Source: Acidovorax delafieldii (GTDB lineage: Bacteria; Pseudomonadota; Gammaproteobacteria; Burkholderiales; Burkholderiaceae_C). From it: a stretch of 64,000 nucleotides of DNA. The translations under genes and the position numbers were made by a program. Below, piece after piece: positions 1 through 64,000 of the stretch. How positions within the stretch are numbered: position 1 is the first letter of the stretch; each line of letters begins with the position of its first letter. The notes under the pieces are model-generated. The model saw nothing but the letters and a program-made list of their open reading frames with translations. It was not told the DNA's origin and did no database searches. Location of the stretch: NCBI RefSeq assembly GCF_007993815.1, contig NZ_VJWE01000011.1, positions 930,001 to 994,000 on the forward strand. The letters are read 5' to 3'.

Positions 1-366
1 CACGCCGCAGGCCACAAAGTAGGCCAGCACGATGCGGTCGTACAGGCCCTGCATGCCGCACCCATAGGCAATGATCGCCGGGGCCACGCCGAACGAGATC
101 ACGTCGGCCAGCGAGTCCAGCTCGCGGCCCATGGCCGAGCTTTTCTGGCGCCAGCGCGCGATGCGGCCGTCCAGCACATCAAAGATCAGCGCGGCCAGCA
201 CCAGGGCACATGCAAAGTACACATGCACCACATTGCTGGTCTCCAGGTACGACATGACCGAGAACAGCGCGCCCACGCCGCAGACCGCGTTGCCCAGCGT
301 GAACCAGTCGGCCAGGTGGAACTCACGGATCATCGAAAAACGTTTGGGCGGCTGCGGTGTGTTCAT
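1..366 (-). CDS. pssA: CDP-diacylglycerol--serine O-phosphatidyltransferase, partial
   Basis: Integral membrane enzyme that transfers a phosphatidyl group from CDP-diacylglycerol to serine, the committed step to phosphatidylethanolamine. The visible 122 codons begin at the ATG at 366 and run off the left window edge. They contain the CDP-alcohol phosphatidyltransferase signature spread over about 23 residues: DG then AR, a gap, G, then D and D (LDGRIAR ... GRELDSLAD). Hydrophobic segments flank it. The N-terminus begins MNTPQPPKRFSMIREFHLAD, which resembles PssA more than PgsA. The C-terminal half is missing, so substrate choice (serine rather than glycerol phosphate) rests on N-terminal similarity. 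No upstream partner is visible; the next gene is divergent. Confidence 0.8.
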   Translation of the reverse strand, partial: MNTPQPPKRFSMIREFHLADWFTLGNAVCGVGALFSVMSYLETSNVVHVYFACALVLAALIFDVLDGRIARWRQKSSAMGRELDSLADVISFGVAPAIIAYGCGMQGLYDRIVLAYFVACGV

Positions 367-638
367 GAAGTAAAGGCGCGCAGCGGGGCGCGCAGTGGCA
401 ATCAACAAGGTCCATTATGGGTGTGCTGCAGCGCCACCGGCGCGTCAAGAGCCTGTTGTCCATCGCGCAGCGGATCGCCTGTATGCCCTGAAGACCTGCC
501 CTGACATCTGCGTGACTGCTTTTGCGCTGGCACACGGACAGACTGTGGGCAAGCGGCGACGGCCGCCAGGTAGGACGACGCCGCATATGTGCACCGTCGG
601 TGACCGACCTGATTCCCCACAAGACCCGAGACAACCCC

Positions 639-2591
639 ATGCGCCACCCCTCGTTGCCCCCACTGCACAGTCCTTTTGCCCCGGGTGCCCCGGTGCGCAG
701 CCTGCAGGATGTGGAACGGCTCGAAGCCCGCCCCCTGGCCGAGGCGCTACCGGTGCAAAGCACCTACGAAATTTTTGTGAATTCGGCGGCGGCGTTTGGC
801 GACAAGACGGCGCTGGCCTTTTTGCCCGCCGCCGACCCGGCTGCCGAACCCATCCGCTGGTCGTATGCGCAGCTGCTCACCGGCATCCACCAGACAGCCA
901 ACCTGCTGCACCACCTGGGCGTGGGCCCGCAGGACGCCGTGGCCGTGCTGCTGCCCGGCTGCCTGGAATACCACCTGGCCCTGTGGGGTGGCGAGGCGGC
1001 GGGCATCGTGCAGCCGCTCAATCCCATGCTCACCGACGAGAAGATCGCGGCCATGATGACCTTGGCCCGGGCCAAGGTGCTGATTGCCTACGGCGGCGAG
1101 GGCGACCTGGGCTACTGGAGCAAGGCCCTGCGCCTGCGCGCCCTGGTACCCACCCTGACCACAGTGCTGCGCGTAGCCCCATACGACGAGGCAGCGGGCG
1201 CAACAACCGCCCTGCCCCCAGGCATGCTCGATCTGGCCGCGCGCCACCAGCACCCGGGCGACCACCTAGTAAGCGGCCGCCGCATTGTGGCCAGCGACAT
1301 CGCCGCGTACTTCCACACCGGCGGCACCACCGGTGCGCCCAAGCTGGCCCGCCACAGCCACGGCGCGCAGGTGTTCACCGCCTGGGGCAGCGTGCAGATG
1401 CAGGGCATACGGCCCGAGGACGTGGGCATCAACGGCTACCCGCTGTTCCATGTGGCGGGAGTGCTGCCCGGCTCGCTGGCGGCGCTGTCGGCAGGGGTGG
1501 AGACCATCATCCCCACCACCGGCCTGTTCCGCAACCGCGAGGTGATTGCGAACTACTGGCGGCTGGTAGAGCGCTACCGCTGCACCTACCTGTCGGCCGT
1601 GCCCACAGCGCTGGCGGCGCTGGCCAACGTGCCGCTGGACGGGGCCGACATTGCCACGCTGCGCTACTGCCGCACCGGCGCGGCCATCCTAGCGCCCGAG
1701 CTGGCGGCGCGGTTTGAGCGCCTGTTTGGCCTGCACATCCACGAAAGCCTGGGCATGACGGAGATGGCGGGCATCTCCACCATCACCCCACCGGGCGTCA
1801 ACGCGCCCGCAGGCTGCGTGGGCTGGCGGCTGCCGTACACCCAGCTGCGAGTGGTGGCGCTGGATGCGCAGGGCAATGCGTCCGACCAGGACCTGCCGCC
1901 CGGCCAGCCGGGCATGGTGCTGTTCCAGTCGCCCAACCTGTTCTCCGGCTTTCTCGATGCAGCCGACACGGCCAAGGCCTTCACGCCCTATGGCTGGCTG
2001 GCCACGGGCGACCTGGGCTTTGTGGATGAGCAGGGCCGCCTGCACCTGAGTGGTCGCTCCAAGGACCTCATCATCCGCAGCGGCCACAACATCGACCCCA
2101 AGGTGATCGAAGACGCGCTGGGCGCCCACCCCGCCGTGCAGCTGTCCGCCGCCGTGGGCGCGCCCGATGCTTATGCGGGCGAGCTGCCCGTGGTCTACGC
2201 CACGCTGGTGCCCGGTGCACCGGCTGTGACCGAGGCCGAACTGCTGGCCTTCACCGCCGAACGCGTGGACGAGGCCGTGGCCCGCCCGCGCTGGGTGCAG
2301 GTGCTGCAGACCATGCCCGTGACCAACGTGGGCAAGATCTACAAGCCCGATCTGCGCCAGCGCGCGGCCTGCCACACGGTGCAAGCGCTGGTCGATGGGG
2401 TGTGCGGACAAGCCACGGACGGCCTCCGTCCCCAGGTACAGCCCGAGGGCGACAACGCCGTGCGCGTGACCGTGGCTCCGGGCCCCGACGCCGACGCGCT
2501 GCAGGCCCGCCTGCGCGAAGTGCTCGCGCCCCTGCCCCTCACCGTGCGCGTCACCACCGGCCCCGCCCCAGGGAGCCCCCAGACCGCATAA
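639..2591 (+). CDS. acyl-CoA synthetase (AMP-binding family)
   Basis: Predicted 650-residue cytoplasmic enzyme that activates a carboxylic acid with ATP and joins it to CoA through an acyl-adenylate. The AMP-binding loop YFHTGGTTGAPK starts near residue 224. A later motif GDLGFVDEQGRLHLSGRSKD holds the adenylate-binding aspartate and hinge region, and the catalytic lysine is probably K566 in VTNVGKIYK. Start chosen at ATG 639, because an in-frame start further upstream would add about 39 residues with no family character. The long form (about 630-650 residues) fits a subgroup of FadD-like proteins of uncertain substrate. It is followed at 95 bp by a Bug-type binding protein, suggesting uptake and activation of the same organic acid. 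Substrate unknown. Confidence 0.85.
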   Translation: MRHPSLPPLHSPFAPGAPVRSLQDVERLEARPLAEALPVQSTYEIFVNSAAAFGDKTALAFLPAADPAAEPIRWSYAQLLTGIHQTANLLHHLGVGPQDAVAVLLPGCLEYHLALWGGEAAGIVQPLNPMLTDEKIAAMMTLARAKVLIAYGGEGDLGYWSKALRLRALVPTLTTVLRVAPYDEAAGATTALPPGMLDLAARHQHPGDHLVSGRRIVASDIAAYFHTGGTTGAPKLARHSHGAQVFTAWGSVQMQGIRPEDVGINGYPLFHVAGVLPGSLAALSAGVETIIPTTGLFRNREVIANYWRLVERYRCTYLSAVPTALAALANVPLDGADIATLRYCRTGAAILAPELAARFERLFGLHIHESLGMTEMAGISTITPPGVNAPAGCVGWRLPYTQLRVVALDAQGNASDQDLPPGQPGMVLFQSPNLFSGFLDAADTAKAFTPYGWLATGDLGFVDEQGRLHLSGRSKDLIIRSGHNIDPKVIEDALGAHPAVQLSAAVGAPDAYAGELPVVYATLVPGAPAVTEAELLAFTAERVDEAVARPRWVQVLQTMPVTNVGKIYKPDLRQRAACHTVQALVDGVCGQATDGLRPQVQPEGDNAVRVTVAPGPDADALQARLREVLAPLPLTVRVTTGPAPGSPQTA

Positions 2592-2685
2592 GCCCATGGC
2601 GTGACAGCCAGGCCCCGGCCCACCACCATGTCTGGTGGAGCCCGTTCGATTTCTCATTGCTAATAACCACGACAGGAGACAACGC

Positions 2686-3684
2686 ATGCCCTTCCCCCTG
2701 ACCCGCCGTTCATGGCTCGGCGCTGCCGCGCTGGCCGCTGCCACCGCCTGCACCGGCACCGCCGCCTGGGCGCAGGCTGCCTACCCCAACAAGCCCATCA
2801 AGGTGGTGGTGCCCTTCGCCCCCGGCGGCGCCACCGACGTGCTGGCGCGCGTGCTGGCCGAGAAGATGGCCGTGGGCCTGGGCCAGCCCATGGTCATCGA
2901 CAACAAGCCCGGCGCGGCCGGCATCATCGGCACCGACGCGGTGGCCAAGGCCGCACCGGACGGCTACACCCTGCTGCTGGCGCTGAGCAATTCGATGCTC
3001 ACCAACCAGTTCCTGTACACCAAGCTGCCCTACAGCCCCGAGAAGGACATCGCGCCCATCTACCAGATCGCCATCGCGCCCCTGGTGCTGGTGGCCCACC
3101 CCAGCGTGCCGGTGGCCACGGGGCCTGAGCTGCTGAAATACATCGCCGCCAACAAAGGCAAGGTGGCCTATGGTTCTTACGGCACGGGTGCCTACCCGCA
3201 TCTGGCCGGCGCGTACATGAGCCAGTCGCAGAACGCCGACATGAGCCACGTGGCCTACCGGGGTGAGGCGCCTATGGTGCAGGACCTGCTGGGCGGGCAG
3301 ATCCAGATTGCTTTTGCGAGTGCACTGCAAGTCAAGGCGCACATCGACGCCGGCAAGCTCAAGGCCATTGGCGTGAGCGGCGAGCGCCGCATGGGCACGC
3401 TGCCCAACGTGCCCACACTGGGCGAACAGGGCCTGAACGACGAGGCCTACCGCGTGGCGGGCTGGCTGGCGTTTGGAGCCCCCGCAGGCACACCGCCCGC
3501 CATCCTGGAGCGCGTTGCGGCCGAGGTGCGCAAAGCCACCGAGCATCCCGATGTGGCGCAGCGCATCACGGCCATGGGCTTTGACGTGCAAAAGAGCTCA
3601 CCGGCTTTGTTCACCGCGGCCATGAACAAGGAACGCCCGGTGTGGGAGCGGCTGATCAAGGCATCGGGCGCGAAGCTGGACTGA
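2686..3684 (+). CDS. tripartite tricarboxylate transporter (Bug-type) substrate-binding protein
   Basis: Predicted periplasmic solute-binding protein of 332 residues, of the Bug/TctC family that is expanded in Burkholderiales. The N-terminus has a twin-arginine-like signal (LTRRSWLG, then a hydrophobic stretch ending AWAQ). The mature part opens with YPNKPIKVVVPFAPGGATD, the family hallmark around the ligand carboxylate loop, followed by VIDNKPGAAGIIG. ATG 2686 follows an AGGAG at 2674-2678. No TctA/TctB membrane genes are adjacent, as is usual for orphan Bug proteins, so the transport partner is unknown. Position directly after an acyl-CoA synthetase hints at an organic-acid ligand. A hairpin-forming repeat begins immediately after the stop codon. 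Confidence 0.88.
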   Translation: MPFPLTRRSWLGAAALAAATACTGTAAWAQAAYPNKPIKVVVPFAPGGATDVLARVLAEKMAVGLGQPMVIDNKPGAAGIIGTDAVAKAAPDGYTLLLALSNSMLTNQFLYTKLPYSPEKDIAPIYQIAIAPLVLVAHPSVPVATGPELLKYIAANKGKVAYGSYGTGAYPHLAGAYMSQSQNADMSHVAYRGEAPMVQDLLGGQIQIAFASALQVKAHIDAGKLKAIGVSGERRMGTLPNVPTLGEQGLNDEAYRVAGWLAFGAPAGTPPAILERVAAEVRKATEHPDVAQRITAMGFDVQKSSPALFTAAMNKERPVWERLIKASGAKLD

Positions 3685-3709
3685 CCCCCTGAGGCGCAGC
3701 GCGCCTCGG
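3685..3709 (+). repeat. short GC-rich hairpin repeat, copy 1
   Basis: The sequence CCCCCTGAGGCGC AGC GCGCCTCGG directly follows the stop of the Bug gene. It shares the CCCCTGAG(G/C)CGC...GCG core with copies at 9846-9880 and 16693-16722, which also sit at gene 3' ends. It can fold into a short GAGGCGC/GCGCCTC stem but has no T-run. Confidence 0.5.
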
Positions 3710-3740
3710 TGCCGCACGAACCCTTGCATTCAAACAGGGC

Positions 3741-3780
3741 GATAGCGCTTATTCAATAAGCACTAGCAGCTATTATTTTT
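3741..3780 (+). repeat. dispersed GCGCTAG/AGCTAT element, copy 1
   Basis: Reads GATAGCGCTTATTCAATAAG then CACTAGCAGCTATTA. This is a member of the dispersed element family found eight times in the window. The TAA stop codon of the acetoacetate-CoA ligase (3773-3775, minus strand) lies inside it, so the repeat defines that protein's C-terminus. Confidence 0.75.
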
Positions 3781-5845
3781 GGAGCACATTCGCCCGCTGC
3801 GCCGCAAACGCCACATACCAGTCCAGACACCCCGGGTTGGCCATCGCGTCCTTGTTGACCACCTTTTCGATGGGCTGGCCCAGCAGCAGTTTCTTGATGG
3901 GCAGCTCCTGCTTCTTGCCGCTCAGCGTGCGCGGCACCTCGGCCACGGCAAAGATGTCGTCGGGCACAAAGCGTGGGCTCAGGGCCGTGCGCACGGCGCC
4001 GTTGATGCGCGCGCGCAGGCCATCGTCCAGCGCGTAGCCGGGGCGCAGCACCACAAACAGCGGCATGTAGCTCTCGCGGCCCAGGTATTCCAGGTCCACC
4101 ACCAGGCTGTCGAGCACTTCGGGCAGCGATTCGACCGCGCTGTAGATCTCGCTCGTGCCCATGCGCAGACCGTGGCGGTTGATGGTGGCGTCAGAGCGGC
4201 CATAGATCACGCAGCCGCCGTTGGCGCCGATCTTGAGCCAGTCGCCATGCCGCCACACCGCGCCCATGCTCGCGGGGCCGTCGCCACCGCCGGGCTGGCG
4301 GCCGTGGCCTGCGGGGTACATGTCGAAGTAGCTCGAAAGGTAACGCGAACCATCCTTGTCGCCCCACAGGTAGAGCGGCATCGACGGAATCGGCTGCGCG
4401 CAGACCAGTTCGCCCACCGCGTCCTGCACGGGGCGGCCCTCGGCGTCCCAGGACTCCACGGCCGCGCCCAGCATGCGGCATTGCATCTCGCCGGGCACCT
4501 GGGGCATCTCGCGGTTGCCACCGATGAAGGCGCCGCAAAAGTCAGTCCCGCCCGAAATGTTGTTCCACCAGATGTCATGGGTGCCCAAGGCCTCGAACTG
4601 GGCCGTGCCCCATTCCTGCACCTCGGGCGACAGCGGCGATCCGGTGGTGCCCAGCGCGCGGATGCGCCCCAGGTCGCCATGGTCGCTGAGCGCAATGCCC
4701 GCCTTCATGCAGTTGGCAAAGAACGCCGCGCCCGCACCGAAGAAGGTCACGCCCGTCTCGGCCGCAAAGCGCCACAGCACGCCCCAGTCCGGGTGCTCCT
4801 TGCTGCCACCGGGGTTGCCGTCGTAGATCACGCAGGTGGTGCCCGACAGCAGGCCGCTGAGCTGCGCATTCCACATCACCCAGCCGGTGGAGCTGTACCA
4901 GTGGTAGCGCTCGCCAAAGCTGTTGGGCTCGTAGCTGCAGCCGATGTCGTTGTGCAGCACCTTGAGCTGCAGCGCCACCAGCACCGTGCCGCCATGGCCA
5001 TGCACAATGGGCTTGGGCAGGCCGGTGGTGCCGCTGGAGTAGACGATCCACAGGGGGTAGTCAAACGGCAGCCACATCGGCTCGAAGGCAGCCGTTTCTG
5101 CATCGTTTTGGGCGGTAGCGCTAGTCCAGCTTGCCCAGCCAGCTATCGAAACCGAAGCATCCAGATTGCCCAGCAGCACCGCGTGCTGCACGCTGGGCAG
5201 GGCCTCGCGCAGCTCGGCCAGCACGGGGCGGCGGTCGTGGTCACGGCCGCCATAGCTCACTCCGTCCACGCCGATCAGCACCTTGGGCTCGATCTGGCGA
5301 AAGCGGTCGAGCACCGCATGCGTGCCCATGTCCGGCGCGCAGATGCTCCACACGCCGCCGATGCTCACCGTGGCCAGGAAGGCGATCATGGCCTCGGGCA
5401 CGTTGGGCAGGTAGGCCGCAACGCGGTCGCCGGGCAACACGCCCTGGGCCTTGAGGTGCAGCGCCAGCGACGCGACCTGGCGGCGCAGCTCGGGCCAGCT
5501 CAGCTCGCGGTGCTGGCCCTTTTCGTTGCGGCTGATGATGGCGGGCAGGCCCGCCGCGTGGGCGGCATCCACATGCCGCAGCGCCTGGCGTGCGTAATTG
5601 ACCTGGGCGCCAGGAAACCACACCGCGCCGGGCATGGTGTTCTTCGCCAGCACGGCCGTGTGGGGGGTGGGCGACTGCAGGTCAAAGTAGTCCCACACGC
5701 TTTGCCAGAAGGCGTCGAGTTCGGTAGTGGACCAGCGCCACAGCGCGTCGTAGCTGTCGAACTGCAGGCCGCGCTGGTCGCGCAGCCAGTTCTGGTACAG
5801 GCGGATCTGGGGGATGTAAGGCGGGGTTGTGTGTGTTGTCTCCAT
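3773..5845 (-). CDS. acetoacetate--CoA ligase
   Basis: Predicted 690-residue cytoplasmic enzyme that converts acetoacetate, ATP and CoA to acetoacetyl-CoA, linking ketone bodies to PHB or acetyl-CoA metabolism. The order is an N-terminal domain typical of acetyl-CoA-synthetase-like ligases (NYARQALRH ... LPAIISRNEKGQ), the AMP-binding loop YSSGTTGLPKPIVHGHGG from residue 269, WYSSTGWVMWN, and a C-terminal RTLSGKKQELPIKKLL with the catalytic lysine. Start ATG 5845 was preferred over an in-frame start 87 bp upstream, which would read through the divergent promoter. Odd: residues about 232-246 (VSIAGWASWTSATAQ) are encoded by a dispersed repeat read in frame, and a second copy supplies the stop. 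Divergent from a TetR gene with a shared operator. Confidence 0.9.
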   Translation of the reverse strand: METTHTTPPYIPQIRLYQNWLRDQRGLQFDSYDALWRWSTTELDAFWQSVWDYFDLQSPTPHTAVLAKNTMPGAVWFPGAQVNYARQALRHVDAAHAAGLPAIISRNEKGQHRELSWPELRRQVASLALHLKAQGVLPGDRVAAYLPNVPEAMIAFLATVSIGGVWSICAPDMGTHAVLDRFRQIEPKVLIGVDGVSYGGRDHDRRPVLAELREALPSVQHAVLLGNLDASVSIAGWASWTSATAQNDAETAAFEPMWLPFDYPLWIVYSSGTTGLPKPIVHGHGGTVLVALQLKVLHNDIGCSYEPNSFGERYHWYSSTGWVMWNAQLSGLLSGTTCVIYDGNPGGSKEHPDWGVLWRFAAETGVTFFGAGAAFFANCMKAGIALSDHGDLGRIRALGTTGSPLSPEVQEWGTAQFEALGTHDIWWNNISGGTDFCGAFIGGNREMPQVPGEMQCRMLGAAVESWDAEGRPVQDAVGELVCAQPIPSMPLYLWGDKDGSRYLSSYFDMYPAGHGRQPGGGDGPASMGAVWRHGDWLKIGANGGCVIYGRSDATINRHGLRMGTSEIYSAVESLPEVLDSLVVDLEYLGRESYMPLFVVLRPGYALDDGLRARINGAVRTALSPRFVPDDIFAVAEVPRTLSGKKQELPIKKLLLGQPIEKVVNKDAMANPGCLDWYVAFAAQRANVLQK
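5109..5152 (+). repeat. dispersed GCGCTAG/AGCTAT element, copy 2, inside a coding region
   Basis: On the plus strand GGCGGTAGCGCTAG (from 5111) and AGCTATCGAAA (from 5141) match the two conserved blocks of the dispersed element. It lies wholly within the acetoacetate-CoA ligase gene and is translated in frame from the minus strand, in a loop just before the AMP-binding motif. Confidence 0.6.
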
Positions 5846-5900
5846 GGCGACGCAGCGTACCAGCGGCGCCCGGCAGAGGCCAGCCGCGTCCGTCGCCCGG

Positions 5901-5928
5901 TTGACAGCGCGGGGGATTGCGCTATTTC
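5901..5928 (+). promoter_or_regulatory. candidate promoter for the TetR gene
   Basis: A consensus -35 hexamer TTGACA lies at 5901-5906. A weak -10-like TATTTC lies at 5923-5928 with a 16 bp spacer, and overlaps the left half of the operator at 5925-5944. Binding there would block this promoter, consistent with autoregulation. The -10 is a poor match, so confidence is moderate. Confidence 0.4.
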
Positions 5929-5944
5929 GCACAATCGTGCTAAA
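5925..5944. promoter_or_regulatory. TetR-type operator, copy 1 (aacetoacetate ligase/tetR intergenic)
   Basis: The imperfect palindrome TTTCGCACAATCGTGCTAAA lies between the divergent acetoacetate-CoA ligase and tetR genes, ending 8 bp before the tetR ATG. Its half-sites TTTnGCAC and GTGCnAAA recur at 6611-6630, before the next gene group. Assignment to the adjacent TetR is inference. Confidence 0.65.
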
Positions 5945-5952
5945 TTGCAGCC

Positions 5953-6564
5953 ATGGACGCCAAAACCCAGAAAGCCGAACTCACCCGCGCCGCCATCGTC
6001 GGCGCGGCGCTGGACCTGGCTGCGGCCGAGGGGCTGGAATCGATCACGCTGCAGGCCGTGGCCGACCGCGTGGGCCTGTCCAAGAGCGGCGTGTTCTCGC
6101 GGGCCGGCTCGCGCGAGGCGCTGCAAAAAGCGGTGATCGAGGAGTTTGGCCGCCGCTTTCTGGCCGATGTGTTCGTACCCGCCATGCAGCAGCCCAAGGG
6201 CCTGCCGCGCCTGCAGGAGATCCTGCGCCGCTGGATTGCCCGCACGCGCGACGTGGAGGCATTCACGGGCTGCATCTACACCGCCGGCGCCTTCGAGCTG
6301 GACGACCGCGAGGGCGAACTGCGCGACCTGCTGCACGCTGAAATCACCCGCTGGCGCGCCGCATTGCGCCGCACAGTGATCCAGTCCATCGAGGCCGGGC
6401 ACCTGGCGGCCGACACATCCCCCGACCAGCTGGTGGGCGAGATCTATGGCCTGATCATGGGCTTGTTGCACGACGTTCGCTTCCTGCGCGATCCGCAGGC
6501 AGTGGCACGCACTGAGGCGTCCTGGGCGCGCCTCGTCAAGAGTTACCTCCCCTCCCCCGCTTGA
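5953..6564 (+). CDS. TetR/AcrR family transcriptional regulator
   Basis: Predicted 203-residue one-component repressor. The N-terminal helix-turn-helix (residues about 10-55: TRAAIVGAALDLAAAEG ... ITLQAVADRVGLSKSGVFSR) is classic TetR; the C-terminal region probably binds a small acyl or acyl-CoA-like ligand. The start is ATG 5953. It is transcribed away from the acetoacetate-CoA ligase, with a palindromic operator in the shared promoter. The same palindrome precedes the downstream small protein/hydrolase pair at 6611, so the likely regulon is itself, the ligase, and those two genes. Ligand not deducible from the sequence. Confidence 0.88.
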   Translation: MDAKTQKAELTRAAIVGAALDLAAAEGLESITLQAVADRVGLSKSGVFSRAGSREALQKAVIEEFGRRFLADVFVPAMQQPKGLPRLQEILRRWIARTRDVEAFTGCIYTAGAFELDDREGELRDLLHAEITRWRAALRRTVIQSIEAGHLAADTSPDQLVGEIYGLIMGLLHDVRFLRDPQAVARTEASWARLVKSYLPSPA

Positions 6565-6610
6565 TACGCGGTGGTGTGCCAGGGAGTGCTCTTGTTTTTT
6601 TATGTCCCAA

Positions 6611-6630
6611 TTTCGCACAACCGTGCGAAG
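6611..6630. promoter_or_regulatory. TetR-type operator, copy 2
   Basis: Contains TTCGCAC (6612-6618), a 4 bp spacer AACC, and GTGCGAA (6623-6629), a perfect 7 bp inverted repeat. It matches the operator at 5925-5944 through TTTCGCACAA.CGTGC. It lies 13 bp before the ATG of the 37-residue protein gene, in a position to repress it. Confidence 0.65.
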
Positions 6631-6642
6631 AAAGGAACCACC

Positions 6643-6756
6643 ATGTTGATCATCCTGGGCATTGCCGCCATTGCGGCCGCAGTGGGCGCCATCCGGTCGC
6701 TACGCAGCACCCTCACCAGCCTCCCGCGCAGCAACCGGGACTGGATCTTTTACTGA
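6643..6756 (+). CDS. 37-residue single-span membrane protein
   Basis: Small predicted inner-membrane protein. It starts MLIILGIAAIAAAVGAIRSL, one transmembrane helix of about 16 residues followed by a basic, serine-rich tail ending NRDWIFY. AAAGGA at 6632-6637 gives a good ribosome site for ATG 6643. It sits directly under the second TetR-type operator and 56 bp before an alpha/beta hydrolase gene, so it is probably the first gene of a two-gene TetR-controlled unit. A longer reading from an upstream GTG would run through the operator and is less likely. No known function recognised. Below the length cut of many annotation pipelines. Confidence 0.6.
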   Translation: MLIILGIAAIAAAVGAIRSLRSTLTSLPRSNRDWIFY

Positions 6757-6812
6757 CCGTCCACCCGGTCCACCTCCCCCATCTACCCCCATCTCCCTCC
6801 TGGAGTCCCACC

Positions 6813-7709
6813 ATGAACACCTCCCCATCCGCCGCGCTGCAGGCCACGTCCAGCTTCTACGGCGAGCACCCCGGCATGCGCCTGCTGCGTGTGGCGCTGG
6901 GCACGGCCGAACGCCTGTGGCCCACCTTGGCCGTGCGCGCGGCCTACCGCTTGTTTGGCACGCCCCTACCCCTGCGCAAACCGGGCCGCAGCGCCGTGCC
7001 ACCGGGCCACTGGCGCACGGAGCGCCTGGCGTTTGAAGACGCCGAGATCACGCTGTACCTGCCCCAGGCCCAGCCGCACGGCCCCACGGTGCTGCTGCTG
7101 CACGGCTGGGGCGGGCATGCGCGCCAGATGCTGCCGCTGGCCGACGCCCTGGCCGCCCGCGGCCTGCGCCCGGTGCTGGTGGACCTGCCCGCACACGGCG
7201 GCAGCCGGGGCCGCGTGAGCAACCTGCCGCAGTTCGCCCGTGCCATCGAATACGCCACCGCCCGCCTGCACGCGCAGGACTCGGCGCCCCACGCCGTGGT
7301 GGCCCATTCGCTGGCGGCCAACGCAGCGGCCCATGCGGCCAGCCGGGGCCTGGCCACCGAGCGGCTGGTGCTGCTGGCGCCGCCCGCCTCGCCGCACGAA
7401 TACACGCGCCTGTTCGCGCAGGTGTTTGGCCTGTCCGAGCGCACCCGCGCCGCCATGCAGCGGCGCATCGAGGCGCGCGAGGGCATCCTGATGCGACAGT
7501 TTGAGCCCCCCGCCGTGGGCCCGCGCATTGCACTGCCCACGCTGGTGGTGCACGACCGGGGCGACCGCATCAACCGCTTTGCTGACGGCGAGGCCTACCG
7601 CGACCACATTCAGGGTGCCGCGCTGCTGGCCACCGAGGGGCTGGGGCACCGCAAGATCCTGCAGCAGGCGGAAGTGCTGCAGGCCGTGGCCGACTTTGTG
7701 GCGGCGTAA
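6813..7709 (+). CDS. alpha/beta hydrolase
   Basis: Predicted 298-residue cytoplasmic serine hydrolase. The oxyanion-loop motif VLLLHGWGGHARQM lies near residue 95. The nucleophile elbow is AHSLAA with S166, where the first family glycine is replaced by alanine. D248 (VHDRGD) and H279 (EGLGHRKIL) complete a plausible triad. A Shine-Dalgarno-like CTCCTGGAG ends 7 bp before ATG 6813. The substrate is unknown. It follows the 37-residue membrane protein and the TetR-type operator at 6611, and so may be an esterase or thioesterase induced with the acetoacetate-CoA ligase region. No signal peptide; the first 50 residues resemble the N-terminal extension common in BioH-like Comamonadaceae hydrolases. 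Confidence 0.8.
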   Translation: MNTSPSAALQATSSFYGEHPGMRLLRVALGTAERLWPTLAVRAAYRLFGTPLPLRKPGRSAVPPGHWRTERLAFEDAEITLYLPQAQPHGPTVLLLHGWGGHARQMLPLADALAARGLRPVLVDLPAHGGSRGRVSNLPQFARAIEYATARLHAQDSAPHAVVAHSLAANAAAHAASRGLATERLVLLAPPASPHEYTRLFAQVFGLSERTRAAMQRRIEAREGILMRQFEPPAVGPRIALPTLVVHDRGDRINRFADGEAYRDHIQGAALLATEGLGHRKILQQAEVLQAVADFVAA

Positions 7710-7730
7710 GCGCCGGCCGGCGGTGGCAGA

Positions 7731-7746
7731 CGGGTCGCGCGACCCG
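7731..7746. repeat. perfect 16 bp GC palindrome
   Basis: CGGGTCGCGCGACCCG is self-complementary and lies 22 bp after the alpha/beta hydrolase stop. There is no T-run, so it is not a standard terminator. It could be a protein site or a 3'-end hairpin. Confidence 0.4.
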
Positions 7747-7876
7747 CCGGAATCAGCCGGCGACAGGCAGCCTCTATCATCCGCACTCGACCGCCTTCCT
7801 GGAGGCGCCTTGCCGATGAATCGCTGGTGCCCGCACCAGCGGCCCCTGCTGCCTGTTGCTACCTGCCGTGTCTCCC

Positions 7877-8308
7877 ATGTCCACTCTCCTGTCCGCCTGG
7901 CCCGCCCTGGTCCTGTTGTTGCCCGCGCTGTGGCTGGTGTCGGCCATCGTGTTCCTGGCCAAGGGCAACCGGCGGGCGTTTGCACAGCTGATGGCCCTGC
8001 TGGCCTGTTTTCTGATCGGCGCGCTGCTGATGGAGTTCTTCACCTTCATGGGCGCCCTCATGGCCCGCTCGGGCAGCCAGCACGCCACGCCCACGCTGGG
8101 CACCGGCACGCGCCAGTTGCTGGAGACCATTGCCAACCCGCGCTCCGTCACCGCACCACCACTGTCGCTGGCGGCTTTTGCGGCGTACAGCATCCCGGCG
8201 GGCTACCTGTGGCTGCTGGTCACCTGGGTGCTGCACCTGCGCGGCAAGAAGGCAGGCCCGGCCAAAAAGAAGTCCAGCAAAACCCCGCGCAAGGCAGCCA
8301 GAGACTGA
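7877..8308 (+). CDS. small multi-span membrane protein of unknown function
   Basis: Predicted 143-residue inner-membrane protein with three hydrophobic segments: residues about 5-28 (WPALVLLLPALWLVSAIVFL), 36-58, and 105-128. It ends in a lysine-rich cytoplasmic tail (GKKAGPAKKKSSKTPRKAA). ATG 7877 is preferred; an in-frame TTG 21 bp upstream has no advantage. It is flanked by the hydrolase gene and a dispersed repeat that begins two bases after its stop, so it is probably monocistronic. I do not recognise the family. Confidence 0.65.
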   Translation: MSTLLSAWPALVLLLPALWLVSAIVFLAKGNRRAFAQLMALLACFLIGALLMEFFTFMGALMARSGSQHATPTLGTGTRQLLETIANPRSVTAPPLSLAAFAAYSIPAGYLWLLVTWVLHLRGKKAGPAKKKSSKTPRKAARD

Positions 8309-8310
8309 GT

Positions 8311-8373
8311 TTCGATTGTTTTAGCCCCCAGGCGCTAGAACCATATGCCTGAACAGCTATCAATTGGATAGCG
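8311..8373 (+). repeat. dispersed GCGCTAG/AGCTAT element, copy 3
   Basis: Contains GCGCTAGAACCATATGCC (from 8332), AGCTATCAATTGGATAGCG (from 8355) and an upstream TTTCGATTG...GCCCC arm. It closely matches the copy at 49098-49156. It is the only notable content between the membrane protein gene and the UbiM-like gene. Confidence 0.75.
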
Positions 8374-8487
8374 TCACCACGCCATGGCTTGACGCAGGGC
8401 AAAGCGTGCCCAGACCCGCCCGCCCACAATGGCGCGCGGCCTCCCCGACCCGGGGCGGGCACCTTGTCACCCTGTATTCATCCCGCC

Positions 8488-9774
8488 ATGACCACCCACC
8501 ACAGCGACGTGCTCATCGTCGGCGCAGGCCCGGCGGGCCTGTCGCTGGCCATCTCCCTGGCGCAGGCCGGGTTCACCGCCACCGTCGTGGAGCAGCAGGG
8601 CGACCGCGCGCTGGCCCAGCCCGCACCTGACGGCCGCGAAATCGCCCTCACCCACCCCAGCCAGGCAACGTTGCAGCGGCTGGGCAGCTGGGCGCACCTG
8701 GCCGACCACGAGGTGGGCCAGATTGCCGAGGCCCAGGTGCACGACGGCCCGCTGGGCCGCCACAGCGCGCTACAACTGAACGCGGCCAGCGGCACCCACG
8801 GCGATGTGTCAGCTCACGGCGCCCTGGGCTTCATCGTGCCCAACCACGCTCTGCGGCGCACAGCCCACGCGGTGGCTGCGAGCACCCCGGGCGTGCGCCT
8901 GCTCACCGGCACCCAGGTCACCCGCGTGGCCGCGCTGCCCGGCCATGCCGAGCTGGACTGCGTGCCCTCCCACACGGGCCCTGGCGACCACGCCACGCCC
9001 CAGCGCCTCACCGCCCCGTTGCTGGTGGCCGCCGACAGCCGCTTCTCGGCCACGCGCCGCCAACTGGGCCTTGGCGCAGACATGACCGACTTTGGCCGCA
9101 CCGTCATCGTCTGCCGCATGCGCCACGCCCTGCCCCACGGCAACGTGGCGCACGAATGTTTTGGCTACGACCGCACACTGGCCGTGCTGCCCCTGCCCGA
9201 TGACCCACAGACGGGACAAGCGCTGTGCTCGGTGGTGGTCACGGCGGGCGCGGCCGACGCCGCCGCGCTGATGGCCCAAAGCCCCGAGGCTTTTGCCACC
9301 CAGGTGCAGGCCCAGTTCAACGACCGGCTGGGACCCATGGCGCTGGTGGGCGAGCGCCATGCCTACCCGCTGGTGGCCGTGTATGCCCAGCGCTTTGCGG
9401 GCCACCGCTGCGCGCTGCTGGGCGACGCCGCCGTGGGCATGCACCCGGTCACGGCGCATGGCTACAACCTGGGGCTGGCGGGGGTGGAGCGGCTCACGGC
9501 CGCGCTGGTCAGCGCCCGCCAGCGCGGGCAGGACATTGGCAGCGCCGACGCCCTGGCCCCCTACGCCCAGGGCCACCACCGCCACGCCTGGCCCATCTAC
9601 CAGGGCACCAACGCCATCGTGCGCCTGTACACCGACGCCCGCCCGGTGCCCCGCCTGCTGCGGCAACTGGTGCTGCAGGGCGCGCGGCGCCTGCCACCGC
9701 TGCAGGCGGCCATCGTGGGGCAGCTGACGGGCAAGGCGCCCCAATGGATGCGCGCACTGACGCTCAGGCCGTAG
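8488..9774 (+). CDS. ubiM: UbiH/UbiF/COQ6-family FAD hydroxylase, probably 5-demethoxyubiquinol-8 5-hydroxylase UbiM
   Basis: Predicted 428-residue flavoprotein monooxygenase that hydroxylates the ubiquinone ring. The N-terminal dinucleotide fold DVLIVGAGPAGLSLAISLA (residues 6-24) binds FAD. The second FAD motif, CALLGDAAVGMHPVTAHGYN, near residue 310 has the VGMHPVTAHG variant that I associate with UbiM rather than UbiH or UbiF (AHxxHPxAGQG). ATG 8488 is chosen because earlier in-frame starts add low-complexity proline-rich sequence. UbiM is known to be patchily distributed in proteobacteria. The regiospecificity cannot be proven from sequence, so UbiF/COQ6-like activity on another ring carbon remains possible. 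Confidence 0.65.
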   Translation: MTTHHSDVLIVGAGPAGLSLAISLAQAGFTATVVEQQGDRALAQPAPDGREIALTHPSQATLQRLGSWAHLADHEVGQIAEAQVHDGPLGRHSALQLNAASGTHGDVSAHGALGFIVPNHALRRTAHAVAASTPGVRLLTGTQVTRVAALPGHAELDCVPSHTGPGDHATPQRLTAPLLVAADSRFSATRRQLGLGADMTDFGRTVIVCRMRHALPHGNVAHECFGYDRTLAVLPLPDDPQTGQALCSVVVTAGAADAAALMAQSPEAFATQVQAQFNDRLGPMALVGERHAYPLVAVYAQRFAGHRCALLGDAAVGMHPVTAHGYNLGLAGVERLTAALVSARQRGQDIGSADALAPYAQGHHRHAWPIYQGTNAIVRLYTDARPVPRLLRQLVLQGARRLPPLQAAIVGQLTGKAPQWMRALTLRP

Positions 9775-9845
9775 CCAACCTCTGCAACGGGCGCGCCCCA
9801 CGCCAGCGCCACCGTGGAACTGGCTTTGCCAGGCCACCGGTGGCG

Positions 9846-9880
9846 TCCCCCTCAGGGGGAAGACGCGAAGCGGCTCAGGG
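9846..9880 (-). repeat. short GC-rich hairpin repeat, copy 2
   Basis: On the minus strand CCCTGAGCCGCTTCGCG runs into TCTTCCCCCTGAGGGGGACG. It matches the core of the copies at 3685 and 16693. The TGA stop (9875-9877) of the following minus-strand methyltransferase gene lies inside it. Confidence 0.5.
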
Positions 9881-10888
9881 AGAGCCGTCCCTCACCCCCA
9901 GCGTGGCCAGACCATACAGCGGCGCACCGAGCCAGGGGCGCCACCACATGTCCATGGCAATACCGGCCCAGCCGTAGCCTTCCGCCACGCTTTGCTCGCG
10001 CAGCAGGTGCAGGCGCGGGTGCACAGCCGCCAGCTCTGCAATGCGGCCGACCCCCCACCGAAACTCCGCGCCCGTAGGCCCCACGCTGGCGTGGCGGGCT
10101 GCGCAACCCACGGCCTGGCGCGTCATCACATCCAACACCATGCGCGAGCCCGGCGGAGCGTGCTGCGCAAACTCGGCCAGCACGGCATGCACCTGCGCGG
10201 GTGGCAGGTACATCAACACGCCCTCACACACCAGCAGCACCGGGGGGTCGGTGCGCTGCGCGGGCAGCCCGAGCCGCTGCCACCAGCCGGGTTGCGACAG
10301 GTCCAGATCGGCACGGCGCATGCGCGGGCACTGCGGCGGCAACAGGGGCTTGCGCAGCGCCATCACCGCAGGCAGGTCCGCATCAAGCCACTGGTTGGCC
10401 CCCGTGTCCAGCCACTGAAAGTGGTGCGTGAGGCCACACCCCAGGTTGACGCCCAGGGCCTGCGGGTGCTCGGCAAAAAAGGCGCGCCCCGCCTCCTTGA
10501 TGGCGCGGGTGCGCCACAGCACATGCAGCACCGTGGGCAGGTCGTCCAGGGTGCTGTTCACATCGGCATCCAACTGCGTCAGCAAGGCCTGGGCCACGGC
10601 ATCGTGGCAGTCGAGCCAGGGGAAATAGCGCCCGCCGTGGGCACGCGCGGCCAAAGGGATGAGCAAGGTGCTGGGCACGGGGGGCAGCTGCGCGCGCTGC
10701 AGCAGGCTGCCGGTGCGGTGAAGCGCACGCGCCGGTGGCGCAGGGCTGCGCGGCGATCGGGCAGGGCGTCTGGTGGGGGACTGCGGCACGGGGCGCTCCT
10801 CCAGTGGCTGCGGGCGCCACGGTTGCGTGGGATGCGGTGTGGCCCAGGGCAAGGGCATTAGAGCCTGTTCAACAGGTTCTTGGGCCAT
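9875..10888 (-). CDS. class I SAM-dependent methyltransferase, leucine-carboxyl-methyltransferase-like
   Basis: Predicted 337-residue enzyme of the LCM/PPM1-like methyltransferase family, which methylates carboxyl groups or small metabolites. The SAM-binding region reads GVNLGCGLTHHFQWLDTG with an acidic residue in WLDADLPAV, and LLVCEGVLMYLPPAQVHAVL marks motif IV and post-IV. The proline- and arginine-rich first 60 residues are atypical. A later ATG at 10858 would remove ten of them and is a credible alternative start. In bacteria such proteins are often of unknown substrate. Its stop codon is contributed by a GC-rich repeat. No operon partner: the next minus-strand gene ends 99 bp upstream. 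Confidence 0.75.
   Translation of the reverse strand: MAQEPVEQALMPLPWATPHPTQPWRPQPLEERPVPQSPTRRPARSPRSPAPPARALHRTGSLLQRAQLPPVPSTLLIPLAARAHGGRYFPWLDCHDAVAQALLTQLDADVNSTLDDLPTVLHVLWRTRAIKEAGRAFFAEHPQALGVNLGCGLTHHFQWLDTGANQWLDADLPAVMALRKPLLPPQCPRMRRADLDLSQPGWWQRLGLPAQRTDPPVLLVCEGVLMYLPPAQVHAVLAEFAQHAPPGSRMVLDVMTRQAVGCAARHASVGPTGAEFRWGVGRIAELAAVHPRLHLLREQSVAEGYGWAGIAMDMWWRPWLGAPLYGLATLGVRDGSP
10864..10876. repeat. short inverted repeat near the methyltransferase start
   Basis: CCTGTTCAACAGG is a perfect 6 bp inverted repeat around one base. It lies between the two candidate start codons (10858 and 10888) of the methyltransferase. It could be an operator if the downstream start is used. Confidence 0.3.
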
Positions 10889-10986
10889 TCTGAACGGTCT
10901 GCCCCAGTCTGTCGTGAATGACCGCAGCGCGTGCTGCGGTATGTCAGTGCACTGGCGGGGCTTGCGGCCAGCGCGACGCTGAATCC

Positions 10987-11733
10987 CTAGTCCTTCACCA
11001 GCGCCCACACCAGCGCCACCCCGGCGGCCAGCAGGTCCCCGGTGAACGAGCTGTCATTGGCGTCGCTGCTGGCCGTGGTGAACGCCCGCTTCTGGCGCTC
11101 CCGCTCGGCCCGGGTGCGGTCGCGCTCCAGGGCCACCAGGGCGTCGCCAATGTCCACGGGCGATACCGGCGCCGCCGGTGCCTTGGCGCTCGCGGCGGCA
11201 TAGCCCTCCATGGCGCGCACCACGGCCTGGGGGTCGATGAGGGAGAACGCGGCACGGCAATAGGGGCAGGCGTGGTCCTTGCGGATGTCCACAGGGGCGC
11301 CGCAACTGGTGCAGTAGATGGCGCCCACGCGCTTGGCGAGGTCGTCGATCTCGGGGCGCGTCATGTGGCGCACAAAGCCTTTTTCGACCATGAAGGACGA
11401 GAAGGTGCTGAAGCGCCCATGCTGTCGCCCGCAGCGGTACACCATGTAGCGGCCGCTGCGCACCACGTCGTAACCCTTGGCCAGGCTGGTGTTGCAGCGC
11501 GGGCAGGCCATGCTCTCGGCCAGGGCCTGGTGCTGGTCCACACGGTGCTCGTGCAGCAGCCGAAACAGCTCGACCACGGACTGGGGCGTGAGCTTGAGGT
11601 TCTCGTGCCGGTCAAACCACATGCCCTGGCAGGCAAAGCAGATGTCCAGCTCCAGCGAATCGCCCAGGTTGCTGGCAAAGCGGTGTGCCTGCATGGGTTG
11701 GCGGCACGAGGGGCAAGTGGGTGCAGGAAACAT
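10987..11733 (-). CDS. zinc-ribbon (zf-TFIIB-like) protein
   Basis: Predicted 248-residue cytoplasmic metal-binding protein of unknown role. It carries three cysteine clusters: CPSCRQPM paired with ICFACQGMWFDRHE (residues 7-45), the zf-TFIIB-type ribbon; CPRCN near residue 80; and CTSCGAP paired with CPYC near residues 140-157. A basic, arginine-rich segment (ERDRTRAERERQKRA) precedes the C-terminus, which ends with a short hydrophobic tail (LLAAGVALVWALV). The start at ATG 11733 places the first CxxC near the N-terminus, as in related proteins. It is monocistronic and divergent from the permease at 11865. No catalytic motif seen; a nucleic-acid or protein-binding role is inference. Confidence 0.7.
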   Translation of the reverse strand: MFPAPTCPSCRQPMQAHRFASNLGDSLELDICFACQGMWFDRHENLKLTPQSVVELFRLLHEHRVDQHQALAESMACPRCNTSLAKGYDVVRSGRYMVYRCGRQHGRFSTFSSFMVEKGFVRHMTRPEIDDLAKRVGAIYCTSCGAPVDIRKDHACPYCRAAFSLIDPQAVVRAMEGYAAASAKAPAAPVSPVDIGDALVALERDRTRAERERQKRAFTTASSDANDSSFTGDLLAAGVALVWALVKD

Positions 11734-11864
11734 GGCAGTGAGGGTCTTGGCAACGGTGCGGGGTGCCTCGCGGGGGCGGGGGCATCGTAACCCGCCTGGG
11801 ATGCTCGTCCCCCACCCTGGCCGCATCCACTAGCATTCGCGCCTCAACCACAAGGAACAACCAC

Positions 11865-13154
11865 ATGGGATTCATGAACTGGCGTGTGAAAAGCGCTGAT
11901 GTGTTGCAACAAGGCGGCGTGATCGCGCCGGACGAGCGGCTGCCCTGGCCGCAGACGGCTGTGATGGGCGTGCAGCACGTGATTGCAATGTTTGGCGCCA
12001 CGGTGCTGGCGCCCATCCTGATGGGCTTTGACCCGAACGTGGCCATCCTGATGAGCGGCATCGGCACGCTGATCTTCTTCCTCGTCACCGGCGGCAAGGT
12101 GCCCAGCTACCTGGGCTCCAGCTTTGCGTTCATTGGCGTGGTGATTGCGGCCACGGGCTATGCGGGCCAAGGGGCCAATGCCAACATCGGCGTGGCGCTG
12201 GGCGGCATCATTGCGTGTGGCCTCGTCTACACGCTCATCGGCGCGCTGGTGCAGGCGATTGGCACGGGCTGGATCGAGCGCTTCATGCCGCCCGTGGTCA
12301 CGGGCTCGGTGGTGGCGGTGATCGGGCTGAACCTCGCGGGCATTCCCATCAAGAACATGGCGGCCAGCAACTTTGACAGCTGGATGCAGGTGGTGACTTT
12401 TGTGAGCGTGGGCCTGGTGGCCGTGCTCACGCGCGGCATGGTGCAGCGCCTGTTGATCCTGGTCGGGCTGATCGTGGCCAGCATCATCTATGCAGTGCTG
12501 ACCAACGGCCTGGGCCTGGGCAAGCCGATGGACCTGACTGCACTGGCCAACGCTGCGTGGTTTGGCCTGCCGAGCTTTGCGGCCCCGCAGTTCAGCGGCA
12601 ATGCCATGCTGCTGATTGCGCCCGTGGCCATCATCCTGGTGGCCGAGAACCTGGGCCACGTGAAGGCCGTGACGGCCATGACCGGCCAGAACCTGGACCG
12701 CTACATGGGCCGCGCGTTCATTGGTGACGGCATTGCCACCATGGTGAGTGGCAGCGCAGGCGGCACGGGCGTGACCACCTATGCCGAGAACATCGGCGTG
12801 ATGGCGGCGACCAAGATCTATTCCACCGCCGTGTTCCTGCTGGCGGGTGTGTTTGCGCTGGTGCTGGGCTTTTCCCCCAAGTTCGGCGCACTGATCCAGA
12901 CCATTCCGCTGCCGGTGATGGGCGGCGTGTCCATCGTGGTGTTTGGCCTGATCGCGGTGGCGGGCGCCAAGATCTGGGTGGACAACAAGGTGGATTTTTC
13001 GCAGAACAAGAACCTCATCGTGGCGGCCATCACCCTCATCCTGGGCACGGGCGACTTCACACTCAAGTTCGGCCAGTTCGCGCTGGGCGGCATCGGCACC
13101 GCCACGTTCGGGGCGATCCTGCTGTACGCGCTGCTCAACCGCAAAGCGGCGTAA
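11865..13154 (+). CDS. uracil:proton symporter (NCS2/UraA family)
   Basis: Predicted 429-residue inner-membrane nucleobase transporter, the same length as E. coli UraA. Fourteen-helix architecture is implied by near-continuous hydrophobic segments. UraA's substrate and proton residues have clear counterparts: E261 and H265 in VAENLGHVK, and E308 in TTYAENIGVMAATK. The last motif is much closer to uracil permeases than to xanthine permeases. AAGGA at 11852-11856 serves ATG 11865. It is followed by a leader-like region carrying a palindrome and an intrinsic terminator (13246-13283), which would also end this transcript. Uracil is likely, but xanthine or thymine cannot be excluded. Confidence 0.85.
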   Translation: MGFMNWRVKSADVLQQGGVIAPDERLPWPQTAVMGVQHVIAMFGATVLAPILMGFDPNVAILMSGIGTLIFFLVTGGKVPSYLGSSFAFIGVVIAATGYAGQGANANIGVALGGIIACGLVYTLIGALVQAIGTGWIERFMPPVVTGSVVAVIGLNLAGIPIKNMAASNFDSWMQVVTFVSVGLVAVLTRGMVQRLLILVGLIVASIIYAVLTNGLGLGKPMDLTALANAAWFGLPSFAAPQFSGNAMLLIAPVAIILVAENLGHVKAVTAMTGQNLDRYMGRAFIGDGIATMVSGSAGGTGVTTYAENIGVMAATKIYSTAVFLLAGVFALVLGFSPKFGALIQTIPLPVMGGVSIVVFGLIAVAGAKIWVDNKVDFSQNKNLIVAAITLILGTGDFTLKFGQFALGGIGTATFGAILLYALLNRKAA

Positions 13155-13186
13155 TCTGTGGATGTGGCCGGGCTGAACCTCATATG

Positions 13187-13202
13187 TAAGGGTTAACCCT
13201 TA
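13187..13202. promoter_or_regulatory. palindromic operator TAAGGGTTAACCCTTA, copy 1
   Basis: A perfect 16 bp palindrome 95 bp before the CoA-transferase start. Its AGGGTTAACCCT core is repeated before the ABC binding-protein gene (14920-14931). Two identical 12 bp palindromes 1.7 kb apart, before two adjacent genes, indicate a shared DNA-binding regulator. I cannot name it. Confidence 0.65.
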
Positions 13203-13245
13203 ATTTGTAAGGAACGAAGGCTAGCATCCAGGGTTTTGTCCACAG

Positions 13246-13283
13246 GGCCATCCGCTCACCGGGCGGGTGGCCTTTTTCTTTTT
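13246..13283 (+). terminator. intrinsic terminator inside the CoA-transferase leader (possible attenuator)
   Basis: A 10 bp stem (GGCCATCCGC with GCGGGTGGCC, one G-T wobble), a 7 nt loop, then TTTTTCTTTTT. It ends 13 nt before the CoA-transferase ATG, and the Shine-Dalgarno GGAG directly follows the T-run. Any promoter for the downstream gene must therefore lie upstream of this terminator, unless the start is almost leaderless. It would also terminate the uracil permease transcript. Confidence 0.7.
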
Positions 13284-13296
13284 GCGGAGTTTGTTC

Positions 13297-14838
13297 ATGT
13301 CCCTGGCCGATCGGGTGCTGTACCCCGACTTTCTCTCCCGCACCATGACCGCCGACGAGGCGGCCGCCCTGATCCCTGCCGGTGCCCATGTGGGCATGAG
13401 CGGATTCACTGGCGCGGGCTACCCCAAGGCCGTGCCCGGCGCGCTGGCGCGCCGCATCGAGAGCCTGAACGCGCAGGGCCATGGCTTCAAGATCGGGCTG
13501 TGGACAGGCGCCAGCACCGCACCCGAATTGGACGGCGCGCTGGCCCAGGTGGACGGCATCGAGATGCGCCTGCCCTACCAGTCCGACCCCACGGTGCGCC
13601 GCCAGATCAATGCGGGGCAGATGCAGTATGTGGACATCCACCTGTCGCACGTGGCGCAGTTTGTGTGGTTCGGGTTTCTGGGCAAGCTGGATGTGGCGGT
13701 GGTCGAGGTGGCGGGCGTGTTGCCCGACGGGCGTCTGATCCCCTCGTCCTCGGTGGGCAACAACAAGACCTGGCTGGACCAGGCCGACAAGGTCATCCTG
13801 GAAGTGAATGCCTGGCACAACCCGCAGCTGGAGGGCATGCACGACATCTACTACGGCACCGATGTACCGCCGCACCGCAAGCCCATCCCCATGACACGGC
13901 CCGACGAACGCATTGGCGAGCCCTACCTGCGCTGCGACCCGAGCAAGGTGATCGCCGTGGTGATGACCAACCAGCCCGACCGCAACAGCGTGTACGCCGC
14001 GCCCGACGACACCTCCAACCGCATCGCGGGCCACATCATCGAGTTCCTGCAGCACGAGGTGAAAAAGGGCCGCCTGCCCGCAGACCTGCTGCCTCTGCAG
14101 TCGGGCGTGGGCAACATCGCCAACGCAGTGCTGGCAGGGCTGAACAACGGCCCGTTCGACAACCTCACGGCCTACACCGAGGTGCTGCAGGACGGCATGC
14201 TGGACATGCTGCGCTCGGGCAAGCTGGCCAGCGCCTCGGCCACGGCGCTGTCGCTGAGCCCGGCGGCGATGCAGGACTTCAACGACCGCATCGACTACTA
14301 CAAGCAGCGCATCGTGCTGCGCCCGCAGGAGATCAGCAACCACCCCGAGCTGATCCGCCGCATGGGCCTGATCGCGATGAACGGCATGATCGAAGCCGAC
14401 ATCTATGGCAACGTGAACTCCACGCACGTGATGGGCTCGGCCATCATGAATGGCATTGGCGGCTCGGGCGACTTTGCGCGCAATGCCTACCTGTCGATCT
14501 TCATGACGCCGTCGCTGGCCAAGAACGGCAGCATCTCATGCATCGTGCCCATGGCCTCGCATGTGGACCACACCGAGCACGATGTGCAGATCCTCGTCAC
14601 CGAACAAGGCCTGGCCGACCTGCGCGGCCATTCGCCCACGCAGCGCGCCGAGATCATCATCGACCGCTGCGCGCACCCCGACTTCCGCCCCGCCCTGCAC
14701 GACTACGTGGCCCGCGCCAAGCGCAACGCCGTGGGCCAGCACACGCCACACCTGCTGAATGAGGCGCTGTCGTGGCACCAGCGGTATGTGGAAACGGGGA
14801 GCATGCGCCGGCCCGCAGATCCGGTCGGCGCAGCGTAG
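13297..14838 (+). CDS. acetyl-CoA hydrolase/succinyl-CoA:acetate CoA-transferase
   Basis: Predicted 513-residue class I CoA-transferase that moves CoA between acetate and succinate or a similar acid. The family landmarks are GMSGFTGAGYPKAVP near residue 34, QSGVGNIANAVL near 268, and the catalytic glutamate E295 in YTEVLQDG, which aligns with E294 of Acetobacter AarC. GSGDFARNAY near residue 387 is also typical. Length fits SpcC/AarC-type enzymes rather than two-subunit transferases. Expression is probably controlled by the palindrome and attenuator-like hairpin just upstream. Together with the acetoacetate-CoA ligase and the thioesterase downstream it gives the region an acetate/short-chain acyl-CoA character. 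Confidence 0.85.
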   Translation: MSLADRVLYPDFLSRTMTADEAAALIPAGAHVGMSGFTGAGYPKAVPGALARRIESLNAQGHGFKIGLWTGASTAPELDGALAQVDGIEMRLPYQSDPTVRRQINAGQMQYVDIHLSHVAQFVWFGFLGKLDVAVVEVAGVLPDGRLIPSSSVGNNKTWLDQADKVILEVNAWHNPQLEGMHDIYYGTDVPPHRKPIPMTRPDERIGEPYLRCDPSKVIAVVMTNQPDRNSVYAAPDDTSNRIAGHIIEFLQHEVKKGRLPADLLPLQSGVGNIANAVLAGLNNGPFDNLTAYTEVLQDGMLDMLRSGKLASASATALSLSPAAMQDFNDRIDYYKQRIVLRPQEISNHPELIRRMGLIAMNGMIEADIYGNVNSTHVMGSAIMNGIGGSGDFARNAYLSIFMTPSLAKNGSISCIVPMASHVDHTEHDVQILVTEQGLADLRGHSPTQRAEIIIDRCAHPDFRPALHDYVARAKRNAVGQHTPHLLNEALSWHQRYVETGSMRRPADPVGAA

Positions 14839-14919
14839 AGGCGCGGCGCCCGCTTGTCGACAGGGTCCGCAGGGCCATCGGCTTCTGACAGCCAACTGCC
14901 AGCCTGGCCCGGTAAAATC

Positions 14920-14931
14920 AGGGTTAACCCT
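14920..14931. promoter_or_regulatory. palindromic operator AGGGTTAACCCT, copy 2
   Basis: A perfect 12 bp palindrome identical to the core of 13187-13202, located 94 bp before the ABC binding-protein start. A small hairpin AGGTC-TATC-GACCT follows at 14932-14945. Confidence 0.65.
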
Positions 14932-14971
14932 AGGTCTATCGACCTCCCCCTCTGTCTGTCCACATCCCCCT

Positions 14972-15004
14972 CCACCCGCCCCTGTCCGGGGCTGGTGGCT
15001 TTTT
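14972..15004 (+). terminator. intrinsic terminator inside the ABC binding-protein leader (possible attenuator)
   Basis: An 11-position stem (CCACCCGCCCC with GGGGCTGGTGG, one mismatch), a 5 nt loop, then CTTTTT and a second T-run at 15015-15021. It ends 21 nt before ATG 15026. The 3' side GGTGGC-TTTTT...TGCG-AG matches the leader at 13246, and both are preceded by TGTCCACA (13237 and 14957). Confidence 0.65.
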
Positions 15005-15025
15005 GTCTGCGAGATTTTTTTGACC

Positions 15026-16177
15026 ATGCAACGCCGTCAGTTCACCCAATCCCTTGTGGCCGCCAGCACCGGCCTGCTGTTTGCCACCGCGTCGCGCGCC
15101 GTGGGCGTGCAGGACCCCATGGACGCGAAGAGCGTGACCATTGGCTGCTCGCTGGGAACGACTGGTGCGCTGGCCAGCCTGGGCAAGGAACTCAAGCAGG
15201 GGCTGGATGCAGGCTTTGCCCAGGCCAACGCCAAGGGCATCCACGGCCGCGAAATCAAGCTGCTGGCGCTGGACGACGGCTACGACGCTGCCCGCTCCGA
15301 AGACAACGTGCGCAAGCTGATTGCCGATGCCAACGTGGTGTCGCTGATCTCCTGCATGGGCACGGCCAACAACCAGCGCATCCTGCCGCTGGTGGACGAG
15401 GCGCAGATCCCCTACGTGGCCCCGCAAAGCGGCGCCACATCGCTGCGCAAGGCCGAGTACCGCTCGGTGTTCCACGTGCGTGCCAGCTACGCCGACGAGG
15501 CCCAGCGCCTGACCCAAAAGCTGGTGTCCATGGGCATCACCGAGCTGGCCGTCGTGTACCAGGACACCGCCTTTGGCCGCGAGTTTCTGGCCGATGTGAC
15601 CAAGGCCATGGCCGCCGCCAAGCAGCCCGCACCCAAAGCCTTCAAGCTCGACGCCCAGGGCGCCCAGGTGGCGGATGTGGTGGGCAAGGCCGTGGCTGCC
15701 AAGCCCAACGCCGTGCTGCTGGGCACGGCGGGCGACATCACCGCCACGCTGGTCAATGAGTTCAAAAAGGTCTCGCCCAGCACGCCGCTGGCCGCCACCA
15801 GCGTGGCGCTGTCGGGCGACAACCTGCGCCAGCTCGGTGGCAAGGCCTCGGGCATTGCGCTGTCGCTGGTGCTGCCCGACGCGGCCCGCACCAGCTTTGC
15901 CGTGGTGCGCGACTACCAGAAGGCCATGCGCGCACTGGGCTACCAGGAGTTCTCGGCCCGCAGCTTTGAAGGCTATGTGAACGCCCGCGTGCTGGCCGAG
16001 GGCCTGGAGCGCGCCGGCCGCGACCTGACCCGCGCCAAGCTGCGCAACGCCCTCGCAGGCATCCGCAGCAACGACCTGGGTGGCCTGTCCATCGACTACG
16101 CCAGCGGCGCGCCGTATGTGGGCTCGCGTTTTCTGGACCTGGGGGTGATGGGCGCCAACGGAAAGTTTGTGGGCTGA
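15026..16177 (+). CDS. ABC transporter substrate-binding protein (branched-chain amino acid/urea type)
   Basis: Predicted 383-residue periplasmic protein of the type I (Leu/Ile/Val, Peripla_BP_6) binding-protein fold. The signal peptide is MQRRQFTQSLVAASTGLLF with cleavage probably near SRA-VG. The mature protein opens with VTIGCSLGTTGALASLGKEL, the typical first strand and ligand-contact loop, followed by IKLLALDDGYDA and YVAPQSGATSL. No ABC permease or ATPase genes are adjacent, so it is an orphan that may use a distant transporter or act as a sensor partner. Its leader matches that of the preceding CoA-transferase, so both are likely co-regulated and the ligand may be a related organic acid. 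The start is ATG 15026. Confidence 0.85.
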   Translation: MQRRQFTQSLVAASTGLLFATASRAVGVQDPMDAKSVTIGCSLGTTGALASLGKELKQGLDAGFAQANAKGIHGREIKLLALDDGYDAARSEDNVRKLIADANVVSLISCMGTANNQRILPLVDEAQIPYVAPQSGATSLRKAEYRSVFHVRASYADEAQRLTQKLVSMGITELAVVYQDTAFGREFLADVTKAMAAAKQPAPKAFKLDAQGAQVADVVGKAVAAKPNAVLLGTAGDITATLVNEFKKVSPSTPLAATSVALSGDNLRQLGGKASGIALSLVLPDAARTSFAVVRDYQKAMRALGYQEFSARSFEGYVNARVLAEGLERAGRDLTRAKLRNALAGIRSNDLGGLSIDYASGAPYVGSRFLDLGVMGANGKFVG

Positions 16178-16263
16178 GGCCAGGCACCTGCGGCACAGGG
16201 CGGGACCACAGGCATTGGCACAATCAGCGGCTTGCACTGACTTGGCCCTGCCCCGTGACCACC

Positions 16264-16686
16264 ATGCCCATCTGGAAAAAACCCATCGACCTGGCCCTGC
16301 TGAAGGCCGCCAACCGCAACACCGCCGTAGAGCACCTGGGCATTGAGTTTGTCGAGGTGGGTGACGACTTTCTGCGCGCCCGCGTGCCGGTAGACCACCG
16401 CACCATCCAGCCCTTTGGCCTGCTGCACGGCGGTGTCAGCGTGGTGCTGGCCGAGTCCATGGGCTCCACCGGCGCCTACTACACCCTGCCGGAGGGCTAC
16501 CGCGCCGTGGGCCTGGACATCAACGCCAACCACCTGCGCTCTGCCACCAGCGGCTGGGTGACCGGCACGGCAAAGCCGGTGCACATCGGCCGCACCACAC
16601 ACGTGTGGCACATCGATCTGCACAACGAAGCGGGTGAGCTGACCTGTGTGTCGCGGCTGACGATGGCGATCCTCGCACCGAGATAA
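16264..16686 (+). CDS. hotdog-fold thioesterase (PaaI/YdiI type)
   Basis: Predicted 140-residue acyl-CoA thioesterase. LLHGGVSVVLAESMGS contains the catalytic glutamate E64, aligned with E63 of E. coli YdiI/MenI. GLDINANHLRSATSGWVTG and THVWHIDLHNEAGELTCVSR are close to YdiI over most of the length. E. coli YdiI hydrolyses 1,4-dihydroxy-2-naphthoyl-CoA, but relatives are promiscuous. In a ubiquinone-using betaproteobacterium a general acyl- or aryl-CoA housekeeping role is more likely. ATG 16264 was used; a GTG nine bases earlier is possible. A short GC-rich repeat follows its stop. Confidence 0.85.
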   Translation: MPIWKKPIDLALLKAANRNTAVEHLGIEFVEVGDDFLRARVPVDHRTIQPFGLLHGGVSVVLAESMGSTGAYYTLPEGYRAVGLDINANHLRSATSGWVTGTAKPVHIGRTTHVWHIDLHNEAGELTCVSRLTMAILAPR

Positions 16687-16692
16687 AGTGCA

Positions 16693-16722
16693 TCCCCCTG
16701 AGGCGCTTCGCGCCTTCCCCCT
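16693..16722 (+). repeat. short GC-rich hairpin repeat, copy 3
   Basis: CCCCCTGAGGCGCTTCGCGC then CTTCCCCCTT, 7 bp after the thioesterase stop. It folds as AAGGCGC/GCGCCTT-like arms around TTC. The following bases to about 16810 (GGCACCGCCAGCGCGGCGGG...) look like the longer form of the same element. Confidence 0.5.
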
Positions 16723-16835
16723 TCTCTCGCATCGCTAGCGCGATCCGGGATGGGGGGCACCGCCAGCGCGGCGGGGCGGCCCTTGCGCGGCGGTCTTGGC
16801 CTGGGGACGCGCCCGTGGCAAAGGCTGGGGGGTAT

Positions 16836-16902
16836 TTTTGATGAAATCGGCCCCAAGCGCTAGAAGAATATGCGCTGGTAGCTATCTATTCTGTAGCGTT
16901 TT
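16836..16902 (+). repeat. dispersed GCGCTAG/AGCTAT element, copy 4
   Basis: Contains TTTTGATGAAATCGGCCCC, GCGCTAGAAGAATATGCGC and AGCTATCTATTCTGTAGCG. The minus-strand stop codon of the adenosyltransferase (16886-16888) lies inside, so its last residues (QNATE) are repeat-encoded. Confidence 0.75.
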
Positions 16903-17455
16903 GCTGGGCTAGGCGCTCGCTTTTCCAGTACACGTCATCACCGCCATCCATGCGGTTGAGCACGCGGGCGAGCACGAACATCAGGTCGGAGAGGCGGTTG
17001 AGGTACTGGCGTGGCGCATCGTTCAGCGCCTCTTCGTTGCCCAGGGCAACCACGGCGCGTTCGGCGCGGCGGGCCACGGTGCGGCACACGTGGGCCTGTG
17101 ACGCGGCGCGGGTGCCCGCGGGCAGGATGAACTCCTGCAGGCGCGGCAGCGCGGCGTTGTGGTGGGCCAGGGCTTCGTCCAATGCCAAGACGGCGTCGGC
17201 CTTGAGCAGCTCGAAGCCCGGGATCGACAGCTCGCCTCCCAGGTTGAACAACTGGTGCTGCACCTCGACCAGCAAGGTGCGGACTTCATCGGGCAGCGGC
17301 TCGCACAGCAACAGGCCGATGTGCGAGTTGAGTTCATCCACATCGCCCATGGCATGGATGCGAAGGCTGTTCTTGGAGACGCGCTGGTTGTTGCCCAGGC
17401 CGGTGGTGCCGGCGTCGCCGGTACGGGTTGCGATTTCTGTGAGTCGGTTGCCCAT
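16886..17455 (-). CDS. cob(I)yrinic acid a,c-diamide/cob(I)alamin adenosyltransferase, PduO type
   Basis: Predicted 189-residue enzyme transferring the 5'-deoxyadenosyl group of ATP to cob(I)alamin, giving coenzyme B12. The ATP-binding N-terminus TRTGDAGTTGLGNNQRVSK (residues 8-26) and the C-terminal block RTVARRAERAVVAL ... YLNRLSDLMFVLARVLNR, where R and N residues line the active site, are diagnostic of the PduO/MMAB family. Start ATG 17455 gives the canonical MGNRLTEIATRTGD. The last few codons and the stop come from a dispersed repeat. A B12-dependent partner (for example methylmalonyl-CoA mutase) is not in the window. Confidence 0.92.
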   Translation of the reverse strand: MGNRLTEIATRTGDAGTTGLGNNQRVSKNSLRIHAMGDVDELNSHIGLLLCEPLPDEVRTLLVEVQHQLFNLGGELSIPGFELLKADAVLALDEALAHHNAALPRLQEFILPAGTRAASQAHVCRTVARRAERAVVALGNEEALNDAPRQYLNRLSDLMFVLARVLNRMDGGDDVYWKSERLAQQNATE

Positions 17456-17643
17456 GGGGTGCCTTGATGAGGAAACGGGAGGATGGATGCCAGCTTCTGC
17501 GCGGCACAAGCCACCGCAGTGAATCTGCCCGGATTCTCCGCCACCGCCACGCGGGTGCAAGCGTTTCGCCTCCAATCCCCCTACGCACTGCGCCCTGAGC
17601 ACTGACCGCCCACCACACGCAGCATGCCCGCTACGCGAACCCA

Positions 17644-17679
17644 CGCCCTGTGGCACACAACATGGTGTGCCACAGGGCG
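17644..17679. repeat. perfect 15 bp inverted repeat with 6 nt loop
   Basis: Left arm CGCCCTGTGGCACAC (17644-17658), loop AACATG, right arm GTGTGCCACAGGGCG (17665-17679). It lies 37 bp beyond the 3' end of the minus-strand EF-hand gene, in a gap with no other gene. Very stable as RNA, but without a T-run on either side; a rho-independent-like 3' hairpin or a protein site is possible. Confidence 0.6.
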
Positions 17680-17716
17680 ACGGCGCAGCGCTATCAAGGC
17701 GCTGCGTACGGCGAGA

Positions 17717-18157
17717 TCAATGCGCAGCGGGGGCACGGTTGAGCTTGTCGATGTCGGCTGTGGATACGCCAGCGTTGGTGGGCTTCATGGTGTCCCATGC
17801 ATGTGCGTGGTAGGTGTCCCACTCCTGGCGCGACACCATGCCGTCGCCGTTGGTGTCCATCAGGCGTGCATTGACGCGTGCATCGGCCTTGGCTGCGGCC
17901 TTGCCGCCTGAAGCGCTGGGGTTGATCTCGGCCACCGGCGCCGCACGTCCGTCGCCAGCTGCGGGGTTGGCAGGCATGGCGCTGCTGTTGGCGCTGCGCG
18001 TGTCCACCTTGTTTTGTGCCTTGGACGCCGCCGCACCACTGGATGCAGAAGGGTTCACCTCGGACGGAGGGCGCGCATTGCTGTTGGCGGGGGTCTGGGC
18101 CAGCGCAGCGGTGCATGCCAGTGCGGCCAGAGCGGCGAAGACGGTTTGCTTTTGCAT
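17717..18157 (-). CDS. exported EF-hand protein
   Basis: Predicted 146-residue periplasmic protein with a signal peptide (MQKQTVFAALAALACTAALA, cleavage near AQT). It has one clear calcium-binding loop, DTNGDGMVSRQE, at residues 101-112. The region between is rich in Ala, Ser and Asn and contains two near repeats, EVNPSASSG (33-41) and EINPSASGG (78-86). GGAGCTC precedes ATG 18157. It is divergent from a second exported EF-hand gene (18474), so the two probably share a regulatory region and function. A role in calcium sensing or envelope stability is inference. Confidence 0.75.
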   Translation of the reverse strand: MQKQTVFAALAALACTAALAQTPANSNARPPSEVNPSASSGAAASKAQNKVDTRSANSSAMPANPAAGDGRAAPVAEINPSASGGKAAAKADARVNARLMDTNGDGMVSRQEWDTYHAHAWDTMKPTNAGVSTADIDKLNRAPAAH

Positions 18158-18473
18158 GGAGAGCTCCTTCGGAAAAACGTGCGATCAAGCGAAATGCTTG
18201 GATGCATTGTTTTGCCGCGCCCCGACCCCGCTTGTAGGACGTTCACGGGCTTGCAGGTCAGGCCAAGCGCCTGAGCAGGTGGGGTGTGAATGCGCACCAG
18301 GGGACGCTTGCGTCTGGCTACACACTGTGCGGACATCTACACACAACCGGCGTGCCGCGTTACACCGCGCTGGCAAATGTAGAGTGAGGCAACAGCAGGC
18401 AAGAGTGCTGGCGCAGCACGCTTTGCTGCGGTGCAATGCAAGCCTGTTCAACTTCAAAGGAGCCAGGCTCACC
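18158..18473. other. divergent intergenic region between two EF-hand genes
   Basis: This 316 bp stretch holds no gene that I can support. It must contain both promoters. No consensus -35/-10 pair or strong inverted repeat stands out, apart from AAAGGAG at 18456-18462, which is the ribosome site of the plus-strand gene. Confidence 0.6.
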
Positions 18474-18815
18474 ATGAAAGCACTGCAACGACGCCACTAC
18501 TCGTTCGACACACGCAGCGTGATGCTCTTCGCCGCCCTCTCTCTGGGTGGTGTGGGTGCCTTGCAGGCACAGACCGCCTCACCTGGAAAAACCGCCTCTC
18601 CGTCAGAGGTCCCCTATTCGTACGGCCCAGGCACTGGCAATCCTTCCAAGGCGGCTACCACCGCATTCCAGCGCGCAGACACTGACAAGGACGGCAAGCT
18701 CAGCGAGAAGGAAGCCGCCCAATTGCCTGCGATCAGCCAACGATTCAAGGAACTGGACGCTGACCACAACGGCACCCTCTCGCCCACCGAGTTCGAGAAA
18801 GGCTTGCTGTCCTGA
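18474..18815 (+). CDS. exported double EF-hand protein
   Basis: Predicted 113-residue secreted or periplasmic protein. A basic N-terminus (MKALQRRHYS) and a hydrophobic stretch ending GALQA form the signal peptide. Two EF-hand loops follow: DTDKDGKLSEKE at residues 69-80 and DADHNGTLSPTE at 95-106, both with full calcium ligands at positions 1, 3, 5 and 12. ATG 18474 follows AAAGGAG. It is divergent from the single-EF-hand gene at 17717, and an intrinsic terminator lies 80 bp past its stop. Function unknown beyond probable calcium binding. Confidence 0.78.
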   Translation: MKALQRRHYSFDTRSVMLFAALSLGGVGALQAQTASPGKTASPSEVPYSYGPGTGNPSKAATTAFQRADTDKDGKLSEKEAAQLPAISQRFKELDADHNGTLSPTEFEKGLLS

Positions 18816-18894
18816 CACCCAGCCTCCAGGTTGCGGCTTGGGTACTCAAACCTATCAGCCCCATGGTTTGACATAGCCGCCCATCGTTCCCGCG

Positions 18895-18935
18895 CCCGCC
18901 CGTACTGGAGCCTCCAGACCACGGGCGGGATTTTT
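18895..18935 (+). terminator. intrinsic terminator after the EF-hand gene
   Basis: CCCGCCCGT (18895-18903) pairs with ACGGGCGGG (18921-18929), followed by ATTTTT. The loop itself holds a small CTGGA/TCCAG stem. It ends the plus-strand EF-hand transcript and lies 16 bp from the 3' end of the converging ABC operon, so it may be partly bidirectional. Confidence 0.75.
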
Positions 18936-18950
18936 GCGCAGTCGGTCAGG

Positions 18951-19754
18951 TCAGTCGTGCAGCGAGGACAAAAACTGCTGCAGCTCAGGCGTCTGCGGAC
19001 TTCCAAACAGCTGGGCAGGCGTGCCCTGCTCATGCACCCGCCCCTGGTGCATGAAGATCACACGGTCGCTCACCTTGCGGGCGAACGCCATTTCGTGCGT
19101 GACCATCATCAGCGTCATGCCTTCTTGCGCCAGCGATTCGACCACGCGCAGCACCTCGCCTACCAGTTCAGGGTCCAGCGCCGAGGTGATCTCGTCGCAC
19201 AGGAGCACCTGCGGCTCCATGGCCAGTGCGCGCGCAATGGCCACGCGCTGTTGCTGTCCGCCCGAGAGCTGGTCGGGCATGGCGTCAAACTTTTCGGCCA
19301 ACCCCACGCGCGCCAAAAGCTGGCGCGCCTGCGCCTCGGCGGTTTTGGCATCGCGCGCCTTCACCAGCGTGGGCGCCAGCATGATATTGCGGCCCACAGA
19401 GAGGTGCGGAAACAGATTGAAGCTCTGGAAGATCATGCCCACCTGCTGGCGCAGCGCGCGCATGGCGGCGGGGCTGTCGTGCAGCAGCTTCTGGCCGTTG
19501 ACGCTGAGCGCGCCTTCCTGGAACTCCTCCAGCCCATTCACGCAGCGCAGCAACGTGCTCTTGCCCGAGCCACTCTTGCCGATGATGGCGATGACCTCGC
19601 CGCGCTGCACTTTCAGGTCGATGCCCTTGAGCACTTCGTTGCTGCCGTAGGACTTGCGCAGCGCAGTGATGTCCACAATGGGTGGCTCACCCACCACGAT
19701 GCCGTCGTGCGCAGGGGTGGGTTTGGTTGCAGAGGCTTCAGCGGCGATGGCCAT
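18951..19754 (-). CDS. polar amino acid ABC transporter ATP-binding protein
   Basis: Predicted 267-residue ATPase of a PAAT-family importer. It has Walker A GKSGSGKST (residues about 59-67), Q-loop QVGMIFQSFNLFPHLSV, signature LSGGQQQRVAIARAL, Walker B VLLCDEITSALD and the switch histidine in MMVTHEMAFA. AAAGGA upstream supports ATG 19754; a TTG 15 bp earlier is unlikely. It is last in a GntR-SBP-permease-permease-ATPase operon and overlaps the preceding permease by 17 bp, which indicates translational coupling. The N-terminal extension of about 25 residues is longer than in GlnQ or HisP. Confidence 0.9.
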   Translation of the reverse strand: MAIAAEASATKPTPAHDGIVVGEPPIVDITALRKSYGSNEVLKGIDLKVQRGEVIAIIGKSGSGKSTLLRCVNGLEEFQEGALSVNGQKLLHDSPAAMRALRQQVGMIFQSFNLFPHLSVGRNIMLAPTLVKARDAKTAEAQARQLLARVGLAEKFDAMPDQLSGGQQQRVAIARALAMEPQVLLCDEITSALDPELVGEVLRVVESLAQEGMTLMMVTHEMAFARKVSDRVIFMHQGRVHEQGTPAQLFGSPQTPELQQFLSSLHD

Positions 19755-20391
19755 GGAGTTTCCTTTCAAGGGACTGCGCCACCAGGCTCACCGGGAAGCA
19801 CAAAACGAAATACAGCAGCGCTACGCAGGCGTAGACGAGGAAGGGCTTGTAGGTGGCGTTGGAGATCATGCTGCCCGCCTTGGTCAGCTCCACAAAGCCG
19901 ATGACCGAAGCCAGCGCCGTGCCCTTGATCACCTGCACCAGAAAGCCCACCGTGGGCGGCACCGCGATGCGCAGCGCCTGCGGCAGCACCACATGGCGCA
20001 GCTGTTCGCCGAAGTTGAGCGCCAGGCTCTGCGCCGCCTCCCACTGCCCCTTGGGGATGGAGGCCACACAGCCGCGCCAGATCTCTGTGAGGTAGGCACT
20101 GGTGTAGAGCGTGAGCGCCACCGCAGCGGCCGTCCACGGCGAGGTCTTGATACCGAACAGCGCAATGCCGAAGTAGGCCAGGAACAGCTGCATCAGCAGC
20201 GGCGTGCCCTGGAACACCTGCACATAAGCGCCCACGGCGCGATCCACGCCACGCACTTTGGACAGGCGCAGTACCAGCAGCACCAGGCCCACCAGGCCAC
20301 CACCGATGAAGGCGATGAGGGACAGGGACACCGTCCAGCGCGCTGCCAGCAGCAGGTTGCGCAGGATGTCCCACAGGGAAAATTCAACCAT
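19738..20391 (-). CDS. amino acid ABC transporter permease (second subunit)
   Basis: Predicted 217-residue inner-membrane permease of the HisMQ family. The hallmark EAA loop reads EAAQSLALNFGEQLRHVVLPQA around residues 130-155, followed by the usual VIKGTALASVIGFVELTKAG. Five hydrophobic segments are visible. Start ATG 20391 (MVEFSLWDILRN) lies 5 bp after the stop of the first permease. A longer open reading frame upstream is only the shadow of that gene. The pair forms the heterodimeric channel with the 20397-21071 product. Confidence 0.9.
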   Translation of the reverse strand: MVEFSLWDILRNLLLAARWTVSLSLIAFIGGGLVGLVLLVLRLSKVRGVDRAVGAYVQVFQGTPLLMQLFLAYFGIALFGIKTSPWTAAAVALTLYTSAYLTEIWRGCVASIPKGQWEAAQSLALNFGEQLRHVVLPQALRIAVPPTVGFLVQVIKGTALASVIGFVELTKAGSMISNATYKPFLVYACVALLYFVLCFPVSLVAQSLERKLHGHRR

Positions 20392-20396
20392 CTCGA

Positions 20397-21071
20397 TTAC
20401 CTCCCCACCAAGAATCGGGTCCCCACCCACACCAGCAGACGACGAGTCAACATCGACAGCACCAGGTACACAGCAGTGGCCAGGATGAAGGCCTCGAAGG
20501 CGCGGAAGGTGTTGCTGGAGATGAGGTTGGCGGCGTAGCTCAGCTCGGGTGTGGAGATCTGCCCGCACACGGCCGACCCCAGCATCACGATGATGATCTG
20601 GCTGACCATGGCGGGCCATACCTTTTGCAGCGCCGGCGGCAGCACCACACGGCGGAAGGTCTGGCCTGGCGTCAGCGCCAGGCTGTGCGCGGCTTCGATC
20701 TGGCCGCGTGGCGTGGCCTCGATGCCTGCGCGGACGATTTCGGCGGAATACGCGCCCAGGTTGATCACCATGGCCAGCACCGACGCGAACTCGGGCGAGA
20801 GCTTGAGCCCCAGCGCGGGCAGCCCGAAGAACAGGAAGAACAGCTGCACGATGAAAGGCGTGTTGCGCACCAGCTCCACATAGCTGGCCACGGCCCAGCG
20901 CAGCGCAGTGGGCCGGTGGCCCAGATTGCGTGCACGCGCCCAGGCGCAGACCGTGCCCAGCAGCAGGCCCAGCACGGTGCCCACGATGGTGAGGGCTATG
21001 GTCCAGACCACGCCACGCACCAGCAACGGCCACGACGCGAAGACGGCAGAAAAATCGAGCGCAATCAGCAT
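20397..21071 (-). CDS. amino acid ABC transporter permease (first subunit)
   Basis: Predicted 224-residue HisMQ-family permease. It opens with a hydrophobic segment (LLVRGVVWTIALTIVGTVLGLLLG), then YVELVRNTPFIVQLFFLFFGLP, a highly conserved PAAT motif. The EAA loop is EAAHSLALTPGQTFRRVVLPPAL near residues 125-150. It lies between the binding-protein gene (68 bp gap) and the second permease (5 bp gap) on the same strand. Substrate specificity is set by the binding protein. Confidence 0.9.
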   Translation of the reverse strand: MLIALDFSAVFASWPLLVRGVVWTIALTIVGTVLGLLLGTVCAWARARNLGHRPTALRWAVASYVELVRNTPFIVQLFFLFFGLPALGLKLSPEFASVLAMVINLGAYSAEIVRAGIEATPRGQIEAAHSLALTPGQTFRRVVLPPALQKVWPAMVSQIIIVMLGSAVCGQISTPELSYAANLISSNTFRAFEAFILATAVYLVLSMLTRRLLVWVGTRFLVGR

Positions 21072-21139
21072 GCTTGTGCCCTGCGCCGCTTGTCGCGCCG
21101 CAGGCCCTTGGGTTTCAGCAATTCATCCTGTGCGCCGCA

Positions 21140-21961
21140 TCACAGGGGCAGGTCACCCGCAGGACGACCCAGCCACTTGTTGGACAGCTTGTCGATGTCG
21201 CCCGACTTGCGGGCCTCGGCAATGATTTCGTTCACGCGCAAGCGCAGCTTGTCTTCGCCTTTGGCCACACCGATGAAGTTCGGGCTGTCCTTGAGGAGCA
21301 GCTTGTATTCGGTGGCCAGGTTGGGGTTCTTGACCATGATGGTGCCCGCCGTCGATGCGCTGGTCGCAATGGCCTGCGTCTGGCCCGACACAAAGGCCGC
21401 AATGCTGGCGGCGTGGTCTTCAAAGCGCTTCACATCCACGCCGGGGGGCGCGACTTTGGCCAGCTCCTGGTCTTCCATGGCGCCGCGCGTCACGGCCACC
21501 GTCTTGCCCGCCAAGTCGGCAAAGCTCTTGATGTTCAGGCTCTTGCTCGCAAACACGGCCTGGAAGAACGGTGCGTAGGCCGCAGTGAAGTCGATCACTT
21601 TCTCGCGCTCGGGGTTTTTGCCCAGCGTGGAGATCACGAGGTCGGCCTTCTGCGTTTGCAGGTACGGGATGCGGTTGGCGCTGGTCACGGGAATCAGCTC
21701 GACCTTGACGCCCAGCTTGGTGCCGATGTAGTTGGCCATCTCCACGTCCAGCCCCTGGGGTTTGAGGTCCGTGCCGACAAAGCCGTAGGGCGGGTAGTCG
21801 GTGGGAATGGCGATCTTGATTTCCTTGGCCTTGAGGATGTTGTCCAGAGCGTTCTGCGCGTGGGCTGCAGGTGCCATCAGGGCCGCTGCGAGGCCGGTGG
21901 CGGCAAGCACGCCCAGGGTCAGGCGGCGGGTGGACGAAGTGACGGTGCGGACGGTGGTCAT
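21140..21961 (-). CDS. amino acid ABC transporter substrate-binding protein
   Basis: Predicted 273-residue periplasmic type II binding protein (SBP_bac_3). The signal peptide ends APAAHAQ. The mature part contains IKIAIPTDYPPYGFVGTDLK and GLDVEMANYIGTKLG, then ADLVISTLGKNPEREKVIDF, the standard ligand-binding core of amino-acid receptors, though the usual TPER arginine motif appears as NPERE. Its ATG overlaps the TGA of the upstream GntR gene as ATGA (21958-21961), implying translational coupling. This makes it the second gene of a regulator-led transporter operon. Ligand not assignable. Confidence 0.9.
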   Translation of the reverse strand: MTTVRTVTSSTRRLTLGVLAATGLAAALMAPAAHAQNALDNILKAKEIKIAIPTDYPPYGFVGTDLKPQGLDVEMANYIGTKLGVKVELIPVTSANRIPYLQTQKADLVISTLGKNPEREKVIDFTAAYAPFFQAVFASKSLNIKSFADLAGKTVAVTRGAMEDQELAKVAPPGVDVKRFEDHAASIAAFVSGQTQAIATSASTAGTIMVKNPNLATEYKLLLKDSPNFIGVAKGEDKLRLRVNEIIAEARKSGDIDKLSNKWLGRPAGDLPL

Positions 21962-22752
21962 AGCAGGGCTCCTAGGTAGGTGGATGCGTCGGCAGGTGCG
22001 TCTGGGTCAGACGCTGGGGGGATGGAACTGGTGGCGGCGCGGGGCTTGCGCGCGCGGGCTGTTGGGGTGGCCTGAGCGGGGCTTTTGCGCACCGGCGCCA
22101 GCGCATCGCGTAGCCCGGCCAGCGGGTCACTGCTGGCCTGCAGGCGCAGGGCCGACTGCACGGTGCCGATGTGCTCGGACATGAGTGCCTCGGCGCCGGC
22201 AATGTCTCCCGCTTCCAGCGCCTCGACGATGCGCACATGGTCGGCACAGCTCTGCGCCGCATCGTGCGATGACTGGTAGAGCATGGCAATGAGCGTGGTG
22301 CGCGCCGTGAAGTCGCGCAGCGTGTCGGCCAGCAGGCTGTTGCCCAGGCATTCAGCCAGGCACACATGGAAGTCTCCCAGCAAGAAGCTGCGCATGCCTA
22401 CATCGGTGCCCGCCAGCGCGGCCTTTTCGCGTTGCAGATGGCTCTTGAGCTGGCGCAGCGCCGTCTTGTCCACCACCTTGAGCTGGTGCAGCAGGCCCAG
22501 CTCGATCACGCGGCGCGCCTCAAAGGCCTCGCGCGCTTCGTCCTGAGACGGCTCGATCACATACCAGCCGCGCCGGGCACTGACGGTGACGATGCCCCGT
22601 GTGGCCAGCCGCGTGAGCGCCTCGCGCACGATGGTGCGGCTGCAGTCGAACAGCATGGCCAGCTGCTGCTCGCCCAGGCGGGAGCCGGGCGCGAGCTTTT
22701 GCGCCATCACAGCTTCGATGATGCGGTTGCTGATCTCGGTGGCGGTGGTCAT
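21958..22752 (-). CDS. GntR family regulator (FCD subfamily)
   Basis: Predicted 264-residue transcription factor. The N-terminal winged helix (residues about 5-70) contains LGEQQLAMLFDCSRTIVREALTRLATRGIV, and the C-terminal all-helical FCD domain contains the metal/ligand residues in FHVCLAECLGN and DHVRIVEALEAGD. The tail after residue 215 is long, basic and low-complexity (ARARKPRAATSS). It is the first gene of the amino-acid ABC operon, with ATGA overlap into the binding-protein gene. A GTATAC-centred operator lies 30 bp upstream. The inducer is probably the transported compound or its catabolite. Confidence 0.9.
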   Translation of the reverse strand: MTTATEISNRIIEAVMAQKLAPGSRLGEQQLAMLFDCSRTIVREALTRLATRGIVTVSARRGWYVIEPSQDEAREAFEARRVIELGLLHQLKVVDKTALRQLKSHLQREKAALAGTDVGMRSFLLGDFHVCLAECLGNSLLADTLRDFTARTTLIAMLYQSSHDAAQSCADHVRIVEALEAGDIAGAEALMSEHIGTVQSALRLQASSDPLAGLRDALAPVRKSPAQATPTARARKPRAATSSIPPASDPDAPADASTYLGALL

Positions 22753-22754
22753 TG

Positions 22755-22793
22755 CCTGCGGTATCGCAGGTTCCGTGCCAACTGGTATACAAG
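22755..22793. promoter_or_regulatory. GntR operator and leader hairpin
   Basis: CTGGTATACAAG at 22782-22793 is an inverted repeat (10 of 12 positions) centred on GTATAC, like operators of FCD-type GntR proteins. A perfect hairpin CCTGCG-GTAT-CGCAGG occupies 22755-22770, directly before the GntR start codon. Confidence 0.55.
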
Positions 22794-23017
22794 CTGAATG
22801 CACCAGCCTGGCGCACGGAGGCTGTGCACCATGGGGCAGTCTGCCCCGCAACGATGCGTGGGGCTGCGCTAACCTGACCCAAGGGGATGCTGGTGCATGG
22901 ATGTGGTGCAGGCGCTGGCGTTGGCGGGCCACCGGCTGCGCAGGGCACTCAGACGGCCATAGAAGGCGGTCGCCTCACGAAGAGGTAAGTACCAGGACCC
23001 AAGGACCCAACGAGCGG

Positions 23018-23482
23018 CTACACCAGCCCGGCCAGGCGCGAGAGCCAGGACAGCACCAACCCGCTGCCCAACACGACAAACACTGCCGGGTGCCACCAGG
23101 GCCAGCGCGCCACGCGGCGGCGGCCCTGAGCGCCTTCGACCACCGCCTGGCCCGCCAGCAGCGACAGCCACAGCAGCAACACCAGCGCACCCGGGTTGGC
23201 CGCCCAGGCGGCCGCCCAATCGCCCTGGACCAGGGCCGCACACGCGTGCGTGCCGCCGCACAGCGGGCAGGGTATGCCCGTCAGCGCAAGAAACGCGCAA
23301 CCCAGACCCAGCCCGCCCTGACCCAGCCCCCAGGGCGTGGCCGCCATGGCCAGCGGCCAGCCCAGGCCCAACGCCAGCCGCTGCCGCCGATCGCCCCCGC
23401 CCAGCGGCTGCCAGGCGGGTGGGCTGCCCACCGGCACCACTGCGGGGCCGGGGTCAGAGGGGAGGAAGGGCCACCGGCTCAT
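23018..23482 (-). CDS. DUF2752 membrane protein
   Basis: Predicted 154-residue inner-membrane protein. The DUF2752 signature CPLCGGTHACAAL begins at residue 72, followed by DWAAAWAANPGALV, with hydrophobic segments before and after. The function of the family is unknown. Its start codon lies 29 bp inside the end of the upstream membrane-protein gene (23454-24026), so the two are translationally coupled. The N-terminal 40 residues are proline- and glycine-rich and probably cytoplasmic. The 265 bp between its stop and the GntR gene contain no other gene. Confidence 0.8.
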   Translation of the reverse strand: MSRWPFLPSDPGPAVVPVGSPPAWQPLGGGDRRQRLALGLGWPLAMAATPWGLGQGGLGLGCAFLALTGIPCPLCGGTHACAALVQGDWAAAWAANPGALVLLLWLSLLAGQAVVEGAQGRRRVARWPWWHPAVFVVLGSGLVLSWLSRLAGLV

Positions 23483-24026
23483 CGCCCACCAGCTGGCGTG
23501 CCATGTAGTAGGAGCCGATGGTGGAAAGCGGCAGCGTCAGCAGCGCGCCCACCCAGCACAGCAGGAAACCCAGCGAGCCCACGATGCCCAGCACCAGCGA
23601 GCAGAAGAACGCCGAGCCCAGGTTCTTGGTCACGATGGTCCAGGCCTGGCTGAAAGCCGCGACGCCATCGCGCTCGCCGCGCGCTACGAGGAACAGTGCC
23701 ACCGGGGGCAGCGCCATGACCAGCAAGCCGGGGATGAAACACAGCATGAAGCCCAACGACACCACCAGCGAACTGATGAGCCCCGCCACAAAGGCGGGCA
23801 CAAAGTCATCAAAGCCCCGAAAGACGTCGCCGATCTGCACCGCTTCGCCGCGCGTCTCGCGCTCGATCATGCGCATGTAGCCCACCACCATGGGCCCGGC
23901 CAGCAGGCCGGCGCTGATGCCGGCGACCACCATCACCAGCAAGGTGCACACCACATGGGTGAGGACGTTTTTCTTGAAGGTGCCCCAGGCACCCGACAGG
24001 CAATCTCCCACACTGGCTGAAGCCAT
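23454..24026 (-). CDS. multi-span membrane protein of unknown function
   Basis: Predicted 190-residue inner-membrane protein. About four or five hydrophobic segments alternate with glycine-rich turns (VVCTLLVMVVAGISAGLLAG, FVAGLISSLVVSLGFMLCFI, FFCSLVLGIVGSLGFLLCWV). The pattern GDVFRGFDDFVPAFVAGL and the terminal LSTIGSYYMARQLVG resemble uncharacterised proteins with internal duplication found beside DUF2752 genes. The start is ATG 24026 and the 3' end overlaps the DUF2752 gene. No catalytic residues seen; a membrane scaffold or folding role would be guesswork. Confidence 0.75.
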   Translation of the reverse strand: MASASVGDCLSGAWGTFKKNVLTHVVCTLLVMVVAGISAGLLAGPMVVGYMRMIERETRGEAVQIGDVFRGFDDFVPAFVAGLISSLVVSLGFMLCFIPGLLVMALPPVALFLVARGERDGVAAFSQAWTIVTKNLGSAFFCSLVLGIVGSLGFLLCWVGALLTLPLSTIGSYYMARQLVGDEPVALPPL

Positions 24027-24134
24027 GGCAATCCCTCTCTCTGTAGTTGGTCAGTCGCGCGCAAGCGCTGGCTCAGTGTAGCGAGCCAACGGCCGCTGTG
24101 GTACCCCTGACGGGTGAGCCCTGAGAGCGGATCG

Positions 24135-25643
24135 CTACAGAACTCGCTCCCACAGCGCAAACCGCTCCGGCTGCGTGTGGGGCGCACAAAACAGCGTTTC
24201 GCCCACATGCTGGACCGGTGGCTGTGCACCGGCATACGGCACCCATCCAGGGTTGCCATCCCGCGCAAACGCCACCCAGCGCTGCTGAAGTGCCTCGGCC
24301 AGCGCAGCGGGCGGCGTCGGCCCCGTGAGTTCCTGCCCTGTGGGCGTGTGGAGATTGCCGAACACAAACGGCAGCTCCACCCCATGCGCTGCGCCCAAGC
24401 GCCCACGCCACTGCGGCGAGGGCCAGGTGAACTCATAACCATGGGCGCTGCGGGCCCAGCGGTGGGCCAGCGCGACAATGCGCTGCGCGGGCACGCGGTA
24501 GTAGTAGTCGGATTGCAGAGCGCACAGCCACTCGCCAGGCGTTTGCTGCGCGGGTGGCAGCATGTTTCTTAGGGCCTGTGCGGCGGAGGCATTCAAGCCC
24601 ACGTCCTGCGCAAAGGCATGGACCTGCGCCTCCGTCACCCGGTCAATGGCACCGCCGGGCACGTGGTACAGGCGCATCTCCTGCGCGTTGCTGCCCACCA
24701 GCACCTGCAGGTCGAGCGGCTGGGCCGCCCACTGCTGCGCAAGCGCCTCCAACGGCGGTGCGGTAAGCACCTGGCCATCCACCACGGGCCGCAAGGGAAA
24801 GAAGTTGCGTCCGCCCAGCCCGTGTTGTTGCCGCAGGGCAGGCTCGGAGGCCAGCCGGTGTACGGCGTGCAGCACAGCAGCCTGCTGCGCCGCGCCCAGC
24901 GCAGCCAGGGTGGACTCCACACCGGCCAGCACGGCCACGGCGCGGCGGGCCGCAGCGGCCTCCTGCAAGGTCTGGCAGGCGACGCTGGGGCTTTGCAAAA
25001 TGGCGCGCTGGAACAACCCCCGCGAAGCGGGCATGCCCATCAGACAGGCCAAGGCCCCGGCACCGGCCGACTGGCCGAACACCGTGGTGCGCGCTGCATC
25101 TCCGCCCCAGGCGTGGATATGGTCGCGCACCCACTGCAGTGCCATCAGCAGATCCAGCAGGCCGCGATTGGCGGGCGCAGCGTGCTCCTCGCCTTCGAAG
25201 TGCAAAAACCCGTCAATGCCCAAACGGTACTGCACCGACACCAGCACCACGCCCCGTCGCGCCAGCGACGCCCCGTCGTACAGCGGCTCGCTGGCCGCGC
25301 CGCGAAAGAAGCCTCCGCCATGCACCCAGACCATGACGGGCAGGTGGGCTCCTGGCTCGGCGGTTGGCGCCCACACATTGACCGCCAGGCAGTCGTCGCC
25401 CCCCAGCATGGGCGCATCGGCACGCGCGCTGCGGGCCAGCTGCGGTGCCATGGGCGCAAACGCGGTGGCATCGCGCACGCCGGACCACGGCGAAACAGGC
25501 AACGGCGCCGCAAACCGCAGCGCGCCGCGTGGCGCTTGCGCGTACGGCATGCCACGGAACACACGCACGCCCTCCTCCCACAGGCCGCGCAGTTGCCCAC
25601 CGTGGGCCAGCGTGACCTGAGGCTCTGCAGTGCCCGTCGTCAT
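24135..25643 (-). CDS. type B carboxylesterase/lipase
   Basis: Predicted 502-residue serine esterase. The hallmarks are the oxyanion-hole VMVWVHGGGFFRGA, then YRLGIDGFLHFEGE, the nucleophile elbow FGQSAGAG with S192, the acid in GSNAQEMRLY, and the histidine in LGAAHGVELPFVFGN. No signal peptide is seen, so it is probably cytoplasmic. ATG 25643 overlaps the TGA of the preceding Bug-type gene as ATGA, so they are translationally coupled. This arrangement suggests that the binding protein helps import an ester or an acid released from one. It belongs to a TetR-Bug-esterase unit read toward the left. Confidence 0.9.
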   Translation of the reverse strand: MTTGTAEPQVTLAHGGQLRGLWEEGVRVFRGMPYAQAPRGALRFAAPLPVSPWSGVRDATAFAPMAPQLARSARADAPMLGGDDCLAVNVWAPTAEPGAHLPVMVWVHGGGFFRGAASEPLYDGASLARRGVVLVSVQYRLGIDGFLHFEGEEHAAPANRGLLDLLMALQWVRDHIHAWGGDAARTTVFGQSAGAGALACLMGMPASRGLFQRAILQSPSVACQTLQEAAAARRAVAVLAGVESTLAALGAAQQAAVLHAVHRLASEPALRQQHGLGGRNFFPLRPVVDGQVLTAPPLEALAQQWAAQPLDLQVLVGSNAQEMRLYHVPGGAIDRVTEAQVHAFAQDVGLNASAAQALRNMLPPAQQTPGEWLCALQSDYYYRVPAQRIVALAHRWARSAHGYEFTWPSPQWRGRLGAAHGVELPFVFGNLHTPTGQELTGPTPPAALAEALQQRWVAFARDGNPGWVPYAGAQPPVQHVGETLFCAPHTQPERFALWERVL

Positions 25644-26638
25644 TCCGTGGCCAGGCCCAGCTTGTCGATCAGCGGGCGCCACACGGCCGCATCACGCGCC
25701 GCCCAGGTGCGCGCATCGGCAGGTGCGGTGGCAGTGAGCGTGACGTTCATGGCTTCAAGGCGAGCCTTGTACTGCGAATCGCCACCCCGACACTTCTCAG
25801 TGACCGCATTGAGCCGGTTCAGCAACTCGGGGGGCGTGCCGGCCTTGGCCACCACGGCAATCCACGCGGGCCGCGCCAGGTCGCTGGCAGCGGGCAAGGC
25901 TTCGGCGATGGTCGGCACATCGGGCAGCAACGGCGAGCGCTGCGCACCAAACAGCGCCAGCGGCACCAGCTTGCCCGCCTTGACCTGTGGTGCTGCCGTG
26001 CCAATCACCAGCGTCATCGCGTGAATCTGCTGGCCCATGAGCGCGGTGAGGCCCGCGCCCTCACCCACAAAAGGCACATGGGTGCCGGGCACACCCAGCT
26101 TTTCTATCAACGCCGAGGTCAGCAGGTGCGCTGGGCTGCCCTTGCCCGGCGACCCGAAGTTGACCCCGCCCGGCGTGGACCGCGCCAGCTTTTGCAGATC
26201 GGCCAGGCTGGCAATGCCCTGCCCTGCGGGCACTGCCAGCACCAGCGGCGACGTGCCCAGCACCGCCACGCCGTCAAAGTCGCGCAGCGGATCGTAGGGC
26301 TGCTGTTTGTAGACGTAGGGCGTGATGGTCATCTGCGACATGCCGATGCTCAGCAGGTTATAGCCATCTGCAGGCTGGGCCTTGAGGTAGTTGACGGCCA
26401 GGATGCCGTTGGCCCCGGGCTTGTTCTGCACCACGACGGGCTGACCCAACTCGCGCGCGGCGCAGTCGGCCCACACGCGGGTCATCGCGTCCGAGCCACT
26501 GCCGGGCGGCTGCTGGGCGATGAGCTGGATGGGTTTGGCCGGGTAGGCAGCAGGCTGCTGCGCCTGGGCGCGACCGGCCAGGCAGGCGAGTGCGGCCAGC
26601 GCGACCATGCTTGGAACGCGCGTAAAAGCTGAGGTCAT
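25640..26638 (-). CDS. Bug-type substrate-binding protein
   Basis: Predicted 332-residue periplasmic protein of the tripartite tricarboxylate receptor family. The signal peptide ends LAGRAQAQ. The mature N-terminus reads YPAKPIQLIAQQPPGSGSDAM, in which the usual PFxPGG loop is altered to QQPPGSG, so the ligand may differ from simple dicarboxylates. VVVQNKPGANGILAVNYL is typical. An AGGAG lies before ATG 26638. It follows a TetR gene on the same strand (95 bp gap) and overlaps the carboxylesterase gene by four bases. Confidence 0.85.
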   Translation of the reverse strand: MTSAFTRVPSMVALAALACLAGRAQAQQPAAYPAKPIQLIAQQPPGSGSDAMTRVWADCAARELGQPVVVQNKPGANGILAVNYLKAQPADGYNLLSIGMSQMTITPYVYKQQPYDPLRDFDGVAVLGTSPLVLAVPAGQGIASLADLQKLARSTPGGVNFGSPGKGSPAHLLTSALIEKLGVPGTHVPFVGEGAGLTALMGQQIHAMTLVIGTAAPQVKAGKLVPLALFGAQRSPLLPDVPTIAEALPAASDLARPAWIAVVAKAGTPPELLNRLNAVTEKCRGGDSQYKARLEAMNVTLTATAPADARTWAARDAAVWRPLIDKLGLATE

Positions 26639-26733
26639 GGTGTGTCTCCTGGTAATGTTTTCTTCGATGGATGTCCGCGATACGTGGCGTGCAGGCGGGA
26701 GATGCCGCACGACAAGCAGGCAGACAAAAGGGG

Positions 26734-27426
26734 TCAGCGACGGCGTGTACGTGCCTTGGTGGGCACAGCGGCGGCCGTTGATGGCGCAGCCGCTTCGCAC
26801 CGGGCGGCAATCCAGTCGGCCAGGCAGGCCAGTTGCGCCTGCTGTGCGGCATCAGGCGCGGTGGGCTGGGCGGGCGCAAACAGCTGCAGCAGCCCCAGCC
26901 CGCGCAGCGACGACAGCACTAGGCCCAGCAGTCCATCGCGGTCGGGTTCTGCTGCCAGCTCGGGGAAGGCCGTGAAGAAGCCTTCGTGCATGCGCATCTG
27001 CACACTCTGGCGCAGCTCGGCAATGTGGCCCAGCACCTCGGGCTGATTGCGGCAGCCCAGGTAGATGTTCCAGGCCACGATGAAGCGCGGCTGCGCATAG
27101 ACCAGGCGCCACACCGCCTGCACAAACTTCGCCGCCCGTTCGCGCGCTGGCAGTTCCGCGCTGGGCCAGAGTTCGCCCGAGCGCACGGTGGACTCGATCA
27201 GCTCGCTCAGCACGTTCATCATCAGCACCGCCTTCGACTCGAAGTGGTGCTGCACCGCGCCCGAGGTCATGCCCGCCGACTTGGCCAGCTCGTGGATGGA
27301 CATCTCCTCCAGGCTGCGGTGCTGGATCACGTCGATGGCCGTGGCGATCAGGTGCTGGCGGGTGGCGGCGCTGCGCTCCGCATGGGTGCGGCGCGCCCCG
27401 GCCTTGGGGGAAACACGGTGGTTCAT
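26734..27426 (-). CDS. TetR/AcrR family transcriptional regulator
   Basis: Predicted 230-residue repressor. The helix-turn-helix occupies residues about 20-68 (RQHLIATAIDVIQHRSLEEM, then HELAKSAGMTSGAVQHHFES). The C-terminal domain contains ERAAKFVQAVWRLVYAQPRF, a ligand-binding architecture. It begins at ATG 27426, with a 22 bp operator-like palindrome at 27441-27462 in the region shared with the divergent D-lactate dehydrogenase-type gene. It probably represses itself, the Bug-esterase genes downstream and possibly the divergent oxidase. Confidence 0.88.
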   Translation of the reverse strand: MNHRVSPKAGARRTHAERSAATRQHLIATAIDVIQHRSLEEMSIHELAKSAGMTSGAVQHHFESKAVLMMNVLSELIESTVRSGELWPSAELPARERAAKFVQAVWRLVYAQPRFIVAWNIYLGCRNQPEVLGHIAELRQSVQMRMHEGFFTAFPELAAEPDRDGLLGLVLSSLRGLGLLQLFAPAQPTAPDAAQQAQLACLADWIAARCEAAAPSTAAAVPTKARTRRR

Positions 27427-27440
27427 GGCGTTTTCACAAT

Positions 27441-27462
27441 ATACATTTCGAACGTAATGTAT
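27441..27462. promoter_or_regulatory. TetR-type operator in divergent promoter region
   Basis: ATACATT (27441-27447) and AATGTAT (27456-27462) form a perfect 7 bp inverted repeat around TCGAACGT. It lies 14 bp before the TetR start and 134 bp before the divergent FAD oxidase start. It is the most AT-rich spot in the surrounding kilobases, as expected for an operator/promoter. Confidence 0.65.
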
Positions 27463-27596
27463 TTACGCCACCGCTGACCAGCAAGCTCGTGAATACCCGC
27501 ATCCCCACCCGGGCCCAAGGTGGATCACCCAGGGCCCAGCCACGGGGCCGAACCTAGAATGCTTCTCACTGACCGCACCCACCGGAGACACACACC

Positions 27597-29021
27597 ATGA
27601 ACGCCCCCACCGCTGCCGCCCACCTGCTGCCCGAAATCCAACTGCGCGACGTGCCCCAGGCCCTCATCGATGCGCTGCAGGCCCGCTTTGGCGCGCAGTG
27701 CTCGCTGGCCCAGGCTGTGCGCGAGCAGCACGGGCGTGACGAAGGTTCGCTGCAGGCTCCGCCGCCCAGCGCCGTGGTGTTTGCCGAAAGCACGCAGGAC
27801 GTGGCCGAGGCGGTCAAGCTGGCCAGCCAGTACGAAGTGCCCATGATCCCCTACGGCGCGGGTTCGTCGCTCGAAGGCCACCTGCTGGCCGTGCAGGGCG
27901 GCATCAGCATTGACGTGAGCCGCATGAACCAGGTGCTCAGCATCAACGCCGAAGACCTCACTGTGACGGTGCAACCCGGTATCACACGCAAGGCACTGAA
28001 CGAAGCCATCAAGGACACCGGCCTGTTCTTCCCCATCGACCCCGGCGCCGACGCCAGCATCGGCGGCATGAGCGCCACGCGCGCCAGCGGCACCAATGCC
28101 GTGCGCTACGGCACCATGCGCGAAAACGTGCTGGCGCTGGAGGTGGTCACTGCCAGCGGCGAGGTCATCCACACCGGCACCCGCGCCAAGAAGAGCAGCG
28201 CGGGCTACGACCTCACGCGCCTGATGGTGGGCAGCGAAGGCACGCTGGGCATCATGACCGAGATCACCGTGCGCCTGTACCCGCTGCCCGAAGCCGTGAG
28301 CGCAGCCATCTGCTCCTTCCCCAGCATCGAAGCGGCTGTGCGCACCACCATCCAGATCATCCAGATCGGTGTGCCGATTGCGCGTGTGGAACTCATCGAC
28401 CACCACACCGTGCGCATGGTGAACGCACACAGCAAGCTGACCCTGCGCGAGGAACCCATGCTGCTTATGGAGTTCCACGGCTCACCCGCCAGCGTGAAGG
28501 AGCAAGCCGAGATGGTGCAAGACATTGCCAGCGAATTCGGTGGCCAGGCCTTTGAATGGGCCAGCACGCCCGAAGAGCGCACGCGCCTGTGGACCGCGCG
28601 GCACAACGCCTACTTCGCGGCCGTACAAAGCCGCCCCGGCTGCCGCGCCATCAGCACCGACACCTGTGTGCCCATCAGCCGCCTGGCCGATTGCCTGCTC
28701 GAATCGGTGGACGAGGTCGAAGCCAGCGGCATCCCCTACTTCCTCGTCGGCCACGTGGGCGACGGCAACTTCCACTTTGGCTACCTCATCGACCCCAACA
28801 GCGCCGAAGAACGCACCAAGGCCGAAGCCATGAACCACACCCTGGTTGCCCGCGCCCTCAGCATGGGCGGCACCTGCACCGGAGAGCATGGCGTGGGCAT
28901 CCACAAGATGGGCTTTTTGCTGGACGAAACCGGCACCGGCGCAGTGGACATGATGCGCGCCATCAAACGCGCGCTGGACCCGAAGAACATCCTGAACCCG
29001 GGCAAGATCTTTGCGCTGTAG
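27597..29021 (+). CDS. FAD-binding oxidase, D-lactate dehydrogenase (cytochrome)/GlcD type
   Basis: Predicted 474-residue flavoprotein of the GlcD/DLD family, which oxidises D-2-hydroxyacids such as D-lactate or glycolate and passes electrons to cytochrome c or quinone. The FAD-binding part contains VPMIPYGAGSSLEGH near residue 82 and DPGADASIGGMSATRASGTN near 145. The C-terminal cap has HVGDGNFHFGYLID and the terminal TCTGEHGVGIHKMG, where conserved histidines bind metal or substrate. No iron-sulfur partner (GlcF) is adjacent, favouring a stand-alone D-lactate dehydrogenase. It is divergent from the TetR at 26734 with an operator between them. Confidence 0.88.
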   Translation: MNAPTAAAHLLPEIQLRDVPQALIDALQARFGAQCSLAQAVREQHGRDEGSLQAPPPSAVVFAESTQDVAEAVKLASQYEVPMIPYGAGSSLEGHLLAVQGGISIDVSRMNQVLSINAEDLTVTVQPGITRKALNEAIKDTGLFFPIDPGADASIGGMSATRASGTNAVRYGTMRENVLALEVVTASGEVIHTGTRAKKSSAGYDLTRLMVGSEGTLGIMTEITVRLYPLPEAVSAAICSFPSIEAAVRTTIQIIQIGVPIARVELIDHHTVRMVNAHSKLTLREEPMLLMEFHGSPASVKEQAEMVQDIASEFGGQAFEWASTPEERTRLWTARHNAYFAAVQSRPGCRAISTDTCVPISRLADCLLESVDEVEASGIPYFLVGHVGDGNFHFGYLIDPNSAEERTKAEAMNHTLVARALSMGGTCTGEHGVGIHKMGFLLDETGTGAVDMMRAIKRALDPKNILNPGKIFAL

Positions 29022-29063
29022 CCGCATTGGGCGATGGCGACACCTGGCACCTAGAATGGCCGG

Positions 29064-29915
29064 ATGATCAAGTACAACATCCCCGCAGTGCCGGTGCAGA
29101 CCACATACCGCCCTGCCACGCCTCCGCCGGCAGCCATGGCGGGTGAACTGATCGACTACCTGGCCTGTCCGCTGTGCGAAAGCAAAGCATTCGGGCCGCT
29201 GTGCAGTGCTGATTGCTCCCACCATCCGCGTTATAGCCCCGAGCTCTCCCGCACCATGCACTGGCGTCAGTGCTCGGCTTGCCGGCACGTGTTCCGTAGC
29301 GGCTACTATTCCGATGCAGCACTGAATATCGTTTTTCGTGGCACGAATGAGTCGCAGGTGGTGGGCTACGACTTGGAGCGGCAACGCTATGTGTCCGCAC
29401 AAATGATCGAAAAGGTCCTTACCTACCAGACCCACGGCACCTGGCTGGATGTGGGCTTTGGCAATGCGTCGCTGCTGTTAACGGCACAAGAATATGGTTT
29501 CGAGCCAGTGGGCCTGGACCTGCGATCGCAATCCGTGAACGAGTTGCGCAAATGGGGTGTAGCCGCACACTGCCAGGACGTTGCCGAATTCCAGTTGTCC
29601 CACCCAGCCAGTGTGATCAGCATGGCGGATGTGCTGGAACACATGCCATTTCCCAAGGTCGGTCTGCACGCAGCCCACCGGCTCCTTCACCCTGGCGGAG
29701 TCCTGCTAATTTCGTTGCCCAACATGGGGTCGCCGGTCTGGAAAGCGCTGGATGCAAACAACGCGAACCCTTACTGGGGAGAAATTGAGCACTATCACAA
29801 TTTTGAACGTGACAGACTCTATGCACTTCTCACTGAGTCGGGCTTCCAACCCGTGCGTTATGGCATCAGTCAGCGCTACCGCGTCTGCATGGAGTTGATT
29901 GCGGTCAAGGCATAG
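29064..29915 (+). CDS. class I SAM-dependent methyltransferase with N-terminal zinc-binding module
   Basis: Predicted 283-residue methyltransferase. Residues about 34-80 hold two cysteine pairs (CPLC ... CSAC), a zinc-ribbon frequently fused to small-molecule or glycan methyltransferases. The SAM fold follows: TWLDVGFGNASLLLTAQEYG (motif I) near residue 128, PVGLDLRSQ with the ribose-binding aspartate, ISMADVLEHMPFP (motif IV) and LLHPGGVLLISLPN. Base composition is visibly less GC-rich than that of the neighbouring oxidase, and the next gene and gap share this, suggesting acquisition. Not obviously in an operon with the D-lactate dehydrogenase 42 bp upstream. Substrate unknown, possibly surface polysaccharide. 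Confidence 0.8.
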   Translation: MIKYNIPAVPVQTTYRPATPPPAAMAGELIDYLACPLCESKAFGPLCSADCSHHPRYSPELSRTMHWRQCSACRHVFRSGYYSDAALNIVFRGTNESQVVGYDLERQRYVSAQMIEKVLTYQTHGTWLDVGFGNASLLLTAQEYGFEPVGLDLRSQSVNELRKWGVAAHCQDVAEFQLSHPASVISMADVLEHMPFPKVGLHAAHRLLHPGGVLLISLPNMGSPVWKALDANNANPYWGEIEHYHNFERDRLYALLTESGFQPVRYGISQRYRVCMELIAVKA

Positions 29916-30307
29916 CCTCCCCGGCGATAGTGCCGCCAACACATGACGGTGCGGGCGGGCTCGAAGCCTCTGGGGCCTCCAGCAGCCAGCAGCAGCTGAA
30001 ACGACGGCAACATAGGGACAGTGACTGTTGTCCCGTCGAGCGGGATTTTCCCCTCCCCGTTGAAGGTGATGAGGCGGCGAAGTCGAAGGCCGTGAGACAG
30101 GTATCTTGGTTCGGACAACGTCGCATGTGCGAACCCCTCGCCTGCATCGCACTGGCAGACGCTGAGGCAAACTACCGTCGGCAGTTCACCCACCAGGCCT
30201 CAGCCAGTTTCGCGCCACTACAACAAACAAATTCCGCGATCTCAAGGGCCATCCATCCACCCGAATCATCCCGTCAATGGGGTCGGTGATGACATAAGAA
30301 GACATGC
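29916..30307. other. gene-poor stretch of 392 bp
   Basis: No convincing gene in any frame. Short open frames exist on both strands but lack motifs and initiation signals. Its composition resembles the flanking, less GC-rich genes. It could hold the promoter of the 30308 gene or debris of an older insertion, but I see no transposase remnant, terminal repeat or direct repeat. Confidence 0.5.
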
Positions 30308-30844
30308 ATGCAAATCAAGTCACGGCAAACGCTCACGAATGCGCTAGTTCGTTGGGGAGAGCACGAGGCCCAAGGTCGGCTTGCAGGAAAAATCCAGGTT
30401 GACACCACAAATCCCATGGTGTGCACAGAATTCGCACTCCTGTCCAGATCACCGTACATAGCGCGAATACTGTTGCGCGAACCGCAGGCTGTCTTTGAGG
30501 TTGAAATGAACGCGGTCGATATCGGAAATCTCGTTCTTGCAGACGGGAGATCCGTCGAATCCTGGCAAGCCGGTACGGCGCAGGACGACAGCGAATCAGC
30601 CGCCCATATTCAGCGGCTGATCCATGACCCAGGGGAAGGGGCGAGCAAGGGATATCTCCTCTGCGCCGCAACACTGGTTTCGGACAATCCATCGCAGCAG
30701 CTCAGCGATATCGTTCTCTACGACGGCTGGCACAGGGCTGCAGCCTTTATGGAGAGGGTGCGTTTAGCCCGTGCCAAGAGTATTCCCGGCTATCTGGTGA
30801 TCACTCGCACGGCAGATCGCTTCCTCCCGATGGGTCTGAGATGA
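30308..30844 (+). CDS. hypothetical protein with a DGWHR motif
   Basis: Predicted 178-residue soluble protein, not recognised. It starts MQIKSRQTLTNALVRWGEHE and has no signal peptide or membrane span. Near residue 140, IVLYDGWHRAAAFMERV recalls the DGxHR motif of ParB/sulfiredoxin-like folds, and an upstream block (HIQRLIHDPGEGASKG) could belong to the same fold, but the evidence is one motif. Two ATGs (30304, 30308) are adjacent; only 30308 gives this frame. Codon use is less GC3-biased than the core genes. It is an orphan between a methyltransferase and the NIPSNAP gene. Confidence 0.5.
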   Translation: MQIKSRQTLTNALVRWGEHEAQGRLAGKIQVDTTNPMVCTEFALLSRSPYIARILLREPQAVFEVEMNAVDIGNLVLADGRSVESWQAGTAQDDSESAAHIQRLIHDPGEGASKGYLLCAATLVSDNPSQQLSDIVLYDGWHRAAAFMERVRLARAKSIPGYLVITRTADRFLPMGLR

Positions 30845-31036
30845 CTTCAGAACACCCAACTTGCCCATGGCCCTGAGTCCTGCGGGCAACATCTTTCAGA
30901 TGTGGTCACATCCATGCCCGCCAGCACGTACCACGTCGCGAAATGACAGAGCCTCGCAGTTCTGATCACTTTCACGCTCACTCCCGTCGGCCTCCGCAAG
31001 GAGGTGGAGCGCCATGTCCGGGCTCAGGCGGCTGCG

Positions 31037-31363
31037 TCACCGTGCGGGCAGGCCCAGCGTGCCTTCCACGGCCAGGGTGAAGGTGCGCTCCTCCCTCAGG
31101 ATGAAGCGCCTGTCCTGCGCCAGCGCAAAGTTGGCGCGGCCTTCGGGGTCAGCGCGCAGGCGGGCGCGGTAGGCCTCGTAGGCGGCCAGAGACTCAAAGC
31201 CGATCAGGCCCCAGGCCTCGTAGTTGCTGCCTTCATGCGGCAGAAAGTAGCCCAGCAGATGGCCACCGCAGCGTGGAATGATCTGGCCCCAGCGGCGCGC
31301 GTATTCGGCAAACGACTCGCGCTGGAAGGGGTCGATCTCGTAGCGGATGAAGCAGGTGATCAT
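31037..31363 (-). CDS. NIPSNAP family protein
   Basis: Predicted 108-residue dimeric alpha/beta-barrel (ferredoxin-like) protein. The start [22 protein letters not shown] and the following [20 protein letters not shown] plus [18 protein letters not shown] are typical of bacterial NIPSNAP proteins. Their biochemical role is mostly unknown. Start ATG 31363 was chosen because a longer reading would enter the divergent HTH gene. It is back to back with that regulator (31443), 79 bp apart, a likely regulator-target pair. Confidence 0.82.
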
Positions 31364-31442
31364 GAAGCTCTGGAAAGGTTGGTGGACAAGGGCTTCACGA
31401 TAGGCGGTTGACGGCACTCGATGGTTCGCCCAAGATCGAACC

Positions 31443-32171
31443 ATGAAAGACGGCCCCCACATCGCGCGCATTGCCGCGCTCATCGGCGACAGCGCACGCG
31501 CCGAAGTCCTCACCGCCCTGATGGCGGACCGCGCGCTCACGGCCACCGAACTGGCCGACATCGCAGGTGTGACCAAGCAGACCATCAGCGCCCACCTCGC
31601 CAAGCTGCTGGATGCTGGCCTGGTCGCGGTGGAAAGCCAGGGCAGGCACCGCTACTTCCGGCTGGCGAACCGCGATGTGGCGCACTTGCTGGAATCACTG
31701 ATGAACGTGGCGTTTCGCGCTGGTGCCGTGCGGCTGCGCGCCAGCCCGCGGGAGCCTGCGTTGCGCCGCGCGCGCATGTGCTACGACCACTTGGCGGGCG
31801 AGGTGGGCGTGCAGTTTTATGAAGCGCTGGTGCGCCAGGGCATGCTGCAGGCCACGCCCCAAGGGGCGGCCATCACGCCCGCTGGCGCGCGGTGGTTTGC
31901 GCACGTGGGTATCGACACGTCCACACTGGCGCAGCAGCGACGCATGGTGTGCCGCCCCTGCCTGGACTGGAGCGAGCGCCGCCACCACCTGGGCGGCGCC
32001 CTGGGCGCGGCGCTGCTGCAGCGCCTCTTCGACTGGGGATGGGCCCAACGCGCTCAGGACTCACGCGTGGTGCACTTCACCCCCAAGGGCGAGCTGGCGC
32101 TGCGCCAGTGGCTGGCCACCCACCCGGATGCCCCGAACTCCAGTGCCGCACAAGGCCCCGCACCATGCTGA
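31443..32171 (+). CDS. ArsR-type winged-helix transcriptional regulator
   Basis: Predicted 242-residue DNA-binding protein. The N-terminal winged helix (residues about 5-80) reads [20 protein letters not shown], then [20 protein letters not shown] and the wing [20 protein letters not shown]. The C-terminal 150 residues are an additional domain ending with [20 protein letters not shown], in which two cysteines and two histidines could bind a metal or ligand. It lacks the metal site of classical ArsR. It is divergent from the NIPSNAP gene and overlaps the following YnfA-like gene by 7 bp, so it probably regulates both. Confidence 0.85.
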
Positions 32172-32491
32172 ATACCCTGCTGCTTTTCATCGCTACGGCC
32201 CTCGCCGAAATCGTGGGCTGCTACCTGCCCTGGCTCTGGCTCAAGCACGGCAAGCCCGCGTGGCTCCTGTTGCCTGCTGCCGCAAGCCTGGCCCTGTTTG
32301 CCTGGCTCTTGACGCTGCACGACACCGCAGGCGCAGGCCGCGTGTATGCAGCCTACGGCGGGGTCTATATCGGGGTGGCACTGGCCTGGCTGTGGGCGGT
32401 GGATGGCATCCGCCCCACGCCATGGGATGTAGCGGGCGTGCTGGTGGCGCTGGCAGGCATGGCGATCATCATGCTGCAACCTGCGCGCTGA
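32165..32491 (+). CDS. YnfA family membrane protein
   Basis: Predicted 108-residue inner-membrane protein, exactly the length of E. coli YnfA. Four transmembrane segments are evident. The family signatures are present: [16 protein letters not shown] near the N-terminus, [20 protein letters not shown] in the middle and [11 protein letters not shown] at the end. YnfA resembles small multidrug resistance transporters, but its substrates are poorly defined. The start codon overlaps the end of the ArsR-type gene, giving translational coupling with its probable regulator. Confidence 0.9.
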
Positions 32492-32541
32492 CGCCGACAT
32501 GCGCCGTGGGCAAGGCGCTGACCAGCACCTCAGGAAGCGAC

Positions 32542-34158
32542 TCAGTTCACCTTGATCAACCGCCAATCGATGCGGTTGTCCGGCCGCTGCACCAGCTCCA
32601 CGTTTTTCTTCATGGCCCAGGCCAGCATCTGGTTGTGTAGGGGGATATGGGCCACGGTGTCGTTCTGTAGCTGCAGGCCTTCGGTGAGCAGCCGGTTGCG
32701 CACGGGCAGGTCGGTCTCGGTCTTCACGCGGTCCACGATGTAGTCCATGCGCTCGTTGCTGTAGCGGCCCAGGTTGTAGTTGCCGTCGCCGCCCGTGGTC
32801 TTGGTGCGGGTGAGCGACTGCAGCGTGTACAGCGCATCAAACGTGGGCACGCCCCAGCTCAGCAGCGCGATGCTGGCCTCGTGCCGCTGGGCCATGGGGT
32901 AGTAGCTCACGGCGGGCATGGTGCGCAGCTTGGCCTTGATGCCGATGCGCGACCACATGGCTGTGATGGCCTGGCACAGTTGCTCGTCCTGCACGATGGC
33001 GTTGTTGCTGCAGGCAAAGTCCACCTCAAAGCCGTCGCTGTAGCCGGCTTGCGTCAGCAGTTCTTTGGCGGCATTGGGGTCATAGGGCAGACGCTTGTCC
33101 ACCGCCTCGGTCCACCCGTTGACCAGGGGCGACACCATCGCGCCCGTGGGTTTGGACATGCCGCGCATGGTCACGCGCTGCAGTGTTGCGCCATCGATGG
33201 CCTGGTACAGCGCCTTGCGCACGCGCAGGTCTTTCAGCGGATTCTTGCCCTTGATGTTGCTGCCCGCCAGTTCGTCGCGGAACTGGTCCATGGCCAGGTA
33301 CACGGTGCGGTTTTCCACCATCTCCATGACCTTGAGGTTCGGGTTGGCCTTGATACGGCTCAGGTCCTGGATGCTGGTGTCGCGCACCATGTCCACCTCG
33401 CCGGACAGCAACGCGGCAATGCGCGTCGCCTCGGACTTGATGGGCAGGTAGGTGATCTCGGTCACGTTGCCCTCTACCTTGCCTGCGTTCCACCAGCCCG
33501 GATTGGCAGCGAACACAATCTTCTGGTCGGGCACCCATTCCTTGAGCACGTACGGGCCTGTCCCCATGGCGTTGCGGTGCGAATAGGTTTCGTCCTTGGC
33601 CTTGATGTCCTTGGGCTCCACCGCGTTGTTCTTCTCGGCCCAGGCCTTGCTCATCACGCGCAGCTCGGTCAGCTGGTTGAGCAGCACCGGGTTGGGGTTC
33701 TTCAGAAAGATGTCGATGGTCTCGCCATCCACCTTGGCAATGCGGTCCATGCCCTGGGTGTAGATGGCGTAGGTAGAGGTCTTGCTCATCGCACGCTGCA
33801 GCGAATACACGACGTCGTCCGCCGTCATGGCAGAGCCGTCACTGAACTTCACGCCCTGGCGCAGCTTGAAACGCATTTGCGTGGGGCTGACCTGCTGCCA
33901 CGACGTGGCCAGCAGCGGCTCCACCCTGAGCGTGCGGCTGTTGAACATGACCAGCGACTCGTACACCGCCGCATGGATGCCGTTGCCCAGAGCGCTGTTC
34001 TGCGAATGGATGTCCATGGTCTGGATGTCGCTGGAGCCGGACCACTTGAAGGGTTTGGCCCAGGCATAGTTGGGCAGCAGGCAGGGGAGCAGTGCCACAG
34101 CGGCGATGGACACGGCTGGCAGGTATCTAGATAAAAGCGGGGAAGACAGCAGCTGCAC
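32542..34158 (-). CDS. peptide/opine-type ABC transporter substrate-binding protein
   Basis: Predicted 538-residue periplasmic protein of the SBP_bac_5 family (DppA/OppA/NikA type). GTG 34158 is the preferred start: AAGGAG lies 6 bp upstream, and it gives a compact signal peptide VQLLSSPLLSRYLP ... LLPNYAWA with cleavage before KPFKW. Family blocks include QTMDIHSQNSALGNGIHAAVYESL, LRQGVKFSDGSAMTADDVVYSL and GTGPYVLKEWVPDQKIVF. No Dpp permease genes adjoin, so it is an orphan receptor. A divergent orphan gene begins 121 bp away. The ligand may be a dipeptide or another cationic or peptidic solute. Confidence 0.85.
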   Translation of the reverse strand: MQLLSSPLLSRYLPAVSIAAVALLPCLLPNYAWAKPFKWSGSSDIQTMDIHSQNSALGNGIHAAVYESLVMFNSRTLRVEPLLATSWQQVSPTQMRFKLRQGVKFSDGSAMTADDVVYSLQRAMSKTSTYAIYTQGMDRIAKVDGETIDIFLKNPNPVLLNQLTELRVMSKAWAEKNNAVEPKDIKAKDETYSHRNAMGTGPYVLKEWVPDQKIVFAANPGWWNAGKVEGNVTEITYLPIKSEATRIAALLSGEVDMVRDTSIQDLSRIKANPNLKVMEMVENRTVYLAMDQFRDELAGSNIKGKNPLKDLRVRKALYQAIDGATLQRVTMRGMSKPTGAMVSPLVNGWTEAVDKRLPYDPNAAKELLTQAGYSDGFEVDFACSNNAIVQDEQLCQAITAMWSRIGIKAKLRTMPAVSYYPMAQRHEASIALLSWGVPTFDALYTLQSLTRTKTTGGDGNYNLGRYSNERMDYIVDRVKTETDLPVRNRLLTEGLQLQNDTVAHIPLHNQMLAWAMKKNVELVQRPDNRIDWRLIKVN

Positions 34159-34278
34159 AGATAACTCCTTGTGAATGAAAGGCAACACTTTGCAGCACAT
34201 GAATGGGTCTGGAGACCATGGAAATCCCGGTAGGACACGTTGCTCAGCACCACAATCCGGTGCCCAACGATCTGCCCT

Positions 34279-34797
34279 ATGAGCCGCACCTCCATCCGAA
34301 CCGTGATCCTGTCCCTGGCGGGTGTAGCCTTCGCCGCCCTGTGTGGCCTGCTCATCACCATCGGCTACATATTTTCTATGGAGGATTTCGTGGCGCAGCC
34401 CGGATCTCCTGTTTACTACGCGGGCATATCGCGATTGATTCGAAGCCTGGGAGTACCGGAGGGTGCAGAGGATCAGGAATACTTCGGATCGGTGGGCGAT
34501 GGCAACAAGCCGCCGCAATCGCAGCTTGGCTTCACCACGGCAGCTGGCGCAGGCGAGCGGGTCTGGAATGCCTTGGATGCTCAACTCTTGGGCCAGGGGC
34601 TGCAGCACTCCACAGCATCCCGTGACGGCACGGACCCCACACCCGCATACAACACCAACCTGAGTACGGTGGTGCCTACCCTCCGTGAAGTGCAATACCG
34701 GTCGGCACGAGGAGACTTGGTTGTATTGGGCATGCATGCACTGCCTAAGAACAACGGCCAGGCGAGTGTGCGTTTCTCAATCACCCATTTCGACTGA
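34279..34797 (+). CDS. hypothetical membrane-anchored protein
   Basis: Predicted 172-residue protein, family not recognised. After MSRTSIR there is one transmembrane helix (TVILSLAGVAFAALCGLLIT), then an extracytoplasmic domain with VQYRSARGDLVVLGMHALP near the C-terminus. The composition is less GC-rich than its neighbours. ATG 34279 is chosen because it places the basic residues just before the helix. It is divergent from the SBP gene and convergent with the BON gene, so it is on its own. Possibly acquired with the 29-31 kb stretch. Confidence 0.5.
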   Translation: MSRTSIRTVILSLAGVAFAALCGLLITIGYIFSMEDFVAQPGSPVYYAGISRLIRSLGVPEGAEDQEYFGSVGDGNKPPQSQLGFTTAAGAGERVWNALDAQLLGQGLQHSTASRDGTDPTPAYNTNLSTVVPTLREVQYRSARGDLVVLGMHALPKNNGQASVRFSITHFD

Positions 34798-34826
34798 AGC
34801 GCAGCCTGCCCTTGTTCAGGGCGCCG

Positions 34827-35357
34827 TCAAGGTCTGAGCAACGGGTACCGCGCCGCCGCCGCATCCGTCCCCACCTGCAGCAGGTTGATCACTCCCATCA
34901 CATCGTCTACCAGCCACACAGCCTTCTCCAGCGCATCAGACTGCGCTTGCGACTGCACGCAGCCCTTGAGCGTCACCAGCCGCCGCTCGCCCAGCACCCA
35001 CACGCTGGTGTCGTCAAAGCGGCCGTCCTGCTGGATGTAGCGCTGCACGCGCGGGATGATCTCGGCGTCGTACAGGTAGGAGTTGGGCAGGCGACAGCGC
35101 CCCACGCGGTGGCAGCTGCCGCCATGCTGAGAGCGCACATGCGCCAGTTCGCGCACCTCGGCCTCGGTGTACAGGGGCCCTTCGGGAACGGGGCATTGCG
35201 GGATGGCTTGGGTGACCTGGACGAAGGGGTCGTTGAAGGCGTTGGTGCGCGGCGCGGCGCCCGAAGGGGCCTGGGCAGCGGCTGATGCGGCCACGAGGCC
35301 CAAAACCGGGCCGTAGAGCACGACAAAAAGCGACCGATACGACGGATACAAGCGCAT
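34827..35357 (-). CDS. BON-domain exported protein
   Basis: Predicted 176-residue periplasmic protein. MRLYPSYRSLFVVLYGPVLG and a stretch ending ASAAAQA form a signal peptide. A cysteine-containing middle (SCHRVGRCRLPNSYLYDA) is followed by a BON domain at about residues 105-165 (VQRYIQQDGRFDDTSVWVLG, then LVTLKGCVQSQAQSDALE). BON domains bind membranes or lipids in envelope-stress proteins such as OsmY. ATG 35357 follows an unremarkable upstream sequence. No operon partner is seen. Confidence 0.75.
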   Translation of the reverse strand: MRLYPSYRSLFVVLYGPVLGLVAASAAAQAPSGAAPRTNAFNDPFVQVTQAIPQCPVPEGPLYTEAEVRELAHVRSQHGGSCHRVGRCRLPNSYLYDAEIIPRVQRYIQQDGRFDDTSVWVLGERRLVTLKGCVQSQAQSDALEKAVWLVDDVMGVINLLQVGTDAAAARYPLLRP

Positions 35358-35674
35358 GGATGAGTCCCTGGCTGCGGGTCTGGGCCGCAGGCGACCGCCA
35401 TCGTACGGGCGTGGTTTTCTGCCGTAAAGACAGCCGACCACGCGCAGAACGCGGCGCAGTCCTGCAGACGGCGCAACCGATGGCGGGATGATGGGCAAGG
35501 ACGCGCCTTCAGCGGCACGGCCCAACAGCTCAATATGCTTCATTATTGATAGCAAGTGAGACATAAAACACCGGCGCTTGTGGCAGATTGGACGTCAAAA
35601 TTGCCTGCAACACCCCACCGGGCAAACCCGGGCAGCCCCACCGGCTTTGCCTTGCCGCCTACGATGCCACACGC
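35358..35674. other. 317 bp intergenic region with a degenerate dispersed element
   Basis: No supported gene. It contains the promoters of the BON gene (minus) and the DNA-repair operon (plus), neither with a clear consensus, plus a degraded copy of the dispersed element at 35537-35592. Confidence 0.6.
35537..35592 (-). repeat. dispersed GCGCTAG/AGCTAT element, copy 5 (degenerate)
   Basis: On the minus strand it reads CAAGCGCC ... TTTTATGTC ... TTGCTATCAATAATG. It keeps the GCGC, TATG and GCTATCAA blocks at the usual spacing but has several mismatches. Confidence 0.45.
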
Positions 35675-36739
35675 ATGTCCTGCAACGAATTGATCGTTCA
35701 CCGCCCCGAAGGCCTGTACTGCCCGCCCGGCGACTTCTACATCGACCCCTGGCGGCCGGTGGAGCGGGCCGTGATCACGCACGCCCATTCAGACCATGCG
35801 CGCATGGGTTCGGCCCACTACCTGGCGCACCACGACAGCGCGGGCACGCTGCGCAACCGGCTGGGGGCGGACATCGCGCTGCAGACGCTGGCCTACGGCG
35901 AGGTCATCGACCACCATGGCGTGCGCGTTTCGCTGCACCCGGCCGGGCACGTGCTGGGGTCGGCCCAGGTGCGCGTCGAACAAGGTGGCCAGGTGTGGGT
36001 GGCCTCGGGCGACTACAAACTGGAAGACGATGGCACCTGTCCGCCGTTCGAGCCGGTGCGCTGCCACACCTTCATCACCGAATCCACCTTCGGCCTGCCC
36101 ATCTACCGCTGGCCGTCGCAGCCCGCGCTGTTTGCCGACATCAATGCCTGGTGGGCTGCCAATGCAGCGGCGGGCAAGGCCAGCGTGCTGTATGCCTACG
36201 CCTTCGGCAAGGCGCAGCGTCTGCTGCACGGGGTGGATGCCAGCATCGGGCCCATCGTGGTGCATGGGGCGGTGGAGCCGCTCAACGCCGTGTATCGCGC
36301 GGCGGGCGTGGACCTGCCGCCCACGCTGCGCGTGACGGACCCTGGCCTCACCAAGGCCGACCTGAAACGCGCGCTCGTGCTGGCCCCGCCCTCGGCTGCG
36401 GACACACCCTGGCTCAAGCGGTTTGGCGAACACTCCGACGCGTTTGCCAGCGGCTGGATGCTGGTGCGCGGCGCACGCCGACGCCGGGGGGTGGACCGGG
36501 GCTTTGTGATGAGCGACCACGCCGACTGGCCCAGCTTGCAAAAAGCCATTGGCGCCACGGGCGCGGAGCGCGTCATCGTGACGCACGGCAGCACGGCCGT
36601 GATGGTGCGCTGGCTGTGCGAGCAAGGGCTGGACGCCCAGGTGTTCGCCACCGAATACGGCGCCGATGACAACGAGGACGATGCAGGAGCAGCGCCTGAG
36701 GTGCCAGGCGGCACACCCACACCTGAGGCAGCCGCATGA
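35675..36739 (+). CDS. ligase-associated DNA exonuclease (metallo-beta-lactamase fold)
   Basis: Predicted 354-residue nuclease of the SNM1/beta-CASP-like ligase-associated family. The zinc-binding motif HAHSDHARMGS starts at H36 (H36, H38, D40, H41), followed by HPAGHVLGSAQV and SGDYKLEDDGT. FGLPIYRWPS and GKAQRLLH mark the cap region. It probably trims DNA ends before ligation. ATG 35675 opens a four-gene repair operon; the stop overlaps the ligase ATG as ATGA. The acidic, proline-rich C-terminal tail (DDNEDDAGAAPEVPGG) is likely disordered. Confidence 0.88.
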   Translation: MSCNELIVHRPEGLYCPPGDFYIDPWRPVERAVITHAHSDHARMGSAHYLAHHDSAGTLRNRLGADIALQTLAYGEVIDHHGVRVSLHPAGHVLGSAQVRVEQGGQVWVASGDYKLEDDGTCPPFEPVRCHTFITESTFGLPIYRWPSQPALFADINAWWAANAAAGKASVLYAYAFGKAQRLLHGVDASIGPIVVHGAVEPLNAVYRAAGVDLPPTLRVTDPGLTKADLKRALVLAPPSAADTPWLKRFGEHSDAFASGWMLVRGARRRRGVDRGFVMSDHADWPSLQKAIGATGAERVIVTHGSTAVMVRWLCEQGLDAQVFATEYGADDNEDDAGAAPEVPGGTPTPEAAA

Positions 36740-38433
36740 AGGCCTTTGCCCAGCTGTTCCAGGCGCTCGACGCCACCACCGCGCAGTCGGCCAAACTCAC
36801 AGCGCTGGTGGCGTACCTTCGTGCTGCACCGCCCGCTGATGCGGCCTGGGCCACCTACTTTCTCGCAGGCGGCAAACCCCGCCAGATGGTGCCCACCAAG
36901 CGCCTGAAAGCGCTGGCTCAAGAGGCCGCTGGCCTGCCCGAGTGGCTGTTTGAAGAAAGCTACCAAGCCGTGGGCGACCTGGCCGAAACGCTGGCGCTGC
37001 TGCTGCCCCCGCCCACCCAACCCACCGAACTGACACTGGCCGAATGGATGGCCCAGCTGCTGCCCCTGCGCGCCCTGCCGCCCGATGAGGCCGATACCCG
37101 TCTGCGCACGCAATGGGACAGGCTGGCACCTGAGCAGCGCTTTGTGTACTTCAAGCTCATCACCGGCAACTTCCGCGTGGGGGCGTCGCGCCTGCAGGTC
37201 ACGCAGGCGCTGGCCACGGTGAGCGCGCTGGACCCCAAGCGCATCGCCCACCGCCTGATGGGCTACACGCAGATCGGCCGGCAGCCGCAGGCCAGCGACT
37301 ACCAGGCGCTGATCGCGCCGGTGGACGACGATGCCGGTACGCATGATGCTGCCGATGCGGGCCAGCCCTACCCGTTCTTCCTGGCCCACCCGTTCAACCA
37401 GACCGTGGCCGAAATGCCCGCACTGCTGGGCACGCCCGGCGACTGGTTGGTGGAGTGGAAGTGGGACGGCATCCGCGCGCAGATCGTGCGGCGGGCGGGC
37501 GCGGTGTGGATCTGGTCGCGCGGCGAGGAACTGGTGACCGACCGCTTCCCTGAACTGGCCGAGGCTGCGATGGCGCAGCTGGCCGATGGCACGGTGGTCG
37601 ATGGCGAGATCCTCGTGTGGCTGCCGGGCGAGCCCCAACCCCGCCCCTTTGCCGATCTGCAAAAGCGCCTGGGCCGCAAGACGCTGACCCCCAAACTGCT
37701 GCGCGAGCTGCCCGTGGTGCTGGTGGCCTACGACCTGCTCGAACACGCCGGGCAGGACCTGCGCCAAGAGCCGCAGCAGGCCCGCCGTGCGCTGCTGGAG
37801 GCCACGCTGCAACAGCCTGATGAAACCACCATCGCACCCGCACCGCACCAGGCCCTGCGCCTGAGCGATTTGCTGCATGGCGCCGACTGGCACAACCTGG
37901 CACGCCAGCGCGAGGCCGCGCGCAGTATGGGCACCGAGGGTTTCATGCTCAAGCACCGCAGCGCGCAGTACGGTGTGGGCCGCACCAAGGATGTGGGCGT
38001 GTGGTGGAAGTGGAAGATCGACCCCATGAGCGTGGATGCGGTGCTCATCTACGCCCAGCGTGGGCATGGCCGCCGCGCAAGCCTCTACACCGACTACACC
38101 TTTGCCGTGTGGACCGGGCCGCAGGACGACCCAGACCGGCAGCTGGTGCCTTTTGCCAAGGCCTATTCGGGCCTGACGGATGCCGAGATTGCGCAGGTGG
38201 ACGCCATCATCCGCAAGACCACGCGCGAGAGCTTCGGGCCCGTGCGCAGCGTGGACGCGACGCTGGTGTTTGAGCTGGGCTTCGAAGGCATTGCGCGCAG
38301 CCCGCGCCACAAGAGCGGCATTGCGGTGCGCTTTCCGCGCATGCTGCGCTGGCGGCAAGACAAACCCGTGGCCGAGGCCGATACCTTGCAAACGCTGATG
38401 GCACTGCTGCCGGGGCAGGACGCGGCCGCATGA
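36736..38433 (+). CDS. ATP-dependent DNA ligase
   Basis: Predicted 565-residue ligase that seals nicks or ends using ATP, distinct from the essential NAD-dependent LigA. Residues about 1-190 form the N-terminal DNA-binding domain. The adenylation domain carries motif [11 protein letters not shown] with nucleophile K242, then [13 protein letters not shown] and VVDGEIL (motifs III/IV). EGFMLKH and WWKWK (motifs IV/V) lead into the OB domain ending near residue 555. It is translationally coupled to the exonuclease before it (ATGA) and the helicase after it (ATGA), an arrangement known from ligase-associated repair clusters. Confidence 0.92.
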
Positions 38434-41147
38434 GCACGACGCGCCGCCCGCGCAAGCCCCTGCCCCCGGTGGCACCGAGTGCCGCAGCCGCCTGGATGGC
38501 GGCGCGCGGGTGGCAGCCCTTCGGCTTCCAGCAAGACGTGTGGCGCGCGATGGGCGAGGGCCGCTCGGGCCTGCTGCACGCCACCACGGGCGCGGGCAAG
38601 ACCTATGCGGTGTGGCTGGGCGCGCTGCAGCACTTGGCGCAGGCCGATGCTGCACCTGCGCCTGCAGAAGCATCCAACGCCCGCACCGCCCTGCGCACGC
38701 GCCGCGCTGCGGCACCGCCCCTCACCGTGCTGTGGATCACGCCCATGCGTGCACTCGCTGCCGATTCGCTGCGCGCCCTGCAGACACCTCTGCCCGAACT
38801 GGCCCCCACCTGGACCAGCGGCCTGCGCACCGGCGACACCGCCAGCGGCGAACGCGCCGCGCAAGACCGCCGCCTGCCCACGCTGCTGGTGACCACGCCC
38901 GAAAGCGTGTCGCTGCTGCTGGCCCGCGCCGATGCGCGTGAGCGCCTGGCCAGCGTGCGCCTGGTGGTGGTGGATGAGTGGCACGAGCTGGTGGGCAACA
39001 AGCGCGGCGTGCAGGTGCAGCTGGCGCTGGCGCGCCTGTCGGGCTGGAACCCGGCGCTGCAGGTGTGGGGCATGTCGGCCACGCTGGGCAACCTGGATGA
39101 GGCGCTGCACACCTTGCTGCCGCAGCCCGTGCCGGACGGGTCACAGCCACCGCCCGCCGTGCTGGTGCAGGGCCGTATCGACAAGCGGCTGGAGGTGCAG
39201 GTGATGCTGCCTGCGCGTGCCGACCGCTTTGCGTGGGCGGGCCACATGGGGCTGAGCCTGCTGCCGCAGGTGGTGCAGTCGATCGAAGCGGCAGCGTCCA
39301 CCTTGGTGTTCACCAACACCCGGTCTCAGGCGGAGCGCTGGTACCAGGCGCTGCTGGAGGCACGGCCCGACTGGGCCGGCACCATTGCGCTGCACCATGG
39401 GTCGCTGGGGCATGAGGTGCGCGACTGGGTGGAGCAAGGCCTCAAAGCCGGGCAGCTCAAGGCCGTGGTGTGCACATCGAGCCTGGACCTGGGCGTGGAC
39501 TTTTTGCCGGTGGAGCAGGTGCTGCAGATCGGTTCGGCCAAGGGCGTGGCGCGGCTGGTGCAGCGTGCGGGCCGCTCGGGCCATGCGCCGGGGCGCAGCT
39601 CCAGCATCACGCTGGTGCCCACGCACAGCCTGGAGCTGGTGGAGGCCGCCGCCGCGCGCCACGCCCTGGCGCAGGGCCGTATTGAAGACCGGCACACTCC
39701 GCGTGCGCCGCTCGACGTGCTGGTGCAGCACCTGGTCACCGTGGCGCTGGGCGGCGGCTTTGTGCCCGATGCGCTGCTGGCCGAGGTGCGCCGCACACCC
39801 GCCTACGCCGCCTTGGCTGACAACGACTGGCAGTGGGCGCTGCAGTTCGTGCGCCAGGGCGGCGCATCGCTGGCCACCTACCCGGACTTTCACCGCGTGG
39901 TGCCCGACGACGAAGGTATCTGGCGCGTGCCCGATGCCCGCCTGGCGCGCCGCCACCGCAGCAACATCGGCACCATCGTGAGCGATGCCAGCATGCAGGT
40001 GCAGTTCGTGAGCGGCGGGCGCCTGGGCTCGGTGGAAGAGAGCTTCATCGCCCGGCTGCGCAAGGGCGATGTGTTCATGTTTGCAGGCCGGCTGCTGGAG
40101 CTGGTGCGCACCCAGCAGATGACGGCCTATGTGCGCATCGCCCCCAGGGGCAGCGCTGCGCTGCCGCGCTGGAGCGGCGGGCGCATGCCGCTGTCGAACA
40201 CGCTGGCCGATGCGATGCTGGAACAGCTGGCGCAGGCGGAGCGCGGCCAGTTCACCACGCCCGAGATGCGCTGCGTCCGGCCGCTGCTGGAGCTGCAGCA
40301 GGCCTGGTCGGCCCTGCCCACCCCGGGCCGCCTGGTGGCCGAAACCCTGCACACGCGCGAGGGCTGGCACCTGTACCTGTACCCGCTGGCGGGGCGCCTG
40401 GTGCACCTGGGCCTGGCCGGGCTGCTGGGCTGGCGCGCATCGCAGCAGGTGCCCAACACCTTCTCCATCGCGGTCAACGACTATGGGCTGGAGCTGCTGT
40501 CGGCCAAGCCGGTGGACTGGGCCACGCTGCTTCCGCGGCTGATTGGCGAAGGCACTCACACCACCATCGGTCGCGGGCTCGAAGACGAAGTGCTGGCCAG
40601 CCTGAACGCCACCGAGATGGCGCGCAGGCGCTTTCGCGAGATCGCGCGCATCGCGGGCCTGATCTTTCAGAGCCACCCGGGCGAGCAGCGCAGCAGCCGC
40701 CAGCTGCAGGCCTCGTCGTCGCTGTACTACGACGTGTTTGCGCAGTACGACCCCGACAACCTGCTGCTGGCCCAAGCACGCGCCGAGCTGCTGACGAACG
40801 AGCTGGACATGGACCGGCTGGCCCGCACGCTGCGCGGCATGCAGGCGCAGACCCTGTCCATCCACGCCCTGGAGCGCCCCACCCCGTTTGCCCTGCCGCT
40901 GATGGTGGAACGCTTTCGCGAGCGCCTGAGCACCGAGACCCTGGCCGACCGTCTGGCGCGCATGGTGCAGGCGCTGGAGCAGGCGGCCGACGCGACCACG
41001 GGCACCCACCTGGCGCAGCACGCGGTGCAGTCCACAGATATGGCGTGGGACCTGCCCGATAGCTCCGGCGCCCGCACACAACGCGCGCGCCGTGCAGCGG
41101 GCGCCCCCCCCCCCCCCCGCCGCACCCGCAGACGCCACGGATTCTGA
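38430..41147 (+). CDS. ligase-associated DEXH-box DNA helicase (Lhr-like)
   Basis: Predicted 905-residue superfamily 2 helicase. Walker A ATTGAGKT holds K57, the DEXH box is DEWH at 182-185, and motif III is GMSATLGN. Motifs V and VI read [14 protein letters not shown] and [11 protein letters not shown]. The C-terminal half resembles Lhr-type winged-helix and beta-barrel domains. It is likely to process damaged DNA with the operon's ligase and nucleases. Odd: a run of 15 C residues (41104-41118) encodes five prolines just before the end (residues about 893-897). Slippage there would change the last residues and the stop position relative to the next gene. Confidence 0.9.
41104..41118 (+). repeat. 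homopolymeric tract of 15 C
   Basis: A C15 run within the 3' end of the helicase gene, ending 29 bp before its stop and 35 bp before the pdeM start. Runs of this length are prone to replication slippage and to sequencing error. The read-out in the present frame is five prolines followed by RRTRRRHGF. Confidence 0.9.
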
Positions 41148-41152
41148 GCACG

Positions 41153-41890
41153 ATGACCACGCTCCCCCTTCACACAGCAGCCCTCGGAACGCCGGCTGTC
41201 CCTACGCCCCCCATCGGTGCGCACGCCATTACCCTGCCCTGCGGCACCGCACTGCAACTGCTGCCCCAGCGCGCCCTGTGGTGGCCCGCCGCGCACATGG
41301 TGCTGGTGGCGGATGTGCATTTCGGCAAGGCTGCCACCTTCCGCCGCGCAGGCCAGCCGGTGCCCCACGGCACCACGGCCGACAACCTGGCGCGGCTGGA
41401 CGCGGTGCTCGCTGCCACCGGCGCCGATCACCTGGTGTTTCTAGGTGACTTCCTGCACGCGCGCAGCGGCGCGGCCGATGCGCTGTGGCATCAGCTGCTG
41501 CCCTGGCGCCAGCGCCATGCCCGTGTGGCGATGACCCTGGTGCGCGGCAACCATGACCAACACGCGGGCGATCCGCCGGCAGCGCTGGCAATGGCGCTGG
41601 TCAATGAGCCCTGGTTGCCTTCGACCGATGCGCCCGTGCTGGCCTGCCACCACCCGCAGGCCGTGGCAGGCCACACGGTGCTCGCCGGGCATCTGCACCC
41701 CACGCTGCGGCTGCGCGGCCCGGCGCGCGATGCGCTGCGGGCGCCTTGCTTTGGCTGGGGCGACGGGCAGTTGATCCTGCCCGCCTTCGGGGCTTTCACC
41801 GGCACGGCACCCGACACCCTGCCAGCGCACTGGACGCAGTTTGCCGTCCTGCCTGGCCGCGTGTTGGCGGTTCCTGGGGGGAGTTCCTAG
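41153..41890 (+). CDS. pdeM: ligase-associated endonuclease PdeM (metallophosphoesterase)
   Basis: Predicted 245-residue calcineurin-like phosphoesterase. The metal motifs appear in order: LVADVHFGKAATFRR (D54, H56), FLGDFLHARSG, LVRGNHDQHAG and VLAGHLHPTL. The family is known from the conserved ligase-exonuclease-helicase-phosphoesterase clusters, where PdeM has nuclease or phosphodiesterase activity. ATG 41153 lies 5 bp after the helicase stop. Changes in the upstream C-tract would alter the coupling between the two genes. It is the last gene of the operon; no clear terminator is seen before icd. Confidence 0.9.
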   Translation: MTTLPLHTAALGTPAVPTPPIGAHAITLPCGTALQLLPQRALWWPAAHMVLVADVHFGKAATFRRAGQPVPHGTTADNLARLDAVLAATGADHLVFLGDFLHARSGAADALWHQLLPWRQRHARVAMTLVRGNHDQHAGDPPAALAMALVNEPWLPSTDAPVLACHHPQAVAGHTVLAGHLHPTLRLRGPARDALRAPCFGWGDGQLILPAFGAFTGTAPDTLPAHWTQFAVLPGRVLAVPGGSS

Positions 41891-41995
41891 GGTCTGCGGG
41901 GGGTGGCGCGCGAGCGCCAACGGGGTCAAACTGCAGAAGGCCGCAGGGTGATTACCACCTATTTGGTGAAAAAAAGTGCCCTGGGCTTATGATAA

Positions 41996-42023
41996 TTTTG
42001 CATTGTGAGATTCGATTGCAAAA
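41996..42023. promoter_or_regulatory. inverted repeat in the icd promoter region
   Basis: TTTTGCA (41996-42002) and TGCAAAA (42017-42023) are exact inverted repeats separated by 14 bp. They directly follow an AT-rich TTATGATAAT that could serve as -10. This is the most promoter-like part of the 241 bp before icd; a regulator site is plausible but unidentified. Confidence 0.4.
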
Positions 42024-42131
42024 ACAGCGGGCAGTGACAGCCCCGAGCAAGGAGAATCAGAGAGCATCCGCGTTTGGCCCCGCTGCGACGCAGCCGGGGG
42101 CATCTACCTACTCTGTTTCGTGAGACAAGCC

Positions 42132-44369
42132 ATGACGACCCAGCAACCTTCCATCATCTACACCCTGACCGACGAAGCACCCCGTCTGGCCACGGCTTCC
42201 TTCCTGCCCATCATTCGCACGTTTGCGGCACCGGCAGGCATCAACGTGCTGGAGAGCGACATCTCGGTGGCAGCGCGCATCCTGGGTGAGTTCTCCGACT
42301 ACCTGACCGAAGAACAGCGCGTGCCCAACAACCTGGCCGAGCTGGGCAAGAAGACGCTGCAGCCCGATGCCAACATCATCAAGCTGCCCAACATCTCCGC
42401 GTCCGTGTCGCAGCTCAAGGCAGCCATCGCCGAGCTGCAGGCCAAGGGCTACGCCCTGCCCGACTACCCGGACCAGCCCAAGGACGACAAAGAGAAAGAA
42501 ATCAAGGCCCGCTACAGCAAGTGCACCGGCTCGGCCGTGAACCCCGTGCTGCGCGAAGGCAACTCCGACCGCCGTGCGCCCAAGGCCGTGAAGGAATACG
42601 CCCGCAAGAACCCGCACAGCATGGCCGAGTGGAGCCAGGCCTCGCGTTCGCATGTGTCGCACATGCACGCCGGCGACTTCTACCACGGCGAAAAGTCCAT
42701 GACGCTGGACCGCGCCCGTGACGTGAAGATGGAGCTGATCACCAAGAGCGGCAAGGCCATCGTTCTGAAGCCCAAGGTCAGCCTGCTCGACCGCGAAGTG
42801 ATCGACAGCATGTTCATGAGCAAGAAGGCGCTGCTGGAGTTCTACGAGAAGGAAATCGAAGACGCGCGCAAGACCGGCGTGATGTTCTCGCTGCACGTGA
42901 AGGCCACGATGATGAAGGTGTCCCACCCCATCGTGTTCGGCCACTGCGTGCGCATCTTCTACAAGGACGCGTTCGCCAAACACGCCAAGACCTTTGAAGA
43001 GCTGGGCGTGAACGTGAACAACGGCATGGTGGACCTGTACACCAAGATCGAAACCCTGCCGCAAAGCCAGCGCGACGAGATCAAGCGCGACCTGCACGCC
43101 TGCCACGAGCACCGTCCCGAGCTGGCCATGGTCGACTCGGCCAAGGGCATCACCAACTTCCACTCGCCCAACGACATCATCGTGGACGCCTCCATGCCCG
43201 CCATGATCCGCAACGGCGGCAAGATGTGGGACGCCAACGGCCGCCTGAAGGACGTGAAGGCCGTGATGCCTGAATCGACCTTCGCTCGCATCTACCAGGA
43301 GATCATCAACTTCTGCAAATGGCACGGCGCGTTCGACCCCAAGACCATGGGCACGGTGCCCAACGTGGGCCTGATGGCCCAGCAGGCCGAGGAATACGGC
43401 AGCCACGACAAGACCTTCGAGATCCCCGAAGACGGCGTGGCCAACATCACCGACCTGGCCACCGGCGAAGTGCTGCTGAGCCAGAACGTGGAGCAAGGCG
43501 ACATCTGGCGCATGTGCCAGGTGAAGGACGCCGCGATCCGCGACTGGGTGAAGCTGGCCGTGAACCGCGCCCGCAACTCCGGCATGCCCGTGGTGTTCTG
43601 GCTCGACTCGTACCGTCCGCACGAAGCGCAGCTGATCACCAAGGTCAAGATGTACCTGCACGAGCACAACACCACCGGCCTGGACATCCAGATCATGAGC
43701 CAGGTGCGTGCGATGCGCTACACGCTGGAGCGCGTGATCCGTGGCCTGGACACCATCAGCGCCACCGGCAACATCCTGCGCGATTACCTGACCGACCTGT
43801 TCCCCATCATGGAACTGGGCACCTCGGCCAAGATGCTGTCCATCGTGCCTTTGATGGCCGGCGGCGGCATGTACGAAACCGGCGCGGGCGGCTCGGCCCC
43901 CAAGCACGTGCAGCAGCTGGTGGAAGAAAACCACCTGCGCTGGGATTCGCTGGGTGAATTCCTGGCGCTGGCCGTGTCGCTGGAAGACCTGGGCCTGAAG
44001 ACCGGCAACGGCAAGGCCAAGATCCTGGCCCAGACGCTGGACGCCGCCACAGGCAAGCTGCTGGACAACAACAAGAACCCCTCGCCCAAGACCGGCCAGC
44101 TGGACAACCGTGGCAGCCAGTTCTACCTGGCCCTGTACTGGGCGCAAGAGCTGGCCACGCAAACGGCCGATGCCGAACTGGCCCAACTGTTCGCCCCACT
44201 GGCCAAGCAACTGGCCGACAACGAGCAGACCATCGTGGCCGAACTGGCTGCCGTGCAGGGTGCACCCGCCGACATCGGTGGCTACTACCTGCCCGACGTG
44301 GCCAAGCTGGACGCCGTGATGCGCCCCAGCAAGACGCTGAATGAAGCCCTCAAGGCCGTGGCGGCCTGA
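42132..44369 (+). CDS. icd: NADP-dependent isocitrate dehydrogenase, monomeric type
   Basis: Predicted 745-residue cytoplasmic TCA-cycle enzyme converting isocitrate to 2-oxoglutarate with NADPH formation. Length and sequence fit the monomeric IDH family (about 740 residues), not the 415-residue dimer. Characteristic stretches are [20 protein letters not shown] (substrate serine region near residue 135), [40 protein letters not shown] and [23 protein letters not shown] 42132 is used; an in-frame GTG 12 bp upstream is possible. It has its own leader and ends in a strong terminator. Codon use is highly biased, as expected for an abundant enzyme. Confidence 0.96.
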
Positions 44370-44414
44370 GTCCGGCCCCACCGCTGCTGCGGCCCTGTGC
44401 TGCAGCGGCAAATG

Positions 44415-44445
44415 AAAAAGGCCCCGCTCTGCGGGGCCTTTTTTT
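44415..44445 (+). terminator. strong intrinsic terminator of icd
   Basis: A perfect 8 bp stem, GGCCCCGC (44420-44427) with GCGGGGCC (44431-44438), and a TCT loop, preceded by AAAAA and followed by TTTTTTT. The flanking A-run means it can also act on the converging hydrolase transcript. Confidence 0.92.
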
Positions 44446-44477
44446 ATGGCGCGGCGGGAACCGCAAGAGAAAACAAT

Positions 44478-45869
44478 CTACGGCCGCTCGCGGTCGGCCA
44501 CGCGGGTGTTCAGCGCCGCCGGCACATAGCCAGGCAGGAAGGCGCAGCCCTTGCCGAACGTGGCCTCCATGCCTGCGCACTGCTGCGCAATGCCCTCGGG
44601 CGTGGGCTTGTCGCCCGCGTCCACCCAGCGCAGCAGCGCGGTCATGAGCGTGGGGTAGGTGGGGTCGCTCAGGTAGCTGTGGGTGTTGTGCTGGGTAAAG
44701 GTCTGCACCAGGCGCGCCGCGCTGCCGCCTTGCGCCATGGTGGCCCGGAAGGCTGCGTCCAGCTCGACAAAGGCCGTGGGGTCGTCCACGCCCTTGACGG
44801 TGAGCACGGGCACGGGGATGCGGCCGGTCAGGTCGGTGTCCTGCGCAAAGCGGGCCACAGCGGCAGGGTCTGCACGGTAGCGCAGCACGGCGGCGTTCAG
44901 AGCGGCATCGTCGGGCGAACCTCGGTATTGCACACCCCGGTTGCCAAACGGACTGGCGCCGCCCGTGCGGTGCTGCACCACGTCGCGGAAGTGGAAGGTG
45001 GCCCAGTTCATGTGGCCCTGGATGGAGCTGGCCGGGATGCGGATCACATCCACGATGGTTTTGACTTTGCGCTGCTGCTCGGGCGTGCGCTCGGCCACCG
45101 GCTTGTTCAGCGCCAGGCATTCGTTCACGCGCGCGGTCAGGTCCGCCTGCGTCATCGCCGCATCGGCAGGCAGGCCGATGTTCAGCGGGTACTGCACCTC
45201 GGTGGGCCGGGGGTGGTTGTTGCACAGGTACTGGTAGACCACGCGCAGGTCGGTGCGAAAGTCGTAAGAGCGCGTTCCGCCCGCCAGCACGCCGCTGGTG
45301 AGCAGCACGGCGTCGTAGGGGCGCTTGCCATCGGCCGTGGTCTGGAACATCTCGGCCCCCTTGGCCGCCACGCTGGCGCCCCAGGACTGGCCGTGCAGGA
45401 TGGTGCGCTGCGGCTGGGCGACGTGGCGCACGAAGATCTGGCGCAGCCGCTCGGTGTCCTCGGCCGCGGCACGCACCTCCACACCGCCCTGGCGGAAGGT
45501 GCTGCCCGCCCAGGCGTACCCCGCGCGGACCATGATGGCCCAGCGCTCCAGGTCCTCCACCGACCGCTCCATCTTCGGCGCGCCCAGTGCCGGGCCACCG
45601 TGGGCGTGCAGCACCAGGTGGCCGTTCCACTGCTGCGGCACCGCCACCAGGTAGTACGCACCGGCCGAGTCCTTGCCCGACAGGCAGCGGGCGATGGGCG
45701 CCAGGTCCTTGGGGCACGGGGTGGCCGTGGGCGCGGCCTCGGCCGTGGCACTCACCGGCGCCGAAGCTAGTGGTTGTGTGGGCCCCGGCGCGCAGGCAGA
45801 AAGCAGGCAGGTCACGCCGGCCAGCGCCAGGGCTGGCAGGGTGCGTGGTGTGGCACGGGGGGTGGGCAT
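44478..45869 (-). CDS. lipoprotein alpha/beta hydrolase
   Basis: Predicted 463-residue lipid-anchored serine hydrolase. The lipobox LLSAC ends at C26 after MPTPRATPRTLPALALAGVT. The nucleophile elbow is LHGQSWGASVAAKG with S162, an aspartate lies in LTVKGVDDPTAFVELD, and a histidine in FTQHNTHSYLSD completes a triad. VLHAHGGPALGAP could form the oxyanion hole. The large insert between residues 190 and 330 suggests a lid, as in tannase or peptidase-like hydrolases. ATG 45869 gives the lipoprotein signal; the earlier in-frame start does not. Monocistronic, convergent with icd. Substrate unknown. Confidence 0.8.
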   Translation of the reverse strand: MPTPRATPRTLPALALAGVTCLLSACAPGPTQPLASAPVSATAEAAPTATPCPKDLAPIARCLSGKDSAGAYYLVAVPQQWNGHLVLHAHGGPALGAPKMERSVEDLERWAIMVRAGYAWAGSTFRQGGVEVRAAAEDTERLRQIFVRHVAQPQRTILHGQSWGASVAAKGAEMFQTTADGKRPYDAVLLTSGVLAGGTRSYDFRTDLRVVYQYLCNNHPRPTEVQYPLNIGLPADAAMTQADLTARVNECLALNKPVAERTPEQQRKVKTIVDVIRIPASSIQGHMNWATFHFRDVVQHRTGGASPFGNRGVQYRGSPDDAALNAAVLRYRADPAAVARFAQDTDLTGRIPVPVLTVKGVDDPTAFVELDAAFRATMAQGGSAARLVQTFTQHNTHSYLSDPTYPTLMTALLRWVDAGDKPTPEGIAQQCAGMEATFGKGCAFLPGYVPAALNTRVADRERP

Positions 45870-45921
45870 GGGTCGGGTCTCCGTTGTCTTTTTTATCCGC
45901 ACTAGGCGTCGTGTTCAATAC

Positions 45922-45978
45922 TACAAATTTGATAGCGCATCAGGCATGTTTCACTAGCGCTACGGGCCATTTTTTGCC
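45922..45978 (-). repeat. dispersed GCGCTAG/AGCTAT element, copy 6
   Basis: On the minus strand it reads AAATGGCCCGTAGCGCTAG, then ACATGCCTGATGCGCTATC and AAATT. It occupies the gap between the lipoprotein hydrolase start and the DUF1993 gene. Confidence 0.7.
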
Positions 45979-46047
45979 CATATCTGCATGCCTGGCCCCA
46001 CACGGCAGCACCCGGGGCACCTTGGCGCCCCAGGACAGGGCCCAGGG

Positions 46048-46560
46048 TCAGAACTTGCCCATGTAGTCGCGCTTGCCCAGTTCCACGCCGTTGTGGCGCG
46101 CGATGGCGTAGGTCGCGTTCACGTGGAAGAAGAACTGGGGCAGGCCGTAGTGCAGCAGGTAGTGTTCACCCACAAACTGCTTTTCGCGCGGCGTGCCGGG
46201 CTGGATGGTGATCTGGCGCGTGGCGGCCTCGGCAAAGGCTGCCTGCGGTAAGCCTTCGATGAACGCCAGCACCGTGCGGATGCGCTCGGCCAGGTCGGCA
46301 AAACCGGGGCGCTCGGCGTCGGGCAGCGAAGGCACCTCCACACCGGCCAGGCGCGCGGCCACGCCCTTGGCAAAGTCGCAGGCGATCAGCACCTGGCGGG
46401 CCATGGGGAACATGTCGGGGAACAAGCGGGCCTGCAGCAATGCGTCCGGCTCGATCTTGCGGGCCATGGCATGGGCCTCGGTCTTGGCCAGGATGTCCTG
46501 GAGCGAGCCCAGCATCTGGCGAAAGACAGGGATGCTAGCGTTGTACATGGGGTTCGTCAT
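46048..46560 (-). CDS. DUF1993 family protein
   Basis: Predicted 170-residue soluble helical protein. The whole sequence matches the pattern of DUF1993 (DinB-like fold): MYNASIPVFRQMLGSLQDIL at the start, LLQARLFPDMFPMARQVLIA in the middle, GEHYLLHYGLPQFFFHVNAT and a terminal LGKRDYMG. No enzymatic function is known for this family. The start is ATG 46560. It lies downstream of an MFS gene on the same strand, but 178 bp and a repeat separate it from the next gene on the other side. Confidence 0.88.
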   Translation of the reverse strand: MTNPMYNASIPVFRQMLGSLQDILAKTEAHAMARKIEPDALLQARLFPDMFPMARQVLIACDFAKGVAARLAGVEVPSLPDAERPGFADLAERIRTVLAFIEGLPQAAFAEAATRQITIQPGTPREKQFVGEHYLLHYGLPQFFFHVNATYAIARHNGVELGKRDYMGKF

Positions 46561-46704
46561 GGGCGGTGTCCTGGAAGTGCGTTGAAAACAAAGGGCGCCG
46601 TTGCGAACCCTGCCAAACAGGGCCCCGGCGCCACCGACCGCGATTGCAACACAGGCCCGCGCGGCGTGCTGGGCGCCGTACAGAGCCCCCGCCCCGTGGC
46701 CCCT

Positions 46705-47982
46705 TCAGGCCGCTGCAGGCACGGGCCGTGCCGCCCGCGCTGCCACGCCCACCCCCACGAGCGCGGCCGACACCACGCTCAGGCCCAGCGTCACGGCCGA
46801 GCCGTAGAAAATGCCCGCCGTCATGCCGTGGTCCAGCATGGCGCCAAACACCGGTGCCGCCAGGCAAAAGCCCAGGTCCAGCCCCGAGTACACCGTGCCA
46901 TACACGCGGCCCGTGGCACCGGGGGGCGCGGCGCGCTTGATCAGCATGTCGCGCGAGGGGCCCGCCAGGCCCGTGCCCAGCCCCGCCACCGAGGCCACCA
47001 CCAGCGCCGCCATGCCGGGCAGCAGCCCCGAGGCCACCACCACCAGCAGCGCGGCCGAGCCCAGCAGGCACACGGAGATGATCTTCTCCAGCCGCTGCAC
47101 ACGCCCCACCAGAAAGCCGCCCACCAGCATGCCCGCCGCGCCACACAGCATGTAGCCCGTGACCACCATGGCCGTCACGCTCAACGGCAGGCCGTACATG
47201 GACTGCAGCGCCGGGCTGGCAAAGCTCTGGATGGCGCTGAGTGCGCAGGTGCTCCAGAAGAAGAACGAGAAACACAGCCACACCGAAGGCAGCCTGAGGA
47301 AGGCCATGGGGTGCTCGGGCTTCGCCGCCGCCGCGCCGCCCTTGGCCTGGTGGGCCCAGGCTCCCTGGCGGTCATCAATGGCATCGCGGTTCCACACCAT
47401 GATGGCCAGCACCGTGAGGGCCAGCAGCGCGCCGCACAGGCAGGCCGTGCGCCACGAGCCCGTAGCGGTAGCAATGCCCGCCATGAACACCGGGGCCGTC
47501 GCCCAGCCCAGGTTGCCGCTGATGCCGTGCACCGAGAAGCCATGCCCCAGGCGCTGGGGCGACACGCGCTTGTTGAGGATGGTGAAGTCCACCGGGTGGA
47601 ACGGTGCATTGCCCAGCCCCGCCAAAGCCGCCGCGAGCAGCAGGCCCGTGTAGCCCTGCGCCGTGCCCGCCGCCAGCCCCGCCGCGGCAAAGCTGGACAG
47701 CGCAAAAAACATCACAGGTCGCGCGCCCACCCGGTCCACCAGGAAACCCGACAGCGCCTGGCCCACGCCCGAGATCACGAAGAACACCGACACCAGCAGG
47801 CCCAGCTCGGAATAGCTGAAGCCGAACTCCCCGATCAGCCACGGAAACAGCGGCGGCAGCAGCATGTGAAAGAAGTGCGAGCTGCCGTGGGCCAGGCCGA
47901 TCAGGCCGATGGTGCGGGCGTCCTGCCGCAGGGGGACGGGGTTGGCAGTGGTGGCGGTAGCGCCGGAGGTGGAAGCAGTCAT
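46705..47982 (-). CDS. MFS transporter
   Basis: Predicted 425-residue 12-span major facilitator. Its first half contains IGLAHGSSHFFHMLLPPLFP and the loop 2-3 motif SGFLVDRVGARPVMFFALS. The second half contains VGGFLVGRVQRLEKIISVC and LGTGLAGPSRDMLIKRAAPP. This resembles efflux permeases of unknown drug or metabolite specificity. ATG 47982 is preferred; ATG 48003 is possible and neither has a strong ribosome site. It is divergent from an AraC regulator with a long inverted repeat between them, a layout like the E. coli nimT/nimR drug-efflux pair, so a toxic aromatic substrate is a reasonable guess. Confidence 0.85.
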   Translation of the reverse strand: MTASTSGATATTANPVPLRQDARTIGLIGLAHGSSHFFHMLLPPLFPWLIGEFGFSYSELGLLVSVFFVISGVGQALSGFLVDRVGARPVMFFALSSFAAAGLAAGTAQGYTGLLLAAALAGLGNAPFHPVDFTILNKRVSPQRLGHGFSVHGISGNLGWATAPVFMAGIATATGSWRTACLCGALLALTVLAIMVWNRDAIDDRQGAWAHQAKGGAAAAKPEHPMAFLRLPSVWLCFSFFFWSTCALSAIQSFASPALQSMYGLPLSVTAMVVTGYMLCGAAGMLVGGFLVGRVQRLEKIISVCLLGSAALLVVVASGLLPGMAALVVASVAGLGTGLAGPSRDMLIKRAAPPGATGRVYGTVYSGLDLGFCLAAPVFGAMLDHGMTAGIFYGSAVTLGLSVVSAALVGVGVAARAARPVPAAA

Positions 47983-48014
47983 GGGTTGGATCTTAGGCAG
48001 CATGCCCTCGGCAG

Positions 48015-48047
48015 GTTTACGATAGACGGCCAATTTCTATCGCAAAC
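48015..48047. promoter_or_regulatory. long inverted repeat between AraC and MFS genes
   Basis: GTTTACGATAGA (48015-48026) and TCTATCGCAAAC (48036-48047) are 12 bp arms with one mismatch around a 9 bp spacer. The right arm ends exactly one base before the AraC ATG at 48048. This is the obvious operator for the AraC protein and overlaps both potential promoters. Confidence 0.75.
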
Positions 48048-48995
48048 ATGCCAAACCCACCCACCAGGCCCCCCACCCCTACCGAACCGGTGGTGGAACA
48101 CTTCGCCGCCGAGGTCGTGCCTCGCGCCCAGGCCGGCAAGCCGCGCGGGATGTCGTACGTGGACTCGCTCACGCCCGAGCTGTTTGTGCCCACCGCCGCC
48201 CGCCCGGTGCGCGCCAAGCTGCGCTGGCTGGCCGCCGACACGCAGGTGATGCCCCACAGCCACCCCTGGGCGCAGGTGGCAATATCGACCACGGGCGTGA
48301 TCAGGCTCACGGTGAACCACGGCACCTACATCGTGCCGCCCTCGCGCGCGCTGTGGATTCCGCCCGGTGTGGAACATGCCGTGACCATGGTGGAAGACGC
48401 CGACCTGCGCACGCTGTACTTTCACCAGCCCCGGGGGCGCTGCGGCCCCGGCGTGCCGCGCGACCAGGAAGACGCATGGCGCCAGTGCCGCGTGCTGGAG
48501 GTGTCCGACCTGCTGCGCGCCCTGGTGCGCGAGATGCCCACCGCACCCGATGGCGGCGCCGCGATCAGCCCCGCCGACCTGCGACGCGAGCAGCACCTGA
48601 GCGCCCTGGTGCGCGACGAACTGGCCCGTGCCGCCGCCGTGAAGCTGGGCGTGGACCTGCCCCAGGACAAGCGCCTGCGCCACCTGTGCGAGGCCGTGTT
48701 GGCCGACCCCACGCGCCACGACACCCTGGCCGACTGGGCGCAGGACACGGGCGCCAGCCCCCGCACGGTGGCACGCCTGTTCCGCTCCGAACTGGGCAGC
48801 ACCTTCACCCAATGGCGCCAGCAGGTGATCCTGGCCAAGGCCGTGTCGCTGGCCGCCGGCCGCATGCCCATGGGCCAGATCGCCGCCGAGCTGGGCTACA
48901 GCGCGAGCGCCTTCAGCGCCATGGTGCGCAAGTCGGTGGGGCAGCCGCCGGGACGGTTTTTGGGGCAGCAGCAGCCGGCAGCCGTGGTCCCGTAG
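48048..48995 (+). CDS. AraC family transcriptional regulator
   Basis: Predicted 315-residue regulator. An N-terminal cupin-like sensor domain (residues about 55-130, MPHSHPWAQVAISTTGVIRL, then YIVPPSRALWIPPGVEHAV) precedes two helix-turn-helix motifs at about 240-300 (LADWAQDTGASPRTVARLFR and MGQIAAELGYSASAFSAMVR). The architecture matches NimR-type repressors of adjacent efflux pumps. The ATG at 48048 touches the operator and lacks a ribosome site. A downstream ATG at 48150 would give 281 residues, closer to the usual length, so the true start is uncertain. Confidence 0.85.
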   Translation: MPNPPTRPPTPTEPVVEHFAAEVVPRAQAGKPRGMSYVDSLTPELFVPTAARPVRAKLRWLAADTQVMPHSHPWAQVAISTTGVIRLTVNHGTYIVPPSRALWIPPGVEHAVTMVEDADLRTLYFHQPRGRCGPGVPRDQEDAWRQCRVLEVSDLLRALVREMPTAPDGGAAISPADLRREQHLSALVRDELARAAAVKLGVDLPQDKRLRHLCEAVLADPTRHDTLADWAQDTGASPRTVARLFRSELGSTFTQWRQQVILAKAVSLAAGRMPMGQIAAELGYSASAFSAMVRKSVGQPPGRFLGQQQPAAVVP

Positions 48996-49097
48996 CCCCG
49001 TGCGGTGCGTGCTACCGAGGCTGCCGGGCGTTACGGCATGACCACGCCGTGCTGAGCCTTAACCAGGGCATACGGGAGCTCTGTAGGCCGATATCTG

Positions 49098-49156
49098 CCT
49101 CCTGTTGCCCCTGTGCGCTAGAACCATATGCCCGGACAGCTATGAAAAAGTGAGCA
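49098..49156 (+). repeat. dispersed GCGCTAG/AGCTAT element, copy 7
   Basis: Contains GCGCTAGAACCATATGCCCG (from 49115) and AGCTATGAAAAAGTGAGC (from 49138), nearly identical in its left half to the copy at 8311-8373. It lies in the 239 bp gap before the flavin reductase gene. Confidence 0.75.
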
Positions 49157-49234
49157 TGCAGATACCCCGATGACTGCAGCGCGCCGCGTCTGCCGCTAAG
49201 GTGTCCGCTTGTTCGCCCCACCCTGCCGAGCCCC

Positions 49235-49873
49235 ATGACCACTCCACAGCCCCCACGCACCTTCCACAGCTACGAACCCCGCCTGGGCCACGGCCTGCCG
49301 CACGACCCGTTCAACGCCATCGTGGGGCCCCGCCCCATCGGCTGGATCTCCACGCAAAGCGCCACGGGAGCGACCAACCTCGCGCCCTACAGCTTTTTCA
49401 ACGCCTTCAACTACGTGCCCCCCATCGTGGGCTTTGCCAGCATTGGCTACAAGGACACCGTACGCAACGTGCAGGCCACGGGCGAGTTTGTGTGGAACCT
49501 CGCCACCCGCGACCTGGCCGAGGTGATGAACCAGAGCTGCGCGGCCGTGCCACCTGAAGTGAGCGAGTTCAACCTGACCGGTCTGACCCCCCTGCCCTCC
49601 ACCCGCGTGCGCCCCCCGCGCGTGGCCGAAAGCCCGGTCACCTTTGAATGCCGCAGCACGCAGATCCTGCAGCTGCAGGGGGTGGACGGGGCCCTGGTGG
49701 ATACCTGGCTGGTGCTGGGCGAGGTGGTGGCCGTGCACATCGATCAGGCGCTGCTGAAGGACGGCGTGTACGACACCGCGAACGCGGGGCACATCCTGCG
49801 CGGCGGCGGGCCGGCGGACTATTTCACTGTGGGGCCAGAGCAGCTGTTCAGGATGTATCGGCCCCGGCCCTGA
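49235..49873 (+). CDS. flavin reductase-like (split-barrel FMN) protein
   Basis: Predicted 212-residue flavin-binding protein. FNAIVGPRPIGWISTQSATG near residue 27 and LAPYSFFNAFNYVPPIVGFA are the canonical FMN-binding blocks of flavin-reductase-like proteins. NIATRDLAE-like NLATRDLAEVMN and EVVAVHIDQALLKDGVYDTA follow. It could supply reduced flavin to a two-component monooxygenase or act as a stand-alone oxidoreductase; no partner is near. The start ATG 49235 gives the expected short N-terminus. Monocistronic, preceded by a dispersed repeat. Confidence 0.88.
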   Translation: MTTPQPPRTFHSYEPRLGHGLPHDPFNAIVGPRPIGWISTQSATGATNLAPYSFFNAFNYVPPIVGFASIGYKDTVRNVQATGEFVWNLATRDLAEVMNQSCAAVPPEVSEFNLTGLTPLPSTRVRPPRVAESPVTFECRSTQILQLQGVDGALVDTWLVLGEVVAVHIDQALLKDGVYDTANAGHILRGGGPADYFTVGPEQLFRMYRPRP

Positions 49874-49985
49874 CTGCGGCCAGCAGGTAACAGGCTGTCA
49901 CGCGATAGCCCTGGCATCCCCTGGAGGTTTGCGCTATACCCGCCTGTCGGGAGGCTGTTGCCCTCCCCCCTCGGCCGGAGACCCT

Positions 49986-51392
49986 ATGAAGTTCGTACGT
50001 GCAACCCTTGCCTGCCTGTCGGCCGCCCTGGTGCCGCTGGCCATGGCTGGACCACCGCTCATCGGCAACTGCCCGGTGCTACCGCCAGACCACCTCTTCA
50101 ATACGCCCATCGACAACTTTCCGGTGCACCCTCAGTCGGCAGCTTTCCTGCAGACCATCAGCAGTACCCCACGACGCCTGCACCTGGACCTGGGCCAGAG
50201 CGAGGACATGCGCAGCCCCGAGTACTGGGGCATCCCGTACAACGTGGTCCAAGGCCGCAGCTTCGGGTGGCCGACGGTGCACTTTGATGGCGATGGAGCC
50301 CCCGACGAGAGCGACTGCGCGCGGGGTGACGAAAGCCTTGTGCGGCCTTGCACAGGCCTGCGCGAGCCCGCACGCTTGCCCATTCCGCCGCAGCCCCTGG
50401 TGGAGGGCGGCATCAGCGGCAACAAGGCGGTCTACAACGACCACCATATCCTGACCGTGGACACCGACACCTGCACGCTGTGGGAAAGCTACCTGAGCTA
50501 CACCCGGCCCGATGGGGGCTGGGACATCTACGGCAGCGCCGCCTTCGACCTGCGGTCCAACGCGCTGCGGCCTGCGGGATGGACTTCAGCAGACGCGGCC
50601 GGGTTTCCGATACTGCCCCTGCTGCTCAAGGCCGACGAGGCGAGCGCTGGCGACATCCGCCATGCGCTTCGCTTCACCATCCAGAGTCACAAGATCCGAA
50701 CCAGCTACACCTGGCCCGCACGGCACCTCACCCGCAATGGGGACGCCTCGGCCAGCAAGCCCCCCATGGGCCAGCTGTTCCGGCTGCGTGCGGACTACCC
50801 CGTGCCTCAGAACTACAGCGTGCAGGCCCGGGCCATCCTGCAGGCACTCAAGACCTACGGCATGTACATCGCCGATGGTGGTTCGGACATGTACATCACC
50901 GGCGACCCCAGCCGCCTGTGGAGCGATGCCACCATCTCGCAGGTCCAGTCCGTGCCGCACACGGCTTTCGAGGCGGTGGACCTCAGTCCGGTCATGGCCC
51001 AACCCGGCTTTGACAGCGACAGTGCGCGGGTACCGTACACCAGTGCCACCCCTGTGTTTTCAGCCTCCACATCGGGTCCACTGCAGCAGCTGAACCTGTG
51101 GGCGGCGATCCAGGTTTCGGCACCCGACGCCGGGCGCGCCGGAGGCCTGTACGTGGCAGCCCTGGTGCCAGGCGCGGGACTGTTTGCGCTGTCGCCCGGA
51201 GGCTGGGTGCCTGTAGCGGACGGGAACCTGCCCGCAGCCAGCCCCGCCACGCTGGGCAGCCACATGGTGCCCATCCTGGCAGCTGCCGATGTGTCGGGCT
51301 TACGCGGCACGCAGGTATTTGCGGGCTATGGCACCTCACCCAGCGAGATGCTGGAGCGCGGAACGTTTGGGCAAATCTACGCCGTGCCTTGA
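49986..51392 (+). CDS. secreted protein of unknown function
   Basis: Predicted 468-residue exported protein. The signal peptide MKFVRATLACLSAALVPLAM is followed by A-GPP. The mature protein opens with LIGNCPVLPPDHLFNTPIDN and contains aromatic-rich beta-type segments (LWESYLSYTRPDGGWDIYGS; YGMYIADGGSDMYITGDPSR). These recur in uncharacterised secreted proteins of soil bacteria. The C-terminal 110 residues (SGPLQQLNLWAAIQVSAPDA, then LYVAALVPGAGLFALSPGGW) look like a separate small beta domain. Four or more cysteines are present. I do not recognise an enzyme family; a carbohydrate-active or surface role is only a guess. Confidence 0.7.
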   Translation: MKFVRATLACLSAALVPLAMAGPPLIGNCPVLPPDHLFNTPIDNFPVHPQSAAFLQTISSTPRRLHLDLGQSEDMRSPEYWGIPYNVVQGRSFGWPTVHFDGDGAPDESDCARGDESLVRPCTGLREPARLPIPPQPLVEGGISGNKAVYNDHHILTVDTDTCTLWESYLSYTRPDGGWDIYGSAAFDLRSNALRPAGWTSADAAGFPILPLLLKADEASAGDIRHALRFTIQSHKIRTSYTWPARHLTRNGDASASKPPMGQLFRLRADYPVPQNYSVQARAILQALKTYGMYIADGGSDMYITGDPSRLWSDATISQVQSVPHTAFEAVDLSPVMAQPGFDSDSARVPYTSATPVFSASTSGPLQQLNLWAAIQVSAPDAGRAGGLYVAALVPGAGLFALSPGGWVPVADGNLPAASPATLGSHMVPILAAADVSGLRGTQVFAGYGTSPSEMLERGTFGQIYAVP

Positions 51393-51454
51393 GCAACCGC
51401 CGACAGAGTCTCAGGCCCGTTCAGGGTAGGTGACCTGGCCGGGCGAGGCAGGCG

Positions 51455-52615
51455 TCACTGCGCAGGCTTGATGACGCCCTGGGCGCCGAGCAGCGAAGCA
51501 CACAGACCTGCTGTGGGGGCCCGCGCCCACTGCTCCGTCCAGGCCCACACCTGCTGCACACCATCCTCTGTGCCCTCGCTGGCATGGCGGCGTTGCAGTC
51601 CATGGTCGGCGCCGTCGATGCGCCGCGCACAATAGGGCTCAGTACGGGCGGATGCCAGCACCGCAAAGCGTTCGTACGCCACCTGCGGCACCAGGGCATC
51701 GTCCCCGCCCCACACCTGCAGGAGCGGCCAGGGACTTTGCACCAGCGGCAGGGCCAGTGGCCAGTTCCACAGGTCACGCCAGTAGCCCAGGCTGCGGCCT
51801 TGCAGCACGGTGCTGTCGGGCATGCGCCCCCGCTGAAAACGTCCCAGCGCGTCCCAATCGGCCTGGGCACCCAGGCGTTGCGCCTGCAGCGCGCCCGCTT
51901 CCTGCGGGTCCAGGCCGCTGGAAGCCAGCACCACCAGGCCAGCGAGCCCCGGCACCTCGGGCGCCAGGGCCGTCAACAGCTCCGCACCTTCCGAAATGCC
52001 CACCAGCAATTGCGGCAGCGCCGGGGCACCATCGCGTTCGCGCTGCAGGGCATCGGCCTGCAGCGCGACGCGGGCGTGCGCAACCCACGCCGACAACCGG
52101 TCTTGCTGCACAAAGTCGGGCCCGCAGTCTGCAGATGCCGTGCGGGTCTGAGGGTCTACGCCGGGCTTGTGCAGCACCAGCACCTGGGCATGCAGCAATC
52201 CCGCAAAGTAGCGCTCCGCAATGGGCCCCATGCCTGCACAGCCGGAGCCCGGGATCACGATCACCCGGTAGCGCAGCGGCGGCGTGCGCCCGTTGCGTTG
52301 CAGTGCCTGCAGCATGGCCCCTTGTGCACCCGGCAGAGGCCGGGAAGTGAAAGTGGAGGGCGACATGGCATCCGGGTCCGGCGCTACGGTTCGCGCTGCT
52401 ACAGCACCTGACGGATCGTTGCCATACACCTGGGCCAGCGATTCAGAGGCCGCAGCCGCATAGAAGGTCTGGGGCGGTTGCGTGCACCCGGCCAGCACAC
52501 CCGCCATACCCATCAGCACAGGCATAAAAAAAGCCAGCACATGGCTGGCCTGGGCGGACCGAGGCGCCCTGTTTGCCGCAGCAATGTGCGGCGCAGGGGC
52601 CAAGCAGTGCGTCAT
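51455..52615 (-). CDS. alpha/beta-hydrolase-like lipoprotein
   Basis: Predicted 386-residue protein with lipobox VLAGC at about residue 44 (MPVLMGMAGVLAGC). VIVIPGSGCAGMGPIAERYF near residue 118 resembles an oxyanion-hole loop, and LLVGISEGAELLTAL carries the nucleophile elbow GISEG with serine followed by glutamate. An aspartate (WGGDDALVPQ) and a histidine (IDGADHGLQRRH) complete a triad. The start is uncertain: ATG 52615 overlaps the presumed 3' region of the upstream operon. ATG 52525, right after a terminator-like hairpin, would give a 13-residue hydrophobic signal directly before the lipobox cysteine. Substrate unknown. Confidence 0.72.
   Translation of the reverse strand: MTHCLAPAPHIAAANRAPRSAQASHVLAFFMPVLMGMAGVLAGCTQPPQTFYAAAASESLAQVYGNDPSGAVAARTVAPDPDAMSPSTFTSRPLPGAQGAMLQALQRNGRTPPLRYRVIVIPGSGCAGMGPIAERYFAGLLHAQVLVLHKPGVDPQTRTASADCGPDFVQQDRLSAWVAHARVALQADALQRERDGAPALPQLLVGISEGAELLTALAPEVPGLAGLVVLASSGLDPQEAGALQAQRLGAQADWDALGRFQRGRMPDSTVLQGRSLGYWRDLWNWPLALPLVQSPWPLLQVWGGDDALVPQVAYERFAVLASARTEPYCARRIDGADHGLQRRHASEGTEDGVQQVWAWTEQWARAPTAGLCASLLGAQGVIKPAQ
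52526..52549 (-). terminator. terminator-like hairpin for the LpoB operon
   Basis: On the minus strand GCCAGC-CATGT-GCTGGC is followed by TTTTTTT. It lies 93 bp beyond the stop of the CsgG-like gene and inside the longer version of the next reading frame. If it is a true terminator, the downstream lipoprotein gene more likely starts at 52525. Confidence 0.55.
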
Positions 52616-52641
52616 CCTCAAGAGGTTGTCAAAAATCTCGG

Positions 52642-53604
52642 CTACTTGAGGATCAGCACCTGCTCGGGCTGCTGCGGTTGCGGCACGGGCATGGGCTGGC
52701 CGCCTTGCTGGTACACCACCGGTGGGCGCACACCGCGCGCCAGGTTGGCGTCGGTGTAGCCCAGTTGCACCGCGAGCTGCTGGTACACGTCCTGCGCCAG
52801 CGACAGCGAGGTTTCGCGCATCACCTTGGCCCGGTTGGGGGGCGCAATGTCGCCGCGGATCGACAGGATCTTGGTGTCGTTGCCTTCGCCCTGGGCGGAG
52901 AACGCGGCCTTGATCTCGTAGGTCTTGGTGTTGATGAGCGAGAAGTCGGCCAGCAGCTGCAGGCCGTACTGGCGCGTGGCGCTGGTGGTGCCCTGCAGGG
53001 GCGAGAGCGCGTCGGTGAACTCGATGCTGGACACCACGCCGAACAGCACGTAGTCGGCGCCGTTGAACTCGCCCTTCTTGATCCGGGTGATCACGTCATT
53101 GACCTGGGGCTGTGCCTGGGGCGTGGCCATCTTGCCGCCCTGCACCTGGTTGAGCACCTGCTCGGCCTTGCTGGGCTGGGGCTTGCCAGCGTCAAAGCCC
53201 TTGCCCTGCACCAGGCGGAAGTACGTGCCCTGCAGGATGGCGCCCTTGATGTCGTTGGTATAGCCGCCCAGCTCGCGCTGCTCGATGTAGCTGTAGCGCC
53301 CGGCCACATAGGTGCCGCTGGCCTGCTCGGACGCCTGCATGGACTGCTGGCCGGAGTACGAGCCCCCGCCGCCGTACATGCCATGGCTGTGGCTGCCGCC
53401 CTGGCTGCCCTGGGCGCTCATCTGGCTGCTGCGCTGGTAGGTGCCGGCCAGGAAGTATTCGGACACGCGCTGGGCATAGGCCAGGTCGGTCACGGCGATC
53501 TTGGGCGCGGCGCCGGGCTGCTGCGCCTGCGCGCCCGTGCCCCAGGCCAGCGTGGTGGCCGCGATCACGGCCAGGGCCGTGTGGAGGGTGATTCTGCGTT
53601 GCAT
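52642..53604 (-). CDS. CsgG/HfaB-like exported protein
   Basis: Predicted 320-residue periplasmic protein. The signal peptide (MQRRITLHTALAVIAATTLA) ends near AQAQ without a lipobox, unlike classic CsgG. KIAVTDLAYAQRVSEYF and ADYVLFGVVSSIEFTDAL resemble the CsgG/HfaB and LpoB fold. Residues about 70-95 are rich in Gly, Ser, Gln and His (GMYGGGGSYSGQQS), an insertion unlike standard family members. The C-terminus is proline-rich (MPVPQPQQPEQVLILK). AAGGAG precedes ATG 53604. It is the last gene of a COG3014-YcfL-LpoB operon, so it probably works with these envelope proteins. Confidence 0.75.
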   Translation of the reverse strand: MQRRITLHTALAVIAATTLAWGTGAQAQQPGAAPKIAVTDLAYAQRVSEYFLAGTYQRSSQMSAQGSQGGSHSHGMYGGGGSYSGQQSMQASEQASGTYVAGRYSYIEQRELGGYTNDIKGAILQGTYFRLVQGKGFDAGKPQPSKAEQVLNQVQGGKMATPQAQPQVNDVITRIKKGEFNGADYVLFGVVSSIEFTDALSPLQGTTSATRQYGLQLLADFSLINTKTYEIKAAFSAQGEGNDTKILSIRGDIAPPNRAKVMRETSLSLAQDVYQQLAVQLGYTDANLARGVRPPVVYQQGGQPMPVPQPQQPEQVLILK

Positions 53605-53624
53605 GGTGTGCTCCTTGGGGCAGA

Positions 53625-54242
53625 TCAGCGCTTGCTGGTCTTTCTGATTTCTTTCTCGTCCTGCCACTCGATCGTGCCTTCCTGCACATCAAACAGCTTC
53701 AGCGTGAACTTGTAGTACACGTCCTTGGTGCTGTTGTTCTGCTTGACGATGCTGGTCAGCTCGCCTTCCATGCTGTACTTGGCGGCGGTCATCTGACCGA
53801 CCTTGGCGGTGGTGCCCTGCTTGTACAGGCCGCTCTGGTTCTGGCGCTGCAGCTCGTCCACACCGGCCTGCATCTCGTTGATGGAGCGCACAAAACGCAC
53901 CTTGCCGGACTTGACCAGCGCGGTCTGGATGGAGTTCATCACGTTGGTGGTGTCGATGTACTCGCTGGTCTTGTTCTTCACGGTGGAGATCGTCACCGTG
54001 GGGCGGCCCTGGAAGATGCCGGTTTCGAGCAAACCGCCGGTCATCTTCTCGGCAATCATCTGCAGGTCGGTGGAACCGAACTCGTTGGTCACCAGCTCGA
54101 CGGCCTTGGCGTCGCCGTAGTTGACCTGGCGGTCAAAACGCACGGTGGGGGACGACAGGTTCTGGCAGGCCGACAGGGCCAGGGTGCTGGCCGCAAAGGC
54201 CAGGATCAGCGCGCTGCGCTGGATGCGGTTCTTGGTGTTCAT
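53625..54242 (-). CDS. lpoB: penicillin-binding protein activator LpoB
   Basis: Predicted 205-residue outer-membrane lipoprotein. In enterobacteria LpoB reaches through the peptidoglycan to stimulate PBP1B. The lipobox LALSAC ends at C26. The globular domain contains IAEKMTGGLLETGIFQGRPT, TNVMNSIQTALVKSGKVRFV and EWQDEKEIRKTSKR, the standard LpoB pattern. It lacks the long disordered linker of E. coli LpoB. It sits between YcfL and the CsgG-like gene. In E. coli lpoB (ycfM) follows ycfL, so synteny supports the call. Confidence 0.88.
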   Translation of the reverse strand: MNTKNRIQRSALILAFAASTLALSACQNLSSPTVRFDRQVNYGDAKAVELVTNEFGSTDLQMIAEKMTGGLLETGIFQGRPTVTISTVKNKTSEYIDTTNVMNSIQTALVKSGKVRFVRSINEMQAGVDELQRQNQSGLYKQGTTAKVGQMTAAKYSMEGELTSIVKQNNSTKDVYYKFTLKLFDVQEGTIEWQDEKEIRKTSKR

Positions 54243-54284
54243 GTTGGTTTACTCCTCACTCAAACAGGGATTGGTGCGGCGCGA

Positions 54285-54692
54285 TCAGCGCGGCTCCACA
54301 TTCATTTCCAGGCGCAGATCGACAGCCGCAGAGGTAGGCGCCACGCTCTTGACAGTCTGCTGGCCCAAGCCCAGCACGCTCATCTGCTTCCAGGACTCGC
54401 CATCGCCCACCTGGTTGCCCACGTTGTCCAGCCACTTGAAGCGGTAGAACACGGTGCGGTCGGTGCGGCCCATGTTGGCCATGTCGGCCTGCACCACCAG
54501 GATGTCGTTCTTGCGCACGATGCGCATCTCGCGCACGGCGATGCTGTTGGCCTCGCCTCGCAGCGCCACCTTGGCCGCCACGGCCAGCGGCGTGGCGGGG
54601 TCATGCAACTGGGCGCTGGCGTTGCCAGCCAGGGTCATCAGGGCCGCGCACAGCACTGCAGGGATCGCGGCGGGGACAAAACGGGTTCTCAT
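54285..54692 (-). CDS. YcfL family protein (DUF1425)
   Basis: Predicted 135-residue exported protein. The signal peptide runs to ASAQ. The mature domain (about residues 40-130) contains MRIVRKNDILVVQADMANMG and TVFYRFKWLDNVGNQVGDGE, typical of YcfL/DUF1425, an Ig-like fold of unknown role. The start is ATG 54692, 35 bp after the COG3014 gene stop. It is encoded just before lpoB, as in E. coli. No lipobox is evident here, whereas E. coli YcfL is a lipoprotein. Confidence 0.85.
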   Translation of the reverse strand: MRTRFVPAAIPAVLCAALMTLAGNASAQLHDPATPLAVAAKVALRGEANSIAVREMRIVRKNDILVVQADMANMGRTDRTVFYRFKWLDNVGNQVGDGESWKQMSVLGLGQQTVKSVAPTSAAVDLRLEMNVEPR

Positions 54693-54727
54693 GCCAGAGG
54701 CTCCTTGAATGGGGTCAGAAACAGGGG

Positions 54728-56266
54728 TCAGTTCTTGGCAGCCGCTGCAGGCTGGGCGGCCGTGGGCTTGACGGTGGACGAGGGCACGGTGCGGGCGCGG
54801 TTGTTGTTGGTGGTGCGCACCGGGGCCGCGGGTGCCGCTGCTGCGGCGGGAGCCGGCTGGGGTGCGGCCGCCACCGTGGGCAGCTGGCCCAGCATGGCCA
54901 CGTCGCCGATCAGCACGCTGTTGTCATACATGCGCAGGGGCACCAGAGCATACTGGCCGTCGATCTTGATCGGCTGTGGCAACTGGCGGCCATTGATGGT
55001 GACGGTGTGCTCGCCAGGAGGCAAGTAGCCACGGGCCACATACACGCGGCCGGGCAGCATGCGCCACAGGCGGTCGTCGGCCTGCTCGGTGGCTACCGAG
55101 GCAGCGGCACCGATGATGCCGCCGATCAGACCGCCACGCTTTTGCAGCTCGTTCTGCAGCACGCCCTTGGCCACGGCGCGGGTGAAGCCACGCAGCACCA
55201 TGCCCGGCATTTCGTCCTTGAGGGCACGGCGGGCCATCACGTTCACGTCCACCACTTTTTCGAGCTTGAGGTCGGTACCAGCGGCCGACACCACCGTCAG
55301 GGGCGCATCCTTGGAAGGCTCGATCACGGGGTACGAAATGCTGGCGGTGACCAGGCCACGGCCGGTGGGAACGGGGATGGTGAAGGCCTTGGGCTTGCGT
55401 GCAGGCGCGTCACCGGCCTCGACGATGAAGAGCACATCGGTCATGCGCTGGCGGCGCTTCCAAGTGAAGCCGGTGCGGTTGTCCAGGCCGCGCAGGCCTT
55501 CCTCCAGCACGGGGGTGTCGGGCTTGAGCTCGATGGCCTTGCGGTAGCCGGGCGCGGCCAGGCCGGGCTCGTTGAGCATTTCGTACAGGAAGCCGGCCAG
55601 GTAGTGGCTCAGCGCGTTGGAGTAGCCGTTCTTGAGCGCCAGCACCTCGGGGTCGTTGAGGGTCTCGACGGGGTAGCCATTCAGCTCCTTGCCACCCGAT
55701 GTGGCGCCCTTGGACTTGGCTTCCTCTTCAGCGGCCAGCGTTTCCTTGGCGCGGAATTCGGCAATGATGGCTTCGCGCTCGTGGGTGCGCTTGATGTCCA
55801 CGCGGGCGTTTTCAAAATCACCCACGGCCATGCGGTTGAGCGCCAGGCGCGTGGTCAGCCATACCTTTTCGTAATCCTGGCCTTCATAGACCTTCAGGCG
55901 CTCGCTCACCAGGGCGGCGCCCACGGTGCCCATCAGCTTGGAGGGGTTGGTCTTGGCGGTTTCTTCCCATTCCTTGACCTTGTTGTCAGCCAGCAGGAAG
56001 GCGTTGGTGCTGTCGGGGTAGCGGCGGTCCATGCGCAGCAGTTCGCCGCGTTCCATGTTGTAGAGCAGCGCCGTTTTTTCTTCTTCAGTCTTGGCCGTGC
56101 TCTCCAGGCTGGCCAGCGCGGCGGGGATGCCGCCACTGCGCCCGGCGGTTTGCATGTCGGTGGCCAGCTTGTCATGGCTCTGCATGGTGGCGCAGCCGGT
56201 GAGGGCCGCGCTCAGTGCCAGGGCCCATAGCAGGCGCGGACGGAAACGGGGTGGGTGGGCGGTCAT
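54728..56266 (-). CDS. COG3014-type outer-membrane lipoprotein
   Basis: Predicted 512-residue lipoprotein. The lipobox is ALTGC at C25 after MTAHPPRFRPRLLWALALSA. Residues about 45-250 are helical and repeat-like (TPR-like: NMERGELLRMDRRYPDSTNA; LALNRMAVGDFENARVDIKR). The later part has IGGIIGAAASVATEQADDRL and GRVYVARGYLPPGEHTVTIN, a PEGA-like segment. The C-terminus is a low-complexity Ala/Pro tail. It is the first gene of the YcfL-LpoB operon, and its promoter must lie in the 332 bp upstream. Probably part of a peptidoglycan-synthesis accessory complex; this is inference from synteny. Confidence 0.8.
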   Translation of the reverse strand: MTAHPPRFRPRLLWALALSAALTGCATMQSHDKLATDMQTAGRSGGIPAALASLESTAKTEEEKTALLYNMERGELLRMDRRYPDSTNAFLLADNKVKEWEETAKTNPSKLMGTVGAALVSERLKVYEGQDYEKVWLTTRLALNRMAVGDFENARVDIKRTHEREAIIAEFRAKETLAAEEEAKSKGATSGGKELNGYPVETLNDPEVLALKNGYSNALSHYLAGFLYEMLNEPGLAAPGYRKAIELKPDTPVLEEGLRGLDNRTGFTWKRRQRMTDVLFIVEAGDAPARKPKAFTIPVPTGRGLVTASISYPVIEPSKDAPLTVVSAAGTDLKLEKVVDVNVMARRALKDEMPGMVLRGFTRAVAKGVLQNELQKRGGLIGGIIGAAASVATEQADDRLWRMLPGRVYVARGYLPPGEHTVTINGRQLPQPIKIDGQYALVPLRMYDNSVLIGDVAMLGQLPTVAAAPQPAPAAAAAPAAPVRTTNNNRARTVPSSTVKPTAAQPAAAAKN

Positions 56267-56598
56267 GGATGCTCCTTGCAGATCGGTCGGTTGCTCACCA
56301 GAAACACCCCGCGCTTACCACGCGCAGCCGTGCAACAGCCCCGCCAGAGGGAGGGTGCTGTGAATACGGCGTGCGTGGTGGAAGTCCGGTCAAGGCGGGT
56401 GCTGGCAGCCCGTGCGCCCCCTCCCGGCGCGGATACGTGCTGTGTGCGGCCCCCTCTGGCTGTGAGTTTCTTGGTTGTTGTGTATGGGGTTGTAGCCAGC
56501 CGCGCAATGTAGCAAAAGCTTGTATCTTTTCTGTAACCGTGTGGGGCCGGTGACGCAGACGGACACAGGGACCGGCACAGTGGAGCATGGTGTGCATG
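56267..56598. other. 332 bp upstream region of the envelope operon
   Basis: No gene supported. On the minus strand TTACAG ... TACATT (about 56535-56505) gives a weak -35/-10 arrangement with a long spacer, next to the AT-rich AAAAGCTTGTATCTTTT. This is the likely promoter area of the COG3014 gene. Confidence 0.4.
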
Positions 56599-57342
56599 TC
56601 ATCCCTCCTGCTGCTGGCGCGGCATGCGGTACAGCCACACCACCCGCCCGCCGGGCGCACGCAGCTGGGCGCTGGGCAGCCAGCCCGGCACCGCAAACTC
56701 CAGGCTCACCAGCCACGCGCCAGGCGCCAGCTCAGCCTGGGCCTTGGCGGCCGCGCGGGCCATGCTCTCGGGCCGTTGGAACAGGTACACCATCTGGTAG
56801 GCGCTCCAGTCGGCCTTCCACATGTCGGCACGCTGCACCCGCGCCCAGGGGCAGCGCAGGGCGCACAGCAGGCGCAGCGGCCAGCTCCACTCCAGCCCGT
56901 CGAGCTGGGCGGCAGGGTAGGCATGGCGCAGGGCCTTGAGGCCATCGCCCAGGCCACAGCCTGCGTCGAGCACCCGCGCGCCCAAAGGCAGCGGCGCCTG
57001 CACGGCCAGAGACTGCAACGCGTGGCGCGGAGTGGGGAACAGGGGCGCATCGCGCCACGCATTGAGCGGATAGACCAGCAACAACAACGACAGCGGCACC
57101 AGCCACGCCCACGTGGGCAGGCTGGCCGCCCCCAGCAGCGCCAGTGACAAAGGAAACCCGGCGGCAATCAGCCCGCGCCGCCACCAGCTGTCGCCCAGCA
57201 CACTGGCAGCCGTGCCCAGCAGGCAGGCCACCAGCAACGCGGCCACCGGCGGAACCGCCCGCTGCAGCGCTACAAAAATTAGCCACGCGCACGCCCACGC
57301 CGCCAGTGCAGGCAGGGGCCAGGGCATGCGCAGGGCCAGCAT
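56599..57342 (-). CDS. membrane-anchored class I methyltransferase-like protein
   Basis: Predicted 247-residue protein. Residues about 5-95 contain three hydrophobic helices (PALAAWACAWLIFVALQRAV, VAALLVACLLGTAASVLG, WLVPLSLLLLVYPL). The C-terminal part is a Rossmann methyltransferase with motif I ARVLDAGCGLGDGLKALRHA, LDGLEWSWPLRLLC and MVYLFQRPESMARAAAKAQA. The start ATG 57342 lies 10 bp after the stop of the preceding gene, so the two are co-transcribed. An in-membrane anchor with a SAM fold suggests action on a lipid or envelope substrate, but this is inference. Confidence 0.75.
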   Translation of the reverse strand: MLALRMPWPLPALAAWACAWLIFVALQRAVPPVAALLVACLLGTAASVLGDSWWRRGLIAAGFPLSLALLGAASLPTWAWLVPLSLLLLVYPLNAWRDAPLFPTPRHALQSLAVQAPLPLGARVLDAGCGLGDGLKALRHAYPAAQLDGLEWSWPLRLLCALRCPWARVQRADMWKADWSAYQMVYLFQRPESMARAAAKAQAELAPGAWLVSLEFAVPGWLPSAQLRAPGGRVVWLYRMPRQQQEG

Positions 57343-57352
57343 GGTTCCGTTC

Positions 57353-58708
57353 TCAGCGGCCAAAAATGCCGCGCAGCAGATTGACGGGGTTGACCACGTT
57401 GCCCGCGTCCGTGCCGCCGTCGCCCGCAGGTGGCTGGCCTGCGGGTGCACCGCCCATGCCGCTGGAGTAAGCGCCTGTGCCGCCCGACGGTGCGCCGGGT
57501 GCCGTGCCCATGCCACCACGGCGCCCCTGCATCTCTTCACCCAGCATGGCCATGGTGTGTGACTTCACCCGCACACGCACCGACCATTCAGGCTCCCACG
57601 CAGCCTTGGGGTCGGCCGGGCGGGGTGGGTACACGATGTGGCTCTCGCCACCGTAGGCCATCATGCGTAACATGGGCGTGGCATCGCGCCCGCCACCCGC
57701 AAAGATGCCCTGCGGGATGGCGCATTGGGTGGTCTCGGGCTGCAGCAGCACGCGCTCCTTGAGCCAGCGGTCGATGGTGGCGGGCGAGAGGTAGTCGAAC
57801 AGGCCCATGCCGGTGTCCGGCGTCTCGGCGCTGGACCACATGATGAGATCGTCCCCGCTCTGTGACATGGCATGCAGGTAGTAGGCACGCGCATTGCGCA
57901 CGGGCTGCCAGCTGGTGCCCATGCTGTCCTGCGGCTTGCCGGTGGTGCGCAGGTCGATGGCGGGCATCAGGTCCTGCGCCGCGCCCAGGGTAAATTTCAT
58001 GGAGGCAGGCACGCCATCGCCACGCACCTGGTGCTCGCCCACCACCGAGCTGTCCCGCGACAGGCTGACCTGGTTGCGTTCGTTGGGGTACAGCGCATAG
58101 ACCGGGCCCACGCGCGGGCCCCGGTCCGGCACGGCACGGCCCGCGAAGGCCTGGGCGTAGTCGGAGGGCTTGGCACGTGCCAGATCGATCACGCGGGGCT
58201 GGCCCGCACGCACCGCGCTACCGCAGCCCCAGTACAGCAGGATGCGGCCCTTGAGCTGCTGTTGCTGGTACTCACGCGGCACTTCGCCCGGCTCGGTCTG
58301 GGTGGGCTGGGCACGCGGCGGGATCAGCGGCAGGGACTCGCCCATGCGCATGCCGGGCGGGATGGACTGGCTGGCCTCAACGCCGGGGCGCAGGCTGTTG
58401 TGCAAGGCGATATCGATGACGCGCGGCGGCATGATGGACATGGCGCGGGCGTTGCCATACGACGTGTTGCTGCCGCCCCCCATGCCCGGCGCAGCGCCGC
58501 CGCCCATGCCCCCCATGAGGCCGCTGAGCATGCCGCCACCACCGGGCAGGCTGTCCATCTCGGGCATGCCGGCCATGGTGCCGGTGGACAGGTCCATCCA
58601 CAGCTGCACCTTGGGAGCCTTGGTGTTTTGGGCCTGGGCGCCCAGGCTGGCAATGCACAGGCCAGCGGCCAGGCAGGCGGGGGTCAGGTAGCGCAAAGGG
58701 GTTGTCAT
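57353..58708 (-). CDS. exported Gly/Met-rich protein of unknown function
   Basis: Predicted 451-residue secreted protein. The signal peptide MTTPLRYLTPACLAAGLCIA ends near AQAQ. A conspicuous segment at about residues 45-85 is rich in glycine and methionine (GGGGMLSGLMGGMGGGAAPG). The bulk contains RILLYWGCGSAVRAGQPRVI and AYYLHAMSQSGDDLIMWSSA, which read as a beta-rich domain, and a Gly/Pro-rich C-terminal tail. I do not recognise the family. It forms an operon with the methyltransferase downstream and lies between the envelope cluster and parB. Confidence 0.7.
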   Translation of the reverse strand: MTTPLRYLTPACLAAGLCIASLGAQAQNTKAPKVQLWMDLSTGTMAGMPEMDSLPGGGGMLSGLMGGMGGGAAPGMGGGSNTSYGNARAMSIMPPRVIDIALHNSLRPGVEASQSIPPGMRMGESLPLIPPRAQPTQTEPGEVPREYQQQQLKGRILLYWGCGSAVRAGQPRVIDLARAKPSDYAQAFAGRAVPDRGPRVGPVYALYPNERNQVSLSRDSSVVGEHQVRGDGVPASMKFTLGAAQDLMPAIDLRTTGKPQDSMGTSWQPVRNARAYYLHAMSQSGDDLIMWSSAETPDTGMGLFDYLSPATIDRWLKERVLLQPETTQCAIPQGIFAGGGRDATPMLRMMAYGGESHIVYPPRPADPKAAWEPEWSVRVRVKSHTMAMLGEEMQGRRGGMGTAPGAPSGGTGAYSSGMGGAPAGQPPAGDGGTDAGNVVNPVNLLRGIFGR

Positions 58709-58945
58709 CAGGTCTGCTCCAGGAGATACATGGATCACCCGGCAAACCATCATGGGCCGCAAAGCAGCGTCGTCGCCGCCCTGTGAAGAGGCCTTGCGGT
58801 CAACCCGGGTGTGTTGAACGCAGCGCAGTGTAGGCCCCGCAAGGACGCATTTTGCCCCTGCAAGTTACTTGTGGAAACCGTTTGTGTGCGCTATTTCACG
58901 CCATCTTGCGCGGCAACAACCCCGCACCCCGGAGCGATGAGAGGG

Positions 58946-59863
58946 TCAGCCGCGCAGGCGGTCGATCAGGCCGTTCAAAGCCTCCAGCGACCCGAACTGG
59001 ATCGCCAGCTCGCCCATGTCCTCCACCCGGCCGTTGCGCTTGACGCGTTTCTTGACGCGCACTTCGACCTCGGCCATGAGCAGGTCCGACAGTTCTTCTT
59101 CCACGCGCTTGAGGTCGCGCGACTTTTCCTTCTGGGGCTTTTGCGGCACCAGGCTGAACTCGGCGCCGATCTTTTTGACCAGGGCCTCGGCCTCGCGCAC
59201 CGATAGCTTCTTGGCCGCGATCTGGTTACCCGCCGTGATCTGCGCGGCGCGATCCAGCGACAGCAGTGCACGCGCATGGCCCATGTCGATGTCGCCCGCC
59301 ATCAGCATGGTCTGCACGGGCTCGGCCAGATTCAACAGGCGCAGCAGGTTGCTGGCGGCGCTGCGCGAGCGGCCCACGGCCTGGGCTGCCAGCTCATGCG
59401 TCAGGCCAAACTCCTTGACCAGGCGCTGCAGGCCCTGGGCTTCTTCCAGCGGGTTGAGGTCTTCGCGCTGAATGTTTTCGATGAGCGCCATGGCGGCGGC
59501 CGACTCGTCCGGCACATCGCGCACCAGCACCGGCACCTCGGCCAGGCCCGCCAGGCGGGAGGCCCGAAAACGCCGCTCGCCCGCAATGATTTCGTACTTA
59601 CCTGCGTGTTCACCCCCCGCGAGGCGCCGCACCAGGATAGGCTGCATGACGCCCTGGACCTTGATGGACTCGGCCAGCTCGTACAGCGCGCCCTCGTCCA
59701 TGCGCGTGCGCGGCTGGTACACACCCGGCACCAGCTCGGAGAGCGGCAGGCTGCTGGGCAGGCCCGCGTCGGCGGCCTGGGCCTGCTCCACTTTGTCTTC
59801 GACCTTGGGGCCCAGCAGGGCTTCCAGGCCTCGGCCGAGGCCCTTGGGTTTTTTGGTGACCAT
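58946..59863 (-). CDS. parB: chromosome-partitioning protein ParB
   Basis: Predicted 305-residue CTP-dependent DNA-clamp protein. The N-terminal KKPKGLGRGLEALLG is the ParA-interaction helix. The CTP-binding domain carries GERRFRA (residues 95-101) and ENIQRED (129-135), followed by the parS-binding HTH around 155-177 (THELAAQAVGRSRSAASNLL). The C-terminal dimerisation domain is intact. It begins at ATG 59863. Three genes separate it from parA on the same strand. It should bind the three parS-like sites at 62704, 63668 and 63857. Confidence 0.95.
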   Translation of the reverse strand: MVTKKPKGLGRGLEALLGPKVEDKVEQAQAADAGLPSSLPLSELVPGVYQPRTRMDEGALYELAESIKVQGVMQPILVRRLAGGEHAGKYEIIAGERRFRASRLAGLAEVPVLVRDVPDESAAAMALIENIQREDLNPLEEAQGLQRLVKEFGLTHELAAQAVGRSRSAASNLLRLLNLAEPVQTMLMAGDIDMGHARALLSLDRAAQITAGNQIAAKKLSVREAEALVKKIGAEFSLVPQKPQKEKSRDLKRVEEELSDLLMAEVEVRVKKRVKRNGRVEDMGELAIQFGSLEALNGLIDRLRG

Positions 59864-59905
59864 GAAATGCGTCTCGCGAAAGGAAAAAGGGAAAGGGGGA
59901 AAGAA

Positions 59906-60202
59906 TCAGCGGTCGATGATGACCAGCGTGCCGTGGCTGCCGGGCGCCACGGCGTGGGGCACGCCAGCGGGCACGATGAACACCTCGCCCGCGTTCACCT
60001 CGGTGACCTGCCCTTGCAGGGCGAGACGCATGCAGCCGTCCAGCACCAGCAGGGCTTCGTCAAAGTCGTGCGATTCATCGGGGTAGGCCGCGTCGTCCAT
60101 GCGCAGCACCTTGACGTTGGCGCCCGCAGCCTGGCCCACCACCGTGGAGTTCCAGGCGCGGGGCAGTTGGTCGGCAATGGCGGGCAGGCTGATCTTGGTC
60201 AT
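59906..60202 (-). CDS. cupin-domain protein
   Basis: Predicted 98-residue single-domain cupin. Motif 1 reads DESHDFDEALLVLDGCMRLA, in which only part of the usual metal triad (H, E) is kept, and motif 2 is AGEVFIVPAGVPHAV with the histidine. Such small cupins bind a metal and small ligands and may be enzymes or sensors. ATG 60202 gives the compact domain; longer readings fuse it to unrelated sequence. It lies 42 bp before parB and 25 bp after the 91-residue membrane protein gene, so it belongs to the parA-parB transcription unit. Confidence 0.8.
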   Translation of the reverse strand: MTKISLPAIADQLPRAWNSTVVGQAAGANVKVLRMDDAAYPDESHDFDEALLVLDGCMRLALQGQVTEVNAGEVFIVPAGVPHAVAPGSHGTLVIIDR

Positions 60203-60227
60203 GGGTCGGCAACAAGGGTTCAAAACA

Positions 60228-60503
60228 TCAACGCGCAGAGCGGCTCGCCACGCGGCGCCGCTTGCGACTGCGCCACAGGCGCAGCCACACACCGAACCCG
60301 ATGGCCAGCAGCACCAGGGCCAGCATGAACTGCCCCAGCGCGCCCACCACCACCGCCCCGCTGGGCAGCAGCCAGGCCAACACCACTTGCAGCGCATCGA
60401 GCGGCCAGTAGAGCGCCGCAGGACGCTGCACCATCGTGGGTAATTGGCTCTGTGCAGCACCCGCCGTATCCGGGCGCTTGCGCCAAAAGGCCCAGCGGTT
60501 CAT
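60228..60503 (-). CDS. small basic membrane protein
   Basis: Predicted 91-residue inner-membrane protein, family not recognised. A basic start (MNRWAFWRKRP) is followed by a hydrophobic stretch (LQVVLAWLLPSGAVVVGALG, then FMLALVLLAIGFGVWLRL) that makes two helices, and an arginine-rich tail (WRSRKRRRVASRSAR). The ATG overlaps the stop of the upstream hydrolase gene (60500-60503, ATGA). Its retention between parA and parB suggests co-expression rather than a partition role. Confidence 0.7.
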   Translation of the reverse strand: MNRWAFWRKRPDTAGAAQSQLPTMVQRPAALYWPLDALQVVLAWLLPSGAVVVGALGQFMLALVLLAIGFGVWLRLWRSRKRRRVASRSAR

Positions 60504-61042
60504 GCCGGGGTGGCGAGCTGCATCAGCCAGCCGCGCCCCTCATCCCAGTCGCCCAGCCCGGATTCGGCATTGATATGCCCGCGCTCGCCATAGTCCACAC
60601 ACCGCGCACCCCAGGCCTGGGCCAGACCTTCGGCGCGCTCGAAGCTGCAGTACGGGTCGTTGCGGCTGCCCACCAGCACGGCCGGAAACGGCAGCGGCTG
60701 GCGCGCAATGGGCGCCCAGCCGTGGATCTGCGCAGCCAGGTCGGGCCGCTCCACATCGCCCGGCGCCACCAGCAGCGCGCCGCGTACCTTGGCCGCGTGG
60801 CGGGTGTGCGCCGCCCACCAGGCGGTGAGGATGCAACCGAGGCTGTGCGCCGCCAGCACCACGGGGCCATCCACATCGGCCACGGTTTCTTCCAGGCGCG
60901 CAGACCAGTCGCCGCGCAGCGGGCGCATCCAGTCGTGCTGCTCCACGCGCTGGTAGCCGTGCGCGGCCTCCCAGCGGCTTTGCCAGTGGTCGGGGCCAGA
61001 GTTCTGCCAGCCAGGCAGCAGCAGGATGTTGGAGGCCTTCAT
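60500..61042 (-). CDS. RBBP9/YdeN family serine hydrolase
   Basis: Predicted 180-residue compact alpha/beta hydrolase. NILLLPGWQNSGPDHWQSRW begins near residue 5 and is diagnostic for the YdeN/RBBP9 family. AAHSLGCILTAWWA holds the nucleophile (AHSLG), GSRNDPYCSFERAE the acid and GERGHINAESGLGDW the histidine. Start ATG 61042 is chosen because the longer reading overlaps parA. A dispersed repeat lies immediately upstream and includes the parA stop. It is coupled (ATGA) to the 91-residue membrane protein gene. Confidence 0.88.
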   Translation of the reverse strand: MKASNILLLPGWQNSGPDHWQSRWEAAHGYQRVEQHDWMRPLRGDWSARLEETVADVDGPVVLAAHSLGCILTAWWAAHTRHAAKVRGALLVAPGDVERPDLAAQIHGWAPIARQPLPFPAVLVGSRNDPYCSFERAEGLAQAWGARCVDYGERGHINAESGLGDWDEGRGWLMQLATPA

Positions 61043-61100
61043 TACTATCAAATTAATAGCTGCCACCGCATAATCTTCAAGCGCCTGCGGCCATTTTGGC
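61041..61100 (-). repeat. dispersed GCGCTAG/AGCTAT element, copy 8
   Basis: On the minus strand it reads AAAATGGCCGCAGGCGCTTG, AAGATTATGCGGTGGC and AGCTATTAATTTGATAG. It contains the last codons and the TGA stop of parA (61077-61079) and ends at the start codon of the RBBP9-like gene. Confidence 0.75.
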
Positions 61101-61889
61101 CATGGAAGAGGCTGCAGGAGGCATGGTTTGCACACGCTCGACCATCTCCTGCGCAAACTCCACAAAGGCCTGGCTGCCCTTGGCGGCCGGGTCAAACACC
61201 ACACCGGGCAGGCCATAGCTGGGCGCCTCGGCCAGGCGCACGTTGCGCGGAATCACGCTGTTGAACACCTTGTCGCCAAAGTGGCCCTTGAGCTGGTCGC
61301 TCACCTGCTGCTGCAGCGTGATGCGCGGGTCGAACATCACGCGCAGCAGGCCGATGATCTGCAGGTCGGCATTGAGGTTGGCGTGCACCTGCTTGATGGT
61401 GTTGACCAGGTCGGTCAGGCCTTCCAGCGCGAAGTATTCGCACTGCATGGGCACGATCACGCCGTGGGCACTGCACAGGCCGTTGAGGGTGAGCATCGAC
61501 AGCGACGGAGGGCAGTCGATCAGCACGAAGTCATAGTCACCATCGGCCTCGGCCAGCGCAGATTTGAGGCGCTTTTCGCGGTGCTCCAGCGCCACCAGTT
61601 CCACCTCGGCCCCGGCCAGTTCGCGGTTGGCGCCCAGCACCCAGTAGCCACATTTGTCCGACAGCACGGCCGCCTCTTTGACGGAGGCGGATTCGAGCAG
61701 CACGTCGTACACCGTGAGGTCGAGGCTGCGCTTGTCCACGCCCGAGCCCATGGTGGCGTTGCCCTGCGGGTCCAGGTCCACCATCAGCACGCGCTGGCCG
61801 ATCTTGGCCAGGCCGGCGGCGAGGTTGACGGTGGTGGTGGTCTTGCCCACCCCACCCTTTTGATTGGCAACGCAAAAGATCTTGGCCAT
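61077..61889 (-). CDS. parA: chromosome-partitioning ATPase ParA
   Basis: Predicted 270-residue deviant Walker ATPase. Walker A is KGGVGKTTT (from K11), with the signature lysine, then VLMVDLDPQGNATMG and VLIDCPPSLSMLTLN. NVRLAEAPSYGLPGVVFDP in the C-terminal part is typical of chromosomal ParA/Soj. The start is ATG 61889. It lies between the LysE gene and the RBBP9-like gene. The last five residues (MAAGA) and the stop codon are encoded within a dispersed repeat, so the C-terminus is repeat-modified. With ParB it moves the origin region toward the cell pole. Confidence 0.95.
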   Translation of the reverse strand: MAKIFCVANQKGGVGKTTTTVNLAAGLAKIGQRVLMVDLDPQGNATMGSGVDKRSLDLTVYDVLLESASVKEAAVLSDKCGYWVLGANRELAGAEVELVALEHREKRLKSALAEADGDYDFVLIDCPPSLSMLTLNGLCSAHGVIVPMQCEYFALEGLTDLVNTIKQVHANLNADLQIIGLLRVMFDPRITLQQQVSDQLKGHFGDKVFNSVIPRNVRLAEAPSYGLPGVVFDPAAKGSQAFVEFAQEMVERVQTMPPAASSMAKMAAGA

Positions 61890-61913
61890 GTGGGTGCTGC
61901 AGTTCGTGTGGTG

Positions 61914-62528
61914 TTATTTGGAGATGGCCAGCTTGATGCCAAAGCCGATCAGGAAGACGCCTGCCACTTTCTCTAGCACGCGGCCGATGCGCGGGTTGGC
62001 GCGCATGCGCTCGGCCAGGTGGTGCGTGAGCAGCACGGCAGTCAGGCCATAGAGAAACGTCAACGCGGCCACCGTGGCCGCCATCACGCCAAAGGTCAGC
62101 ATGCCCTGGTGGCGCGCAGGATCGACGAACAGCGGAAAGAACGCCATGTAGAAAACGATGGCCTTGGGGTTGAGCAAGGTGATGAGCCCGGCCTGCTTGA
62201 AATAGTGGCGTGGCTCGATGTTCAGGATGGGCTGGGCGCCCGGCTTGGCCGTGACCATCTTGAAACCCAGCCACGCCAGATAGGCGGCCCCCAGCCACTG
62301 CACCGCGTGGAAGGCCGTGGGGTAGGTGGCAAGCAACGCAGCCACACCGGCCACTGCCGCCCACATCAGCACCTGGTCGCCCGCAATCACGCCCATGGTG
62401 GCCGCCATGCCGCCGCGAATACCGCCCTTGCTGGTGGAGGTGATGAGCGCCAGATTGCCAGGGCCCGGAATGAGCAGGAACAACACGATGGCGGCGACAA
62501 AGGCGCCGTAGTCTGCGATGCCGAACAT
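61914..62528 (-). CDS. LysE/RhtB family exporter
   Basis: Predicted 204-residue inner-membrane amino-acid exporter. It has the family's six hydrophobic segments, the early GPGNLALITSTSKGGIRGGM (the conserved glycine/proline loop) and ITLLNPKAIVFYMAFFPLFV in the middle. The last two helices end GVFLIGFGIKLA. Its substrate could be a threonine, homoserine or lysine-type metabolite. It is encoded 24 bp before parA and 117 bp after rsmG on the same strand, but has no functional link to them. Confidence 0.9.
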   Translation of the reverse strand: MFGIADYGAFVAAIVLFLLIPGPGNLALITSTSKGGIRGGMAATMGVIAGDQVLMWAAVAGVAALLATYPTAFHAVQWLGAAYLAWLGFKMVTAKPGAQPILNIEPRHYFKQAGLITLLNPKAIVFYMAFFPLFVDPARHQGMLTFGVMAATVAALTFLYGLTAVLLTHHLAERMRANPRIGRVLEKVAGVFLIGFGIKLAISK

Positions 62529-62645
62529 GGTTTCTCCTGGTGCGCGGGTAGGGTGCGACCGAAAGATGCACCCGGGTGAGGAGCCGAGTTTACGCGAGCC
62601 CCCTGCCCCACCCGTCGAAAAGTCGGCGCACTGAGGACAGAGCCA

Positions 62646-63329
62646 TCAGGCGGGCTTCATCCAAATGATGCAGCGCTCCGCGTCCAGACCCGGCACCGTG
62701 AGCTGTTCCACGTGAAACACTGCCACATCCCCAGGCAGCGCAGCGATTTCCTCATGGGGATGTTTGCCCTTCATGGCCAGCCATACGCCATGGGGCGCGG
62801 CCAGTGCGCTGCGCGACCAGGTCACAAAGTCTGGCAACGAGGCAAACGCGCGGCAGCTGATGACATCGAACGGCGTGCTCAGCGTCTCGACCCGTGCGTG
62901 CACACCATGCAGGTTGCGCAGCTTGAGCGCCACCGCCGCCTGCTGGATGAAGGCTGCCTTCTTGCCCACGGTGTCCACGCAGCTCACGTCCACATCCGGG
63001 CAGCAGATGGCAAACACCACACCGGGCAGCCCACCGCCCGACCCGACATCCAGCAGCTTCACCGCCGCCACCCCACCCTGCTGCAGGCCCGCCACATGCC
63101 GCCGCAACGGCGCCACGGCGGCCAGGCTGTCCAGCAGGTGGTGCGTCATCATCTCCTGCGGGTCACGCACGGCGGTCAGGTTGTAGACCTTGTTCCACTT
63201 CTGCAGCAGCGCCAGGAAGTCCATCAGCAGGGAAACCTGCGCATCGCTCAGGCCCAGCGCCAGGGCGTCGACCCCGGCTTGCAATTGTTGGCGCAGGCTG
63301 TCGTGGTTGCTGTTCACCGCCATCGTCAT
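62646..63329 (-). CDS. rsmG: 16S rRNA (guanine(527)-N(7))-methyltransferase RsmG
   Basis: Predicted 227-residue SAM-dependent enzyme that methylates G527 of 16S rRNA in the 30S subunit. [20 protein letters not shown] is the conserved N-terminal segment. [20 protein letters not shown] is motif I, and [20 protein letters not shown] plus [13 protein letters not shown] are family-specific. ATG 63329 overlaps the mnmG TGA as ATGA, so mnmG-rsmG form a coupled pair. A parS-like site (62704-62719) lies near its 3' end. Confidence 0.96.
62704..62719. other. parS-like site 1 (in rsmG)
   Basis: TGTTCCACGTGAAACA differs by one base from the parS consensus TGTTTCACGTGAAACA. It lies inside rsmG near its 3' end, about 2.8 kb from the parB start. 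Confidence 0.8.
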
Positions 63330-64000
63330 GCCGCCACTTCGCCTTCTGCCTTGGATGGCATGGCGGGTGCCACGGCGAACTCCTTGAACCCACCCTTCTT
63401 CAAATGGACCATCAGCAGCGAGATCGACGCAGGCGTAATGCCCGTGATGCGCGAGGCATGGCCCAGGGTCTCGGGCCGGTGGCGGGTGAGCACCTGACGC
63501 GCCTCGATGCTCAGTGCGGTGACCTGCATGTAGTCCAGATCGGGCGGCAGGCGCAGCTTCTCGAAGTGCGCAGCGCGCTCCACCTCACCCTTCTGGCGGT
63601 CGATGTAGCCTGCATACTTGGCGGCAATCTCCACCTGCTCCAGCACAGGGTCGCTCAGGTCACCCAGGGTTTCACGTGAAACATCGGCCGATACGTACTT
63701 ACCGCCGTCCATCGACACCAGGTTGGCGTAGCTCACATCGGGGCGGCGCAGCAGTTCGAACAGGTTGTATTCGTGCTCGATGCTCTTGCCCAGCACCCGC
63801 TCCGATTCGGCGGCAGGCAGATTGCGCGGGTTCACCCAGGTGGCCTTCAAGCGCTCTGTTTCACGTGAAACCGCATCGCGCTTGCGGCTGAAGGCATCCC
63901 AGCGCGCATCGTCCACCAGGCCCATCTGGCGCCCCACTTCCATCAGGCGCATGTCCGCATTGTCCTCGCGCAGCTGCAGGCGGAACTCGGCCCGGCTGGT
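63326..64000 (-). CDS. mnmG: tRNA uridine-5-carboxymethylaminomethyl modification protein MnmG, C-terminal part
   Basis: The visible 224 codons are the C-terminal third of MnmG (GidA), which with MnmE modifies the wobble uridine of tRNAs. The fragment begins at the window edge with [19 protein letters not shown], the most conserved part of the protein. It contains [18 protein letters not shown] and ends with [20 protein letters not shown], the helical MnmE-binding domain. Two parS-like sites lie within it. The stop overlaps rsmG. The FAD- and tRNA-binding N-terminal domains are outside the window. Confidence 0.96.
63668..63683. other. parS-like site 2 (in mnmG)
   Basis: GGTTTCACGTGAAACA has the perfect 14 bp core GTTTCACGTGAAAC, with one outer mismatch to the parS consensus. 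It lies within the mnmG coding sequence. Confidence 0.85.
63857..63872. other. parS-like site 3 (in mnmG)
   Basis: TGTTTCACGTGAAACC matches 15 of 16 parS positions with the full inner core. It is 189 bp from site 2, also within mnmG. Confidence 0.85.

Follow-up and report, generated by a model that had tools for sequence, protein, structure and literature searches.

In classical attenuators and terminator riboswitches, an intrinsic terminator lies between the promoter and the start codon, and ompA is a known example of a stabilising leader. A fixed operator spacing with no -35 element is the requirement of an activator that contacts RNA polymerase at class II promoters. The Betaproteobacteria toxic sRNA (RF02278) reportedly originates with Kimelman et al. 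2012. Double-hairpin sRNAs are described as pairing through C/U-rich stretches with ribosome-binding sites (PMC5688073, PMC11722255), scpC as a target of the CrbS/R (MxtR/ErdR) acetate regulon in Pseudomonas putida (PMC5715377, PMC9927547), and the ACTU motif of the P. fluorescens acs promoter as an inverted repeat that spans -52 to -36, the place of an activator (PMC5715377, PMC9927547).

The gene pair compared here with these systems lies in a 64-kb window, the whole stretch of Acidovorax delafieldii DNA that was analysed (positions 930,001-994,000 of NZ_VJWE01000011.1, from a 5.02-Mb genome). The closest named relative in our scan was A. benzenivorans, whose CoA-transferase is 98% identical. 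The genes concerned are as follows:

11865 to 13154, + strand: NCS2-type uracil/xanthine permease, RutG-like, upstream of scpC and co-directional with it (NCBIfam ncs2, 360.8 bits, cut-off 291.8)
13286 to 13289, + strand: Shine-Dalgarno sequence GGAG of scpC, unchanged in all 15 aligned leaders
13297 to 14838, + strand: scpC, succinyl-CoA:acetate CoA-transferase (NF053853, 777.3 bits, cut-off 500; TIGR03458, 816.3 bits; Pfam PF02550 and PF13336)
15026 to 16177, + strand: Leu/Ile/Val-type ABC substrate-binding protein, Peripla_BP_6, here SBP (PF13458, 169.1 bits)

The permease scores 698.3 bits with the RutG model, below the cut-off of 758.65, and its start codon is the choice of the gene caller. 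Alternative in-frame starts of scpC are found at 13267 (GTG), 13282 (TTG) and 13291 (TTG), and ATG 13297 is favoured over them because it is preceded by GGAG. A preliminary description of this DNA had reported that both genes are preceded, in the same order, by a palindrome, a box containing TGTCCAC, and a GC-rich hairpin with a T-run. A direct reading of the letters finds every element where it was placed (with the ATGs at 13297 and 15026), and the gaps between T-run and ATG, 13 nt for scpC and 21 nt for SBP, are correct. The palindrome and the hairpin with its T-run exceed chance, but the TGTCCAC box is not above it. All of the parts are indeed present at both genes, but their common order conceals one contrast: the palindrome is upstream of the -10 element at 13189 and downstream of it at 14920. 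The geometry of the two promoters is given by four features:

13187 to 13202 (core 13189 to 13200), no strand assigned: TAAGGGTTAACCCTTA, a perfect 16-bp palindrome and probable operator of scpC, centred at about -39, with constant spacing to the -10 element in 38 of 53 leaders
13222 to 13227, + strand: probable scpC -10 hexamer TAGCAT, a TANNNT 27 nt past the palindrome centre, with no recognisable -35 element
14913 to 14918, + strand: probable SBP -10 hexamer TAAAAT, a TANNNT 13 nt ahead of the palindrome centre
14920 to 14931, no strand assigned: palindrome AGGGTTAACCCT over the inferred SBP start point (about -5 to +7), from direct reading and relatives' leaders

The exact palindrome AGGGTTAACCCT occurs at four sites in the 5.02-Mb genome, two of which are these leaders, while the reversed control occurs at none. 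Within the window only, allowing up to two mismatches, there are two sites, neither with a mismatch, where 0.60 would be expected; 12 of 100 shuffles reached two. The palindrome is also kept ahead of scpC in several Burkholderiales genera. We found GGGWWWWCCC in 53 of 109 scpC leaders (103 distinct), a set made up of 79 of the 80 scan loci plus 30 further loci, with L067 left out as having almost no upstream DNA. The 38 leaders with constant spacing have TANNNT exactly 27 nt past the palindrome centre, and the other 15 of the 53 palindrome-bearing leaders do not; loci at +26 to +28 include ones titled Acidovorax, Polaromonas, Hydrogenophaga, Rhodoferax, Curvibacter and Comamonas. Of the 29 distinct SBP leaders, 26 have a TANNNT whose first base is 13 nt ahead of the palindrome centre. 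The leaders are related to one another, so these spacing counts are not independent. A promoter scan of window positions 12900-15100 returned no -35/-10 pair, and by eye no -35 element of SBP stands out in most relatives, so that the SBP promoter call rests on the -10 element. The 14-base form TAGGGTWWACCCTA is present in 7 of the 47 genomes of the genus.

Given an operator centred near -39, at the usual place of the -35 element, a fixed spacing and no -35 element, scpC appears, on an inferred start point, to have the geometry of a class II activator promoter, for which an operator near -41, a fixed distance to the -10 element and the lack of a -35 element are expected. The SBP operator covers +1, which suggests repressor geometry. 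There are counter-examples, such as L080 and L097, in which the palindrome is downstream of a possible scpC -10 element. Both palindromes are probably the target of one and the same DNA-binding protein, as the preliminary description had supposed. The accompanying claim that the two genes are co-regulated is doubtful, given an activator position at scpC against a repressor position at SBP; opposite regulation would be just as likely as co-regulation, and a repressor at both palindromes is possible. The neighbours of the palindrome in the genome and genus gave no name for the regulator. These neighbours read, from their translations, as a Bug-type receptor, a LacI-type gene, a LysR gene near a PEPCK-like frame and a membrane protein. 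A full-text search with five forms of the palindrome brought up no apparent published work on this operator among the matches listed; one listed match to a palindrome string concerns bacterial REP palindromes.

Likely -10 elements precede both hairpins, in agreement with the earlier placement of the promoters upstream of the terminators, so transcripts would cross terminator-like hairpins on their way to either gene. The leader RNAs contain the following parts:

13237 to 13244, + strand: TGTCCACA in the scpC leader, most likely a chance resemblance
13245 to 13283 (stem 13245 to 13273, T-run 13273 to 13283), + strand: scpC terminator-like hairpin of -23.9 kcal/mol with T-run, roughly +12 to +50 relative to the inferred start point
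14932 to 14945, + strand: AGGTC-TATC-GACCT, a small hairpin near the 5' end of the SBP leader RNA, with 2 of 4 modelled pairs changed on both sides and 89.6% of cells paired
14946 to 14971, + strand: C/U-rich linker of the SBP leader, holding TGTCCACA at 14957-14964 (C 44%, T 24%, A 18%, G 15% over 629 bases)
14972 to 15004 (stem 14972 to 14998, T-run 15000 to 15004), + strand: SBP terminator-like hairpin of -19.4 kcal/mol with T-run, about +48 to +80, with covariation

From an inferred start near 14925, the SBP RNA would thus run through the small hairpin, the linker, the terminator-like hairpin and the T-run to the ATG at 15026. Both leaders have the arrangement expected of intrinsic terminators by sequence, a GC-rich hairpin and then a T-run, and as 101-nt segments they fold better than their shuffles (z -2.47, with 6 of 200 shuffles as good, and z -2.69, with 1 of 200). 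In a strict screen of 464 kb of the same genome (366 called genes), 10 hairpins with T-runs were found at most 60 nt before a same-strand start; five of the 10 sit more than 70 nt beyond any upstream gene, and two of these five are the leaders described here. Strong leader hairpins as a genome-wide habit were rejected on this strict 464-kb sample.

The reading that we prefer, one that we think could equally prove right or wrong, combines operator-controlled initiation with a passive, switchless attenuator, an opposite-acting regulator, and a scpC hairpin that doubles as the permease terminator. Each gene would have its own promoter with one operator of 12-16 bp, followed by an intrinsic terminator ahead of the start codon. 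The regulator bound at about -39 would activate scpC in the class II manner, and the same regulator over +1 would repress SBP, so that the neighbours would be set in opposite directions. RNA polymerase would then have to read through the hairpin, with a fraction stopping at about 50 nt (scpC) or 80 nt (SBP). The hairpin would act as a fixed attenuator with no switch, neither a riboswitch nor an antiterminator device, and at scpC it would also serve as the 3' terminator of the permease. The operator, the -10 positions, the hairpins, the T-runs, their conservation and the SBP covariation are the part of this reading that sequence supports. Unless something releases it, a terminator at +12 would waste transcripts, a point that weighs against this reading.

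The SBP gene was found in 32 of the 47 genomes of the genus at E 1e-150, and 30 loci with 29 distinct leaders were examined. A hairpin followed by a T-run was found in 28 of the 30 leaders, compared to 41 of 318 leaders in a sample from the same genome under this looser screen, where the 41 include both window leaders and many are loose structures. A stricter earlier screen had given a match in 25 of the 30, two of them to the wrong hairpin; its T-run criterion was tighter than that behind the 28. By eye, the weak matches were L158, with a loose stem, L145 and L146, with the T-run TTCTTG, and L143, with TTTCTG, and the two leaders in which hairpin and T-run are absent are L156 and L159. The window hairpin itself, which a simple terminator scan overlooked, has one stem mismatch (CCACCC.. 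against CCACCA.. in most relatives), and because of it is weaker than the hairpins of the closest relatives (about -24 kcal/mol). We aligned 24 SBP leaders out of the 29 distinct ones and omitted L143, L153, L157, L158 and L159, which diverged too far or were overlong; this selection favours the structure found. Across these 24 sequences, 6 of 13 pairs are changed on both sides, and 95.8% of cells are paired versus 91.7% in shuffles, a level that 0 of 500 shuffles reach. Sliding the pair partners drops pairing to at most 57.6%, while further pair types show no excess (10 versus 10.5 in shuffles). The stems of L154 and L155 are almost wholly different, yet shape and T-run are kept. Covarying stems had been put forward earlier as support for the proposed control, and the SBP hairpin is indeed kept by compensatory change.

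A covariance model of the SBP leader, run on the 47 genomes, gave 26 matches with E below 1e-6, each at an SBP gene; 24 are sequences used to build the model, another duplicates one of these, and the last (G029) adds a new leader. The model fails to detect the leader in 6 of the 32 SBP genomes and gave three other matches with E of 0.02-0.09. Going by these searches, the SBP leader element is single-copy, tied to SBP, and fading in distant members. The stems of the scpC leader are altered in relatives, and an alignment of 15 of the 27 distinct leader regions extracted gave a poor consensus fold, so the scpC hairpin call rests on position and per-sequence folds. One RNA element common to both leaders was rejected, as the SBP-leader model scores the scpC leader at 18.2 bits (E 0.23, rank 4 of 9 in 464 kb), though the layout is similar.

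Both hairpins could also be plain 3' terminators, of the permease and of scpC, that the next promoter happens to precede, which we consider somewhat unlikely. At scpC, the neighbourhood counts favour such an origin: hairpin and T-run were found at 18 of 22 loci with the permease directly upstream, at 0 of 6 with a divergent neighbour (L168, L173, L175, L178, L179, L182), and at 0 of the remaining 2 (L183, L184). The 18 of 22 was obtained by eye with L187 and without L180, and by script with L180 (spurious) and without L187; the difference between permease and divergent loci has a Fisher p of 0.0006 on the by-eye counts, with relatedness ignored. Since it tracks a co-directional permease, the scpC hairpin probably also ends permease transcripts, and since it is absent in the six examined genomes with a divergent neighbour, it is not needed for the control of scpC. 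Terminator-like hairpins also occur elsewhere in the genome between a stop codon and a close next start (L120, L121), as plain 3' terminators would. Against such an origin, permeases that scpC does not adjoin are followed by a compact hairpin only at L193 and by a loose one, at +303, at L190, with none behind L191 and L192. Outside Acidovorax, a co-directional neighbour without the hairpin was found at L042, L044, L056 and L085, and a terminator-like hairpin lies farther upstream of scpC at L028 and L077.

At SBP, the 3' terminator account fits less well. A hairpin within 320 nt behind scpC was found at 23 of 25 loci from SBP genomes versus 0 of 5 from genomes with no detected SBP (L176, L178, L179, L181 and L189; the further SBP-less genomes G003, G012, G024 and G041 are outside the count). 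At L148 and L150, where scpC was not found at 1e-150 and the upstream gene is divergent, the SBP hairpin and T-run are nevertheless kept, as they are at L149, where scpC was again not found at 1e-150 and the permease lies upstream of SBP. Because of these counts and its retention at L148-L150, the SBP hairpin goes with SBP and would belong to the SBP leader itself. Separately, L148-L150 may represent recent losses of scpC.

The preliminary description had gone further, to a conditional terminator or riboswitch-like control in which TGTCCAC pairs with GTGG as an antiterminator. The box is present in both window leaders, which speaks for this idea; counted over the distinct leaders, TGTCCAC turns up in only 2 of 29 at SBP and 8 of 29 at scpC. 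TGTCCACA followed at a similar distance by GGTGGC occurs at four further places in the genome, versus one for a control pattern. With the left stem arm blocked, the best alternative fold weakened from -25.7 to -17.2 kcal/mol for SBP and from -26.0 to -7.7 kcal/mol for scpC, and RNAalifold on the SBP leaders returned two hairpins only. No leader-peptide frame with an ATG precedes either terminator, only GTG and TTG frames, and no Rfam family reached its gathering score in the 64-kb window; at 13150-15060, with E up to 10, sub-threshold matches had E of 1.9-8.7, far under the cut-offs. With few leaders carrying the box and the alternative folds weaker, the pairing of TGTCCAC with GTGG is left unsupported. 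The wider claim of a conditional terminator or riboswitch lacks a conserved alternative pairing, an aptamer family and an ATG leader peptide, and we regard such a device, with TGTCCAC in the role of antiterminator, as extremely improbable.

It is also conceivable, although unlikely, that the hairpins are 5' stabilisers of the mRNA and the U-runs sites for ribosomal protein S1, a translation enhancer, with no termination involved. The order of hairpin, U-rich stretch, Shine-Dalgarno sequence and ATG matches that of stabilising leaders, and five SBP leaders (L135, L136, L138, L144, L151) have no Shine-Dalgarno sequence recognisable by eye, which would also fit. In most SBP leaders, however, the T-run is within about 0-3 nt of the GC-rich stem, a proximity needed for termination and not for stabilisation.

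A different product is envisaged if the terminated SBP leader becomes a stable C/U-rich sRNA with two hairpins that acts on other mRNAs in the manner of RF02278, which we judge to be quite unlikely. The succession of small hairpin, C/U-rich linker, terminator hairpin and U-run has the right form, and CCTCC is present in 15 of 29 SBP leaders; it was not found in the other 14 (the L139 linker was cut short in the script), which counts against the idea. RF02278 or a resembling RNA is also found in the scpC leaders of Dechloromonas and related genomes, at 8 of 10 loci tested with E up to 1 (three of the RF02278-type loci are labelled Proteobacteria only), which favours the idea. One of these 10 was over the gathering cut-off of 50 bits (L057, 51.8), followed by L047 (47.8), L054 and L058 (44.0 each), L081 (33.5), L074 (31.6), L100 (29.3) and L083 (25.0), with no match at L087 and L094. 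In these loci, scpC starts about 45-105 nt past the RF02278-type RNA, and the upstream gene is divergent in L057, L058, L083 and L100. Within Acidovorax, RF02278 is over the cut-off in 46 of 47 genomes. The RF02278 covariance model gave no match in the window at 13150-15060 with E up to 10, however, and this genome's four matches, of which one exceeds the cut-off, all lie outside the window. A bolder version would have one regulator flip both genes in opposite directions through the same operator, with the repressed promoter yielding a constitutively terminated leader RNA, double-hairpin and C/U-rich, that acts in trans, beside a rarer read-through SBP mRNA, and with the equivalent sRNA of Dechloromonas and its relatives arising from the scpC leader; this seems to us very doubtful.

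If the preferred reading of a switchless attenuator under one operator is right, AGGGTWWACCCT ahead of an acetate-handling enzyme in several Burkholderiales genera would mark a regulon, and the gene pair would offer a small natural experiment on how the place of an operator decides between activation and repression. The terminator of the SBP leader would then be conserved although no switch is to be seen, and one may ask why a gene should retain such a thing. The RF02278 relatives in the scpC leaders of Dechloromonas and related genomes tie an sRNA family to acetate metabolism. No literature was found that combines Acidovorax, transcription start site, small RNA and terminator.

Compared to the described systems, the locus shares parts with several. 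In a by-eye comparison, ACTU examples such as TACTACCATCGTCGAAT, from PMC5715377, have another core than AGGGTWWACCCT, and a reading of translations found no acetyl-CoA synthetase gene at the four exact palindrome sites. The window leaders differ from classical attenuators and riboswitches in that neither a conserved antiterminator nor a leader peptide with an ATG nor a known aptamer was found in them. RF02278 and the Burkholderia RNAs ncS03/05/27/62, to which Bordetella S17 is similar, resemble the window in having two hairpins, a C/U-rich unpaired stretch and an intrinsic terminator (PMC5688073, PMC4603805, PMC11722255). RF02278 differs in that the window leaders give no match to its model, have their parts in another order, and are 5' leaders with an operator of their own. 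The 82 short 5'UTRs of Burkholderia cenocepacia, which PMC5688073 ascribes to processing or to attenuation with a terminator, are alike in that a promoter-proximal terminator leads to a short transcript; those were shown by RNA-seq coverage, whereas the window leaders are known from their letters. The locus comes down to ordinary parts, one operator that appears in two geometries and a conserved leader terminator.

At L008 (G000 C1:909733, on a contig of the source genome), L102, L103 and L109, a palindrome of the same kind as the probable operator at the scpC and SBP promoters separates a LysR-type gene from a small gene that is divergent to it. This arrangement was seen in several Acidovorax genomes, with a PEPCK-like frame nearby in some, and it is possible that the site marks a further member of the regulon. 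Three additional palindrome sites lie upstream of a membrane-protein-like frame (L101, L107 and L108).

Hairpins were also observed ahead of other genes that read like transport genes. At L122, a strong hairpin with a T-run (16566-16591) lies 37 nt upstream of the ATG of a gene that starts at 16628 and reads like a further amino-acid binding protein; TATAAT occurs ~130 nt upstream of that ATG. The second-best non-SBP match to the covariance model built from Acidovorax SBP leaders (L111:494-593, 22.1 bits) has a strong hairpin with TTTTCTTTTT immediately 5' of an ATG frame, which reads like an ABC permease gene. The SBP start region of L133 has CCCTG, versus CCATG in relatives; in this genome, CTG or another position may serve as the start of the gene.

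In several genomes, a second binding protein, ~48–51% identical, is convergent to SBP; in L024 it is convergent to scpC instead.

Second binding protein (minus strand)
L022:6884-8035
L023:6900-8051
L024:5534-6685
L027:8130-9281

In Dechloromonas and related genomes, the scpC 5' leader houses relatives of the Betaproteobacteria toxic sRNA (RF02278), of which one passed the Rfam cut-off, while the remaining ones listed fell below it.

RF02278 relatives in scpC leaders
L057:2260-2325
L047:3880-3945
L054:3883-3948
L058:3883-3948
L081:3892-3956
L074:3838-3905
L100:3878-3944
L083:3829-3894

In L054, CTCCAGAC could also pair with GTCTGGAG, enclosing both hairpins.
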